From: Myotis daubentonii
Lineage: Eukaryota > Chordata > Mammalia > Chiroptera > Vespertilionidae
Length of the DNA stretch: 64,000 bases
Assembly (NCBI RefSeq): GCF_963259705.1
Contig: NC_081844.1
Coordinates: 13,315,715-13,379,714 of the forward strand
Reading direction: 5' to 3'
This document shows, in pieces, positions 1 to 64,000 of the stretch. The position numbers and the translations under genes were made by a program. The notes beneath the pieces were generated by a model. It was not told the DNA's origin, ran no database searches, and was given only the letters and a program-made list of their open reading frames with translations. Positions within the stretch are counted from its first letter, which is position 1, and each line of letters starts with the position of its first letter.

Positions 1-872
1 AATTTAATAACTTCTAGCTTTTAAGTTTCTTAATACCAAAACCCATGTCTGCATATGTCTATATGTCTTTTGAATTAACAGCACCTAATATAGTACTTGC
101 TTTTTGTAGTCATTGAATAAATGTGTCTCAAATTTTATAATTTTGGAAGTAGACTCAAAAGCAGGATGTTAATTCTTCCAACCCATGAACCACAGTACAG
201 GCTTCCTCTTGTTTATATCTTCCTCTGCCTCTTTTTTAATGTTCTGTAGTTTTCTGAGTACAAGTCTTTTACCTCCTTGGTTAAGTTTATTCCTAAGTAT
301 CTTATTTTTTTTGTTGCAATGGTAAATGGGATTGTTTGTGTAGTTTCTCTTTCTGAGAACTCATTATTGGTGTATAAAAATGCCATAGATTTCTGGGTGT
401 TAATTTTGTAACCTGCTACCTTCCCGAATTCATATATTAAATCTAGTAGTTTTTTGGTGGAGTCTTTAGAGTTTTCTGTGTACAATACCATGTCATCTGC
501 GAATAATGGAGCTTTACTGCCTCCTTTCCAATTTGGATGCCTTTTATTTCTTCCTCAGGTCTGATCACTGAGACTAGAATTTCCAGTACTATGTTGAATA
601 GAGTGGTGAAAGGGGACCTCCCTGTATTGTTCCTGATCTTAAGGGAAATGCTTTTAGTTTTTTCCCACTGAGTCTGATGTTGGCTATAGATTTGTCATAT
701 ATGCCTTTCTTACTTTGAGGTATGATCCCTCTGTTCCCACCTTGTTGAGAGTTTTATCATATATGGGTACTGGATTTTATCTAATGCATTTTTTGCATCT
801 ATTAATATAATCATATGATTTTTATCGTTCATTTTGTTTATGTTATATGTCACATTTATTGATTTGTGAATA

Positions 873-1154
873 CAGTGGGGCCTTGACTTACGAGTTTAAT
901 TCGTTCTGTGACCGAGCTCGTAACTCAGATTACTCATATGTCAAATCATTAAAGTGAACGAGTGAGACACGTGATGCTGGGCTGATGTTGTGGCATTCAC
1001 TGTGACGTTCGCTGCGCCAACTAGCGGTGGGGTATCTGAAGCTGGCTCGTAACCTGAATTTTAGCTCGCAACTCAAAGCAAAAAAACGGCAGAGAGACGG
1101 CTAGTATCTCGAAAAACTCGTTAGTCGGGACACTCGTAAGTCAAGGCCCCACTG
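873..1154. mobile_element. Tigger-like (Tc1/mariner superfamily) MITE
   Basis: A 282-bp element has perfect 23-bp terminal inverted repeats starting CAGTGGGGCCTTGACTTACG, flanked by TA on both sides (871-872 and 1155-1156). A TA target duplication and CAGT termini fit the pogo/Tigger branch of Tc1/mariner. It has no coding capacity. It lies inside L1 A and is therefore younger than that copy. Confidence 0.85.
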
Positions 1155-1760
1155 TATTGTACCAACCTTTTTATCCCGGAATAAAACCCATTTGGTCATG
1201 GTGTATGATCTTTATAGTGTATTGCTGGATTTGATTTGCTAATATTTTGTTGAGGATCTTAGCATTTTTGTTTATCAGGGATATTGGCCTATAATTTTCT
1301 TTCTTTGTAGTGTCTTTATCTGGCTTTGGAATTAGGGTAATGCTCGCCTCATGAAAAGCTTTGGAAGTTTTCCCTCCTCTTGAACTTTTTAGAATAGCTT
1401 GAGGAGGGTAAGTGTTGGTTTTTCTTTGAATGTTAGGTAAAATTTGCCTGTGAAGCCATCTGGTCCAGGACTTTTGTTTGCTAGGAGTTTTTAAATTACT
1501 GCTTTGATTTCATTAGTTGTTACCAGCCTTTTCACTGTTTTCTGATTCTTCTTGATTACGTTTTGGAAGATTGTATGTTTCTGGGAATTTGTCCATTTCA
1601 CCCACGTTGTCCAATTTGTTCACATATAGTTGTTCATAGTATTTTCTTCCTATCCTTTGTATTTCTGTGATGTCAGTTGTTACTTCTTCTTTTTCATTTC
1701 TGATTTTATTTCTGTCCTCTCTCTGTTCCTTGATGAGTCTGGTTAACGGTCCATCAATCT

Positions 1761-1980
1761 TTTTCTTTTTCTTTTTTTTTTTTTTTTAATATATTTTATT
1801 GATTTTTTACAGAGAGGAAGGGAGAGAGATAGAGAGCCAGAAACATCGATGAGAGAGAAACATCGATCAGCTGCCTCCTGCACATCTCCCACTGGGGATA
1901 TGCCCGCAACCCAGGCACATGCCCTCGACCTTTCAGTCCGCAGGCCGACGCTCCATCCACTGAGCCAAACCGGTTTTGGC
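1761..1980 (-). repeat. Ves SINE, antisense
   Basis: A tRNA-derived SINE of vesper bats in reverse: T-run, then 'aatatattttattgatttt', and at the far end the box-B-like and head sequence 'gagccaaaccggt'. It is inserted in L1 A beside a second Ves copy. Confidence 0.9.
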
Positions 1981-1982
1981 TC

Positions 1983-2217
1983 TTTTTCTTTTTTTCAATC
2001 CTCACCCAAGGATATTTTTCCATTGATTTTTTTAGAGAGAGTGGAAGAGAGGGAAAGACAGAGAGAAATATCGATGTGAGAGAAACACACGTACCCTGAC
2101 CAGGGCCCAGGCCGGGGAGTATCCTGCAACTGAAGTACGAGCCTTCACCAAAATCAAACCCGGGACCCTTTGGTCCCAGGCCGGCGCTCTATCCACTAAG
2201 CCAAATTGGCTAGGGCA
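1983..2217 (-). repeat. Ves SINE, antisense, older subfamily
   Basis: It starts with the 'aatcctcacccaaggatat' tail typical of the older Ves form and ends with 'aagccaaattggctagggc'. It abuts the preceding Ves copy. The host L1 sequence resumes at 'tttatcaatcttgtttatc'. Confidence 0.85.
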
Positions 2218-3334
2218 GGTTTATCAATCTTGTTTATCTTTTCAAAAAACTAGCTGTTGGTTTCATTGATCTTTCTTTCTTCTTTTTTCTTTCTTTTTTT
2301 TTTTTTCTTTTCTTTTTTTTTTTTTTTGCCTCTATGTCATTTATTTCTGCTCTGAGCTTTATTATTTCCTTTCTTCTAATTACTCTGGGCTTTGTTATTC
2401 TTTTTCTAGTTATTTTAGGTGCAGGGTTAGATAGTTGGAGGTTTTTCTTGCTTCTTGAGGTAGGCCTGTAATGCTGTGAATATCCTTCTCAGGATTGCTT
2501 TTACTATGTCCCATAGATTTTGTTTTGTGTTCATTTTCGTTTGTTTCTAGGAAGTTTTTTTATTTATTTCTTGATCTCATTGGTAACCCATTCTTTGTTT
2601 AATAACATGCTATTTAGCCTCCATGTGTTTGAATATTTTTGAGTGTTTATATTGTAGTTGATTTCTAGTTTCATGCCATTGTGATCTGAGAAAATGCTTG
2701 ATGTGATTTCAATCTTCTTGAATTTATTAAGACTCATTTTGTGTCCTAATATGTGATCTATCTTTGAGAATGTTCCAGGTGCACTTGAGAAGAATGTATA
2801 TTCTACAGCTTCGGGATAAAATGTCCTGTAAATATCAGTTAAATTCATATGATCTAGTATGTCATTTCAGGTCACTATTTCCTTGTTTATTTTTTGTTTG
2901 GAAGATGTATCCAACGTTGACAGTGGGCTATTCAATTCCCCTACTATGACTGCTTTGCCTTCATTCTCTTCCTCATAATCACCAAGAGTTTTTTTTTTTG
3001 TTTTTTTTTATGGTGCTCCTATATTGGGTGTATATATTTTTACCAGTGTTATGGTCTCCTGTCTGATCAATCCCTTTAGTATTATGTAGGGACCTTTGTC
3101 TTAAAATCTATTTTGTCAGATATAATATATTGTTAATGCAGCTTTTTTGTTTTTTGTTTGTTTCCATTTGCATGGAATATATTTTTCATCTCTTCACTGT
3201 TAGTCTGTTTGAATCTTTTTATGAGGTGGGTCTCTTGAGGACAATGTTATATATGTAATGTTTTCTTATCCATTTAGCTGTCCTATGTTTTTTGGAGCAT
3301 TTAATCCATTTACATTTAAGGTTATCATTATTTT

Positions 3335-3580
3335 TTAATATCTTTATTATTGAGAGTATTACAGATATCCCTCTTTTTCCCCCATTGCCCCTCTCCACTT
3401 GGTTCCTCCCCCACCCCAGGCCTTTACAACCCTACTGTCTGTGTCCATAGGTAAGCTCTTTGGTTAATCTCTTTTGCCCTCCCACACCCCCCTTCCCTCT
3501 GAAATTCATCAGTCTGTTTCATGTTTCCATGCCTATTCTATTTTATTCACCAGTTTATCTTGTTCATTAGGTTTCTTGTT
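3335..3580 (-). mobile_element. 5'-truncated L1 3' end, antisense
   Basis: Reverse complement reads as an L1 3' UTR and tail (aacaagataaactggtgaat ... a G-rich tract ... 'aataataaagatattaa'). It resembles the 3' end of the HAL1-like element at 46400-46742. It is flanked by the 9-bp duplication CATTATTTT at 3326-3334 and 3581-3589, so it is a separate insertion into L1 A. Confidence 0.7.
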
Positions 3581-3674
3581 CATTATTTTGATTTTTAGAT
3601 TCAATTGTTGATAGATATGTATTTGTTGCCATTTTATTTTTCATATTTTTTATCTCTTATTATTATTATTATTA

Positions 3675-4530
3675 CTAGAGGGCCAGTGCACAAATTTGCG
3701 CAAGGGTGGGGACCTGCCAGCCCGGCCCTGATTGGGGCAGATCAGGGCTGGGCCTGTTGGGAGGAGGAGATGGTGGGAGGTTGGTCGGCCGGCCTGCCCA
3801 ATCAGGGCCAAGCTGGTTGAGGGGAGGGGCCGCAGGTGAGTGGCCAGTGGGCCCTGCCCCCGATTGGGGTTGGGGGGCCAATTTGGGGTTGGGTCGGCCA
3901 TGGGGAGGGGCTGTGGGCAGTGGGCCAGTCAGCTGCGCCCTCGAATAGGGTGGGGGGTGTTGACCGATGGCCAGCAGCCTGGGGGAAGAGCCATGGGTGG
4001 TTGGCTAGCTGGCCCTGCCCCTGATGGGGGGAGGGGTCTACCTGGGGAGGGGCAGCTGGAGATTGGCCAGCTGGCCCCGCCCCCTGTTGAAGTTAGGGGG
4101 GGCAATCAGGGGTGGGGCTAGTCAGGGGAAGGGTCTGTGGGCCGATCAGGGTGGTGGGGGCCCATAGGGGGCATAGCTGGCCAGTGGGAGGGGTTGCAGG
4201 AGGTTGGCTGGCCAGCCCCGCCCCCTATTGGGGCAGGGGGTGCGATCATGGGCTCGTGGGCGGGGGGAGGGGCTGCAGGCCTATCATGGTGGGGTGGGCT
4301 GATCAAGGGTGGGGCTAACGGGGGGGGGGAGGAGGAGGAGGCATTTGGCCTGTCAACCCCACTCTTGATCAGGGTGGGAGAGTCCGATCAGGGGCAGGCC
4401 AGTAGCGGGGAGGGGCTGCGCAGTTGGCCGTGAGGTTGATCTGGCTGGTTCACTGGCCCCAGTGGGCATCATAGCGACCGATTGTTACGGTCATTATGGC
4501 CAATACGGTCGCTGGCTTTTTATATATATA
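3675..4530 (-). mobile_element. HeliBat-type Helitron a, antisense
   Basis: It begins with 'ctagagggccagtgcac' (reverse of the 3' terminus ...GGGCCTCTAG with its subterminal palindrome) and ends with 'tttttatatatatata', the AT-rich 5' end. It is non-autonomous with no Rep/helicase ORF. The interior is very G-rich and low in complexity, which creates spurious reading frames. It directly abuts Helitron b. Confidence 0.8.
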
Positions 4531-5501
4531 CTAGAGGCCCGGTGCACAAAAATTTGTGCACTCGGTGGGGAGGGGGGTCCCTCAGCCCGGCCTGTGCCCT
4601 CTCGCAGTCTGGGACCCCTCGGGAGATAACGACCTGCTGGCTTAGGCCTGCTTCCGGGTGGCAGAGGGCAGGCCCAATCCCTAGGTGCAGCCCCTGGTCG
4701 GGCTCAGAGCAGGGCCAATTGGTGAGTTGGGGCGCCTTCCCCTGTCATGCACAGAGCAGGGCAGATTGGGAGGTTGCGATGCCACCCTCAGTCACGCTCA
4801 GGGTAGGGCCGATTGGAGTGTTGGGGCACCGCCCTGTCACACTCAAGGCAGGGTCGATGGGGAGGTTGCGGTGCTACCCCCTGTCACACACAGAGCAGGG
4901 CCAATCGGGGGGTTGAGGAGCTCCCCCCTGTCACTCACAGAGTAGGGCCTATAGGGGAGTTGGGGCATCGCCCCCTGTCACACTCAGGGCAGGGCGGACA
5001 GGGGGTTGGGGCGCCACCCTCTATCACCCACAGAGCAGGGCCGATCTGGGGGTTGGGGCGCCGCCACTGTCACACTCAGGGCAGGGCCGATGGGGAGGTT
5101 ATGGCTCTACCCCATCACACACAGAGCAGGGCCCGTGGGGGGGGGGGGGGGGTTGGGGCGCCGCCCTTTATCACCCACAGAGCAGGGCCGATCAGGTGAT
5201 TGGGGCGCCGCCACTTTCACACTCAGGGCAGGGCTGATGGGGAGGTTATGGCTCTACCCCGTCACACACAGAGCAGGGCCCGTTGGGGGGGGAGAGGGGG
5301 GGGGTTGGGGCGACGCACCCTGTCACACACAGAGCATGGCTGATCAAGGGGTTGAGGCGCCGCACCCTGTCACACACACAGCCGCAGGGCGATCAGGGGG
5401 TTTGGGCGCTGCCCCCTGTCACGCTGATTCCGGTGCCGGGAGGCCTCTCGGCTCTGCTGATCCCAGTGCTGGGAGGCATATTACCCTTTTACTATATAGG
5501 A
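4531..5501 (-). mobile_element. HeliBat-type Helitron b, antisense, with internal minisatellite
   Basis: It starts 'ctagaggcccggtgcac' followed by the palindrome GTGCACAAAAATTTGTGCAC and ends 'ttactatatagga' before T. Insertion between A and T fits Helitrons. Most of the interior is a 47-bp tandem repeat (4690-5425). The next unit (5502-6134) continues without host DNA between them. Confidence 0.85.
4690..5425. repeat. 47-bp minisatellite inside Helitron b
   Basis: About fifteen imperfect units of 45-49 bp, anchored by 'cagagcagggc' or 'cagggcaggg'. Anchors lie at about 4705, 4752, 4799, 4844, 4891, 4938, 4985, 5031, 5077, 5122, 5178, 5224, 5269, 5330 and 5379. Two longer steps are caused by G-runs near 5140 and 5285. 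Long open frames here (for example 5006-5689) are products of the repeat, not genes. Confidence 0.9.
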
Positions 5502-6134
5502 TAGAGTCCTGGTGCATGGGTGGGGCCGGCTGGTTTGCCCTGAAGGGTGTCCTGGATCAGGGTGGGGGGTCCCCACTGGCGTGCCTGGCCAGCCTGGGTG
5601 AGGAGATGATGGTTATTTGCAGCTGGTCACACACCCTTCAGGGTGGGGGTCCCCACTGGGGTGCCTGGCCAGTCTGGGTGAGGGGCTGAGGGCTGTTTTC
5701 AGGCCGACTGAAGCTCCCAACTGCTCCTTTTTTTCTTTTTCTTTTTTTATTCTGGGCCAGCTTTAGCTCTGGCTCTAGCTCTGAGGTTTCTGCTGCTGAA
5801 AGAAGATATCTGGTTTTTTTCGGTTCTGTAATCAAAACACTGTATAACTCTAGCTCTGAGATCCAGGCCTTGCTGAAAGCAGGTTTCTGGTGTTTTGTTT
5901 AGCTTCTATATTTGTTACAATGTTTCTTAAACTGCAGGCTCAGAGGCCAGCAAAGCAGGCAGGGAATGTTGGTTTCCTCTGTCACTGAAGCAAGCAAGCC
6001 TCATGTTAGTTTCAAGCTGCCTGGCTGTCGGCCACCATCTTGGCTGGCAGTTAATTTGCATATCTCGCTTTTTAGCCAATGGGAAGGGTAGCAGTCATAC
6101 GCCAATTACCATGTTTCTCTTTTATTAGATAGGA
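5502..6134 (-). mobile_element. Helitron-derived unit c, antisense, 5' half of composite b-c
   Basis: It starts 'tagagtcctggtgcatgggt', a decayed 3' Helitron terminus, and ends 'ttttattagatagga' before T. It is homologous along its length to unit e (6617-7112), including the terminal stretch with a YY1-like site, octamer and CCAAT box. Unit c is longer and contains an internal partial duplication of a 'ctctagctctgag' segment. Confidence 0.7.
6031..6080 (-). promoter_or_regulatory. Promoter-like cluster in Helitron unit c
   Basis: Plus-strand gccaccatcttggc (6031-6044) is a YY1-type AAGATGG site in reverse, atttgcat (6054-6061) is an octamer, and ccaat (6076-6080) is a CCAAT box. The octamer-to-CCAAT spacing of 22 bp is the same in unit e. 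Activity is inferred only. Confidence 0.35.
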
Positions 6135-6152
6135 TAGATCATTATTAAAGAA

Positions 6153-6616
6153 CTAGAGGCCCAGTGCACAAAAATTTGTGCACTCGGGGGTAGGGGGTCC
6201 CTCAGCCCGGCCTGTGCCCTCTCACAGTCTGGGACCCTTCGGGGGGACCACTTGCTGGCTTAGGCCTGCTACCCGGGGGATTAGGCCTAAGATGGCAATC
6301 AGACATCCCTCTGGCAGCCCGGCAGCCCTTGGGGGATGTCCATTTGCCAGCGGGGAGCAGACCTAAGCTGCAGTCAGACATCCTTAGCGCTGCTGAGGAG
6401 GCGGGAGAGGCTCCCACCACCACTGCTGTACTGGCAGCCCTCAGCCTGGCTTATGGCTGAGCAGAGCTCCCCCCGTGAGAGCACACTGACCACCAGAGGG
6501 CAGTTCCTGCATTGAGCATTTGCCCCCTGGTGGTCAGTGTGTGTCATAGTGACCAGTCATTCCCAGTCTTTCTGCTGTTAGGGTCAGTTTGCATATTACT
6601 CTTTTACTATATAGGA
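6153..6616 (-). mobile_element. HeliBat-type Helitron d, antisense
   Basis: It starts 'ctagaggcccagtgcac' with the subterminal palindrome and ends 'cttttactatatagga' before T. Internally it holds a divergent pair of CTCF-like motifs (6487-6503 and 6521-6536). It runs straight into unit e with the same kind of junction as b to c. Confidence 0.85.
6487..6536. promoter_or_regulatory. Divergent CTCF-like motif pair in Helitron d
   Basis: TGACCACCAGAGGGCAG on plus at 6487-6503 and the reverse-oriented TGCCCCCTGGTGGTCA at 6521-6536. Both match the CTCF core CCASYAGRKGGC. Binding is not shown. Confidence 0.45.
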
Positions 6617-7112
6617 TAGAAGCCTGGTGCACGGGTGGGGGCCGGCTGGTTTCCCCTGAAGGGTGATCCGGATCAGGTTGGGGGTCCCGCTGGGATGCCT
6701 GGCCAGCCTGGGTGAGGGGCTGAGGGCCGTTTTCAGGCTGGCGGGTAACTGAAGCTCCCAGACTCTTTTTTCTTTTCTATTTTATTCTGGGATTTATATA
6801 CCTTCTATAGCTGTCACTGGAGCTGAATGCCGGCTCCAGCTCTGAGGCCGTTGCTGGCTGAAAGCAGGTATCTGGGTTTGTTTAGCTTCTATAATTGCAA
6901 CATTGTTGCTTCCGGAGCTCAGAGCTGGGCTGCGGCAGGCGGGCACCTTGGCTTCCTCCATCACTGGAGCAAGCAAGCTTCATGTTCGCTTCAGCTGCCT
7001 GGCTGCCGGCCGCCATCTTTGTTGGCAGTTAATTTGCATATCCTGCTGATTAGCCAATGGGAAGCGTAGCGAGGTATGGTTAATTACCATGTTTGTCTAT
7101 TATTAGATAGGA
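6617..7112 (-). mobile_element. Helitron-derived unit e, antisense, 5' half of composite d-e
   Basis: It starts 'tagaagcctggtgcacgggt' (decayed terminus) and ends 'ctattattagatagga' before T. It shares its interior with unit c. Host L1 ORF1 sequence resumes at 7113. Confidence 0.7.
7011..7058 (-). promoter_or_regulatory. Promoter-like cluster in Helitron unit e
   Basis: cgccatctt (7011-7019, YY1-like in reverse), atttgcat (7032-7039, octamer) and ccaat (7054-7058). Order and octamer-CCAAT spacing match unit c. Confidence 0.35.
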
Positions 7113-9360
7113 TTCCCTTAAACATTTCATGTAATACTGGTTTGTTGGTGATGAACTCCTTTAGCTTTTCCTTGATTGTGAAGCTATTTATCTAACCCTC
7201 AATTCTAAATGAGAGCTTTGCTGGGTAGAGTAATCTTGGTTGTAGCTCCTTGCTATTCATCACTTTGAATATTTCTTGCCACTCCCTTCTGGCCTGCATA
7301 GTTTCTGTTGAGAAATCAGTTGACAGTCGTATGGGTGTTCCCTTGTAGGTAACTAACTGCTTTTCTCTTGCTGCTTTTAAGATTCTCACTTTCTTTAACT
7401 CTTGGCATTTTAATTATGATGTGTCTTGTTGTGAACCTCTTTGAGTTATTCTTGTTTGGGACTCTTCGTGATTCCTGGATTTGTAAGTCTATTTCTTTCA
7501 CCAGGTAAGGGAAGTTTTTTGTCATTATTTCTTCAAAGAGGTTTTCAATATCTTGCCTTATCTCTTCTTCTTCTGGCACCCCCATAATGTAAATGTTAGT
7601 ACCCTTGAAGTTGTCCCAGAGGTTCCTTACACTATCTTCATATTTTTGGATTCTTTTTACTTTTTGCTCTTCTGATTGGGTGTTTTTTGTTTTCTCATAC
7701 TCCAAATTGTTTATTTGATTCTTGGAATACTCTCTTCTACTGATGAATTTCTATAAATTATTCCTTTTTTTCAGTCGGTGTATGATTAATTTCTGCCTGG
7801 TCCTCTTTCGTGTCTTTGACATTCTCACTAAGATCCTTGAAAGTCTTATGAAGATCCTTGAGTAAACTTTTAACCATAGTTTTGAATTTTGTATCCAGTA
7901 GTTTGCTTTCTTCCATTTCTTTTATTTGTGACATGTTTTTTTGGTTCCACATTTTGGCTCCTTCCCTGTCTTTGTTTCTATGTATTAGGAAGAGCTGCTA
8001 TGTTTCCTGGAATTGGTAGAGTGGTCTTATATTGTAGGTGTCGTGTAGGGACCAGTGGCTCAGCCTCCCCAGTCACCTGAGGTTGAAACTCTAGGTGTGC
8101 CTTTGTGTGGTCTGTGTGCACAGTCGTATAGTTGAGCCTCAATTGCTGTTGGCGTCACTGGAGGGGTTGACCTACAGGCCAGTTGGCTTTGAGGACCAGA
8201 TGCAACTACAGTGGGAGAGCTGCTGTGCAGGAAACACCCCTATGGAGCAGGACTTGCTTCAGTGGGGCTTTGGTGCTCATTGAGTATTCCTCTTGAGTGT
8301 GTCACTTGGAGATATGTAGAGTTGTAATCTGCTATGATCTAAAGCTGTCCACTGAGTGCACTGGCTCTAGTGCCTCCAGGGAGGTGTAAAGTCAACCACT
8401 GCCTGGGGCCACCCTGTAGGAGCTATAGAAGGATCTGCACATGGCTGCTATTTTTCTATTTGTATTGGGCTTGGAAGTGCCTAGGCAAGCCCCAGCTGTG
8501 AAGCAAGGGAAGGTGGTGCTAGTGCTGGATCTTGGGCCTTTTATTGATAGGTTTGTGGCATGTTGTCACCAGCTGCAGCTTATTTGAGAGATTTTAGCAA
8601 AGTCTGAAACCTGAGCCAGGATAAGTCATTCATATGGAAAAGCTGCTGCAAATAGCTTGGATGGGGCTTCAAATTGGATGGGGTGGAGTCTTAAGGAATC
8701 CCCAGGGGATTTTTTTGCAGGGTGGAGCAAACAGTGTGCTCCAGGCTGATGGAGACTCAGCTATGGCTGCCAGTCAGCCCTGCAACAAAGGAGGTCCCAG
8801 CACAGGAATAATGACCCCTGTGAGCTCCCCTGTGTGGGAGAAAGTCACCCCCGAGTTCCTGCCCTGATGCCAAACAATCTAGTTTCTCCCCATATGTGTC
8901 TGGCTTTCCAAAAGCCACCGTTGCTGGAAGTCTGAGTAACTTTGTGCATCAGCCCTTTAAATGCAACACCTGGGTCTCCAACAGCCTCTTTGTCAGTCAG
9001 CCACAATACCCACTCATTTTACAGCCCCTAGTTGTGGGAACTTCACTGGACCCTTGGGCTGGGGAGCTGGTGTGGAGCTGGGACCCCTTGCTCATCACGG
9101 GCAGCCTCCACAGAGATGATCTCCCTCCCAGTTAATAAAATGGCACACATGGATGTCGGACCAGCCCAGTCCATGCCTCTGCCCCTCCTATCAGTCTCAA
9201 TGTACTTATTTCTTTACTTCTCTAGTTGTAGTACTTCCATTCAGCCAGCTTTCAGGTGGTTCTGAATGATGGATTGTTCTGTATTTTAGTTGTAATTTTG
9301 ATGTGGTTGTGAGAGGCTGCAAGTACAGGCATTTACCCATGCCGCCATCTTGGTTCTCCC

Positions 9361-10807
9361 TAGGTTATTATTGACAGGTACTTAATCATTGCCATTTTTT
9401 TTTCTTTTTACCTATATTATTCTCTGTATTTCTTTTTCTTCTTAACTCCCTTTAACATTTTTTTCAATGCTGGATTGGTGGTAATGTACTCCTTTATTCT
9501 TTTTTTTGGGGGGGGAGGGGCGGGGGTCTGGGAAGCTCTTTATTTGCCTTCAATTTTAAATGATAGCCTTGTTGGATAGAGTAGTCTTGATTTCAAGTGC
9601 TTTTCATTACTTTGAATGCTTCATGACAATCCCTTTGGCCTGAAGTGTTTCTGTTGAGAAATCACCTTACAGTCTAATGGGTACGTCCTGATAGGTAACT
9701 TTCTGTCTCTGTCTTGCTGCCTTTGAGATTCTTTCTTTGTCTTTAATGTTTGTCATTTTGATTATGATGTCTCTTGGAGTGAGTCTCCTTGGGTTCATCT
9801 TGATTGGAACTCTCTGTGCTTCCTGAACTTGTGTGACTTTTTCGTTAACCAGGTTAGGAAAGTTTTCTGTCATTATTTCTTTAAATAGGTTCTCTGTTCC
9901 TTGCTCACTTTCTTCTCCTCCTGGTACCCCTATGATGTGGATGTTGTTACCTTTTATGTTGTTCCAAAGTTCTCTTAAACTATCCTCCTGCTTTTTAAAT
10001 CGTTTTGCCTTTTTCTGCTCTAATTGTGTATGTTTTTTCTACCTTGTCTTCTAAATCACTGATTCGATCTTCTGCCTCATTCAATCTACTTTTGATTCCT
10101 CCCAGTATATTCTCGATGTCATATATGCTATTCTTCATATCTAACTGGTTTATATTCATGGTTTGTATTCCTTGTTTCATGTCTTGTAATTCCCACTAAG
10201 TTCCTTGTAGTTCTTACTAAGTTCCTTGAGCATCCTTATAACCGTTACTTTGTACTCTATGTCTCATAAAATACTTACCTCCATTTCATTTAGCTCTTTT
10301 TCTGTAGTTTTCTCCTGTTCTTTTCATTTGGGTTCTGTTTCTTTGTTTCCCCATTTTGGCTATCTCATATTGTTTGTTTCTATGTATTATGTAGATCTGC
10401 TGTGATTTTCAGTCTTCGTGGAGTGGCCTTACTTAGTAGGTGTCCTTTGGGACTCAGTGGCACAGTCTACTTGATACCCTGTGCTGCATGCTCTAGCAAT
10501 GCCCTGGTGTGAGTTATGTGGGCCCTCCTATTGTAATTGGGTCTTGATTGCTGTTGGCCCATTCATGGATGGGATCAACTCAGGCTGGCTGACCTTGAGG
10601 CTCAACTTGGACCATGTTATGCAAGCTGTTGGGCAGGTGCAATCTTGATGTGGCTTCTGTGGTCCTTGATTAAAAGTTTCCTCTTCAGATAGTCTCCAGT
10701 TAGTAATTCAGGGTGAATGTTCCCCAATTTTGCATTAACTTCAAGTTTGGTTCTGGGAGGCGTTGTGAGCAAGATCCACCTACTTCGCCACCATCTTGAA
10801 CCTCCTG
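9361..10807 (-). mobile_element. L1 retrotransposon B, antisense, 5' part only
   Basis: Read in reverse it gives a 5' UTR (from about 10807, with 'caagatggtggcg'), an ORF1 remnant and the very start of ORF2 ('ggttattattgacaggtact' on plus, 9363-9382). ORF1 remnants at 10180-9995 (coiled coil) and 9873-9667 contain the RRM/CTD phrases IIIKM and VTYQDVPIRL. It is a different, more diverged copy than L1 A, whose 5' end abuts it. All frames are broken. Confidence 0.75.
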
Positions 10808-12807
10808 CATATATCCTGTCCACAGATTATTTTAAAGCAATTCATTATTTCACCTCTAAATATTTATCTCTCTTATAGTTAAGGACCATTTTAAAAACAT
10901 AATTTAATACCATTTTCATACTTTTAAAAACAATTGTAATAACCTAACTTCTTTACTCAAAAGCCATTGCCCCTTGCTGTAGTAAGGCAGTACAACTCTT
11001 ACAGATGAAGTGCTGGTTTACATAGCACCTAAGTACCTGTGTTGGTGACTTGCTTTACCATTTGATGAACAGAGGGTGAAATACTTTCTGTGGTTGAAGA
11101 CAGAAAACTTCACTGAATTTCTTATGTATTTGTTTCTTTGTGAGATTTCATAGTACAGCTTGAGTATGGAACAATACTTACATAGTTACCTTGGGAGTTT
11201 TTGATACTATTTACAGTCTGTTTTACCTGGGAACATTACATAGAGAACCAGACACATTTATTTTCAGGTATCAGCTTCCTGTCTTGTTATATTTTTAAGT
11301 ACCAAAAAATCCACTATGCTTTAGTTATTTTGGCCCTTCTAGGTGCTCATTATATTATCATTCAGTTTGAGCTCTGTATTACCTTGTGTTAATGTGTAGG
11401 TGTAGATGAGAATGTGCGTACATTTATCAATTATCTGTGGTTTTAAGTAATCTCTAGCTTATACTTTCACTAGAACTGACTATAGGGTAAATAAAATTGC
11501 ACTTATGAAACTAGGATTTTTCTTGTTAGGAATGGCTATAACATAACTTGATCAGTCTTAGGGTTTTAGATTTCTTCACTGTTCTACCTATAACAACTAC
11601 AATTATCATTGACATAGTACCTTAGTAAATATATTTATGTATTTTATTGTTGACAGTATTACAGATGTCTCCCGTTTTCCTTAACCAATTTTAAAAACTT
11701 TAAAATTCTACTTTGATGGTCATAATTTTGTAAAGGTCTAATGTTAATGTCACCCTTATAAACAGCTGACTAACTTATCTAGTAGTTGTCAAAGTTCAGA
11801 TCTGATGGCACTGAATCCTTTTAAATAAATTGACATAACTTAAAATTCTAACATCCATTTTCTAGCTTTTTACTCTGTATTTTACACTACGCTTTGAGTG
11901 CTTATGCTTGGCAATGTTGTGTAGCAAGGTTGGTTAAAAAAGACCCAATTTACAACTTGTTACTGATTTTAGTATTCTGACCTTTGAAATGAAATTAGTA
12001 ATAGCATGATTGAACATCTAGAATATCATTGATTAATTGCTACTGTAATAAGGAAGAGAAAAATCCATACCCCTAATAAGTTTATGCTTTCCTTATCCAT
12101 ACATTTTTACTGTCATTTGTCATTCCCAGGGCTGTTTATAAAAATAGAAATAGGTATATCAGAGTTCTTACTCCCCAACTTCATCTAAACTCTTAAGTTT
12201 CATGGAAGGTGGCCATGCTGTTGTTAACTTGACTTTTGTTAATCATTTTTAACACAGTTTTCAGTTTGTATTGATTTCAATTAGAAAAATCTTTATTGTG
12301 AACAGAAAATAATTGTTAGTATAAAGTGAGTTTTTCTTCCCCTTTTTCTATTTTTTCTTTTACTGTGACAAGATAAAAATTTTGAGACATTTTAAATTAA
12401 AATCATAGTGACTGGAGAGTGAGAGAAAGAGACAGAGCAATTAGCCTGTCGATAGCTATTAATAGCTCTGATGAAAGACTGCTTACATTCCTGTATATCC
12501 GTTAGAATTTAAGATTAATCTCCAGTGGCTATTTCTGAGATTATCCAAAAGAGAGAATAGCCAGGCACCATAGAACCCCCAGTGGCCTCCCGTTTATTTA
12601 CACATGAACTTTCTAATCTGCCCACTGCTAATCTATAGGAGCAGACTTTTTTTTTCCACTCTGCTGCCTATCCCAGAACTAGCCCTGCTTCACCTCCTCC
12701 CACCCCCTTTGTCTGTTGCTAATGTAAATCCTTTCAGAAAGGCTTATATCCCCCTTCCTTGCTCCCCTGCCCTCCTCCCCTTACTTGATGTATAAAAACA
12801 CTTGCAA
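10808..12807. other. KCTD9 intron, no gene recognised
   Basis: AT-rich single-copy-looking DNA. About 50 bp at 11638-11690 ('gtattacagatgtctccc') resemble the L1 3' end at 3335-3580. No pentapeptide-repeat exon was found here, so earlier KCTD9 exons probably lie left of the window. Confidence 0.5.
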
Positions 12808-12808
12808 G

Positions 12809-13040
12809 CCCTAGCCGATTTGGCTCAATGGATAGAGCATCAGCCTGTGGACTGAGGGGTCCCGGGTTCCATTCCTGTCAAGGGCACATGCCCGGATTGC
12901 AGGCTTGATCTCCAGTAGGTGGCGTGCAAGAAACAGCCAATCAATGATTCTCTCTCATCATTGATGTTTCTATCTCTCCTTTCCTCTCTGAAATCAATAA
13001 AAATATATATAAAAAATAAATTTTAAAAATAAATAAAAAG
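12809..13040 (+). repeat. Ves SINE
   Basis: 'ccctagccgatttggctcaatggatagagcatcagcctg' head with tRNA-like boxes, TC-rich middle and an A-rich tail with AATAAA-type motifs. Near-duplicates 'acacttgcaa' and 'agacttgcaa' flank it. Confidence 0.9.
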
Positions 13041-13230
13041 ACTTGCAAATCTCCAGGACATTGGACATTCCTATCTTTCCTACGTAACCTTGCTGATAGT
13101 GGTTTAGACTCTATGCCCCAAGATTAGTCTCTTGGGGTTTTGTTTTGTTTTGGTTTGGTTTGGTTTTTGTTTGTTTGGGTTTTTTTAGTAATGGCCTAAT
13201 ATACCTTTAAAAAAAAAAAAAAGACTTTCA

Positions 13231-13424
13231 GGCCCTGGCCAGTGTGACTTAATTGGTGAGAATGTCATCTTATTCACTAGGAGGTGGTGGGTTTGATCCC
13301 TGGTTGCCATGTGCAGGGTCACCGATTTGATGTTTCTCTCTCACATCGATGGTTTTTTTTCTCTCTCTCTCTCCCTTACTCTCTTTAAATCAATAAAAAT
13401 TATAATAATAAAATAAAAAGACTT
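13231..13424 (+). repeat. Ves SINE, diverged
   Basis: 'ggccctggccagtgtgactt' head to 'aaatcaataaaaattataat' tail. The flanks 'aaagactttcaggcc' and 'aaagactttaagcc' look like a target duplication. It ends about 100 bp before the first KCTD9 exon in the window. Confidence 0.85.
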
Positions 13425-13521
13425 TAAGCCATGGAAGTTAAACATTTTTTGTTTAACAACTGTTTGACCCAATTTTTTCTTTTCCAAACAAAATTCTGAA
13501 TCTTAATCTTTTCTTTGCCAG

Positions 13522-13627
13522 TGTGCAAATCTCCAGGGAGTCAAGATGCTCTGTTCTAATGCAGAAGGTGCATCCCTGAAACTGTGTAATTTTGAAGATC
13601 CTTCTGGTATTAAAGCCAATTTAGAAG
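13522..13627 (+). CDS. KCTD9: KCTD9 antepenultimate coding exon
   Basis: The acceptor is 'tttctttgccag' and the donor G|GTGAGA. 106 nt encode CANLQGVKMLC...KANLE plus the first base of a Gly codon. Starts in phase 0, ends in phase 1. Confidence 0.93.
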
Positions 13628-14979
13628 GTGAGATTCTGTCTATAATTACCTTTTCTACGGGGAAAACATACCATTAAGTAAAAAGCCCAGCAAAGTAATT
13701 GTTACAGGTAAATCATAACCATAGCTGGGTAGATTTCCTCTGTCACCGTGCTTGGAGAATTTGCACAGGAATCAGTCATATCTTGGTCTGAGTCGTAGGC
13801 TAACCAACATTGAGAACTCTGGGAGATCCATTCTCTGACATTTAATAAGGCCTCAGTCGGAGAATTACATATCAACACCTTAAACTTTCAAACAGAGCAG
13901 CATATTCTTATGCTGACCAAAATTAAGAATTTCAGTTTGCACAAAGCCAGGCACTTTCTGTCATTTTTAAATTTAATTTTTTGTTTATGAATTTCTTATT
14001 GCTCTCTTGTATCTGTGCACTGGTCACTTTGTTTACTTGTGTATTTAGAAGGCATAATACTTTTCTCCCTTGTCAGAAACTTATGGAGACATATTATAAA
14101 AGTGCTAATTATCCTAAGACCGAATTGAATTACTCCCTCAAAAATATAGACTAAAACATTCTTAAGTCATAGTATGAGCTAACACATCATTAACAGTGAA
14201 CTCTATATATGTAAGTTGATTGAGGCACTGAGATTTATAGTTCAGAATCATTTTCAAAAGTTAGAGGGCCTTGTCATCATTCTTTTCCATTTAAGTCTTA
14301 AAGTGGTTTCATTGAAGGTGGGCGACTATAAATATTTTCAAGTTCAACTAATCCCCAAATATGTTCACTCTAGGTGCTAATCTAAAAGGTGTGGATATGG
14401 AAGGAAGTCAAATGACAGGCATTAACCTGAGAGTTGCTACCTTAAAAAATGCAAAGTTGAAGAATTGTAACCTCAGAGGAGCAACTCTGGCAGGAACTGA
14501 TTTAGAGGTGAGTCACCAATTTTAAAGAGTTTCTGTTAGCATTGGCCAGGTGGCTCAGCTGCTTGGAGCTTCCTCCCATACACTAAAAGGTTGCATATTA
14601 CATTCCCAGTCTGGGCACATACCACATTCCTAGGTTGTAGGTTCGATTCCCATTCAGACACTTAAGGGAGTCAACCATCGATATTTCTCTCTCATGTTGA
14701 TGTTTCTCTCTCTCTCTCTCTTTGTCTCCCCCTTCCTTTCTCTCTAAAAATCAGTAAGAATATCCTCAGGTGAGGATTGGGGGAAAAAATTTTTTGTTAA
14801 TCTAAAATCACTGAGTACCTCATACAAAATTTATTGGAATCGTAAAGTAGTTGCCTGGCCCTGGTGGGGTACCTCAGTTGGTTAGAGCATTCGATACACC
14901 AGGGTTGCAGGTTTGATTCCCAGGGCACATATAAGAATCAACCAATGAATGCATGAATAAGTGGAACAACAAGTCAATG

Positions 14980-15040
<61 letters not shown>

Positions 15041-17003
15041 CCTTTCTCCCCCTCCCCCTTCCTCTCTCTCTCTAACATCAACCAATCAATAAAGTAATTG
15101 GCTGGTAAGAACTTTGGGGTAACATGCCAGAACGGCTGGAGGGATGTTTTCCTTTCAAGTGCTTATTAAAACAAACCTGAATTCCAGAGCACAATCAGTT
15201 CCTAAGTCAGAGAGCCAGTTTCACATGGGAAGATTCATTTGACATTCTAAGTTCATTTCATTTCTCGCTTTTCCTTGAGTTTTCTCATGTAGATAAGTTT
15301 GATGGGTGCTTTATTGACCTGATTTATCGTTTTTCTTGTTTCAATTCCAAACAATTAAATGGGGCCAGATTATTCCTTGAACTACTTGAGAAATTTAAAC
15401 GATATCCAGGTTTGAAATCAGGTTGGGGAAAGCCTATTCTAAATTGGCATCATATTCTTTTTAATTCTCAGCGTGAGATTTTAATTCAGCTTTCTCCTGA
15501 GCACTGTTTTCTATATTTTGTCTTGATTTGCCAGTTTTGCCAGCTGGCTCAGTAGCTGTAGATAAGCCTGCCTTGGCGCTGTCCAGTAGCATTCCTGCAG
15601 TGCTGGGCATGCTCTGTGTCTGTTCGGTACAGCAGCCATCAGCCCACATGGCTGTTGAACACTGCAAATGTGGGTAGTGTAAGTGGGAAATGAATTCTTA
15701 AGTTTATTTAATTTTAATTCATTTCAATGTAAAGGGGCACATTTGGCTGGTGCCATCATATTAGACAGCACAGCCTTAAACAAGAAAATCTGGCATAGAT
15801 TGGATTGTAGAGAACAGTACATCAAAATTTGCTGTTGATTTTTTTAAAATGTTTTGCCTTGTTCTCTTAATACTAAGCAGCAAAATAGCAGATCCTATTA
15901 AACTTAAAGGCAAAAGTGCCAGCCTACAGCTGAGGGTTGACTCCTGGGGGGTAGCAGCTGACATTCTAACCTAAAAGGAGATGTGCCGTCACCCTTCTCT
16001 AACTATGGTCCCCACCGTCCCCAGGGACTATTTCAGAATCTCTTGTCTCATCTGTCACACTATAATCGCAAGAGAAATTTAAAAACAGTTTGCAATGATG
16101 GTGGTAGTTACACTGTTGTATAGGTTTATTAAAACTAATTGAATTGTGCACATAATTTGGGGGTTAAAAAAGGCAGTTCCTTGCTATAAAAATATTAGGG
16201 TTGAGGAATGGAATTTAATTATTAAGTAAAATCTGTTTCTCTCAGATTTTTCAAAATAGTGTCTCAATTCTCCTCCCACCCCCTTTCATTGTTGTTGTTC
16301 TTAGATTGTGGTAAAATTGTTTAGATAATATTTACTAAATTTGAGTCCAATTTTAAATGATTTTAAATGATTGATTATAAAATACATGATCACAAGGGAC
16401 ATTTCTGTGTTAACATCTGGGGGAAGGCGGGGGGGGGGGGGGGGGGCGGGGCGGTCAGCCAGAGCATCAACTAGAGAGGAAAAATGGAAATATCAGAACA
16501 TCTGACTTTTTTTTTTAAAATATATTTTATTGATTTTTTACAGAGAGGAAGGGAGAGAGATAGAGAGTTAGAAACATCGATGAGCGAGACACATCGATCA
16601 GCTACCTCCTGCACATCTCCCACTGGGGATGTGCCCGCAACCCAGGTACATGCCCTTGACTGGAATCGAACCTGGGACCCTCCAGTCCGCAGGCCGACGC
16701 TCCATCCACTGAGCCAAACCGGTCTCGGCAGAACATCTGACTTTTAAAACCGCAATTTTCCAGAAATAACCAAGTTTTATTGTATAGCAACCTTTTCCTA
16801 ACATGCCTAGGAATCATTTTGGGGAAGGAACAGATAAAACCTTAAATCTCTGTATTAGTTACACAGTTACTGTTTTTGTCTTACAGAACTGCGACTTGTC
16901 TGGGTGTGACCTTCAAGAAGCCAACCTGAGAGGTTCCAACGTTAAGGGAGCTATATTTGAAGAGATGCTGACACCACTCCATATGTCACAAAGTGTCAGA
17001 TGA
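13522..17003 (+). CDS. KCTD9: KCTD9, last three coding exons (partial gene)
   Basis: Exons 13522-13627, 14374-14507 and 16887-17003 join in phase to encode the last 118 residues of KCTD9, ending MLTPLHMSQSVR and a TGA. KCTD9 is a BTB/KCTD-family protein, a likely substrate adaptor of CUL3 ubiquitin ligase. Its C-terminal half is a pentapeptide-repeat beta-helix of A(D/N)LXX repeats. The sequence shows those repeats: CANLQG, KANLEGANLKG, CNLRGATLAGTDLENCDLSG, CDLQEANLRGSN. The N-terminal DUF3354/KHA-like and BTB parts are encoded upstream of the window. Neighbour order with GNRH1 and DOCK5 matches human 8p21.2. Identification rests on recalled family sequence. No breaks are seen. Confidence 0.95.
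14374..14507 (+). CDS. KCTD9: KCTD9 penultimate coding exon
   Basis: The acceptor is 'gttcactctag' and the donor GAG|GTGAGT. 134 nt encode G-ANLKGVDMEGSQMTG ... AGTDLE, pentapeptide repeats. The split Gly codon is completed from the previous exon. Confidence 0.93.
14541..14795 (+). repeat. Ves-related SINE, old
   Basis: 'ttggccaggtggctcagctg' head, a TC run and the reverse-type tail 'atatcctcaggtgaggatt'. It lies 30 bp after the KCTD9 exon at 14374-14507. Confidence 0.75.
14853..15098 (+). repeat. Ves-related SINE with (TC)n expansion
   Basis: 'gcctggccctggtggggtacctcagttggttagag' head. The internal TC tract has expanded at 14983-15035. It ends 'catcaaccaatcaataaag'. Confidence 0.8.
14983..15035. 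repeat. (TC)n microsatellite
   Basis: A nearly pure TC dinucleotide run within the SINE at 14853-15098. Confidence 0.95.
15099..16493. other. KCTD9 intron, no feature recognised apart from a G-run
   Basis: Ordinary AT-rich intron. A G homopolymer lies at about 16429-16450. No coding signal or clear interspersed repeat was recognised by eye. Confidence 0.5.
16511..16728 (-). repeat. Ves SINE, antisense, young
   Basis: It runs from T-run and 'aaaatatattttattgatttttt' to 'gagccaaaccggtctcgg'. It is flanked by a perfect 17-bp target duplication CAGAACATCTGACTTTT at 16494-16510 and 16729-16745. It sits about 160 bp before the last KCTD9 exon. Confidence 0.95.
16887..17003 (+). CDS. KCTD9: KCTD9 terminal coding exon
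   Basis: The acceptor is 'tttttgtcttacag'. 117 nt encode NCDLSGCDLQEANLRGSN ... HMSQSVR and stop TGA at 17001-17003, completing the pentapeptide-repeat domain. Confidence 0.95.
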   Translation, partial: NCDLSGCDLQEANLRGSNVKGAIFEEMLTPLHMSQSVR

Positions 17004-18450
17004 GAATTTAGGGCTGGAGGAAGATGCTCAAAATGAAAATGTTTTCATTATCACTTTTATTTCTCCACTCAGTTGTGTAGAAGACATAACACTGTAAGGA
17101 AATTAAAAAGACAAAACCATTTAGAGGATTATGCTTGTTCTCAGTGGTGCATAAGGGAAAAGTGGCTTTTCCCCACATTCTGGTATCACCAGAGAAGCAC
17201 TCATTTACCAGCTGTAGGGAGGCTAGGTTAGATTGCTGCCTTTAGAGTGGAGTGGGGGGTTCGCCTGGCTTTATGACCGGAAATGCTTTCTATCATATTT
17301 GCTTTAGATAGGCATGATGCGGAATTACCATCTTGGTTTGAAATGCATTTGAGGATTTTCATTTATGAGAAGCACAACCTATGAAATTTTATTTATTGAG
17401 TCTCTAGATGCATATGGATATTTAAATTGTTAAACTTTATGAAAATTGCAAGAGGCTGTTCAGGTTATAAAAAGCTCTAGGACTGCCTCCCTTTACCTGT
17501 CACACCGTGTGAATATGGTGAGATCAGACTCCCAAAGGCTCTCTTTTAAGGTTCATTTTAATAATGGTTATTTTTTTAGAACAAAATAGTAGCTGAATTA
17601 AAGAAATCCTCCGTTCTACTGGGTGAGACAAGAGTTGAAAGAAAGACATCATTGTACATCATTGTCAGCTGAAGTCACAGTGGAACTCTGTAGTAACAAC
17701 CTATAGGAACAACTTTTAAAGGAGCACTCTTCAGAATTTCATTCTAAGCAAGTTCCACTCAATGCAGACCAGGCAATCTTTTATTTACACTACCAGCCTA
17801 GTTTCCTCCTGTACAGTCAAAACAAGCATAGAAAGATACTTCAAAACCAAAAAACCAAAGTGTGTTACTAATACTTAATTCAGTGGCCAAATAGTTTAAA
17901 CAGGGCCAGCTTAGAACTAGATACTAAGTCTCAATCCACTGCAATCAAACGCTGTAAAATATGAATGGGTATTGCAAAGTCATCTTTTAGATAGCTAGAA
18001 TTGCAGCTAAAAAAAATACCGTGGAGAATGAGGGATTTTAAACTGACTGTTTGATTATAGCCACCAAAAAAACTTAAAAACATTTGGCTGGTCCAAAATG
18101 TAATACCAGTCAGTCAGCACCTGTGGTTCTTTAACTTATATTTTCTCATTTGGTTTTGTTTTAATAATTTTAGCCTCGTTTTCTTGAGTCATTATCTCTC
18201 TGCAGCAGCAGAGACGGGGCCTGTACTTCCTCACCAGTAAACGGTGTCCTTACATCTGCCCCAAGAGCAGGAATAGTGCTGTATCCAAATGGATTCTGAA
18301 TTCTCCAGACTCATCAGTTGAGGCAATGAATTATTAAAACCCACTTTGTATCCTTTGGGAGGATGACATGTCTTGAATATTTACGTAGCTTATTCTTCTA
18401 TATATACATATGCAAAGCTTTCCTTACAATAAAGGATATACACATAGTGG
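17004..18450 (+). other. KCTD9: KCTD9 3' UTR
   Basis: Single-copy sequence after the stop codon, running to the canonical polyadenylation signal AATAAA at 18428-18433. The cleavage point is inferred at about 18450. An ATTAAA at about 17101 could support a short form. Confidence 0.6.
18428..18433 (+). terminator. Likely KCTD9 poly(A) signal
   Basis: AATAAA in 'ccttacaataaaggatata', 1.4 kb after the stop codon. Chosen as the first canonical signal in a plausible position. Confidence 0.5.
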
Positions 18451-18909
18451 GAGGAAATCAGGCCTTAACAGGTAAAGGAAAGCAACTTCAGAAATGAATT
18501 ATTTTCTTTGCTTTATTATTTTTACCAAGACAGAGAAGTATTGTATTGAGAGATATCTATTTTCATAATCAATATGTGCCTAAATTATATTTAAACCATT
18601 TCACTCTGTAGTATATTTTCAACAATTATAGAAAATGTGGTTCATCTACTTAAGGGTACCTCTGTAGACATAACCTGAAAGTGCAGAAGAATCTGAAAGA
18701 TGAAACATGACAGTCTTAGAAACTGCAGAGTTCGGGTCTAATGTATACTGCATTAATAAACAATGTGAAATGTTGAAAAGGAGTTTCTTGTCTGGCTTTT
18801 GAAAAGCAACACTTTCTAATTTTTGCTCATATTTCTTCAGTATGTATTGATGACTAACCTGAGGGTCTGGGTGGAAAAAGAAATACAGCATAACGCTTAC
18901 TATGGGCTA

Positions 18910-19076
18910 GTTTTTTTAATTTATTTTTAAAAATTGATTTGAGAGAGAGAGAAACATCTATTCATTCCACTTATTTATGCATTCACTCATTTATTCTTGT
19001 ATGTGCCCTGAGTGGGCACCCCCAACCTTGGGGTATTGGAATGACGCTCTAACCAACTGAGCTGCCCAACCAGGTA
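18910..19076 (-). repeat. Old Ves-related SINE, antisense
   Basis: 'tttaaaaattgatttgagagagagagaaac' tail side, and 'ccaactgagctgcccaaccagg' head side in reverse. It lacks parts of the Ves middle. Confidence 0.75.
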
Positions 19077-19090
19077 GTTCATTAACTTAT

Positions 19091-19475
19091 TGGCCCTGAC
19101 TGGTTAGAGCAGTGATGGCGAACCTATGGCACGCGTGTCAAAGGTGACACGCGAACTCATTTTTTTGGTTGATTTTTCTTTGTTAAATGGCATTTAAATA
19201 TATAAAATAAATATCAAAAATATAAGTCTTTGTTCTACTATGGTTGCAAATATCAAAAAATTTCTATATGTGACACGGCACCAGAGTTAAGTTAGGGTTT
19301 TTCAAAATGCTGACACGCCGAGCTCAAAAGGTTCGCCATCACTGGGTTAGAGCATAGGCCAATCTATGTGGCGCTCTCATATCAATGTTTCTCTCTCTTC
19401 CCACCCTCCCATCCCCACCTGCTTCCACGCTCTCTACAAATCAATGGAAAAATATCCTCCAGTGAGTATTAACAA
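19091..19475 (+). repeat. Ves-related SINE interrupted by a hAT element
   Basis: The head 'tggccctgactggttagag' (19091-19109) and the remainder from 'ggttagagcataggccaat' to 'aatatcctccagtgagtatt' are separated by the hAT insertion at 19110-19344. Confidence 0.8.
19110..19344. mobile_element. Non-autonomous hAT transposon (235 bp)
   Basis: Terminal inverted repeats CAGTGATGGCGAACCT at both ends, flanked by a perfect 8-bp target duplication GGTTAGAG (19102-19109 and 19345-19352). An 8-bp duplication with CA..TG ends is diagnostic of hAT. No transposase is encoded. It is younger than the SINE it splits. Confidence 0.93.
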
Positions 19476-20116
19476 AAAAAGAAGAAAGGGCCATTAAAGT
19501 AAATTTATTTAAGCATTATTTTATGATCCCCTTAAAATCCACCAACAGGAAGAAATTTCAAAAAAGAAAAGACTGCCTTCCAAAATTCAATTAATTTGTG
19601 TCACTCTAGCTGATGAGCATTACCAGTTAGCTTTATTAGGTTGTTTAAATATGTTGCCCCCCACACACACCCTCCAAAACATTCCTGCCTGACCACTAGA
19701 GAGAATTTTAAGGAGGGAGGAAAGTTTCAAAATAGTAAAACTTCCATTAGGCCTAGTGATGAAACATGTGCATGTACAGAGGCAAAAATACAGTTATTGT
19801 TGGAAAGAAGGGACAGAAAAATGTTTTATAGCTAAATTATCTACATGTATAAAATTTAGTACTCTACTGTGTAATTGTTCAGAGCATTATTTTATATTAT
19901 GCTGTAATTTAGCCTAGTAATTTAGCCCACCTGCTTCCACACTCTAAAAATCAGTGGAAAACTACAGTTTCAAAGAAATTTTAGTAGGAAGTAATGTAAA
20001 TTTATTTCCTTATGAAGTTACCATCACAAATCAAGATTTGAAGATTTTCTCCAGTTCATTTATGAATTGGCTATTTGTACTGTAAATCTGCCCTCACATC
20101 AACTTTAAATCATCTT

Positions 20117-20200
20117 TTTAAAAAAAATCCTCACCCGAGGATTATGTTTCTGTTGATTTTACAGAGGGGAGGGAGGGAGGGAGAGAGAGAGAGAGAGAGG

Positions 20201-20261
<61 letters not shown>

Positions 20262-20355
20262 TGCAAACCAGGTATGTGCCCTGACCAGGAATTGAACCTT
20301 CCAGCTTTCGGTGTAAGGTACAATGCTCCAACCAACTGAGCCACACGGCCAGGAC
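20117..20355 (-). repeat. Ves-related SINE, antisense, with (GA)n
   Basis: 'aatcctcacccgaggattatg' tail side and 'ccaactgagccacacggccagga' head side in reverse. The pyrimidine tract has expanded to a long GA run. Confidence 0.85.
20166..20258. repeat. (GA)n/(GGGA)n microsatellite
   Basis: A GAGA run with interspersed GGGA units within the SINE. It gives spurious open frames on both strands. Confidence 0.95.
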
Positions 20356-21739
20356 TAAGTCATCTTTAATATATGAACAAAGAAAAGCAGTTACTTTATT
20401 TTCCATACCGAGCACCTATTCGAGGATTAATTTTCTGAAACCCTTTCACAACCTTAGATATGTCAGCAGGTGTTCAGGAGTTCTTCCTGCTGAGATTTCA
20501 CATTAGGACAAAAAAAGAGGTTTGCATCTGTCAGTCGACAAGATTACTAAATCACTATTGTTGCATATTAATAATTTAAAAGTGTTTCTTTTAATGCTGA
20601 TAATGAAGCCATTTTCCCTCTAAAGCCATACTTTGTTAGAAAAATTCTAAATTTAGGAAAAAAAATGGTAACTCTAAAATCCAATTATTTGAACCCAGTT
20701 TACTAAATTTAGCTTCATGGTAAATTGTTCTGTCCTTGGAACTACATGAAAGTTCAGAGTTTGTCACTAAACATCAAGATCTTGTTAATTGCATATGTGA
20801 TGCCCTCTTTGATGCTATAGAAAATTAAACAAATCTGACCTTTGCCCTTGATATCTGTGACCTACTACAATACTAATGCAGACTTAGAGTGCATAAAGCA
20901 TACTGAATGAGTTCATAGAGTATGTGGCTATCTTCATCTGAAAACTTCAAAGCATTATTCAAGAATGTAATACCAGCTGATAGAAATAAGAAATCCAGTG
21001 GTGCCTAACCCGAGCTAAGTGGTCAGTCTGACAGTAAGGGCCAGCAGTCCTTACTCCCTTCTCTTTAGTCCTAACCAAAGACCACATCTGTTCTGCCACA
21101 CTATTAGAAGAAGCACATCTCTTTCAGCAAACAGGAAATCAACTGGACAAGTTCAATGGACACTGTTCACACATAATGAACTTTTGTTGAAAAATAGCTT
21201 CTCGTTACCTTTCTATTATGGTGAGATGATAGTCCACTCCTTCATGTCAGAATGGGCCTTAAATTATTCAAAGAGTATAAAAAATAATCACGTTTTATTT
21301 TTAGAATTTCCATTTGCAACTATACTTTAACTTGTCCTGCAGCTTGTCCTGAGGATCTGACGGCCTCCAGAGATGGATGAGCAAAGCAGAGGAGTTTATT
21401 TGGGCAGGACACCGTTGCTCCTTTCTCTGAAATCCTTGCAAATGTGATTGTTCCAGAGGACACTGGGCAACAACTGATTGATTAGCGTTCTACCCAAGGA
21501 GAAGCTGCCAGTCCTGGCTCTATAATGACCAATATCCAATTATTTTGAACCATTTTACTATATGTCATAACAGTCCTTACAGCCAATTGAACATGAAAAT
21601 TTAGTTCTATGTCAGATTAAACATATCTTTGTTGCAGAAATAGAGGAAGCATTAGGCTTAATCTGGTTAAAGACCCTTACTTTCATTCATTTATTCATAC
21701 CTATATTTATTGGATGCTAACTACAAATTTATTAACAGA
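20356..21739. other. KCTD9-GNRH1 intergenic DNA
   Basis: Single-copy-looking AT-rich sequence with no exon recognised. An open frame at 21019-21330 (103 codons) has no recognisable family and is judged chance. Confidence 0.5.
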
Positions 21740-22167
21740 CTAGAGGCCCGGAGCAAGAAATTCATGCATGGGTAGGATCCCTAGACCCAGCCTGTGATCA
21801 GGGCCAATCTTCCCCAGCAGCCAGCCCTGCCCTCCTTCCCCCTCCCCCCTACCCCAGTTGCCCTCTGTGTGTGGGGCAACTGGCGGGGCGATTGGGGCCC
21901 TGCTCACACTTGCCTTGGCCTGGTGCCACCCACGTCCACCACCACCCACTCCCAGTTCCCTATTCCCCATTGGGTCATTGGAGCCTGCTGGCTAGGGGGA
22001 GCGACTGAGAGGTTGGCCAGCAGGCCCCCCGATCAAGTGATCAGGGTCTGCAGGCTAGGCACAGCTCCTGCATTGAGCGTCTGCCCCCTGGTGGTCATTG
22101 CATGTCATAGCGACTGGTTGTTCAGCCATCCCAGTCGATTTGCATGTTACACTTTTATTATATAGGA
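21740..22167 (-). mobile_element. HeliBat-type Helitron f, antisense
   Basis: It starts 'ctagaggcccggagcaagaaattcatgc' and ends 'cttttattatatagga' before T. It contains one CTCF-like motif at 22081-22097. Non-autonomous. Confidence 0.88.
22081..22097 (-). promoter_or_regulatory. CTCF-like motif in Helitron f
   Basis: CTGCCCCCTGGTGGTCA on plus, the reverse of TGACCACCAGGGGGCAG, a full match to the CTCF core. Confidence 0.45.
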
Positions 22168-22339
22168 TGTTTAAGATGAAATCCTTGACTATCATGAGTC
22201 AGAGCCCACTGGTAAATTAGAGAAAGACAATATGTACTGAAACAAATGCAATAAAGATCAATGGTTCACTGTCTTTTAAATAATTGTACTGTGTAAACAA
22301 CATATCCAAGGGCTCACTGCTGGGTTGAAGCATCTATCC

Positions 22340-22553
22340 CAGGGGTGGGCAAACTTTCTGACTCGAGGGCCACAATGGGTTCTTAAACTGGACCGGAGGG
22401 CCGGAACAAAAGCATGGATGGAGTGTTTGTGTGAACTAATATAAATTCAAAGTAAACATTACATAAAAGGGTACGGTCTTTTTTTTTTTTTTTAGTTTTA
22501 TTCATTTCAAACGGGCCAGATCTGGCCCGCGGGCCATAGTTTGCCCATGGCTG
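22340..22553. mobile_element. Non-autonomous hAT transposon
   Basis: Left end CAGGGGTGGGCAAACTTT and right end the inverse of CAGCCATGGGCAAACTATG, about 16-bp imperfect inverted repeats. The 8 bp before it is ATCTATCC. After it comes A, then Helitron g, and after Helitron g TCTATAAA, so the right duplication is split by the Helitron. Confidence 0.85.
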
Positions 22554-22554
22554 A

Positions 22555-22984
22555 TCTATACTAATAAAAGGGTAAAATGCTAATTAGACCAGATGTCATT
22601 CTGGACATCCTTCCTGACAAAGCCAGGGCCCGGGCAAAGCCATCCGGAGTCTCGGGGGGGCCTGCAGCCAGCTAGATGGAAGGAAGCCTGGGTCCCAGTT
22701 GCCTGCAGCTGGCCAGCGGGAGGGAAACCCAGGTCCTGGTTGCTTGTGGCTGGCTAGAGGAGGGAAGTCTGGGTCCTGGGTGTGGGGGCTGAGGCAGAGG
22801 TGTTTAGGGTCAATCAGGCAGGCAGGCAAGCTGTTAGGGGCATCAGGCAGGGAGGCGGGTGGTTAAGGGCAATCAGGCAAGCAGGCCAGTGGTTAGGAGC
22901 CAGTGGTCACGGATTGCGAGAGGGTGCAGCCCAGGCTGAGGGACCCTCCCCTCCCATGCACAAATTTCATGCACTGGGCCTCTA
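22555..22984 (+). mobile_element. HeliBat-type Helitron g
   Basis: 5' end TCTATACTAATAAAAGGG (same subfamily as Helitron h) and 3' end 'atgcacaaatttcatgcactgggcctcta' with the final G of CTAG changed or lost. It is inserted at the A|T inside the target duplication of the hAT at 22340-22553. Confidence 0.85.
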
Positions 22985-24684
22985 TCTATAAAATTTGGAT
23001 AATGGTATCCATTTTGCAGGACTATTAATAATGAGTGAGGTTGGTCTTATAGCAGGAAACTATTATTTCTCATCTTTGTGCTCCCACTGCTTTTAGTACA
23101 GTGATTTGCATATTTTACCTGGGTAAGCACTTACTGGAATGAGGTGAACTGTTGACCTAAGTCTGCTCTAGATGGTCTTGTGCTTAATGTATTCTAATTG
23201 CAATGTTTCTGTTTACATTTTTTATGCTATGGAAGGCTTTCAAGTCAAGGAGGGAGCCTGTTGGGTAGGAGACTGGGGGATTTTCCAACCCATACAATAT
23301 ACTTTAGGGTTCTACATGGGCTTGGTGTAGTGCCTACAATCATTATTATTTATAAGTAAGTTCCTTTACAGATCTAAGTACTGAGACCAGCTCCCAGGCA
23401 TCTTCATGTCAACTTCTTTGTGGAAGTTTTTATGTGTGCATTCAACATCACTTAATCTAAGATAGCTATTGTCCTGGAACTTTTGATAGATCTGTCAATT
23501 TCTTCAAGGAAAGCCATCCTGGCTAGATTTTAATCTCTTTGAATTATGGCCTCAGCAATGAAAGTCTTAGCTGAGGTTTTAATGGGCAAGATTTAAGTAA
23601 ATTTAACAGATATACCAGTGGGTGTTCCAATTACACACTCCATTAAAGGGCTTTATGTGAGGATTAAAAAACATACTCTTAAAAAATAGTCCAAGTGCAG
23701 TACAATTTACCAGCGGGAAAGATGCAGGGCCCTGGAAGAGATTCATATAAAAAAAGAAGCGAGGAAAATGAAAAGGCACAGCATTCAACACCCTCCAGAG
23801 GAAGCGTGCTGTTCTTTGGCTCTTTGCTCTCGGACAGGTAAAATGCTTGGTATGTCTAGCGCTTCCTAAAGACCGCATGCTATTGTTTGTCTATGGGGCT
23901 TCTGCACCCTGCAGGCTAAGTCCAGGTGTGACAGTGTCTAAAGAAACATTGACCTTTATGGCCATTGTCACCCCTGGCCACAGAGATCTAGCCTTTGGGG
24001 AGTTGCAACAGCTCATGGACCAGTATTTGATTTTGTCTTTAGCCTCTTCCCATCAAATGAAAATTAATTTGAAGATTCTTTGAGAAAACTCTACATATCG
24101 TTAGATCATTTGAGACCACCTTAGCCAGAGAGACATCTGGTCTGGGACTCAGTGCATTTAAAGGTGTTGAGTGAGTCCTTTCTCACTCACAGACAGTCCA
24201 GCCAGCACCAATGCATGGAGACTAGAGGACAGATAGTCAACAAAATGTAATTAGTACCTAGTGTAGCCATTTAACGTCATAAAACATACATTTTAGCCAG
24301 AAATTTTCAGTAGAAGCTATTTATCACAGTAGATGCCCCAATTGCCTTTACCCCAGGAATAACAAAATTGAAAACCAGTGACAAAAGGGGAAAAGGTTAC
24401 GACAAAAGGTTAACTTCATAAGGGAGAAATCATGAATTTGGATAACAAAATAATAATGAAAATAAAAATAGAATATTTTACTTTAAAGAACTGCGTTGGT
24501 CCCCAATGGTTAGGAAACTCAAGATAAGCAAGTGGGTATGTACCCGTGTGTGAAAATTGTAGACGACTCCTACCCCCATCTTCCACTGGGTTAGTGACAC
24601 AACTGTTAAGCTTTCCACCAAAGAGGTCTTTTTTGCTCAACCCGGTCTGGGTCTATTTTGATTGTTGCATTGATGTTTATTAGA
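22985..24684. other. GNRH1 upstream region
   Basis: Single-copy-looking sequence that must hold the GNRH1 promoter and its short non-coding first exon. Neither could be fixed by eye. A TATA-like 'gcatttaaagg' at about 24155 is only a candidate. The reading frame before the start (24658-24684) is open but belongs to intron or acceptor sequence. Confidence 0.35.
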
Positions 24685-24825
24685 ATGGAGCCAATACCAA
24701 AACTTCTAGCTGGACTTATTTTGTTGACATTGTGTGTGGTGAGCTGCTCCAGCCAGCACTGGTCCTACGGATTGCGCCCTGGAGGAAAAAGAAATGCAGA
24801 AAATTTGATTGACTCATTCCAAGAG
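24685..24825 (+). CDS. GNRH1: GNRH1 first coding exon (signal peptide, decapeptide, start of GAP)
   Basis: 47 codons from ATG to SFQE, donor GAG|GTAAGT. Carries the whole hormone and the GKR processing site. Confidence 0.97.
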
Positions 24826-26998
24826 GTAAGTCTCTCTCACCTTCCAAATGAGACATGGCTTATTTGGCTCAATAATCAAATATAGTAACTATACTCGCAT
24901 TCTGGGTGTGTCCACAATACTACTCCAGACTCCACCCTGGGTATTCCGGGGGTGATAAGACACACAGTGAACTCCATTCCTGCTTTAAATTCAGATGAGG
25001 ACCAATAAGGCAAAGGAAAGGATCAACTCCAAGAGAATACAGCAACAAGTGCCCAAGGTGTGGTACTCAGAGAGCACAGAATTGCCAAAGGAATTAGACA
25101 CAACGGATGGAGCCAGGGTCTCTAGGGCAAGATAATCCTTGAGAGTTTGAAAGAAAATCTTAGAACTTCTGCTTATGATTTTTTCTTTCTTATTTTATCT
25201 TTTAAAAAATACCTACGATTTATGTCAGCAGCACATTTTTATAACATAAATACATATCCTTATCAAGGGTGCATGCTCTATAATTCCTTTTTACTAATAT
25301 GGGTATTTAAGCATAGAAGCCAGAGGCTGCTAGAGCAGAAGAGTTAGCAGCTTAAGGAGACAAAACATATACTGGAAAGTATGCTGGATTTCATTTCATG
25401 TAAATTAGATTTCAGTACCAACAGAGGACTTGGTTTGTTTGGTTTCCTTAATTTATAAAACGCAACTTCTTGGAATGTGAGGATTCCATGAGAGGGGCCA
25501 TATATGTAGCTGGTTAACCTCCCCAAAAAAGTCAGTGGATTTATAAAAAACAGTTCTTGTTATTATTTGTTTTTTAATTAATGGTAAATAAACTTGGCCC
25601 TAAAGGATGTGTGATTCGGGGCTGGGACACTTAATATAAGCCTGAAAATGGGAAACTTAATGGGAGAAACTTAAAATCACTGGAAAGAAATCTCTCTTTT
25701 TGGAGAATAATAATTTTGTATGAAATATAGAAGCCCCAGAAATTGAAGTTTCCTTTATACAAGATTGTATGTGAAGCAACTCTTATTTAACTATGACACA
25801 CTTACTAAAAATTAGAACATAAAAATCAACCCTATTCATAACTATAACTCTGGCATATTTTGTATACTGTCTTCTCCTGAGTTAGAAATGCCTCATCCTC
25901 AGCATCTCCGGAGAGGAAATCTCTGCTGCCTCCCCAGCACCTCCGCCGCCTGGCAGACGTGTGCTCCTCAAGCCCCCATCCCAATCCCGCACCCTTCTCA
26001 GTCCCCCATCCACCTCGACCCCACTTTCCACAGATGATTTTCAGTGGAAATGGGAAACCCTGTTTCATGTCTCTATCTCTATCTCCAAGAATCACATTCT
26101 TTTACTTCAGAGAGCCAAAGAGGTGGATCAGCTAGCAGAGCCTCAGCACTTCGAATGCACCCTTCACCAGCCACCTTCTGCCCTCAGGGAGCTGAAAGGA
26201 GCGCTGGTGAGTGACAGTGAAAATAATGCCCTGCCTGGTTTGGCTCAGTGGATAGAGCTTCAGCCTGCGGACTGAAGGGTCTCCAGTTTGATTCCAGTCA
26301 AGGGCACATGGCCAGGTTGCGGGCTCTGTCCCCAGTGGGGGCATGCAGGAGGCAGCTGCTCAATGATTCTCTCTCATCATTGATGTTTCTATCTCTCTCT
26401 CCCTTCCTCTGTGAAATCAATTATATATATGTATATTAACATGGGCTTTAGAAATGGACCGGCCCCTGGGTACCACCTTGTCGGGAGTCCACTTAGGGCA
26501 ACCATGTTTCAGCCACTTCGTGACTTCCCTTCCTGACTGCCTGAGTTCCTCCTGTGGTAGGGTCCTCACTATCTCATGACACCCCCTCTTGGTGGTTAGA
26601 GTACAATGGCTGGAACCTTTCTTTTTGTTTTCTTTCATAAATGGAATTGAAATCACCCTGTAACCCTTATCTGCTAATGTTGGCTTTAGCCTTTAGGATG
26701 ATGGACAAAACAAATCTCTTCCCACTGCTCAAATATACACCCCAGACTCTTCTCTAGGTAACCATCCCTCTCACCAATTTTTCATTTGTCCTGGTATGGC
26801 ATTGTGGTCCCTGGGAAATGCAGAAATTAAAAGTGGTGCCCTAGCCCAGACGGTGTGGCTCAGCTGGTTGAACGTCGTTCGATGTACCAGGAGGTTGCCG
26901 GTTCAATTCCTACTCAGGGCACATGCCTGGGTTGTGGGTTCCATCCCTGGTTGGGGCATGTCTGGAGAGCAATCAATCTATGTTCTCTCTCACATGGA

Positions 26999-27050
<52 letters not shown>

Positions 27051-27782
27051 ACCCCTTTCTCTCTAAAATCACTAAGCATATCCTTGGGCAAGGACTTTAA
27101 AAAATGGAAATATAGTAACCCAATGTAGACTTGATTTTTTTAAAAAGTACAAAGAGAATTGAATATAGAAATGGAATCTTGAGGTCTGTGTGGGTGTTCT
27201 CTGAGCCCCATGTCCACTTGTTTGTACAGTTAGGAGGCATGGCAGGTAATGATGCTGTGCCAGGAGCAGGGAAAGCCTGAATAGATCATATGAGAAGTTA
27301 AGCTATAGTTTTAGTTTTCTCCATTGACTTGAACTTCCACACCCATAGGAAAATGAAAAACGCAGGCAGGCATCTTTATTTCCTTTCTCTTTCTAATCCT
27401 GTTTACTGCATGATAAAATACTATAGCAAGCACTAAAATTTCCCAAACATGACATTAGGAGAAGAAGTTGAAGCAAAGGCTTGGTTAATAGCAAACTGAT
27501 AGTTCAGACCCTTCTTTCGCCGTCTTCCTCGCGTCCTATCCTTAAATTATTGATGTAGATTTTATTATAAATAACTTTAAAAAACATGATCGTATATCTA
27601 TTTAGCATTTCCTAGTGCACAAAACAAATGAATCTTTTATTTCTATTTCAATGATTTAGAAATAATGTATCAAAACATACATAATGAAATTTAGCCAGTA
27701 AAATCAACCCTGAGCTATTTGTTACTCACATATTTTTCAGGAAAGTCTGATTGAAGAGGAAACTGGGCAGAAGAAGATTTAA
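24685..27782 (+). CDS. GNRH1: GNRH1, pro-gonadotropin-releasing hormone 1 (complete coding sequence)
   Basis: Exons 24685-24825, 26111-26206 and 27741-27782 join in phase 0 to 92 codons, the usual mammalian length. Residues 1-23 are a signal peptide ([20 protein letters not shown], then CSS). Residues 24-33 are the decapeptide [10 protein letters not shown], followed by the GKR amidation and cleavage signal. The rest is GnRH-associated peptide, ending EEETGQKKI. The hormone is made in hypothalamic neurons, released to the portal blood and acts on pituitary GNRHR to release LH and FSH. The start was chosen because the ATG lies just after a 'tttattag' acceptor and begins a signal peptide. All key residues are present. 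KCTD9 lies upstream in the same direction and DOCK5 converges downstream. Confidence 0.97.
24826..26110 (+). other. GNRH1 intron
   Basis: 1.3-kb intron with no recognised interspersed repeat. Open frames at 25832-26095 (minus) and 25961-26275 (plus) are chance frames around the next exon. Confidence 0.6.
26111..26206 (+). CDS. GNRH1: GNRH1 second coding exon (GAP)
   Basis: The acceptor is 'tcttttacttcag' and the donor CTG|GTGAGT. 32 codons, [20 protein letters not shown] ... LKGAL. A Ves SINE starts about 22 bp after the donor. Confidence 0.95.
26229..26438 (+). repeat. Ves SINE next to GNRH1 splice donor
   Basis: 'ccctgcctggtttggctcagtggatagagcttcag' head to 'gaaatcaattatatatatg' tail. It lies in the GNRH1 intron, its head about 22 bp from the donor at 26207. 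Confidence 0.9.
26838..27100 (+). repeat. Ves-related SINE with (TC)n
   Basis: 'gccctagcccagacggtgtggctcagctggtt' head, TC run at 27003-27049 and an 'atatccttgggcaaggact' tail. Located in the last GNRH1 intron. Confidence 0.85.
27741..27782 (+). CDS. GNRH1: GNRH1 terminal coding exon
   Basis: The acceptor is 'catatttttcag'. 14 codons [13 protein letters not shown] and TAA at 27780-27782. Confidence 0.96.
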   Translation, partial: ESLIEEETGQKKI

Positions 27783-27945
27783 ACCCACTGGTCCAAAAAG
27801 GAATGACAACACAAGTATAATTCTGACTTTGAAATCTGTGTCCCATTTAATATCTGTAAACTGTGTGAATTTCAGAAATTCTTATGCCAAGGTGCATGTA
27901 TTTCATAATGAAGTAGTGTGAATAAAGTGGCATAAATATTAACGA
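27783..27945 (+). other. GNRH1: GNRH1 3' UTR
   Basis: About 160 nt from the stop to just after AATAAA, the usual short mammalian GNRH1 3' UTR. Confidence 0.75.
27921..27926 (+). terminator. GNRH1 poly(A) signal
   Basis: AATAAA in 'gtagtgtgaataaagtggc', 139 nt after the stop codon. Confidence 0.8.
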
Positions 27946-29208
27946 AGTCTTTCTCTAACTCAAACCTCTGGTGAGGGAGGGATATTGTAAGCCACAAAGG
28001 GGCCTCCCCCAGATGTGTCTGCCGAACAGAGGAGCGGAGAGAGAACACAAAGCCAACACTCCTGTTGGCCAGGAATCTCAGGCTCTCCTCCTTCGCCACC
28101 CTGTGCCCACAGGGCAACAGCCCCGTGTCGGTCTGGGCCAAAAAAGCTGATTCGGCTACAGTGTTCTGTGGGATTGTAGTTTTATTTTTGACCATACCCT
28201 ACAGGAGATAGGTGGGGTCAGAATGTCTCTAATTCCTTTGACAGTCAATTAGAACCTGAGAGAGGCCTAGGGAGGCCTGCTGGGCTCCTAGTCCGTTGCT
28301 TCTTCTGCCCCATGTGGTCTCTCCAGGTTCACCAGAGCAAGTGGTGCACTCGAGTTTTGGGACCAAGACCCAAAAGTAATAGTGTTCACCTGCCTGATGT
28401 TTATGTTACTTTCCTCCGCACTACGGAGTGTAGAGTCAGTTGAAGACAGGTGTTCCCTTGGTCAAATAGCATTGCCACCATTCATTCTCTACAAAGAGAG
28501 CCAGGTTTTGTGCTAGATACATGCATATTTTCATGACCCCTCATAATGACCAGGGAAAGTAGGTATTATGGTCTTCCCTTTGCAATGAAGAAACTGTTTG
28601 AGACAGACCCACTCCCTGTGTCGGGTCCCGTGGTCAGTGATTCTGTATTGCACTATTATAAGCAGCCAATGGACTTGGACCTGGGAGCTCAGTTATTTTG
28701 TTCATTGGAGCTGAGAAAGGGTACTGAGGCTCCCGTGTCAACTTCGTTTTACTGGCGACCATTTCTCTATGAGGTCCCAGACACTGTAACACTAACATTC
28801 TCATTTACCCTATAACTCCAAGAGACTCAGAGACCATTTGGAAAACTCAAATTTCAGATTACTTGTTTGGTGTGACAGCAACAAACTGTGCCTGTATTCA
28901 CATGGCAAAGACCTAGGCCTTTTTTTCCTCTTTTAATCAAAGAGATGAAGCCTTCCTCCTCCCCTCCCTGGCCCTATACCTCTGAAAAGGGCAAGAAAGA
29001 CCTATATTAAGGAATTTAAATATGGGTCAGAAACATTCTATGTGGGAGAAAACCTCTCCTTTTTAGTATAAATATCTCTTACTGTACAGTGCTAGATTTT
29101 CCAAATATCACCATTTGCAGAATCTCTAAAACTGAATCCAAGACTTCTCCACTCCCACTTCAATAAAATTAGGCAGTCATGTGGTCCATACTCTACTTTA
29201 TGACACAT

Positions 29209-29330
29209 CACCCCCAGTAGGGGGCATGCAGGAGGCAGCCAATCAATGATTCTCTCATCATTGTTTCTCTCTCTCTCTCCCTCCCACTTCTTCTCTGAAA
29301 TCAATAAAAATATATTTTAAAAAGTTTTAA
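29209..29330 (+). repeat. Ves SINE, 5'-truncated
   Basis: It begins inside the element at 'cacccccagtagggggcatg' and ends 'aaatcaataaaaatatatttt'. Confidence 0.85.
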
Positions 29331-29913
29331 AAAGGCAACATATTTTATACATCCTGTTTGGAGTCTCAGGTTTCCTTTGCCAAAGCCTGTCTTTGGGACA
29401 ATTTCTTTGGAGCCAGCTGTGGGCCTCCCTGAATGGGATGTATGACCGATGCTGATGTTAGAGGCTTGGGATGGCATCCAGTATTTGCAACATGAACATA
29501 TTGGATAATTTAATTCTCAAATGCCTAAGTGACTGAGGGGAAGGAGAGTAAAAATGACCCCTTCATTAAAATTTTAAGCATTTTCCTAAATCTGAAGAAC
29601 TCTTTAACTTGTCAGTGTAGTTTGAAAAAAGGCTGCATTATTTCAAAATAGAAGTTGGGGAAACATAAAACATGATAGATTTAATTAGGCAAGTTCTCAA
29701 ATATATATGGCTTGAAATGAGAAAGTAACAGAAAGGAGAGATTGAAAAGAGATCATTTTAACAGAAGTTGTAGTATTCTAGAGATGATTGGGGGGAAAAG
29801 GCAAGAATTATTGCATGAATAGCCTCGCTTACAAATTTTGACAGGGCAAGGTGCTCTAAAAGAAGTATTTTTCTCTTCTTTTGTTTCCAAATCAAGTCTT
29901 TTTTTAAAAAAAA

Positions 29914-30388
29914 TCCTATATAATAAAAGCCTAATATATTAAGTGTCCGGTTGTCTGGTGGGCTGTTGAACCAATCAAAGTGTAATATGATAATGATATG
30001 CTAAGGTCACTCAATTACTCACTATGACATGCACTGACCACCAGGGGGCAGACAGTCGACCGGTTAACCAGTTGCTATGACTTGCACTAATCACCAGGAG
30101 GAAGATGCTCTGACCAGTACGTGATCTTGCTGCTGGGGTCTGGCCAATTGGGTCTGAGTGAGATGGGCCGGACACACCCTGGAGCCCTCCCGCGGTCCCT
30201 CTGTGGCTGGCCAATCTCCCATGTCCCTCCCTGGCTCCGATAATGCACTGGTGGGGTCCCTCAGCCTGGCTACGCCCTCTCACAATCCAGGACCCCTTGG
30301 GGGATGTCAGAGAGCTGGTTTTGGCTCGATCCTGCAGGCCAGGTTGAGGGATCCCACTGGTGCACAAATTCATGCACTGGGCCTCTAG
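29914..30388 (+). mobile_element. HeliBat-type Helitron m
   Basis: 5' TCCTATATAATAAAAGCC after A, 3' 'gtgcacaaattcatgcactgggcctctag'. It carries a full CTCF-like motif at 30035-30051. A second, shorter Helitron follows directly. Confidence 0.92.
30035..30051 (+). promoter_or_regulatory. CTCF-like motif in Helitron m
   Basis: TGACCACCAGGGGGCAG, full match to the CTCF core consensus. Confidence 0.45.
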
Positions 30389-30863
<475 letters not shown>

Positions 30864-31127
30864 TAAAAGTAGTATTGTTCAATGTGGACCTAAACCCCAA
30901 GTGATTTCCTAGATCTATTGATTCAAATCTGAATTTTTAACAAGCATCTGATGAGTCTTATGTACACTGACAGTGGAGCATTTTTGCTCTAAGAAGCAAT
31001 AGATTGCAAATGTTTGAAAGAGCTGAAACATTAAAAAATTCTTATGCATAAAGCCAGGACTTAAACCAGGGCGTTTAAGAAGCACACCTTGAACACCAAT
31101 TTCCTAAAGCTGTCATTTCCTACAAGG

Positions 31128-31296
31128 TAGTGGTTCTCAACCTTGCCCTAATATTGGAATAACACGGGGAGATTTAAAAGAAGTAGTGGCTGTCCGGGTC
31201 CCACTCCTTTCCCCCAGAAAGTCTGATTTCATTCGTCTGGATATATCACCTCTTCCCAAGGGATACTATTGTCCAATCTAGTTTGAGAATCAGTTC
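31128..31296 (+). repeat. MER5A-like hAT-Charlie fossil
   Basis: Left end 'agtggttctcaaccttg' and right end 'gtttgagaatcagttc' are the diverged MER5A inverted termini. The middle has 'ggaataacacggggagattta'. Confidence 0.7.
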
Positions 31297-31631
31297 CCAT
31301 CCTTTCCATCTAAGTTATTAGACACTCCTTTTAACCTCTTTTTTCCCTTTTACCTCTGCCTAATTATCTGTGGTGAACGAGTAAAGAAATAGAACGTATT
31401 GTATTGAATGAACTAGTCAGCTCAGATGCCAAAGGGATGGAGGGAGAGGTGGGGGCAGGGAAAGAACCAAAAATTGCAGTTTTATTGCTTTGAGGCAAAG
31501 ATAGTCATCCCCCCCAGTACAAGTTTAATAGACCTGCACTGAAGGAGGCCAGAAGGGACTCTGGGTGGGATGAGTCATAAAGGAGGCTTCAATAAAAAGG
31601 AGTTCAGAAATGATTTTATTTCATTAACATA

Positions 31632-31844
31632 CTAGAGGCCCAGTGCATGAATTTGTGCAAGGGTGGGGTCTCGCCAGCCTGCTTGATGGGGGCCGATCAG
31701 GCCTGGGCCAGCAGGGAGGAGGAAGTGGGAGGTCCGCCTGCCGGCCCCACCCCCAATCAGGGTGGGGGGCCAATCGGAGCCCCCATGTGTGTCATAGTAA
31801 CTGGTCATTCGCCATTCCAGTTGCTTGGCTTTTATATATATAGA
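31632..31844 (-). mobile_element. HeliBat-type Helitron o, antisense
   Basis: Starts 'ctagaggcccagtgcatgaatttgtgc', ends 'gcttttatatatataga' before T. Short copy, same subfamily as a. Confidence 0.88.
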
Positions 31845-32339
31845 TAATAAACTGAACACACAATGGACTTTAAAATGCACTTCCATTTTTAATTTAAAAA
31901 ATAAATAACAGCAAATCTGAACACAATTTTTCTACTTCAATGCACATTTTCTTAACTGTCCATGTTTGAATCCCAAGCAAGTAGTTTACAATAATCATGG
32001 CAACAGGGTTTTTGACAAAGTTGAAATGAACAACTCAAAACATGGCTAATGGATGAGTTTGGGCCGGACTATTGGAGACCAATTTTGGCTGAATTATTAA
32101 CAATCAGCCTGAAATCATCAACGTGGAAGGAAAACTTTTTCCTTTTGTAGATTAGAAGTGGCATTCCACTCTCAACCCACCCAAAGAGGAACTTACCTTT
32201 TCCAACTTAATTTTAAAATCCCACTTGGTCATGGTGTAGAGACTTAAAAGCCTACAGAAACTTTGTTTCTTTCAAACTCACCTTCATTTACTTAGAATAA
32301 AAGAAAGCTAGGGTTGAAAGGATTCTAAAAATTATGTAA

Positions 32340-32430
32340 CCTCAGTATGTATATATATTTCTTACATGAGGAAACTGAGGCCCAATATGACTGGACTACA
32401 TATTGACTTGCCAAAAAGTACGCTATTGTT
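32340..32430 (-). repeat. MIR-like fragment, antisense
   Basis: 'catgaggaaactgaggcccaatatgactgg' resembles the MIR core in reverse. Confidence 0.5.
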
Positions 32431-33179
32431 TTGTGTTGATGGTGGAGTTTTTCCTTCCTTTTCATTACACCTAAGAATGAGAGGAAAGGAGGAACAAATT
32501 TGAAGTCGACTGCATCTGGATCCAAGAGGTGGTGACATGAGTGTATACCAGTTAAATGTCATCCATCTGTACACTAGGATTTGAGCACTTAACTGTATAA
32601 ACGTTATGCCTTGATTTTAAAATAAGGAATGGTCCCATGATCTGGAATAGCTGGAGGGGAAGGATTCTTGCAGCTTGGAAAGCTAACAAAGGTAGATTAT
32701 CTCAAGTCTTGCTTTAGTTCTTGTTTTTCCTTAGGGATTTGCAGTGTGACAGCAAGTTTTGAAGGGTGTCCCTGACAGGAGAAAATTACTGCAATTCTGG
32801 AGTCAGGTGTGAAGGTGGAGGGGAGGACAGCATGGCCCAGGAGCCTTATTTATTTCGGGTTCACTTTCCTTTAATACCACTCACTTCCCATCCCACAACA
32901 CACAACAATCTTTGTATCCTGGGGCTGCTCCCACTGAAGACATTGAACTGCCTCTTCCTGGGGGTCTAGTACAGTGCCTACCATTTAACAGAAGCCTAAT
33001 ATATGTTAAATGAAACAATTCTTAAAAAAAAAATCAAAGCAAGAAAAGTCACCAGGACAGAAAAAGGAGATTAAAAATATCTCATAAGCCAATATTCACT
33101 AGGGTTGTGACAACTTGGGGCTAATTCCAATGTTTTTCAATACTCCAGAGTTCTTCTCAGGGAACGTAAGTTCTTTTTT

Positions 33180-33390
33180 TAAAATATATTTTATTGATTT
33201 TTTTACAGAGAAGACGGGAGAGGGATAGAGTTAGAAACATCGATGAGAGAGAAACACCGATCAGCTGCCTCCTGCACATTCCCTACTGGTATGTGCCCAC
33301 AACCAAGGTACATGCCCTTGACTGGAATCGAACCTGGGACCCTTCAGTCCGCAGGCCGACACTCTATCCACTGAGACAAACCGGTTAGGG
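33180..33390 (-). repeat. Ves SINE, antisense
   Basis: 'aaaatatattttattgattttttt' to 'actgagacaaaccggttagggc', flanked by AGTTCTTTTT on both sides. Confidence 0.93.
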
Positions 33391-34149
33391 CAGTTCTTTT
33401 TCTTTTTATCCCTGCCCCTCATCTCTCCTATATTTAACAGAATCAAGGCATTTCTTGCAGCCTTCCTCTGACTTCAGCACACACCTTATTCATGACCTTT
33501 TGTCAAATATCACTCTTCCCTACCCAATCCAATGGCTTCCCAAGGACATGAACCTTCCAATGTCCTGTAACCTATTATTCAGGACATTACCTAGAATCCC
33601 TTCTGTTCAGCAGGAGAGACCCTACGTCCCCTTTAATGTGGGAAAGGAACCACATGGGAAATGTTATAATAAGAGAGGGAAGGTATCTGGCATGTGTGCA
33701 CCAGGACTCGCTCCCACGCTGCAGGAACACGCTTGGGTTGTTCCTTCTGTCCCGTTTACATCGCTCTACCTGAATGGCAGCACGAAAAGCGGGCGAGGCG
33801 TACGGGTCCCCTCCAGCCAGCGTGCGGGCAGTTTCCCAGAAGGGGCTCCCGGCTCTGCCCAAGCCCTGCCTGGCCTTTGTTCCTTCTCTTTCTGTTCCTT
33901 CGTTTTCTTGAGCTCTTCCCACTTACCAATAAAATCCCCTTCGGTTCTTATCATCCCTGTATCGTCAGTCATAAGTAATTATGTAAAAGGCTCCACAAAA
34001 TGAGAGGGACTGTACGCGCAGAAGTAACCGGCACTCACATTCCAAATGATCTTTAAAAAAATACAGACTATCAATAATACTCCTAGAGAGGCCCAGGCCT
34101 TATTCTGGCCGAGCAGAGAAAAGAAAGGACCATTAGGTGAGTGCCTCTT

Positions 34150-34345
34150 ACTTCACATGTTTGATCTCATTGGAACCTCCCAGCATCCTGTGTGGCAAGT
34201 ATTATTCCCATCTTGAGAGGTGAGGAAATGGAAGCTCAGAAAATTTCAAATAATTTGAGGGAGTTTGATGATTTGAAACCAAATGGGTTTACTTCCAAAG
34301 CCCAGGCTCTTTCCATTACACCACGTTGTAGGTTCTCGTGGGTGA
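34150..34345 (-). repeat. MIR SINE, antisense
   Basis: 'ttgatctcattggaacctccc', 'attattcccatcttgagaggtgaggaaatg' and the 'ccaggctctttccattacacc' end follow the MIR consensus in reverse. Confidence 0.7.
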
Positions 34346-34385
34346 AGACCAGCCCTTTCCCCCCCGTTTTAAATATGCATAGTCA

Positions 34386-34602
34386 TGCCCGGCCTCAGCG
34401 GCTCAGTGGTTGAGGATCGACCGATGGACCAGGGAGGTCATGGTTCGATTCCCGTCAGGCACATGCCTGGGTTGCGGGCTCGATCCCCAGTCGGGGGCAT
34501 GCAGGAGGCAGCCAATCAATGATTCTCTGTCATCATTGATGTTTCTCTCTCCCCCTCTTCCTTCCTCTCTGAAATCAACAAAAATGTATTTAAAAAAATA
34601 AA
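34386..34602 (+). repeat. Ves SINE
   Basis: 'gcccggcctcagcggctcagtggttgaggatcgacc' head and 'gaaatcaacaaaaatgtattt' tail, flanked by 'atatgcat' and 'ctatgcat'. Confidence 0.9.
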
Positions 34603-36118
34603 CTATGCATCCTCACTTCTTGAGGAACGCAGGATATATCTGGGAGGTCTACTCCCCTGACCCTGTGGTGAATGAGTCTGTCTCTCCTAAAAGAGGGGTG
34701 GCCAGGCAAGCACACAAACACCCACCTAGGCAAGCAAGCCCAAATCCTCGGAGGGGAAGCTCTCTCTGCCTTGAAGAGAGGGGACTCTGCCACGTAGAGA
34801 GGCCCTGTCGAATCCCCCATGTTGACCTAGGGGAGCCATAGTCAATAGGTTGTCTAGTTGGCCACAAACACCAGAGGAGGATAGAAATACCTGGGCCATT
34901 TCCGTTGTTGATCTAGCTAAGGGTATGCTTTAAAGAGTTTGTCAGCATTGTCTTCTACATATAAGTGTTATCTGGGTATGGCCTCCATTAGCAAGCTGGG
35001 TTATTAGTAAGAGTCTCTAGTAGGATCATCTGTGTTTAACCTCAATTTCCTTATCTATAAAAGAAGGGGGTTGTTTGAATGACTTTGAAGGCCCTTCTAT
35101 CTCAAAACGTCTTTAATTTGTGTGGCTGTTGATGTGTGTGTAGGCGACATTTGATCACCTAAATCACATTAGTACCATAAACACATAATCAAATTAAATC
35201 CACAATCAAGAGGAATAAATAATCAAAAGGCGGTATTGCACTGTATTCTCCGGGGTAAAATCAGGCTGCAGAGAGGCGCTGCCGAGCCATCCAAACGGGG
35301 GCTGGAAGAGAAACTGTTGAACCCGGGCTTCCAAGTCCCTTATATCCAGTGATTTGAGCTCAGAAGAGCTAACAGGACAAGAAACTGTTTGTAGAAAAGA
35401 AAGAGTTTTGAAGGCGTCACAGTAGGAAGGCACCACTGCTGCGCAGTGAGGGCCCCCAGTGGGGAGTGGGGAGGACCCCCGAGGGGGGCGGACAGCTCCC
35501 CTCTTACACAAGTGGGCGCGGGTGAGGGGCACAGGAGCTTGGGGCTCACGAGAGTCCATGGTTTGTCAATAATGACAGCCATGCATACTTGAGAGCATCC
35601 AGTCTTCATTAAAAAAGATGTTCTTTTCCTCAAAAAAGACATAGTAGACATAGAAAGTTATAATTATTTCAAAGTACTTGATATCAGTCTCTCCCAATAG
35701 GTTATATGGGGTGGCAGGCGTCCACGTGAGAAAACGACGCCACAAGCACAACTGTTCAGCTGCAGCAGAGCAAGAAATGCGTCCAAGGAGTGGGCTCCTG
35801 GGGTCGTTCCAGCCACCGCCACAGGGCCTTTCCAGGCCTTAGCAGGTCCCGCTGGCGCTGCGCTGAGGCTGAAATTTAATGATGGGGAGGGAGGGAGCTC
35901 TCTTGAGAAATGCACAGGACAGGTCAATTGTGGAATTCCACGCGGATTAAAACTGTCGCATGGCCTCAGGCACGATCGGACAGAAGGTGGGAAAGAACTA
36001 AACGTTATGAGCTGGTGAGCCTCCTCCCAGAATAGGAAAGGCAGTCAGCAGGGGCCCCGCACCGGGAGGACACGGCCTCAGCTGTCCAAGGCGCTCTGCG
36101 TTTCAGAGGACACGGCCT

Positions 36119-36223
36119 TCACTGGGGTCCGGGCTCAGAAGAAAGGACGCCGGATTTCCGAGCTTTGGGAGGTGGTGGAGGTGGGACTTTGGCTTCTCTT
36201 CGCACGGGCAGCGGGGGAGCAAT
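36119..36223 (-). CDS. DOCK5: DOCK5 terminal coding exon
   Basis: Acceptor 'ttgctccctcag' on minus. 35 codons, [20 protein letters not shown], then [14 protein letters not shown] and TGA. The PPLPVRR stretch is a class II SH3 ligand pattern. Confidence 0.94.
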   Translation of the reverse strand: MAPPLPVRREAKVPPPPPPKARKSGVLSSEPGPQ

Positions 36224-39200
36224 CTGAGGGAGCAAGGGAAAGGAGACATGAGTCCTCTTTCTTCCCAAGCCTGCCTTCTCCTCCACATTTCCAGCTCTGC
36301 TTCAGCTTCTAGCTAACCTTTGCCAAGTGGAGGGAAGTGAGGCTGACGTATCCTCCCTTGCTTGCCTTGATCTGTTATACGCCAGCACTGACCTATCCCC
36401 AACACGTGGGTACTTGGCGCTCAATAACATTTGTTAAAGGAATGAAGGCAACCTACCAGAGGCCATTCCGGAATGACCGTCACCCACTCAGAAGTAAACT
36501 CCTAAGTATAAACCGGAACGCTGCCTGTTTCCCCGCTCCACCCCGGGCGGGGAACGGAGGAAGGCTCACGCTCCCATCAGATGAGAAGGCCCCCTGCGCC
36601 GGCTCCTTCCCGCCGAAAGCTGCCCTAGCCTTCATGGTTTCAGGAAGAACCAAGAATCGAGCAGTGACACGTCCTATGGGAAACTGTCCACTAAAAAGCC
36701 GGGAGGGCCAAGGCTGCGTTCCCACGAGGGTGCTCTCCGGCCCCAGGGCCCATACCTCTGAGGAGCTCCGCTGGCTGCTTTTGGGGGGAGGGGGAGGAGG
36801 CACAGGAGCAGTCACCAGCGCATCTGTCTGCAAAGATGGGGAGCCTAGAAAGGAGACAAAGGAGATGAAGACAACGAATTCATAAGGAATCTCATGGAAC
36901 TTCTGGTTGCCAGGTAACACCTGAACCAACCAGCCAAATTGCTAAGCTCACAGTCCATGCTTACTGCGGACGGAATGAAGACCTGCTCACCCCTAGCGAC
37001 AAAGGCAGTGCCCTCCATTCCCCGGAAGGCTTCACAGGAAGTTCTGCTGTAAAAATTCCACTTTTCGTTCAGGGTTTTTACCATTAAACTGATGATGAAA
37101 ACGTTTCCTAGGACTTAGGGTATTACTCTGTTCTCTGACGTCCCCCAAGTGCTTAAAGTCACATAATAGGTGGCCTATAAGTACGAGTTAAATGTAACTG
37201 AACTGTCTGTTCTATCCTTTAAAGGGTACGATACCCACTTCCTCCAGGAAACCTCACCTGCTTCTCTCTAGCTCTTGGTTGACCAGTCTCCCGTTTGGCG
37301 CAGCGACTTACCCTGCAGCGCTCCCCTTACCAAGGGTGCCTTGGAATTCTCCTCAGGCCGTGTGGCCGCGAGGAGCTTATGGGCCTATTTCTTGCCCTCA
37401 CTTTGGACCCTTCCCTAGGTAAGGTACAGGGCTATCTAGTCAGTAGGTCATAAGGAACTTGCATCCTCTCTGGTCCTGCCTGGATCTACCTCAGTTAGAC
37501 TTTCATAGTTGGAAAGGGGAGTGACGCCCCGTGGAGCACTAAAGAAAAGGTTAATGAGTCCTAGTAACCGGAGGGCTCCTTGGTTTGGTGAGGACTAGTC
37601 TAACTGCATTATACCCATGACCACTGAACTGGACCAGCTTTGCATATACCTTGTGGCTATTTTGGTAAAAAATTGCTCAGATTCATAAATACACTCCATT
37701 CTTAGTAAAATGAATATAAGGGATTCATATACAGGAAAACCTACTGCCCTAGCTGGTTTGGCTCAGTGGATAGAGCATCAGCCTGTGGACTGAAGGGTCC
37801 CGGGTTCGATTCAGGTCAGAGGCACATGCCCGGGTTGTGGGCTCGATCCCCAGTAGGGGGCGTGCAGGAGGCAGCCAATCAATGATTCTCTCTCATCATT
37901 GATTTTTCTCTCGCTCTCCCTCTCCCTTCCTCTCTGAAATCAATAAAAAAATATTTAAAAAAACCAACAACAAACTTACTTAGGGTCCTGGTAGCTTTAG
38001 GAGTGAGGGGAGGCGGGCTCAAGGGTGTTGACGGAGGAGGTGAAGAACCATGAAACGGTGTCAGCCGACTGTCCAACAGCTGGAGACTCTTGGGCCTTTG
38101 TGCTTTTCTGGCTGGACTCTAGCACGGGGGTGGGGGAAACAGGAAAATGTACTCACGGTGAGGACGGCTGAACTCATCAGTGCTGAACAACCTTGTCTGC
38201 TGAGCAGAAACGTGTTAAAGGCGTAATTCCAGGAGCCATTTCAAGCTTAGCACATTCCCATGAGGTGGCCACCCTGGCAAAGACACTAACAGCAATTCCG
38301 GAACCACAGAGTGCGTCCTGGCCGGCTGTGGACTTGGTTTTGACCACAGTTGGATTGTGTCATTTAGGCTGGAAGTGAGCCACCCTGATTCTCAGGGAAA
38401 GCTGGTCTAGCCGCACTTGATGTGGCTTTACGGAAGGAAAAGTACCTTTTATTTTTTTTAAGTTAAAAGAAGAGAAATGACAATGTTTAGACGGACTCAT
38501 GGAACATGGTGGCGAGAACCACATGTTTACACTGTGGCCAAGATCTTACGCCATTGTTGACTTAGAGACTCAGATTCTCTGAGCAGGCTTTTCTTAGCAC
38601 AGGCTGAGAACTGCCCCTGCCACCGGCTGCGGGGCCTGGGAAAGCCATGGCTAGGCTTCTGTCTGCTGACTCGGAGCTGTGAGGAGAATGGCGATGTCCC
38701 TGGCTACAGGGAATGCTCTGGAAAACCTCTGTCACGTCCCCCCACCCCTTTTCTTACCATCAGGTCAGGCTCTGGCGCTTTCTCTGCAATGACCTGGGAC
38801 TTGCTCATGCTCCATTCTTTTCTCTTGGACTTGCTGATCCGGTTCTCACTGTCCTCTTTGAGGGGCACATCTTCCACTCGGGCACCTGACGAGGCCCTGC
38901 GCTCTACAAGTGGCTCCAGGACCGACCTATCAGCAGAGAACACGGACATATCACTAAACACTGGTCACCCAACAATCCAAATTTACTCCAAAAAGACCAG
39001 GGGTGATGACTCCTTAACCTAATCTTGACCTGTGACCTCCCTCTCAGGTTCTAAAGCTGAATTTCCAGCTGCCAACTGAACTTCTCAAGGTAAACATGTA
39101 CAGAAGTGAGACCATCCAAAGTACAGGAAGAAAATATTAGTGACTATTTTATCTCAGGAAGAGAAGGTCTTATTAAACTTACAGGCAAAGACAGAAGTCA

Positions 39201-42200
39201 CACAGTAAAAGATCAATGGGCAGCTTTGTGTAGAAGATAACAGCACATGCTCTGCAGTCAGACAACCGTGTCCAAACCCTACCTATACTTACTTGTTGGA
39301 TGACCTTGGGCAGATAACCTTGCTATACCTCACTTTCCTGATCTGTAAAATGGGGGTATTAATAGTACCTTCCTTGTAAAGTTATTACAAAATAATCTGA
39401 GTCTTCCTTAAATGGTTTTTAATGGCAATGAGAGATTTTCAAGCACAGCAGTAAATGTTGATTCAAGAACCAAAATTAGATCCTATGTATAGAGTGAGTT
39501 TTATGAGAAACAGGAGAGTCTCAAAATATCACTCCACAAATTATTTCTTTTTATTTACAAAGGGAAGAATAGTAACTACACAGAAAATAAATGAACAAAC
39601 CCTTAACCACATGATCAATTAACATCACCATTAAGAGAAAAAAGGACATAATGTGCTTCTGGATATAAGACCGGAAAAGAACTCATCACACAAAATTGTA
39701 TAACCGAATCCTAAGCATAAGGAAACTCCCGAGTGAAGGGAGGTTCCATGAAACAACTGGCTCATAATCTTCAAAGATGTCAATACTGTGAAAGACAAGG
39801 AAAGACTAAGGAAACTGTCCTAATAAAGAACAAAGAGACATGGTTAAATACCATATATGATCCTGATTGGATCCTGTGCCTGAAATTGCTATAAAAGACA
39901 TTGGAAAACTGACAAAACTGCAATATGAGTTGTAACATAAAGTATTATGTCAATGTCAAATTTCAGGCTGTTCTGCAGGGAGTGGTTATCTATATAATAA
40001 GAGCCTAAGTGACCGTTATGGGAGAATGACCAGAACGACCAGTTGCTATGATGTGCTCTGACCACCCAGGGAGCAGATGCTCAATGCAGGAGCTGCCTCC
40101 TGGTGGTCAGTGTGCACCCACGGCTGGCGAGTGCAGTGGCGGTGGCGGGAGCCTCTCCCACCTCTGCAGCAGTGCTAAGGTGAGCGAGCAGGTGAGCCGT
40201 AAGGAGCGAGGGGTCCTGGACTGTGAGAGGGCGCAGTGAACAAATTTCATGCACCGGGCCTCTAGTATAAGATAATATGCCTGTTCTTACATTATGGTGT
40301 CTGTAACCTAAGCTCAAATGGCACAGTGAGGTAAGAGGGAGGGGGAAAGACGGAGAAGAGAAACAAATGTGCCAAAATGTAAAAAATAAAAATAGAAAAT
40401 TGGGGGGGGGGACGCTTGAAAAGATAACATCTTTATGATGGGTATCATTTAGAGCTTAGGAATGGGTATTTATTTATTTTTTAGCCCCCTCCCAAGGATA
40501 TGTTTACTAATCTTAGAGAGAGAGAAAGGGAGACAGAGACATATCGATGTGAGAGAGAAACATTGACCAGCCACCTTTTGTACACACCCTATCTGAGGAC
40601 TGAACCCACAACCTGGGTATATGCCCTGACCGGGAACGTTTTGGTGTATGGGATGACACCCCAACCACCTAAGCCACCCAGCCTGGGCTGGAATCGGTAT
40701 TTAATAATTCCTAAATTGATTTAAAATTGGTAGGTTTTGCTTCATAAAAATAAGAAGTGTGGAGGGATGCACAGGTAGAGCGCAGAGGGCTTTTAGGACA
40801 GTGAGATCATTCTGCAATGGTGCATGCATGTCATCACACATGTACCAAAACTCAGAATGTACGCCACCAAGAGTGAAGCCTAATGGAAACTATGGACTTT
40901 GGATGGTAATGATGTGCCAGTATCGGCACCTCAACTGAAAAAATACGCCACTCTGGTGGGGGATGCTGACAATGGGGGGGCTGTGCGCGTGGGGGCAGTG
41001 TATATGGGAACTCTCTGCACCTTCTGTTCGAACTCACTGTGAACCTGAAACTGCTCTAAAAAATAAAGCCTTTATAAAAAGACATTTTTGCCGAAACCGG
41101 TTTGGCGCAGTGGCTAGAGCGTCGGCCTGCGGACTGAAGGGTCCCAGGTTCGATTCCGGTCAAAGGCATGTACCTGGGTTGCGGGCACTTCCCCAGTGGG
41201 GGATGTGCAGGAGGCAGCTGATCGATGTTTCTCTCTCATCGATGTTTCTAACTCTCTATCTCTCTCCCTTCTCTCTGTAAAAAATCAATAAAATATATTT
41301 TAAAAAAAATAAAAAAATAAAAAGACATTTTTGGTATGAATAAGAGAATATAAAAACTACAGCTATCAGCTCTTAGTATCTAAAAATTAAAAGCTTCTGT
41401 TCAGCAGAAAGCATCATTAGTCAACTGAAACTATTTGCTATACATATTTTTTTAAGTTGATTTGAGAGAGAGAGAGACATTGATTTGTTGTTCCACTTAT
41501 TTATGCAAGTATTGGTTGCTTCCTGTATGTGCCCTGACCAGGGATTGAACCAGTTGGCAACCTTGATGTATTAGGACGATGTTCTAACCAACTGAGCTAT
41601 CCGGACAGGGCTGCCATACATATTTTTGATGGCAAATATCTTTAATATATGAGGACTTTTACAAATCAAAAAGGAAAATATGAGTAGTTAAAATATTTTA
41701 AACTTATCAAAGGATAGAAACAAGTGTTTCATAAAAAATATACAAAAAATTTTTAAAATTTTAGTGTCACCAGTTATTAAACACACAAGTATTAAAACAA
41801 GATATTTGGAGAGGATAATCTGGAAAAAATTTTTTACATTTTATTTTGAAAATTTCCCAACATATAAGAAAGTGGAGATGATAATAATAAACTTCTATAT
41901 ACACATCAAAAATGATCACTTACGGCCGAGCTTGTTTCTTACACACCCAGTCTATTCCCGCCCCCATAGATTAGCTGGAAGTGACTCTTGGGTGTCACAT
42001 CATCTCATCTATAAATATTTCAGTGCCTATTTCTGTAAGACAAGCCCTATCTTCTTAACTACAGTCCCGCCATCATTCCTAAAAAAGTAATCATTTCATC
42101 TAACATCCAGTCAATGGTCAGATTCCCTGATTGTCTGATAACTGTTTTTGTAAGTGGTTTGTTTGAGTCAGGATCCAAACAAGATTCATTCAATGTATTT

Positions 42201-45200
42201 GGTTGATATGCCTCTTACGTCATTTTAAGCCCTTTAAGCTGTAGGTGCCCTTTCTACAAAACAGATTTTCCCTCTGTGTGGCAGGATGAGAACGTCCCAG
42301 AGAAGTTCGATTAAGGAACCACTGGAGTCACAATGGGAGATGCTTCTAGAATGCAATTTTTTTCTTATTTCTAATTATTCTCTCCTCTTCTGAATCACTT
42401 TTTAAATTTATTTTTTAAAAGATTAAATCAGAATTTTTTATTTTTTTGGTATTTCCCAATTGTTACAGAGAGAAAAACAATCATCACCCAAGATTCTACC
42501 GGATCAATTATTACTTTACTTGAGAGACTGAGAATAAAGGTAAAAGACTGTGAGTCACTAAATCAACAGCCAAAGAGATGTGAGTTTCAGTAGGGCCTAA
42601 TTATGAACCAAATTAAACCACTAAACAGCTACATATAGTTATTTACAGTCCCACAGTGTCTGAGTTATTTTTTTCTTATAACGACAACTTCAACAATTTT
42701 CCCGAAACATCAAAGATTAAATTTTTTTAAAGTTTGGTTTGGAGCCCCTACTTCGTGGTGCTCTAAGCAGGCACTTAGCTGGCCAGCTGTGTAATCACTC
42801 CGGCTTCCTTAACAAGATGCATCGTGTTTCATAAAGCAATTCTCTCTCTGGGCCTTAGTCTCCCACTTGCCAAACAGGATGGATACATTCTACTTTCTGC
42901 CAACGAAGAATTGATCCCGTACAGATGGAACACCCATATCACCACGGAAGCTTAATGAATACTGCGCCATAACACTGGCGATAGGAGACTCGGGGTCATC
43001 AGGTGTGAATCCGTTTGAGCTGTTTTAAAGACACATTCTAAATAAATGTTAGAAAATATTATCAATGACGACTTTGTGCTCACTGGGGAAACCTGGGCAA
43101 GAGCAATAACCCACTTGCCTGGGGTTCCCACACAAAGAGAACCCCATTCACCTGCTTTGTTTACTGCCCTACTGTATCCGCAATTATGGAGTCTCTGGTT
43201 TTCAATAGCAACTTCCAAACTTTGCTTTTTTGAATGGGACAGAGTGTATTTCAAAAAGGAGTTAATGAACAGCACAGAATTTCTATGCTTTCTAAAGCAG
43301 GTAGTATCTCTTTATGGCATGAAAAAATCCACAGAAGAGAAAAAAATAAATGATTCAGGAATTATTTAATATTTAGGACTTCAAAAGATTAAATACAGGG
43401 CAAATACTTAATATTAGTGAATATATAATAAAAATTATATAATCACTTGTATTTCCTATATTGCATATGGCATTGCATATTGGTATTTAGTATGTCAAGA
43501 ATTGCCACAAAACCTCACACTCTGACTAAGTAATGCGAGCTTCCAGAAATGCATTCCTCATTTGATCTTCACCAAAAGGCCAAGACGTGATCTGAGAATG
43601 CATCCTAATATAATCAGTAAGTTAGATGTACACGTATGCATGTTTGCTACAACTCTTAATAACAAAAATGCATTTTATATTGATACAAACTAATGTTTTA
43701 TATTGAACTATAATAAACTTTTATGATTATCTATTTAGAAATAATGACATAGCTTAAATGTTTTATAGTAGGAGAAGGATGAATTAAGGTACATTTGTAC
43801 AATGCAATGGTATAATTAAATTGTATTTAATTACATAGCAACACGGAAAATGCTGATAATAAAAAGAGAAAGAGGAAAAGCAAATTACCAAACTATATTT
43901 TTGCTATAATAGTAACTATGTAGAGCTACCCACGTCACGGAAAAGGATGGATTAGCAATTCTGGAATACTAAACATTTGATTTCCGGGTAGGGAGCCATT
44001 GGACAGGTTATTTTTGTGTGTTATAATATGAAATTACAGATCTATGGTTAAATGGTGAGTCAGTTGGCTTGACTTATTTCAACACTAAAATACATAATGA
44101 AGTTAGACAATGAAGTTAGGTATTCATCATACATATTCACTTAGGCAGGTCACAAAACGGTATCTGCAATGCTTCTGCACTTATGTACAATGTCTATGTA
44201 CTTTTCCTGTATTATCAACTCAAACTTAACAGTGGTTACTTCTGAGTGACAAAGTTATAAGCCTTTATTCTTTTAAAAGTTTCTAATACTTTGAAAAATG
44301 CCTACATGTACATATATTAACTTTATAATTAGCAAAATACTATTTTAAAATAATACCTTTAAAACAAAAGAACACGTCACAAATGCACTCCTTCAAAATA
44401 TTTTAAATCTGAGGCTGTGGAAAGGCACTCTGTGCTTCTGTCAAGGAAAGCTCCGTATCACAAAGCCACCCATCCTCCTAAAGTTAGTCCATAAATGGAA
44501 TGTAAAAGGGGATCGTAGCAAATTAATCCCAAATGAGCAATGGGTAAAACCAGGCAGGTAAATTCTGAAAAGGATTACTAGATGCTAAAAATCTTTTAAG
44601 TCGAGGAGAAACTAAGATGGCGGCATAGATAAACACCGGGAAATTGTCGCCTCACACAACAATTGAAGAATGCCGCAAGGGTCAGAGCAAACATCGTCCA
44701 GAACATCAGGAAGGCTGGCTGAGTGTAATTTCTACAACTAGAAGAAAAGAGGGGCATGCTGAGAGCCAGAGGAGCTGCAGAGGTGAAGTGCAGAGGTACG
44801 GCGGCGGCTCGCGCGCGCGCGGAAAGGGGGTGGCGCCTGAGGATGCGGCTGTCTTTTTGAATCACAAGCTCCCAACTGCTCTGAACTCCGGTTCCAGCGG
44901 GTCTCTGGGGACCCAGGGCTCATACAGGGAGAGGCTGGTCTGTCGGGCGGCAGCGGGCGAACTTGAGGGCGGCTTTCCCTCAGAGGTGCTTGCAGCCGTT
45001 ACCGGGACACTGAGACGCGCGACTCCGGCCGCGGAGAATCACCATAGCTGCTTTCACCGCCCTTTGACTCCCTGAGACCCCGCCCCACCCAGGCTGCAGC
45101 AGAGGCTTTTGCATGTGAATGTACCTAACTACAGCCCAGCCAGGCAGACCCGGAACTTCCAAGAGAAGGCCCAAGGCCCCGCAGCGGCTTGCATTGCTTC

Positions 45201-47397
45201 ACAGCTGAGCCTCTTCGTGGCTCCTGCTGTGTGGCCTCAGGCAGGGGCTGAATTAGCACCTCCTTAGATCCAGGAGCCACTCTACCCAGTGGTCAGAGGG
45301 GGACCATTCTCCCACTTCAGACACAGCTGATTCCCACAGCCAATTGGCCTGGAGGTCAATTCCTCCCAGTGATCCTACAACAACCAAGGCACCAAGAGTG
45401 CACCAAGAGTGTCTACCCCAGGTAACTGGGGAGGCTGAGCCACTGGGCCCTACAGGACACCTGGCGCGCAGGGCCACTCTATCAACACAGGGAAGCAGCC
45501 AAAATGCGGAGACAAAGAAAAAGGTCACAAATGGCAGAAACGGAGGAAAGCAAACGACTGGATATAGAGTTCAAGGCCACGTTTATAAGGTTTTTCAAGA
45601 ATTTTATGGAAACCGCCGATAAATTTAATGAGTCCCTCAATAAGTATAGTGAGACCATGGAGGACATGAAAAAGGACCAACTAGAAATTAAGCATACACT
45701 GACTGAAATAAAGAATAATTTACAGAGATCCAACAGCAGACAAGAGGATCCCAAGAATCAAGTCAAAGATTTGAAATACAAAGAAACAAAAAATACCCAA
45801 CCGAAAAAGAAAAAAGAAAAGAGATTCAAAAAATATGAAGATAGTGTAAGGAACCGCTGGGACAACTTCAAGCGTACCAACATCAGAATTATAGGGGTAC
45901 CAGAAGGAGAGAGAGGGCAAGATATTGAAAACCTTTTTGAAGAAATAATGACAGAAAACTTCCCCTACCTGGTGAAAGAAATGGACTTACAAGTCCAGGA
46001 AGCGCAGAGAACCCCAAACAAAAGGAATCCAAAGAGGACCACACCAAGACACATCATAATTAAAATGCCAAGAGCAAAAGATAAAGAGAGAATCTTAAAA
46101 GCAGCAAGAGAAAGACAGTCAGTTACCTACAAGGGAGTACCCATTCGACTGTCAGCTGATTTCTCAACAGAAACCATGCAGGCCAGAAGAGAGTGGCAAG
46201 AAATATTCAAAGAGATGAATAGCAAGAACCTGCAACCAAGATTACTTTATCCAGCAAAGCTATCTTTCAGAATGGAAGGTCAGATAAAGAGCTTCACGGA
46301 TAAGAAAAAGCTAAAGGAGTTCATCACCACCAAACCAGCATTATATGAAATGCTGAAAGGTATTCTTTAAGAAGAGGAAGAAGAAAAAGGAACTCTTACC
46401 ATTTGCCACAGCATGGATGGAACTGGAGAGCGGATAAATACCACAGGATCTCACTCATTTGTGGAATATAATGAACAACATAAACTGATGAACAAGGACT
46501 GATCCAGAGACAGAGAGGCATTGATTGGACTGTCGGGCCTTGGAGGGAAGGTAGGGGAGGGTGGGGGCAAGGGGGAAAGATCAACCAAAGGACTTATATG
46601 CAAGCATATAGGCCTAACCAATGGACACGGACAACGGGGGGGTGAGGGGATGAGCGGGGGGGGGGAGGGGGGTAGAGGGTACACATATGTAATATCTTAA
46701 TCAATAAAAAATATTTAAAAAAATCAATAAAATATATTTTAAAAAAATCTTTTAAGTCTATAGTAATTAAAACTGCGTAACAGCAGTGGATAAACACAAA
46801 GGTAGATAAAAAAAAAAGGGGGGGGGGAGTCCACAAATAGGCTAAAGAACATATAAGAGTGTGATATTTTTATAAGGTTGACATTTCAAATCAATAGAGA
46901 AAAGACAGCTTGCTTACTAAATGTTATAGAAAGAACTGGGTAGTTGTATGAGGGGAAAAAGTTGGCTTTATACCTCACACTTTATATTAAATTCCAAAGA
47001 ATCCAGATTTAATTGTGAATAGTGAAACCCTAAAATTAGTTTCTTGTAGGGAAGGCCTTTTGTCATGATATTATATGCAGGAGTTTTAAGATCAAATATT
47101 AATATACTTGATTACATAAAAAAGTCAGAACTAAAAAATTAGAAGCGAAGTCAAAAGATAAGGAGATCTGCCCAGCCAGTGTGGCTCAGTGGTTAATTTT
47201 TGAGCATCAACCTATGAACTAGGAGGTCACAGTTGGATTTCCGGTCAGGGCACATGCCCGGGTTGCAGGCTCAATGCCCAGTGTGGGGTGTGCAGGAGGA
47301 AGCTGATCAATGATTCTCTCTCATCATTTATGCTTCTATCTCTTTCTCCCTCTCCCTTTCTCTCTGAAATCAATTAAAAAATATATATATATGTATG

Positions 47398-47459
<62 letters not shown>

Positions 47460-50400
47460 CAAGGAGATTTAATCAAACCACTATGCTGTACACCTAAAAC
47501 TAATACAAAATAATACTGAATGTAAACTATAATTAAAGAATAAAATTTCAAAAAACAAAGGAGAAATTACAGGAAACATTCAACTCATATCACAGACATG
47601 GCCAACATCCAACAGAAAATGTACACAAAATATTTGACCACAGTTCATAGAAAACAAAACACAAACAGCTACTAAACAGGTGAAAGAATGATAAACTTCA
47701 TACAAGATAAATAAAAAAAAAATCCCTATTCCAAGAAAATATTTTCCACCTACCAGATTGGCAAAAATTAAAAAGACTGGTAATATACAATTTGGTGGCA
47801 AGGTGCAGGTGACCGACCAGGCATGTATGTTGCTGGTGGGACTGTAAATTGGTATAATCTCTATGGAAGTCAGTTTAGAAATAATTTTGGAAATTGCAAC
47901 TATATAGGTTTGACAGAGCAATTTTACTTTGGGAATTTTTCTCATGTGGATATATTTATATATTTGAAAAATAACTGATTTTAAGATTCCTAGTTGCTGC
48001 ATCAACTAAATGACCACCAACAGGCTCTGGTGGCATGTACCCAGGGCAGACATACCACAACATGTCTGCAGCTCGAAGTAAAGAGGGGCTCTCTCTGTCC
48101 TGAAATGGAATAATTTACAGATCTCGTAAGTGCAAAAAGCAAGGGAAACAGAGTATTACACGCTGCTGTTCATAGAATAAGACAGTGTGGGGAGAAATGT
48201 GTGTTGAGGTATTGCTGTGCACCTGTGAGGAGCTGCTGGAAAGGCAGCAGGAACCTGGACGCTAACATCGCCTGCCTCTGCAGAGCGGCACTGGTAAGCG
48301 GGGAGGCAGGGGTCCGTGGGAGATGCTTCATGATAAAGCTTCTTGTACCTTTGGAATTTCATATCTTGGGGTTAGATGAACTATTCATGAAATAAATTTA
48401 ATTTTAAAATTATTTTTAAAAATTAAAATGATAAAAAATGAAGCAATAACTACAAGTTATTGTGAGAAAAATCAATCAGAATGTGATTAGGTCCATGTTA
48501 GGATGTGATACTGTTATGGTTCCCTCTCTCCCCCACCCCTGTTTTTCATAGCTGTTGTTATCATTATGTAAATAATGGTATTCCTCATGAGGGAGAAAAT
48601 AAGAATGACCCAAAGGCTAATAACCCATGAACTCTGAGTTATTTCCCTTGTGAGGATAAGTATCTACATTGACCAAGTCTCACTTTGGTAACAAAAGTAA
48701 ATATTGGAAAGGAGTTACCCCGCCCCTCCTGGCAATTAAAGATCAAACCCTTACCCATCGGATCCTGGCCTGGAGGAAGCATTGTCAGATGAGTTGGAAG
48801 AGGTGGAAATCACAGAGGACGTCACCGAGGTGATGGACAATCTCCGCAGCGTAGACGACATGATGTAGGGCAGCACAATGGACCCCGTGCGGCTCTGCTT
48901 CCTCTCGGTCAGGTTGGGTGGCTGGAGAACACGTGCCCCTCCCGGTTAGCTGGCCCAGAACTCAGCCCAGAGGAAGGAGTGCAGGCCTCCTGTTTGCTTG
49001 TGGCAAGTGCCCAACTGTATTGGCTGGCACCCCATTCTGATTGGTTGGTGACTGTGCTGCCTCAGTTGTTAAATAATGAAGCACTTATATTCTGATTTAT
49101 AAACACAACTTATGTTAAACCTACTTTGTTTCTAAGACTAGAAAAAATACACCGTAATTTGCTGTCAGCCACATGAGAGAGAAATAACCAATATGTTCGC
49201 CCACCAATAAAAGAGAAAAATCCTCTGCCTGCTTTTTCAGATTTGCTTCTTTCAGGCATTAAAAAAAAGTGGAGTATTATAAACATCATGCAGCCAAAGA
49301 GTAAGTTGGGATCATAGTACTGGTCTAGTGTTGTCTCATTGGTCATAATTTACCACTGGCCAGCCTCCAAATTCCCATACAGAAAAAAAAAAAGAAAAGA
49401 AAGAAAAGGAATATTGGCCTAATAGAAAAGTTTTAGACTGAAACTGCAAACCTGAATCTCAACCTGGCGAATCTCAGGGAGTCAGGGAACACTGACCTAT
49501 CTTCATGAGAAATTTCTCAGTGGGCACTGAACCCTACATGCCACCATTTCAAATTTACATGCTAATGTTGACCTGGGTCTAATCGAAACCAAACTCATGC
49601 GGTGGAAGTCACAGTCTCTGCCTGCCATCTAGGAATTTGTGTGGAAGACAAATTTTCCTAGGAGAAAACTCCTAACTGGTGGTAGGTTAGGAGGCAAATT
49701 TCAGGAATTCATGATTGAGCACTCAGATGACGGAAAGCGATGATCAAACAGACTCTCTGGAGAGAAAGGCAGTGGAGATGGAGGCACGGGAAGAGAAGAG
49801 AGAAGTGCAGAAAAGAAATCTAGAGCTTGATTTGAGGAAGAAAATCTGAAAATCGGAGGTTCCGGAATAAGGCAGTTAAATAGAGCAGGTGAACTCACGT
49901 TAAGAAGAGCAGATAAATGAAGTGGGACCAAGCAAACAATTGACTGCTGAAAAGGTTAGCACATGCACCCCCCCACCCAACTTCTCAAGAGGAAAAACAG
50001 AAATTTGTTGCTGTGAGAAATGTGTTAGAATGGTCAAAAAATTATGAAATCAGCTACAGGCATTGCAAATGTCCTTCACAATTCTTTCTCACTTCAAAGG
50101 TGTCAAGAGTGAAAGCTTATCAAAATAAAAATATATTAGAAAAAACTGTAAGAATTGGGCTACGTCAGGACAGGAACAACCAGTTTCTGGGATCAGGGGC
50201 ACCTCAACTTCTAACAGAGTCATTCTCAAACCGCGGGCCCTGCACCAGCCGCATCAGCACCACCTGGGAGCATGTTAGCAGTGGAAAATTTTGGGCCCAC
50301 CCCAGAGCGATTGAATCAGAAACCCTGGGGATGTGGCCCAGCAGCTTGTGTTTTCACAACCCTTCCAGAAGGTTATGAGGGTTGTTCAAGTTGGAGAAGC

Positions 50401-53400
50401 CCTTGGTGGCGGGAGGATGGGAGAAGGTCAACAGTAGACCATGGCTTCTCTGACGTTCCACCCCCCCCACCACCACCTGCCCCTTATTTTCATGCCACCT
50501 ACGCTACTTTGGCTCATTTGGCATCTGAAAAACCAGTCAATACTGTAAAAGGTAAGAGAACAGAGAAAGCTGAAAGGCTACGTAGACAAAGCCTACCAGT
50601 GTGATAACCCCATAGAGCCGTTCCACTTTCTCCTTGAGCTCCCGGAAGCAAGAGGACAAACGGTTGTGCAGCGGCTTGAGCTGCTCCGTCAGCTTCTCCC
50701 CATGGATGCGGATCCCCTCTGTCAGCAGGGGCATCTGGAAAAGGGCATGGAAAGACTGCAATGTGGTTCGGGATGAGGGATCATTCAGATTCGGGGAAAG
50801 ACGAGGGCTGGGGATGGACAGGTAAACAGGCAGACACAGCACATATCAAATGAGAAAGCTACTTGTCAGTGCAGTGCTTGGGAGCTGAACGCCTTGAGTC
50901 AAAGAAGCAGAGAAATGCATGCCCCATGGACACAGGCGAGCCCTAAATGGCGGAGGGCTGCCAGACAAGGCAAACCCATCTGAGCCCGGGCCTTTCTGTG
51001 GATGAGCAGCGACAGGCTTAAGCCTTCGATGGCGTGGATGGCTGCACTCTCTCCCACTGTTCACTGAAGGAGTGAGAAAGAGAAAGACAGGCCAACGTCT
51101 CTCAGGTGACACAGGCCTAGAGTCTCATCTCTAAAAAGGCCCCTCTTAACACTGTGCAGTCTAATGGATGCTATTCCTAGGTCGCTTTGCCAAACAAAGG
51201 GATAGGTTGTGATGCCATGGTGCTTTTTTAAAAAAGGGAAAGTAACCCTAAAAGTGAGCCGTAGATTTGAGCCCTGGAGAAGATGTTACGCTCGTGCACC
51301 ACAGCCGCCCCCGGAGGGCAGTGGGAGCTGCCCAGCCACACGCCACCCGCGGGCACACCTGTAACGCGATCAGCCTCTTCAGCAGCTCGATCTTCTCCTG
51401 GTCTTCGGGGTGCTCCTGCAAGTACTTTTCTGTAAAAAAAGCCTGAAAGCAGAGCACATGGGAGCGTTAATGAGAACACATACCTGTCTGTGTATTTGGC
51501 CCTAAAGGAGGGAGGGGAGCCTGGGAGGCTGAAACATGCCTTCTGTCCTATGTCATAAACCAGGAACGGCTAAGTAACAGCACAGCCCGCATCCATAGTG
51601 AACAATTCAAAAAAGCAGGTGCTATTTTGTGGTCCTTCTGGAATCATGCAGTTTCTACCAAGAGCACATTCGTAACAATAAACAAACACACACACACACA
51701 CACGCACACACACGCACACGCACGCACCAATCAAGTAATCAGGAGCAGAGAAGAATGTCATCCTTTTTTTTTTTTTTTTGAGGAGGGGGAGGTTGGGGGG
51801 AGGGCGGAGTAGAAGGAGGAGGAAGGGAAAGGCACCAGCTTGCTCCTGGAGGGAGAGCTAGAATGTCATTCCTTAAAATAACTATTCCAAAAAACTAAGA
51901 AAAGGCCAAATGACCATATCAAAAAGTTATGTGTCAGATTAAGTACACAGGTATTATAAAGAAGAGAGCAAAAAATTAACAGACTGGAGATGTGGCTGAT
52001 GGATTTTCTGCTCTATCACGTGATACAGACTGCACTATAATTTTTTCCTATATTAAGTGAAGATTAGTACCTGTATTTTATTACTAACCACCTATCCAAA
52101 AAGCTATTTTGAGGACAATATGAGACAAAGATATAAAATGTTTTGAAAATGTTAAATGCATTTATTACATATCAAAATTACATCACCTATAACATAATCA
52201 TTAAAAATTCATAGTCCCATGGCCAAGGCCCTGTAATAGGAAAATAAAACTCAAACTATAAATATAGGAGTTACACAGATCATCTAAAAGACAGAAGTCA
52301 TTAGGAAAGAAAACTGAATTCTATAGTGAACATTTCCAATAAGTGTTCACACTGGGAGTTCTATATTTTCTCCTGGTACCTTCATTTCTGAGCATGCTTT
52401 CAAAGACCAACCTTCAAAGAACTCAGTTAGCAATGTGTTCTCATTAACACTCCCATGTGCTCCATGCCTAGGAAAGCCACCCTATTACATACAAGCCGAG
52501 GGTTCCCGAAACTACAGGACACAGTTAAAAAGGTGGTCGGCCCATTTGGTGTGGACAACAGAACATGCACAAACTCTCTCCTTGTGGGGAGATGTTATAG
52601 GTTGAACTGTGTTACCCAACCCCCACCTCCACCCCAAATTCACATGGGAAATGACACCTCGGGGTGTGACCTTTTAGAAAGGGGTACTGTGGAGACAGAC
52701 ATGCACGCAGGGAAAAGACTGTGTGAAGAGAAACAAGAAGACAGTCATCTACAAGCCAAGGAACCCAGAGACTGCCTGCCCGTCACCGGAAGCTAGGAGA
52801 GGGGCAGGGCTCCTTCCTCACAGCCCTCGGAAGGACATTTCCCCAGCCACTCATTCTAGCGAGATTCTTAATCAGAGGGACTGTTGATATAAATGAAAAA
52901 GTAGTATTTGCTTAAATCTTCATCTACCTTCAAATACAAGCAGTTTAAATTTTTGACAATTCAAAAAATTTTTCTGATATCTATATATATAAAAGCCTAG
53001 GCGACCGTTATGACTGGACGAATGGCTGGTAGCTATGATGCACACTGACCACCAGGGGGCAGACGCTCAATGCAGGAGCTGCCCCCTGGTGGTCAGTGTG
53101 CTCCCACAGCCAACCTCCTGCGGTTGGCCAATCTCCTACAGTCCCTCCCCCTGGCTGGCCAGCCCCCATCAGTCCAGATCGGGACTGGGTGAGATAGCCC
53201 CGATTGGCCCTGATTGCCAGCAAGGCCGAGGGACCCCACCTGTGTACAAATTCGTGCACCGGGCCTCTAGTATAATATAATGCAACAAAATTCCCAATAG
53301 CACCTGAGGGCTTCTCCACCTCCTGCTCCTGAGTGGCAATTGGGACAGTCACCACTGCTTGCACCTGCTGCTGGCACAGGCCCCAATTGCTCTGTGCCGT

Positions 53401-56400
53401 CAGGTGCGAGCGGGGCAGGCGCTGCCAGTGTGTGGGAGCAGCAGTAGCAGGAGTGGGGCTTCAGTGGGAGGGGCCAGGCAGGGGCGCGGAGGATGGGCCA
53501 AGACCAGCCCCTGTGCCCACCACAGCCTCGCGGCCCACAGTTCCTTTCAAGGTGCATGAATTCATACACTGGGATCCTAGTTATAGTATAAAAAGGATGG
53601 TATTTTGGATCCCAGTTTTTTATTGAATTCCACTGTAACACTAGAAATTATTACTGAAACATAGCAAGGGCAAACTGGATTTTACTGCTGGTGGTGAGAA
53701 TCAGCCCACTTAACGTCCACTGGCCCTTCCCATCCATCTTCCCCCGACCACCCGTCAATCTCCAGGATAGTGCACAACGGGGTACTAGCCAAATGTTTAT
53801 TTTCAAGAAGAGGATTCCAAAATTATTTAGCCACTAAAAATGTACCTAACAATTACAAAGCCTGCCTCTAGTAATTAGTTGACCCTTAAACAACGAGGGG
53901 GTTAGGGACACTGAACCCCACAGTCGAAAATCCCTGGAAATTTTTTATTCTACAGTGTGCCCTTCGTGTCCATAGATTTAACCAACTGCAGGTAGAAAAC
54001 TATTTTTGAGCTGTATCTGGGAATGTGAAAGTACTGCTTTCTATTCGTAATTGACTGAATTCACGGATGGGAAAGCCAGGGATCTGAAGGGCCAACTATA
54101 CTTAATGAAAACTTCCAGGTGGAAGTGGACCTGCACAGTTCAAACCTGTGCTAGTCAAGGGTCAACTGGATCCTTAATTGGACTTTACTTACTGGATGCA
54201 TCCCCTCCATTGCAGATGGTGCCACCCCAACCCTATGCAATGGAGCACAGGGGAGCACTCCTTTCCTGTGTCCCCCGAGGAGCAGATACAACACTTAGTT
54301 GAGCTAATTTAGTTGTAGAGCCTGGCCAGCATTTGTCCACACATCCTCTGGCCCATCAAGTGGGGGTGGGATTCCTAGAGGCTAATTCTAAACAAAGCGT
54401 GCTCTGCTTCCCCCACACACGCTGCTCCACTCCCAGAGCGTCCTCAGTGGTCGGCCCACCTGCACCCTTACACCTCCCAGGGGAGGTGCAGGGGGAGAGA
54501 ATAGCAGGTGAAGCAACTGGAGACGGTATGTCTGACTGATCTTTCAGTGACTCTTCTCCAGGCAGTAGCCTAACCCAGGCGGGTTGCTGAGGGTCTCCAG
54601 GAGCTGTGAGGTTGGGGACAAGCTTTTCATTAATTTCACTTGGCTATTCATATAAAAAGGGGGAATGAAAGTCTCTCAGAGAAGTGGTAAGAAACGAATT
54701 CATCAGCTGCACAATGCCACAGAGAGGCATGGAGACACCCAGATCTTTGAGTCCTGTGGGGTCCCGGGAACTCAGCCTACCTTCTCTATTGTTTTCTTTT
54801 TTTGTTAACCCTCACCCAAGGATATATTTTCTATTGATTGTTAGAGAGAGTAGAAGAGAGGGAGAAAAGGGAGAGAAAGAGAGAGAGAGAGGGATTGGTT
54901 ACCTCCTGCACATGCTCCTGCAACCCAGGTATGTACCCTTGACTAGTAATTGAACCCAAGACCCTATGGTGCGTGGGCTGACACAGTAACTACTGGGCAA
55001 CACTGGCCAGGGCGACCCAGCCCACCTTTTCATAGTTGGAGTATCCCCCCATGACGGCCGGATCTACGATGCCATTGAGCAGCATGGAGAGAGGATGCAC
55101 AGAGAGGGACCGGTCCCAGGCATGCTGCTGGACGCAGTTGCTGATCTTCTCATTGGTGAGTTCCATGGTTTCGATGGCATTCTCCAGAGGACTGATTTCC
55201 TCCTGTGACAGACAGCATGGGAGGGGAAGGACACTTCGTGAGCTCCACAGCTGGAAAAAGCCCAAGTATTCCCCTAACAAGGTATAAAATTCCCACCAAC
55301 CAAAGAAGAGTGAGCTTTTGCTGGTCAAAGTTATGTTTCTTAGGATACCGTACTTATTTGAAATGGTGTTATAAGTTGCAAAAATAAGCTTTTAAAAGTT
55401 TCCTTTGAAAGTATATAAGGGTGGCTTAAATATCGGAGCTATAGAATGATTATTTGGGGGCAAAGCATCTACAGAAATTCTGAGAAGAAAAAAGTTGGAG
55501 CTATAATAATGATGGTTTCTTAGGCAAAGCTTCCTTAGAAATTTTTGAGAAAATCAGTGACAACAGAGTAACAGGATATCTGATCCAAGACAGAAGCACC
55601 ACCACAAATGTTCACTGCTTCTCCCATGAGGAAAGGTAAAGGACTTTAGCAGCCAGACATTCAGACTATACACAAGTCACCTTAGTATGGGTTCTGTGGT
55701 TAAGAGAAGTCAGAAACAGTGGGATGCATTAGGCTATTCAGGCTGAATTTTGGATGAAAATAAGATGTAATAATAGATTCAGAGAGAGACCTTCTTGTAG
55801 AAATCTCTTCAAAACCAGGTTTTAAGAAAAACTGTCTCCTTCCTCATTTTATCCATTATCATGGGTAATTATCCCCTAATCTTCTCCAGACTTGATTCTA
55901 AGAGTCTCTGTCTAAAAATCATATTCATCCTTAAAGAATAATGATATACACCAGTGGAATGAGACATGCAAACCCCAGTTTAGATTTGTGTAAGTCCTTG
56001 AATGCTTACTTATGTACCACAGTAACAAAGTGATTAAGATATAATTCATGGCTGGGAGGAACTTATGATTTCAGTGGGGTCTCAAGTCGCATGAACATGG
56101 TAAGCAGCTCATTAGAAAGAAGTGCAGGAGGCGATGGGCAAAGAGAAAGAACCTCTAAGCCAGCTTGGGAGTTTCAGAGATGGCTTCCCAGGGAAGCTGG
56201 TGCCTATATGGAATCTGAATGGGAGTGAGTTAGGTTGAGAAGTGGCAAGAAGGCATTCTGGGTAGAGAAAATGCCCCAATTTCACAGGTAGTTAAAATAG
56301 CATGGACTGAGCAGTTTAGTTCCAGTAGAGTCCATCAGAGATGGAAGAGCTGAGTCAAAGAGACCCTGTGCTCAGGCGTATGCAGTTTACACTCTAGGCA

Positions 56401-59400
56401 CTGGAGAGCCACAGAAAGGTTTTAAATATGAAAACGACAGAATCAGGTTTCACTATGGAAGTCACACTGAGGCACTGAGGAAAGTGGACCTCAGAAGGCC
56501 CAGGCAGGGAGGCCAAGTAAGGTTTTTTTCAATGGCATCAAACTAGGGGTGAATGGGGGACTAGAAACAAGGTACAGGGGCTGGAAAAAAAAGAAAACAG
56601 ATTTAACAAATATTAAAAACAGGCAGCTTTGGGGAGTGGACGATGGGAGAGTCTAGGATGACTGCTGATGTGATTAGCTGAGAAAAAGAGGAAACATTCT
56701 GAGAGCGAAGAAAGTGATTGACAGGAAACTCAAGGAGGCATTTCAAAAATGTTTCTGGGTGCTGGCAGGAGACGAGGGCGCTCCCGTGGTCATAAAAGAG
56801 GCATTCACTGTGCACAACCTTTAGGGTTGGTGCTGCAACATCAGTTTTACAAAGACGGTCTATCAGACAAGCATGCTTTTTATTTTTCTTCTGGAAAATG
56901 GAGCTGCCAGAAGAGGCTGGCTGAGCTCATGAGAACCGGAGGGGGATTTAACAAAGGCTCTTATTATATTTGGAGACAGAAATACTTTTCTGAGTTCCAG
57001 TTTCAAATGACTCACTGTTGAAATCTGCCTGACTTCAAACCACTTGAGGATCCCAGGAAAGGTGTACCCAGTCGTATACGTGGTCCTTTCAATCCACATC
57101 GTCTGGTGGAAAGAAGAAGAGGAAATGTTGGTCAACTCCCAGGCGTTTAGAAGAGCAAAACTCCCTGGTTCCATTAAATGAGGTTCCATTCTCAAATGCC
57201 TCCTTAGAGAAAAGGCCATATTTTCTCTAAAAAAGGACTCATTCTGGATGTTAAAAGCTGCAAGGGTCCTCTCTCTGGGCCCTCTCACCCTCTGGATGGG
57301 AAGTTTGGAGGTCCAGAGAGGGGTGACTGCTCACAGTCACAGAGGTGGCAGGCTCAGGATTGCAGCCGTTTCTGGACTCCTGGTCTAGTTTTCTACTTAG
57401 ATGACAGCCTGCTGTCCTGGCAATAAGCATATGAAGCCTCTATCCCCAGCCGCCATCATTTCTGCAGGATGAGCTGGTTGGCTGGAAGGCGGCTATTTTG
57501 GATGTCAATTCTACCTTTCTCTAGAGGCCTAAGGGCAGAACTCACAGCAAATTCGTTGTCCGGATCCTTTTCTCCTTTCCGGAATGGCCGCGAATATTGG
57601 AACTGCTGCACTTCATTGGCTCTGTAGTAGCTGGGGAAAGAGACAGCCTGACGTTGTCATAGCTCTTAGAAAAAGCTCTCCGTGATCTGACTGCAACAAA
57701 GCCTGGGGAAATGAGACCTCTTCCGCACACGAGTCTGATCCACTGAGCTCTCAAAGCCAACAGTCTCTGCAGTGAGGGCTGACGTCGGTGCAGTTTCATT
57801 TTACTGTACACCTTACATTTATTACTTAGGAATCTGCTTCACAGCTCACAATTTAAAAAGGTTATATATTTATGGCCACGTTTGTAATCTCATCTGTATA
57901 GTTTTGTAACAGTTCAATCCATCCTACTAGTGTTTTAGCTTCTCAGAAGGGATTAGACCTGGGGAACTCACCAGGCAGGCTGAATAAGCTACTACTGACC
58001 GGTGAGCCTGCTGAGTAGCGTAAGAGCTAGGGAGCCCAATTTCACGTTGCTCTAGAGACCCAAAGGGTGGAACTCACAGGATCTGAGCGTGAAGTTCCTG
58101 AGTTCCCTCCATCTGCTTAAAAAACAAAATCCTCACATCCCTTTGCATTACCAAGGTCTTGTACTGAAAATGCAGTGGACAGCTACTATGGTTGAAATGT
58201 TCTTGTCCCCCCCCCTAAATTCCTATGTTGAAATCCTAACCCCCAGTGCAATGGTATTAGGTGGGCCCTTTGGGAGGTAATTAGGGCATGACAGCGGAGC
58301 CCTCATGAATGGGATTCGTGCCTTTATGAGAGACCCAGACAGCTCCCTCGACCCTTCCTTCCCGTGAGAACACATGGAGAAGATCTATGAACCAGCAAGC
58401 AGGCCCCACCAGGCACCAAATGTGCCAGCGCCTGATCTTGGACTTCCCAGCTCCCAGAACTGTGAGAAATCAATTTCTGTTGTTTATCAGCCTCCCAGTC
58501 TGTGGAATTCTGTTACAGCAGCCTGCATTCTGTTCCTAGGACAACAGAAGGTCTTCCAAACTGCAATGAATTGAAGACTCTGGTTTTGATGTACTTCTAA
58601 GATAAAGGGTGTGAGACAGGTGTTTTAAAACACAAGAACACACGCTTACTTTAAGATCTGCTCTGGAACGGGTTTATCCTTGTAGTTGGGCGGCAGGCTC
58701 ATCACTGGCTTGACGGTGAAACACTGCATGTCTGAGGAGCTCGCTAAGGAAGGATAAGGACGGGCCATGAAGCTGCCACAGGAGAAAGCTGCCTGCTCCT
58801 CCTGCTTTACAGATGGAAATGGCACGTGCACGGACCATTCCCCTTCCCCAAATGCCAGGACCCCATGGGCGAGGGGGCGCCCTTTCCTATTGCCTGCATG
58901 CCTCATTCAGTCATCATCCTAGGACACTGTTTTGGCCAGACACCTGTAAACAACCTTCCCAGGGGAAAATAGAGGAACATAGATATCTATTAAATATTTT
59001 TTAAAAAGTGATTAGAAACTTTTAAATCATTTCTTTTGGACAACATTCCTCGGAAGTAGCCAGTCTCTGGACACCACTTATCGAGGGTCATGGCTGGGCA
59101 CTGTATGAGGCATTTTGAACATGTTATCTTCTGTAAACACAATGACTACCAGGTCATTATTCTCCTTTTATCAGTGAAGAATCTGAGGATCTGAGAAAAC
59201 CCAGACCACACCACTGGGAAATGAAGTCAGGCTCGGGGGTAAGGCCTCCTTCTCTGACCGAATGATCTGATCTCTGAAATGACTTTCATTGTCTTCACCA
59301 GAGCAGGTATAGGTTTCAATGCCTCTAGTATTTAAACTGCAAGTTAAGGCACTTGGGTCTAGAACTACCAGCCTTTCTCCAGGTGACGTGTGCAGTCCAC

Positions 59401-61195
59401 CTGTACCGCAGTCACCAGAGACTTAATTCAAAACGCAGAATCAGAATCCACAGCCGCTGAATTAGAATCTCTCTGTGTGGATTCTTCTGTATAATAAAAT
59501 CTGAGAACCACTGGGCTATGGCTTATGCTGTTAGAGTTTATAAATTACCTCCTTTTTATTTTGATCCTCACAGAAGTGCCATTACTTAGGGAAAACAGAC
59601 TCACCCTCAAACTTGTTGATGGGAAAACCAAGGCCTGGGTAACTGAGGCAACTTGGGCAAGGCCAAATGGCTCTGCAGACCTTACCGAAGGCCAAGCACC
59701 AGGCTCCTGCTTCTAAGTTCACCTCTTGAAGGCCTCTTTCACTGCCACGCCACGAAGGCACCTCTGGTGTTTCCTAAGCCCCCATAACCCAAGGACTTAT
59801 CCTGGAAGACCTTTCTTTTCCAAGCATCCACTGTGTTAACAGGTCACTACTACTCTTAAAGGTATGTCTGTCTATTGAACTATTATTATCATCTCTTTCT
59901 ATCACCATTTACCAATCTATGTCTATAATAGCTAATATATATGAAGTTTTATTATTCATCAGGCACTGTTCCTAGTATTTTACATATATTTACATATTCA
60001 ATCCTTATAAGAACCCCAAGAGGAAGAATGGGGATGATCATCCCCATTTTATAGATGAGAAAACTGAGGCACGGATTGTCGTAAGTGTTTCCCTCCACGT
60101 CCTGTGTGGTTCAGGGTTCGGGTCTGGAAGAGGAGCCGCACAACAAATGAAAAAGAAAAGACAGGAGATAATTTGGGAATATTGGGGGACCAGGCGGCAA
60201 GTCCAACTCAAGAGGAAGGACTTCCACTGTGCTCAGGCCTCACCAAGCTTTTTACAGTGAGAGGTAAACAAGGTAGTGGTTACCAAAGTTACACTGTTCT
60301 TGTGAGTTTCACTTGTTTAAACCATGGTTATACTTCCTGCACTTCATCAGCCCCTTAGCTTCCCAGATAAGATCTAGGGAGTGTTACAAGGTCAAGCCTA
60401 ATTATGCTAAGAGGACTGTGCCCTCTAAGCTGGGAATTGTTTGTGACTTTGCCCACAGGTCAGTCCGAGGCTTAACCCTATTATCAGCTCCCTACAATGG
60501 ATAACTTAAGTAAATTGCCCAAAGTGACATAGTGATGGAGCCCATTTTCTTATCTACCTTGCCACACTGGCTCTGCCTTATCTACTCCTTTTAGACCACT
60601 GTTCAGTTTTAAACATCTTTATTTTAGCATAAAACCCATGAGAAAGCTTTAGAAGTAACTTTGTTATGGAGCCCTTAGTATTAGTTTTTTCCCCTTTTTT
60701 TTTGATAATGCGTGTAATTGATTTTTCAATAAGTTATGGTATGTTACACAAAAAAAGCTATACATCCTTATCCAGAATTCAAAACAGCAAGTCTTTTCTC
60801 TTCAAGCTTCCCATGTGGCTCTAAAATATATCCTTTCATATTCAAGATTTGCTTGTCATCTCTCCGCTTTGATTACTTCATAACCACGAGATGAGGACAG
60901 TAGGGTCTCAAAGCTTTTATACAGACTGGGACACTGAGTCTAGGTGGTTTAATGAGTTTAGAGACGGGGTGGGACCCTGAGCTCCCAGCTGGGCTGGGCT
61001 GCAGCAGGTTACGGTACGGAGCCTCTGTGCCAGGTCTCCCTGTGCAAGGATACACTGCTTCGGGGAGCACTTGATTTCCTCTCCCGGGGGTGTGGTGCTG
61101 GTCATCTTCTCGGCATTGGGGAACTGGGTCAGCAACCTCAGGCTGAAGTCTTCTCGCCTCTCATACTCCTTCCCCCGGTAGATGAAGACTTTGTT
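36119..61195 (-). CDS. DOCK5: DOCK5, last twelve coding exons (partial gene)
   Basis: Twelve exons join in consistent phase to 487 residues and a TGA, about the last quarter of DOCK5 (roughly 1870 residues). DOCK5 is a DOCK-A family guanine nucleotide exchange factor for Rac, working with ELMO in adhesion, migration and osteoclast function. Visible parts: the C-terminal half of DHR2 ([17 protein letters not shown] to GVITL), including the segment [10 protein letters not shown] that matches the nucleotide-sensor region of DOCK proteins; a Ser/Thr-rich linker ([17 protein letters not shown]); and a proline-rich tail ([31 protein letters not shown]) expected to bind SH3 domains such as CRK. Identification rests on recalled DOCK5 sequence. 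Introns hold many transposons. Earlier exons lie right of the window. Confidence 0.96.
36756..36844 (-). CDS. DOCK5: DOCK5 penultimate coding exon
   Basis: Acceptor 'cctttctag', donor GAG|GTATGG. Encodes (S)[20 protein letters not shown], then KSSQRSSSE, a polyproline segment. Confidence 0.94.
37747..37962 (+). repeat. Ves SINE beside DOCK5 splice donor
   Basis: 'ccctagctggtttggctcagtggatagagcatcag' head to 'gaaatcaataaaaaaatattt' tail. Its A-rich tail ends about 16 bp from the donor of exon 37980-38118. Confidence 0.92.
37980..38118 (-). CDS. DOCK5: DOCK5 coding exon, proline-rich
   Basis: Acceptor 'cccgtgctag', donor A|GTAAGT. 139 nt encode [40 protein letters not shown], then KATRTL and the first base of Ser. 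Confidence 0.95.
38758..38926 (-). CDS. DOCK5: DOCK5 coding exon, linker
   Basis: Acceptor 'tctctgctgatag', donor ATG|GTAAGA. 169 nt encode (G)[19 protein letters not shown] ... EKAPEPDLM. Rich in Ser, Arg and Lys. Confidence 0.95.
39225..39470 (+). repeat. MIR SINE
   Basis: 'tgaccttgggcagataacct', 'cctcactttcctgatctgtaaaatgggg' and 'taatagtaccttccttgtaaagtt' match the MIR core and 3' part in sense. Confidence 0.85.
39989..40265 (+). mobile_element. HeliBat-type Helitron l
   Basis: 5' TCTATATAATAAGAGCC after A, 3' 'aacaaatttcatgcaccgggcctctag' before T. It holds a CTCF-like motif (CTGCCTCCTGGTGGTCA at 40093-40109, reverse orientation) and a decayed partner. Confidence 0.92.
40093..40109 (-). 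promoter_or_regulatory. CTCF-like motif in Helitron l
   Basis: Reverse orientation, one deviation from the core (AGGAGGC in place of AGGGGGC). Confidence 0.35.
40476..40691 (-). repeat. Old Ves-related SINE, antisense
   Basis: 'cctcccaaggatatgtttac' tail side and 'aaccacctaagccacccagcctgggc' head side in reverse. Confidence 0.8.
40756..41072 (+). repeat. L1M 3' end
   Basis: 'aaactatggactttggatggtaatgatgtg' and 'gtgaacctgaaactgctctaaaaaataaagcc' are the typical ancient L1M 3' UTR terminus. Confidence 0.75.
41091..41316 (+). repeat. Ves SINE, young
   Basis: Near-consensus Ves from 'ccgaaaccggtttggcgcagtggctagagcgtcgg' to 'aatcaataaaatatattttaaa'. Perfect 17-bp duplication ATAAAAAGACATTTTTG at 41074-41090 and 41317-41333. 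Confidence 0.97.
41445..41613 (-). repeat. Old Ves-related SINE, antisense
   Basis: 'tttaagttgatttgagagagag' tail side, 'accaactgagctatccggacagggc' head side in reverse. Same form as the copy at 18910. Confidence 0.8.
41830..42310. repeat. Ancient mammalian repeat, LINE-like
   Basis: 'gattccctgattgtctgata', 'gtttgtttgagtcaggatccaaac' and 'ggttgatatgcctcttacgtc' recur in mammalian genomes as an old LINE-derived repeat. The exact family was not resolved. Confidence 0.45.
42311..44586. other. DOCK5 intron, mostly unassigned
   Basis: AT-rich. The stretch 43620-44330 has old L1 3'-UTR character ('gatgaattaaggtacatttgtacaatgcaatggtat'). No exon was seen. Confidence 0.45.
44603..46742 (+). mobile_element. 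Half-L1 (HAL1-like) retrotransposon with intact ORF1
   Basis: 5' start 'gaggagaaactaagatggcgg', a 0.9-kb GC-rich 5' UTR, an intact 288-codon ORF1 (45504-46370), then after about 30 bp the extreme end of ORF2 and the 3' UTR ('cagcatggatggaactgg' ... G-rich tract ... 'aatcaataaaaaatatttaaa'). The whole reverse transcriptase and endonuclease region is absent. A perfect 16-bp duplication AAAAATCTTTTAAGTC flanks it (44587-44602, 46743-46758). It inserted into an older sense L1M. The intact ORF1 and clean duplication indicate a young insertion that moved with enzymes supplied in trans. Confidence 0.88.
45504..46370 (+). CDS. L1 ORF1p-like RNA-binding protein (in half-L1)
   Basis: 288 residues, no internal stop. 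Residues about 20-110 are charged and helical, the coiled-coil trimerisation part. About 120-200 is the RRM with [12 protein letters not shown] and [20 protein letters not shown]. The C-terminal domain has [29 protein letters not shown] and [13 protein letters not shown]. It ends [17 protein letters not shown]1p binds L1 RNA as a trimer and chaperones nucleic acid. It is shorter than human ORF1p (338), mainly at the N-terminus. The start is the first ATG; a second in-frame ATG lies nine codons on. Transcription in DOCK5 antisense orientation is possible but not shown. Confidence 0.9.
   Translation: MRRQRKRSQMAETEESKRLDIEFKATFIRFFKNFMETADKFNESLNKYSETMEDMKKDQLEIKHTLTEIKNNLQRSNSRQEDPKNQVKDLKYKETKNTQPKKKKEKRFKKYEDSVRNRWDNFKRTNIRIIGVPEGERGQDIENLFEEIMTENFPYLVKEMDLQVQEAQRTPNKRNPKRTTPRHIIIKMPRAKDKERILKAARERQSVTYKGVPIRLSADFSTETMQARREWQEIFKEMNSKNLQPRLLYPAKLSFRMEGQIKSFTDKKKLKEFITTKPALYEMLKGIL
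47170..47403 (+). repeat. Ves SINE
   Basis: 'gcccagccagtgtggctcagtggttaat' head to 'gaaatcaattaaaaaatatata'. The A-rich tail has grown into a TA microsatellite. Confidence 0.88.
47404..47454. repeat. (TA)n microsatellite
   Basis: Pure TA run after the Ves tail. Confidence 0.97.
48755..48921 (-). CDS. DOCK5: DOCK5 coding exon, Ser-rich linker
   Basis: Acceptor 'gtgttctccag', donor GG|GTAAGG. 167 nt encode [40 protein letters not shown] ... SRPGSDG. Dense Ser/Thr suggests phosphorylation (inferred). Confidence 0.95.
48922..50216. other. DOCK5 intron, no feature recognised
   Basis: Single-copy-looking intron with an A-rich run at 49383-49410. No exon or clear repeat. Confidence 0.5.
50217..50385 (+). 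repeat. MER5A-like hAT-Charlie fossil
   Basis: 'gtcattctcaaaccgcgggccctgc', 'catcagcaccacctgggagcatgttag' and 'gaatcagaaaccctggggatgtggccc' match the MER5 pattern. Confidence 0.7.
50597..50734 (-). CDS. DOCK5: DOCK5 coding exon, end of DHR2
   Basis: Acceptor 'gcccttttccag', donor CTG|GTAGGC. 46 codons, [20 protein letters not shown] ... [12 protein letters not shown]. Phase 0 at both ends. Confidence 0.96.
51359..51442 (-). CDS. DOCK5: DOCK5 coding exon, DHR2
   Basis: Acceptor 'gctctgctttcag', donor CAG|GTGTGC. 28 codons, [20 protein letters not shown], then LKRLIALQ. Phase 0 at both ends. Confidence 0.96.
51443..52587. other. DOCK5 intron with (AC)n
   Basis: Holds an AC microsatellite at 51685-51727 and a T-run at 51763-51779. 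Otherwise nothing recognised. Confidence 0.55.
51685..51727. repeat. (AC)n microsatellite
   Basis: ACAC run with scattered CG steps. Confidence 0.95.
52588..52865 (+). repeat. MLT1-like LTR fragment (ERVL-MaLR)
   Basis: 'ggttgaactgtgttaccc', 'gaagacagtcatctacaagccaagga' and 'cctcacagccctcggaagg' follow the MLT1 LTR pattern with internal loss. Non-coding relic. Confidence 0.65.
52980..53270 (+). mobile_element. HeliBat-type Helitron j with CTCF-like inverted repeat
   Basis: 5' TCTATATATATAAAAGCC after A, 3' 'acaaattcgtgcaccgggcctctag' before T. It carries a perfect inverted repeat with 22-bp arms (53041-53062 and 53079-53100) and a 16-nt loop. A decayed Helitron end follows at 53577. Confidence 0.92.
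53041..53100. promoter_or_regulatory. Perfect divergent CTCF motif pair in Helitron j
   Basis: Plus motif TGACCACCAGGGGGCAG at 53046-53062 and its exact inverse at 53079-53095. Both are full matches to the CTCF core. The arms can also form a DNA hairpin. Binding is inferred from motif only. Confidence 0.5.
53271..53577 (+). mobile_element. Probable decayed Helitron k, in tandem with j
   Basis: Begins 'tataatataatgc' straight after j and ends 'ggtgcatgaattcatacactgggatcctag' before T, a mutated HeliBat 3' terminus. The GC-rich interior has no recognised gene. Confidence 0.6.
53878..54168. mobile_element. Tigger-like DNA transposon fossil
   Basis: 'gttgacccttaaacaacgaggggg' left and 'ctagtcaagggtcaactg' right are imperfect inverted repeats, with TA before the left end. 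The interior 'gtccatagatttaaccaactgcagg' fits a non-autonomous Tigger family. Confidence 0.75.
54803..55014 (-). repeat. Ves-related SINE beside DOCK5 splice donor, antisense
   Basis: 'gttaaccctcacccaaggatatat' tail side to 'aacactggccagggc' head side in reverse. Its head lies about 10 bp from the donor of DOCK5 exon 55026-55202, in the same direction as the gene. Confidence 0.85.
55026..55202 (-). CDS. DOCK5: DOCK5 coding exon, DHR2 catalytic segment
   Basis: Acceptor 'gtctgtcacag', donor AAG|GTGGGC. 59 codons, [20 protein letters not shown] ... [19 protein letters not shown]. The [10 protein letters not shown] stretch corresponds to the nucleotide-sensor loop region of DHR2 (family knowledge). 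Confidence 0.96.
55203..57015. other. DOCK5 intron with an ancient repeat
   Basis: 55990-56560 has phrases typical of an old mammalian interspersed repeat ('ctctaggcactggagagccacagaaaggttttaa'). Family not resolved. No exon. Confidence 0.45.
57016..57102 (-). CDS. DOCK5: DOCK5 coding exon, DHR2
   Basis: Acceptor 'ctttccaccag', donor ACA|GTGAGT. 29 codons, [20 protein letters not shown], then WFEVRQIST. Confidence 0.96.
57546..57630 (-). CDS. DOCK5: DOCK5 coding exon, DHR2
   Basis: Acceptor 'tctttccccag', donor GCT|GTGAGT. 85 nt complete Asn and encode [20 protein letters not shown], then KDPDNEFA. Confidence 0.96.
58184..58546 (+). repeat. MLT1-like LTR (ERVL-MaLR)
   Basis: 'tatggttgaaatgttcttgtccc', 'aggtgggccctttgggaggtaattagg', 'gaactgtgagaaatcaatttctgttg' and 'tctgttacagcagcc' follow the MLT1 LTR from end to end. 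Non-coding relic. Confidence 0.75.
58650..58731 (-). CDS. DOCK5: DOCK5 coding exon, DHR2
   Basis: Acceptor 'cgagctcctcag', donor AA|GTAAGC. 82 nt complete Tyr and encode [20 protein letters not shown], then VPEQIL and two bases of Asn. Confidence 0.94.
59396..59516 (+). repeat. MER5-like hAT-Charlie fossil
   Basis: 'cagaatcagaatccacagccgctgaattagaatctct' and the end 'atctgagaaccactggg' fit MER5. Confidence 0.6.
59930..60550 (-). repeat. MIR, antisense, split by a solo LTR
   Basis: 59930-60076 ('aatccttataagaaccccaag', 'catccccattttatagatgagaaaactgaggcac') and 60497-60550 ('ataacttaagtaaattgcccaaagtgacatag') are two halves of one MIR in reverse. Confidence 0.8.
60077..60496. mobile_element. 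Solo LTR of an endogenous retrovirus, probably ERV2/ERVK class
   Basis: 420 bp from TGTCGTAAGTG to CTCCCTACA, with retroviral TG...CA ends. Flanked by near-identical 6-bp duplications ACGGAT (60071-60076) and ATGGAT (60497-60502). A 6-bp duplication suits ERVK-like elements. No internal viral genes are present, so it arose by LTR-LTR recombination. It is inserted in an MIR. Confidence 0.75.
61054..61195 (-). CDS. DOCK5: DOCK5 coding exon, DHR2 (first in window)
   Basis: Acceptor 'agagacctgcag', donor T|GTATCC. 142 nt encode [20 protein letters not shown] ... IKCSPKQ and the first base of Tyr. Starts in phase 0. Confidence 0.95.
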
Positions 61196-62275
61196 CTGCA
61201 GGTCAGAGACAGTAAGGGGAATAATTAAACATGAAGAATGAAGGGACAACCGGCGATCTTGGTACTGAGGAAGCCATCCCAGCCAAAGTGCAACCTACCA
61301 TCAAGTTCTCATTGAATACCTACTATGTGCCTCACAGGAGCCATTATATCTGTCAAGAGCTCCTGGTCTAGTTGGGAAGCTGGTCACAGGCAGTGCTTCT
61401 CACAGTGTCGGCCCAGTAACCACAGATGGTGCAGTCTACACTGACCCTCAGAGAGTATAAGGACCTTGTGCCCTAACATAGAATCATGACTGCCAGGAAT
61501 GATGTTCAGTTTAGCTGATATCTGCACAGTAAGGCATTCTCAGTGAAGGAAGTGCATTAATTTATCTTCTGTAAGACCCTTATCTCATCACGGTCCAGGG
61601 ACAGTGTGCACCAGCACTCTGAGTGACTCAGCCACGGGGAACATCAAAGTACGAGGAGAGTCGAGACAACATGTCTTTTGACACAGTGACAGAGTGATAG
61701 CATCAGGAGTAAATTACAGCAGCCCCTAGCCAATCCTGCAAATCACTGTGGATGGGCTTAAAAACAAAAAGAAGTTTCCTGGGCCCCAGGCATAAGAATG
61801 GTTTTGCCCATGCAAGTTCAAGTATAGCCATATTTTGAAGGTTTCTGCTCCTCTGATCAGATGAGAACTTAGTATCGATTGGCAGCCCACTCGTGATCCA
61901 CTTTAAACTGAAACCTGGGCATTATTGTCCCGTAAAATGTTTTTTTTCTTAATCACGCATCCATTCACATACAAGTATGTATTGAGAAAATAGTAAATAT
62001 GCTAACCCTAGGGCTATACGGTGACCCTGCTCTCACGAATCTTACCTTCCGGTGGAGAGAAATAGAAAATGAATAACAAATTAGTAAATATGATAATTTT
62101 AGACAGTGTAAATAACGTAAAGGCAATACACCTTCTAGGCCAAACACTGAAGGCAATAAAAATTTGAGAACTTTTGGAATAGGTGATAAAATTTGTCCAA
62201 GCTGGGAAAGATGTATGTGACTGATTCATGCATTATAAAATTTCCTCATTCAGGCAAAACTACCTGGGAAAAGGA
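61196..62275. other. DOCK5 intron, no feature recognised
   Basis: Single-copy-looking intron with weak old-repeat phrases ('tgaatacctactatgtgcctcacaggagcc' at about 61312). No exon. Confidence 0.5.
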
Positions 62276-62655
62276 TCTATACTAATAAAAGGGTAATATG
62301 CTAATTAGATGGGACGTCTTCCAGACGACCTTCCGGACATCCTTCCTGACAAAGCCAGGCCCGGGTGAAGCCACCCTGCCCCCAGTCCTGGTCCCGGGCA
62401 CCTGTGGCCACAGCCCGGGCAAAGCCTCCCGTCCCCTGGTCCCGGGTGCCTGCAGCTGCGGCTGCAGCCCGGGCGAAGCTGCCCTGGTTCCCGGATTGCG
62501 AAAGGCATCTCTGACTGCCGGTTTAGGCCTGATGTGGGATCAGGCCTAAACCGGCAGTCAGACATCCCCCAAGGGGTCCCAGATTGGAGAGGGTGCAGGC
62601 TGGGCTGAGGGACACCCCCGCTCCCATGCATGAATTTCATGCACCGGGCCTCTAG
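62276..62655 (+). mobile_element. HeliBat-type Helitron h with internal hairpin
   Basis: 5' TCTATACTAATAAAAGGG after A, 3' 'tgaatttcatgcaccgggcctctag' before T. Same subfamily as g. Contains a perfect inverted repeat at 62510-62562. Followed directly by Helitron i. Confidence 0.95.
62510..62562. repeat. Perfect 24-bp-arm inverted repeat
   Basis: Arms 62510-62533 and 62539-62562 are exact reverse complements around the 5-nt loop GTGGG. The centre reads AGGCCTGAT-gtggg-ATCAGGCCT. Confidence 0.95.
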
Positions 62656-62865
62656 TATATATATATAAAAGGCTAATATGCAAAGTGCCCCCGTGGGAGT
62701 TCAACTGGGAGTTCTATTGCTCACTATGATGTGTGCTGATCACCAGGGGGTGGCGCAGAACGAAGGAAGGAACCGGCCAGCAGCCAGAAGGCCCTGATCG
62801 GCCCTGATTGCTGGCCAGGTCTAGGGACCTTACCCAAGCACGAATTTCGTGCACCGGGCCTCTAG
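62656..62865 (+). mobile_element. HeliBat-type Helitron i, in tandem with h
   Basis: 'tatatatataaaaggctaatatgc' start directly after the CTAG of h, and 'cacgaatttcgtgcaccgggcctctag' end with an intact subterminal palindrome. It has a decayed CTCF-like motif at 62737-62755. Confidence 0.93.
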
Positions 62866-64000
62866 TCAGAATATAATAAAACACTAATTGCATGAAGTGG
62901 ACAATGGTTGTGAAAGGAATAGACAAGCAAAAGGTCAGCACAAACTAGCTCAATGTGAGACAGAGCTTCAAGGAAGATACAGGGCTTGTTTCTGCCTACA
63001 TGGGAAGATAGGGTGAGGGGAGGAGACACAGGGGAGAGGACACCCAGGCATGGTCAGTGACAGGAGGGATAAGGCCCAAGGACAGGAAGTGGAGTTCAGG
63101 TAGAAGAAAGCGCTTGGAGAACCAGAGCAAGAAAGGCATGAGAGGCAGGCCGAAATCCCAGAGAAATCACTGAAAGTTCTGGAAGAAGAGAGCAACATGA
63201 TGAAAGAGGTGGTGCAGACAACCTAATCTGATGGTGGAGCACACATCCAGCTGCAGGAATCTGAGACAGGATTGGGTGGGGCAGGAGAAGCTCCAGGATC
63301 CGGTGTTTGACTCTGGTGTTTCATGAAGGACAACAGAGATGGGGAAGTCAACAAGGATTCTGAGATCACTGCCCCAGAGCAGGAAGAACAGAGGTGCTGT
63401 TGCCAGAAAGAGAAAAGAAAGAGACCTGGCTGGGATGGGGAAGAAGATAATGTAATTTACATATTCCAAGTTTGGGGAAATTGTTTATAATTTGCATTTA
63501 GGTTATATTCCCATGACTATATTAGCAAGACACACTGTTTGAACTGAATGAAGTCATTCAATGGATTAATTCCCTCCTCTGTGACTCTGTCCTTTGCGCA
63601 TGCCTATCTAAGTGGTGGCTCCAGTGCCATCCAGTTATGCAGGTCAGAAACCAAGAAATCATTCTTGACATCTCTCTTCCTCACCCACATATCCCGTCAA
63701 TGATCAAATGCTGTTACTTCATGTCCATGATTCTAATCTCTCCATTTCTGTCTGAAGCCACCTCCCTAGGTCGACCTGTCATCTCTTCCTTGACAACTTC
63801 ACTCGTCTCTAGTGGCTTACTTACACACCCCTCCCACCCATTCTCCACACCAAAGCCTTCACCTTGCCAACACCAAGTCTGCAACGCTCCTACTGCTCTC
63901 GGGATGCCGACAGCACCCACGTCACCAGGCCTGTATGCTCTTCCCGCACCTCATCGGCCTGGCTCACCCAGCTGCCTCTGTGCCCGGTGCTCGACATGCT
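62866..64000. other. DOCK5 intron to window end, no feature recognised
   Basis: Purine-rich stretch at 62960-63440 with chance frames on minus. No DOCK5 exon with matching splice sites was found. Confidence 0.45.

Follow-up and report, generated by a model that had tools for sequence, protein, structure and literature searches.

Near-consensus CTCF-type motifs, including a convergent pair, in the 5'-terminal module of Helibat-type Helitrons of Myotis daubentonii

The assembly of Myotis daubentonii contains a real and very abundant motif module, for which a CTCF function is predicted. The reading preferred here, at a probability of about 0.6, is that a CpG-free and near-consensus module was amplified by rolling-circle transposition, that its palindrome probably arose in a one-off snap-back event, and that the intact copies would be CTCF-competent and a minority of them bound. 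The binding, the snap-back and the arrest of cohesin are the parts of this reading that we infer.

Element j and its palindrome

Element j (52980..53270, plus strand; 291 bp) was recognized as a non-autonomous Helitron of the Helibat type from its sequence, termini and related copies; the window is the whole stretch of 64,000 nucleotides that was analyzed. It starts with TCTATATA at 52980, and thus with the TC of Helibat-type 5' ends, and its last CTAG, the corresponding 3' end, is completed at 53270. The flanking nucleotides are A at 52979 and T at 53271, at this one site indicating insertion between A and T with no target duplication. A short palindrome at 53242..53259 (plus strand), identified from the sequence, the consensus and the description of Helraiser, is followed by the final 11 nt of the element; its consensus is GTGCACGAATTCGTGCAC and then CGGGCCTCTAG, and in j it has decayed. 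An element of 291 bp has no room for a Helitron transposase.

When j was compared with the window by BLAST, its positions 1–131 were matched by element l and positions 33–128 by element d. The 5'-terminal module (LTS; 52980..53110, plus strand) is common to j and l, and beyond it the bodies differ. In the assembly, the 39 other copies scored match j at 79–87% identity. Element j lies within an intron of a minus-strand DOCK5-like gene, whose exons on either side are near 55023–55211 and 51356–51445 (coordinates derived from protein matches). The DOCK5-like exons were found at 50594–55211 of the window, minus strand, with DOCK5 as the best PDB matches. Near them, at 49271–49384, there is also a SNORA23 match of 86.9 bits, which is possibly, as a guess, a retrocopy.

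Within j lies a perfect inverted repeat, the 23-nt arms of which (53040..53062, plus strand, and 53079..53101, minus strand) are 100% complementary and separated by a loop of 16 nt (53063..53078, plus strand). Each arm includes TGACCACCAGGGGGCAG, at 53046–53062 (+) and 53079–53095 (−). The original prediction of a motif and its exact inverse 16 nt apart was thus correct, the repeat being longer than claimed. Also the proposed match to the CTCF core held: in a scan with matrix MA0139.1, on which a maximum of 28.7 bits is possible, the forward motif (53046..53064, plus strand) scored 23.4 bits (p = 6.5e-9) and the reverse motif (53077..53095, minus strand) 23.3 bits (p = 7.5e-9). The two predicted sites are therefore near the CTCF consensus (p about 7e-9), and the motif core contains no CpG. 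By the convention used for CTCF, a forward motif on the left and a reverse motif on the right are convergent (-> <-). Read in this way the predicted pair of j is convergent, the opposite of the divergent pair that had been claimed, and a palindrome of such polarity reads convergent from either strand.

An inverted repeat of this kind could, if transcribed, form a hairpin RNA from which small RNAs are produced. The RNA fold of the palindrome is stable (−55.7 kcal/mol, z = −9.8), and transposon-derived miRNAs have been reported from vesper bats, but most miRNA precursors have no perfect stem of such length. Furthermore, no Rfam family reached its gathering score at the j palindrome, the best sub-threshold match being MIR9783 with 37.1 bits against a cut-off of 100, and a known RNA family at this place was rejected. 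We regard the processing of the inverted repeat into small RNAs as very improbable.

Abundance in the window and the assembly

Eight sites with at most three mismatches to the 17-mer were present in the window, compared to an expectation of 0.21, and none of 100 shuffles reached eight. The recurrence predicted for elements d, f, m, l and i was found in every one of them (d 6487/6520, f 22081, m 30035, l 40093, i 62737). Element d (6482..6541, minus strand) has the palindrome with both motifs (6487/6520) and 21-nt arms that are 95% complementary, while element f (22079..22097, minus strand) has a single motif and, as read by eye, follows the palindrome through no more than the first 3 nt of arm 2. 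Element m (30035..30104, plus strand) combines the motif at 30035 with a decayed direct copy at 30088 (4 mismatches), 53 nt apart, and element l (40060..40109, plus strand) a decayed arm 1 at 40060–40076 with the arm 2 motif at 40091–40109 (minus); the second direct copy of m and the partner arm of l are additions to the earlier account. The motif of element i (62737..62755, plus strand) is single and decayed, with three mismatches and 18.0 bits.

In the whole assembly (2.13 Gb) there were 47,644 exact copies of the 17-mer (23,792 + 23,852), a high copy number for a transposon carrying candidate CTCF sites, and a reversed-pattern control gave 0. Both arms were exact, with a spacer of 12–20 nt, in 5,261 places (reversed-pattern control 0), each of which matches on both strands and was counted as one place. 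The spacer was 16 nt, that is 33 bp start to start, in every exact-pair place among those listed.

An unselected sample of 200 kb of the assembly, composed of 20 stretches of 10 kb taken at round coordinates and blind to content, two from each of ten large contigs (274 N), included 14 matrix matches at p < 1e-6, 11 of them in Helitrons with the motif module. At p < 1e-7 there were five matches, and all five were in such Helitrons. When 200 column-permuted matrices were run on the same 200 kb, the mean numbers of matches were 0.74 (maximum 8) and 0.045 (maximum 1) at the two thresholds, respectively, and 20 Markov resamplings of the sample gave means of 1.05 and 0. At the level of the sequence and for near-consensus motifs, the idea that Helitrons have scattered CTCF motifs genome-wide was supported, and the matches were in excess of both resampled sequence and permuted matrices. 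The sample holds ten motif-bearing Helitrons, six of them with an inverted pair; left out of this count were three places (L033:2557, L034:7668 and L037:3379) with four mismatches each and no Helitron end near, which were taken as chance matches. Extrapolated to the whole assembly, the 11 sites found in Helitrons at p < 1e-6 correspond to a number of about 117,000, with a 95% interval of 58,000–209,000 that reflects this basis. A regular expression for the 5' end gave fractions of 7/44 in the sample and 3/7 in the window, but because it also matched many A/T-rich places outside Helitrons these values were not used. As to spread into viruses, the viral contigs gave no exact match to one 19-mer.

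Two other repeat groups were considered as rival sources of the motif. SINEs with tails that we take to be of the Ves type were rejected: one tail pattern matched 26 times in the window and sample together, with 25 of the scores below 12.5 bits and one of 15.5, and two further window sites with these tails scored 15.4 and 14.4 bits. In the window, presumed Ves-type tails with CCAGTAGGTGGC or CCAGTAGGGGGC and 14.4–15.5 bits on the CTCF matrix are those at 12909–12927, 29211–29229 and 37847–37865. L1 elements were rejected as well. They came into question from AAAGACCACTAGGGGGTGCACC, which scored 17.8 bits on the CTCF matrix at L032:6766, L040:7584 and L128:112, and which by eye sits just upstream of an apparent L1 ORF1; it is possible that a bat L1 has here, in its 5' UTR, a site of the CTCF type.

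Decay, subfamilies and origin of the palindrome

Decay was followed in 40 copies, j and the 39 scored from 3,476 candidates, which are the best matches to j and thus a non-random set. Divergence from their consensus was 37% in CpG columns and 6.6% in non-CpG columns outside the arms. The non-CpG columns of the arms were 4.9% divergent compared to 6.35% for all non-CpG columns, a small and non-significant difference in these 40 copies (one-sided P = 0.093, random column draws), and host constraint on the arms was rejected. The scores of arm 1 and arm 2 were not correlated across the 40 copies (r = −0.002). The arms thus decay near-neutrally and independently, with no clear sign of host selection. 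In the literature, vespertilionid genomes are described as consisting of 6–10% rolling-circle elements with 6–11% divergence (PMC13003292), and this divergence agrees with that of the 40 copies.

The original prediction was to be considered refuted if, once decay was allowed for, the motifs of the consensus did not score above expectation. The consensus of the 40 copies instead has two strong sites on the CTCF matrix (23.4 and 23.3 bits), and at p < 1e-6 both arms were kept in 22 and at least one arm in 36 of the copies, a survival that is compatible with neutral decay. That the motif is still intact is largely due to the absence of CpG from its core, which so escapes the 37% divergence of the CpG columns, and its intactness is therefore no evidence of selection. 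For the same reason CpG methylation within the core should be unable to block the site.

These results bear on a further reading, in which the motif exists but is inert, as it resembles a CTCF site by chance and was amplified by a prolific transposon, lies in silent chromatin and is rarely or never bound. Near-neutral and independent decay of the arms is what this reading would expect, and among the many transcription factor matrices and repeat families a strong match would be expected somewhere by chance. Silencing of CTCF sites is known for the B2 elements of mouse, and silencing could keep also the Helitron sites unbound. Human and macaque are reported to have no such repeat-driven CTCF expansion (PMC3368268), and carrying CTCF sites is therefore no guarantee of their use. 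On the other hand, the consensus sites reach 23.4 and 23.3 of the possible 28.7 bits, the core offers no CpG to methylate, and for the CTCF sites that SINEs carry, binding was demonstrated in mouse, rat, dog and opossum (PMC3368268). On balance we find inert motifs somewhat unlikely, and amplification of a CTCF-competent module the better account.

The Helitron_like_N domain (PF14214) gave 150 scored matches from 471 candidates in the assembly and was found in 0 of 14 control genomes. Autonomous copies with a Helitron transposase, which may have moved j, are thus present in the same genome. Five autonomous copies (L128, L129, L130, L131 and L132) were compared over their upstream 2.1 kb. The 5' end is visible in L129, to the terminal region of which L131 and L132 could be aligned from position 45 onwards; L130 and L128, aligning only from positions 351 and 1088, are uninformative on the terminus and were left out. 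The palindrome motif was absent from the terminal region of all three informative copies, which was covered up to the end in L129 and from about position 45 in L131 and L132, and the palindromic module is thus no part of the terminus in those autonomous copies. L132 includes a different CTCF-like match, TGGCCAGTAGGGGACAG (18.6 bits, offset 208), at about position 250 of the element and beyond the terminal 150 nt, and L129 has a match of 13.2 bits farther in and a weak match to the 17-mer upstream of its end. Because of these other matches, autonomous copies cannot simply be called free of CTCF-like matches.

From the matches listed, 60 exact-motif copies were inspected, comprising the first 20 elements and then the 40 following sites at which no exact inverted partner was present, and all 60 lie in the same Helitron 5'-terminal module. 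Membership was decided by CTATGA shortly before the motif or the CTCCTG of the mirror arm just after it, with one mismatch allowed; 58 copies were assigned by this rule (43 to arm 1 and 15 to arm 2), and the remaining two, L069 and L075, were placed by eye. Among the first 20 copies, a Helitron 5' end could be recognized at a distance of up to 300 nt in 15, and an inverted partner with at most four mismatches is present in 10, one of these with the loop deleted. In L075 the loop is gone and the arms nearly abut, possibly through a hairpin deletion.

The distribution of the inverted partner bears on an alternative in which the palindrome serves the transposon, as a plus-strand hairpin that aids transposase binding, strand displacement or second-strand priming, and the resemblance to CTCF sites is incidental. 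In eight paired copies the first arm begins 66–80 nt from the 5' end, inside the terminal sequence of about 150 nt that Helraiser needs (PMC4778049, PMC5876387). Folded as single-stranded DNA, the j palindrome reaches −33.6 kcal/mol (z = −9.6), which none of 200 shuffles equalled, while the 3' hairpin region of the same copy reaches −8.9. The conserved unit is also wider than the CTCF core, as it extends upstream over a stretch (CTATGA..GCAC) that CTCF does not require. Nevertheless, the other 10 of the first 20 exact-motif copies and 4 of the 10 Helitrons of the unselected sample have no inverted partner within four mismatches (L034, one of the four, has a decayed one by eye), although these subfamilies have multiplied, and the three autonomous copies with a readable terminal region lack the motif. 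The stem gave no clear sign of compensatory change either: in the 40 copies 8 of 15 double changes keep pairing, and 801 of 913 pairs are maintained compared to 790 expected, hardly above chance. In the available description of Helraiser, a hairpin is assigned to the 3' end only (PMC4778049). The structural role for the inverted arms that had been put forward earlier is thus weakened as a general requirement, and a palindrome kept for transposition with an incidental CTCF match appears unlikely to us.

Copies without the partner fall into several groups when their junctions are read by eye. GAGCTGCC is followed by RTGACGYGCACTGGCC in L071 and L092, with L079 and L090 similar, and by RAGCTGCGGTGAC in L080, with L069, L088 and L094 similar. 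A third group, including L085, L093, L098 and the similar L081, reaches 8 nt into arm 2 and then continues with AGCCC, and a fourth (L091, L095, L101 and L124) departs before the end of the loop, into TAGGTTAGCTTGCTGC or near it. Inside the TAGGTTAGCTTGCTGC group the motif unit is present as direct repeats 53 bp apart, with two units in window element m, L043 (5353–5422) and L105, and three in L107. Subfamilies with different bodies (L071, L090 and L092; L080 and L120) share an exit from the module after the first 5 nt of arm 2, CTGCC, as judged by eye. Their common exit suggests that CTGCC existed beforehand and paired with GGCAG in a short stem, the long palindrome then being produced by snap-back. 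On these junctions, the palindrome would have been gained rather than lost.

Under the preferred reading, then, a 5'-terminal module common to many non-autonomous Helibat-type Helitrons holds the near-consensus, CpG-free CTCF-type core, and rolling-circle amplification produced tens of thousands of copies of it. The inverted second copy in the commonest lineages probably had a single origin, when a displaced single strand with the short GGCAG/CTGCC stem already in place was copied by snap-back, and the resulting palindrome provides a built-in convergent pair with a spacing of 33 bp; direct repeats 53 bp apart are the form in which the unit was multiplied in another subfamily. Intact copies, whether methylated or unmethylated, may be competent for CTCF, and CTCF or CTCFL could bind at the palindrome. 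The minority of copies in open chromatin, thousands of sites, would be bound in vivo, and with both arms bound a single element would halt cohesin from either side. Some Helitron copies would start out accessible, since Helraiser, when newly inserted in human cells, prefers promoters and open chromatin (PMC4778049).

Related systems and meaning of the finding

The likeness to Helraiser as described in PMC4778049 includes the 5' TC, the 3' CTAG, a short 3' palindrome with 11 nt following (that of Helraiser measures 19 bp and also precedes the end by 11 nt), an insertion site between A and T, and huge non-autonomous subfamilies. The difference is that the hairpin of Helraiser is there described at the 3' end only, while the present elements have an extra and longer 5'-terminal palindrome with CTCF-type arms.

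Transposon-borne CTCF motifs are already known. The B2/B3 SINEs of rodents, SINEC_Cf of dog and MAR1 of opossum are lineage-specific repeats that, like the present Helitrons, have spread a CTCF core motif through a mammalian genome (PMC3368268), but they are retrotransposons with demonstrated binding, whereas the carrier here is a rolling-circle DNA transposon with at most two predicted sites in a fixed convergent order. The ISX Helitron of Drosophila miranda, which dispersed dosage-compensation motifs, is similar in being a Helitron that spreads motifs for a chromatin-associated complex (PMC6598467). In ISX, however, this is the dosage-compensation complex on an insect neo-X, while the present motifs are of the CTCF type, genome-wide and in a mammal. 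Among the matches listed from the open-licence PMC literature, no paper joined Helitrons, CTCF binding and bats or described a built-in convergent pair; PMC9446614 mentions both Helitron and CTCF, the latter merely as an RT-qPCR target. The Helitron carrier and the built-in convergent pair look new.

Closely spaced sites are known as 2xCTS, clustered CTCF sites at which co-occupancy by CTCF and CTCFL/BORIS is possible; the promoter of TP53 has a palindromic CTCF pair that was assayed with CTCF in vitro, and the CTCF motifs of TSP50 are 33–58 bp apart (PMC4562119). In SVA elements CTCFL binds clustered sites (PMC5007689). The two predicted motifs of j, 33 bp start to start, similarly fall within the width of one peak, and the comparison extends to the palindromic arrangement in TP53 and to the ability of clustered transposon sites to attract BORIS (PMC4562119, PMC5007689). 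The known cases differ in that they are promoters or tandem repeats of SVA, whereas here the pair is fixed in the terminus of a DNA transposon, at which BORIS binding is hypothetical.

In another reading, the transposon itself would be adapted to the germline through the paired motif, a 2xCTS for CTCF and its testis paralog CTCFL that would keep the 5' terminus nucleosome-free where transposition must occur. Multiplication of the unit along two separate routes, as an inverted copy and as up to three direct units, would then be accounted for, and so would its terminal position in many subfamilies, but we hold this reading to be quite improbable. If it is true, a two-way cohesin stop would be the by-product of each intact copy, and vesper bats would carry thousands of portable, direction-independent loop anchors.

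Returning to CTCF-competent copies spread by rolling-circle amplification, the 47,644 exact 17-mers approximately equal all the CTCF sites bound in one mammalian cell type, reported as about 50,000 (PMC9442299). The identical pairs, broken pairs and single motifs form a natural mutagenesis set, from which the effect of a close convergent pair on cohesin, and the tolerance of such sites through silencing, may be learned. If even a tenth of the copies were bound, the loop map of the genome would have been remodelled by a DNA transposon.
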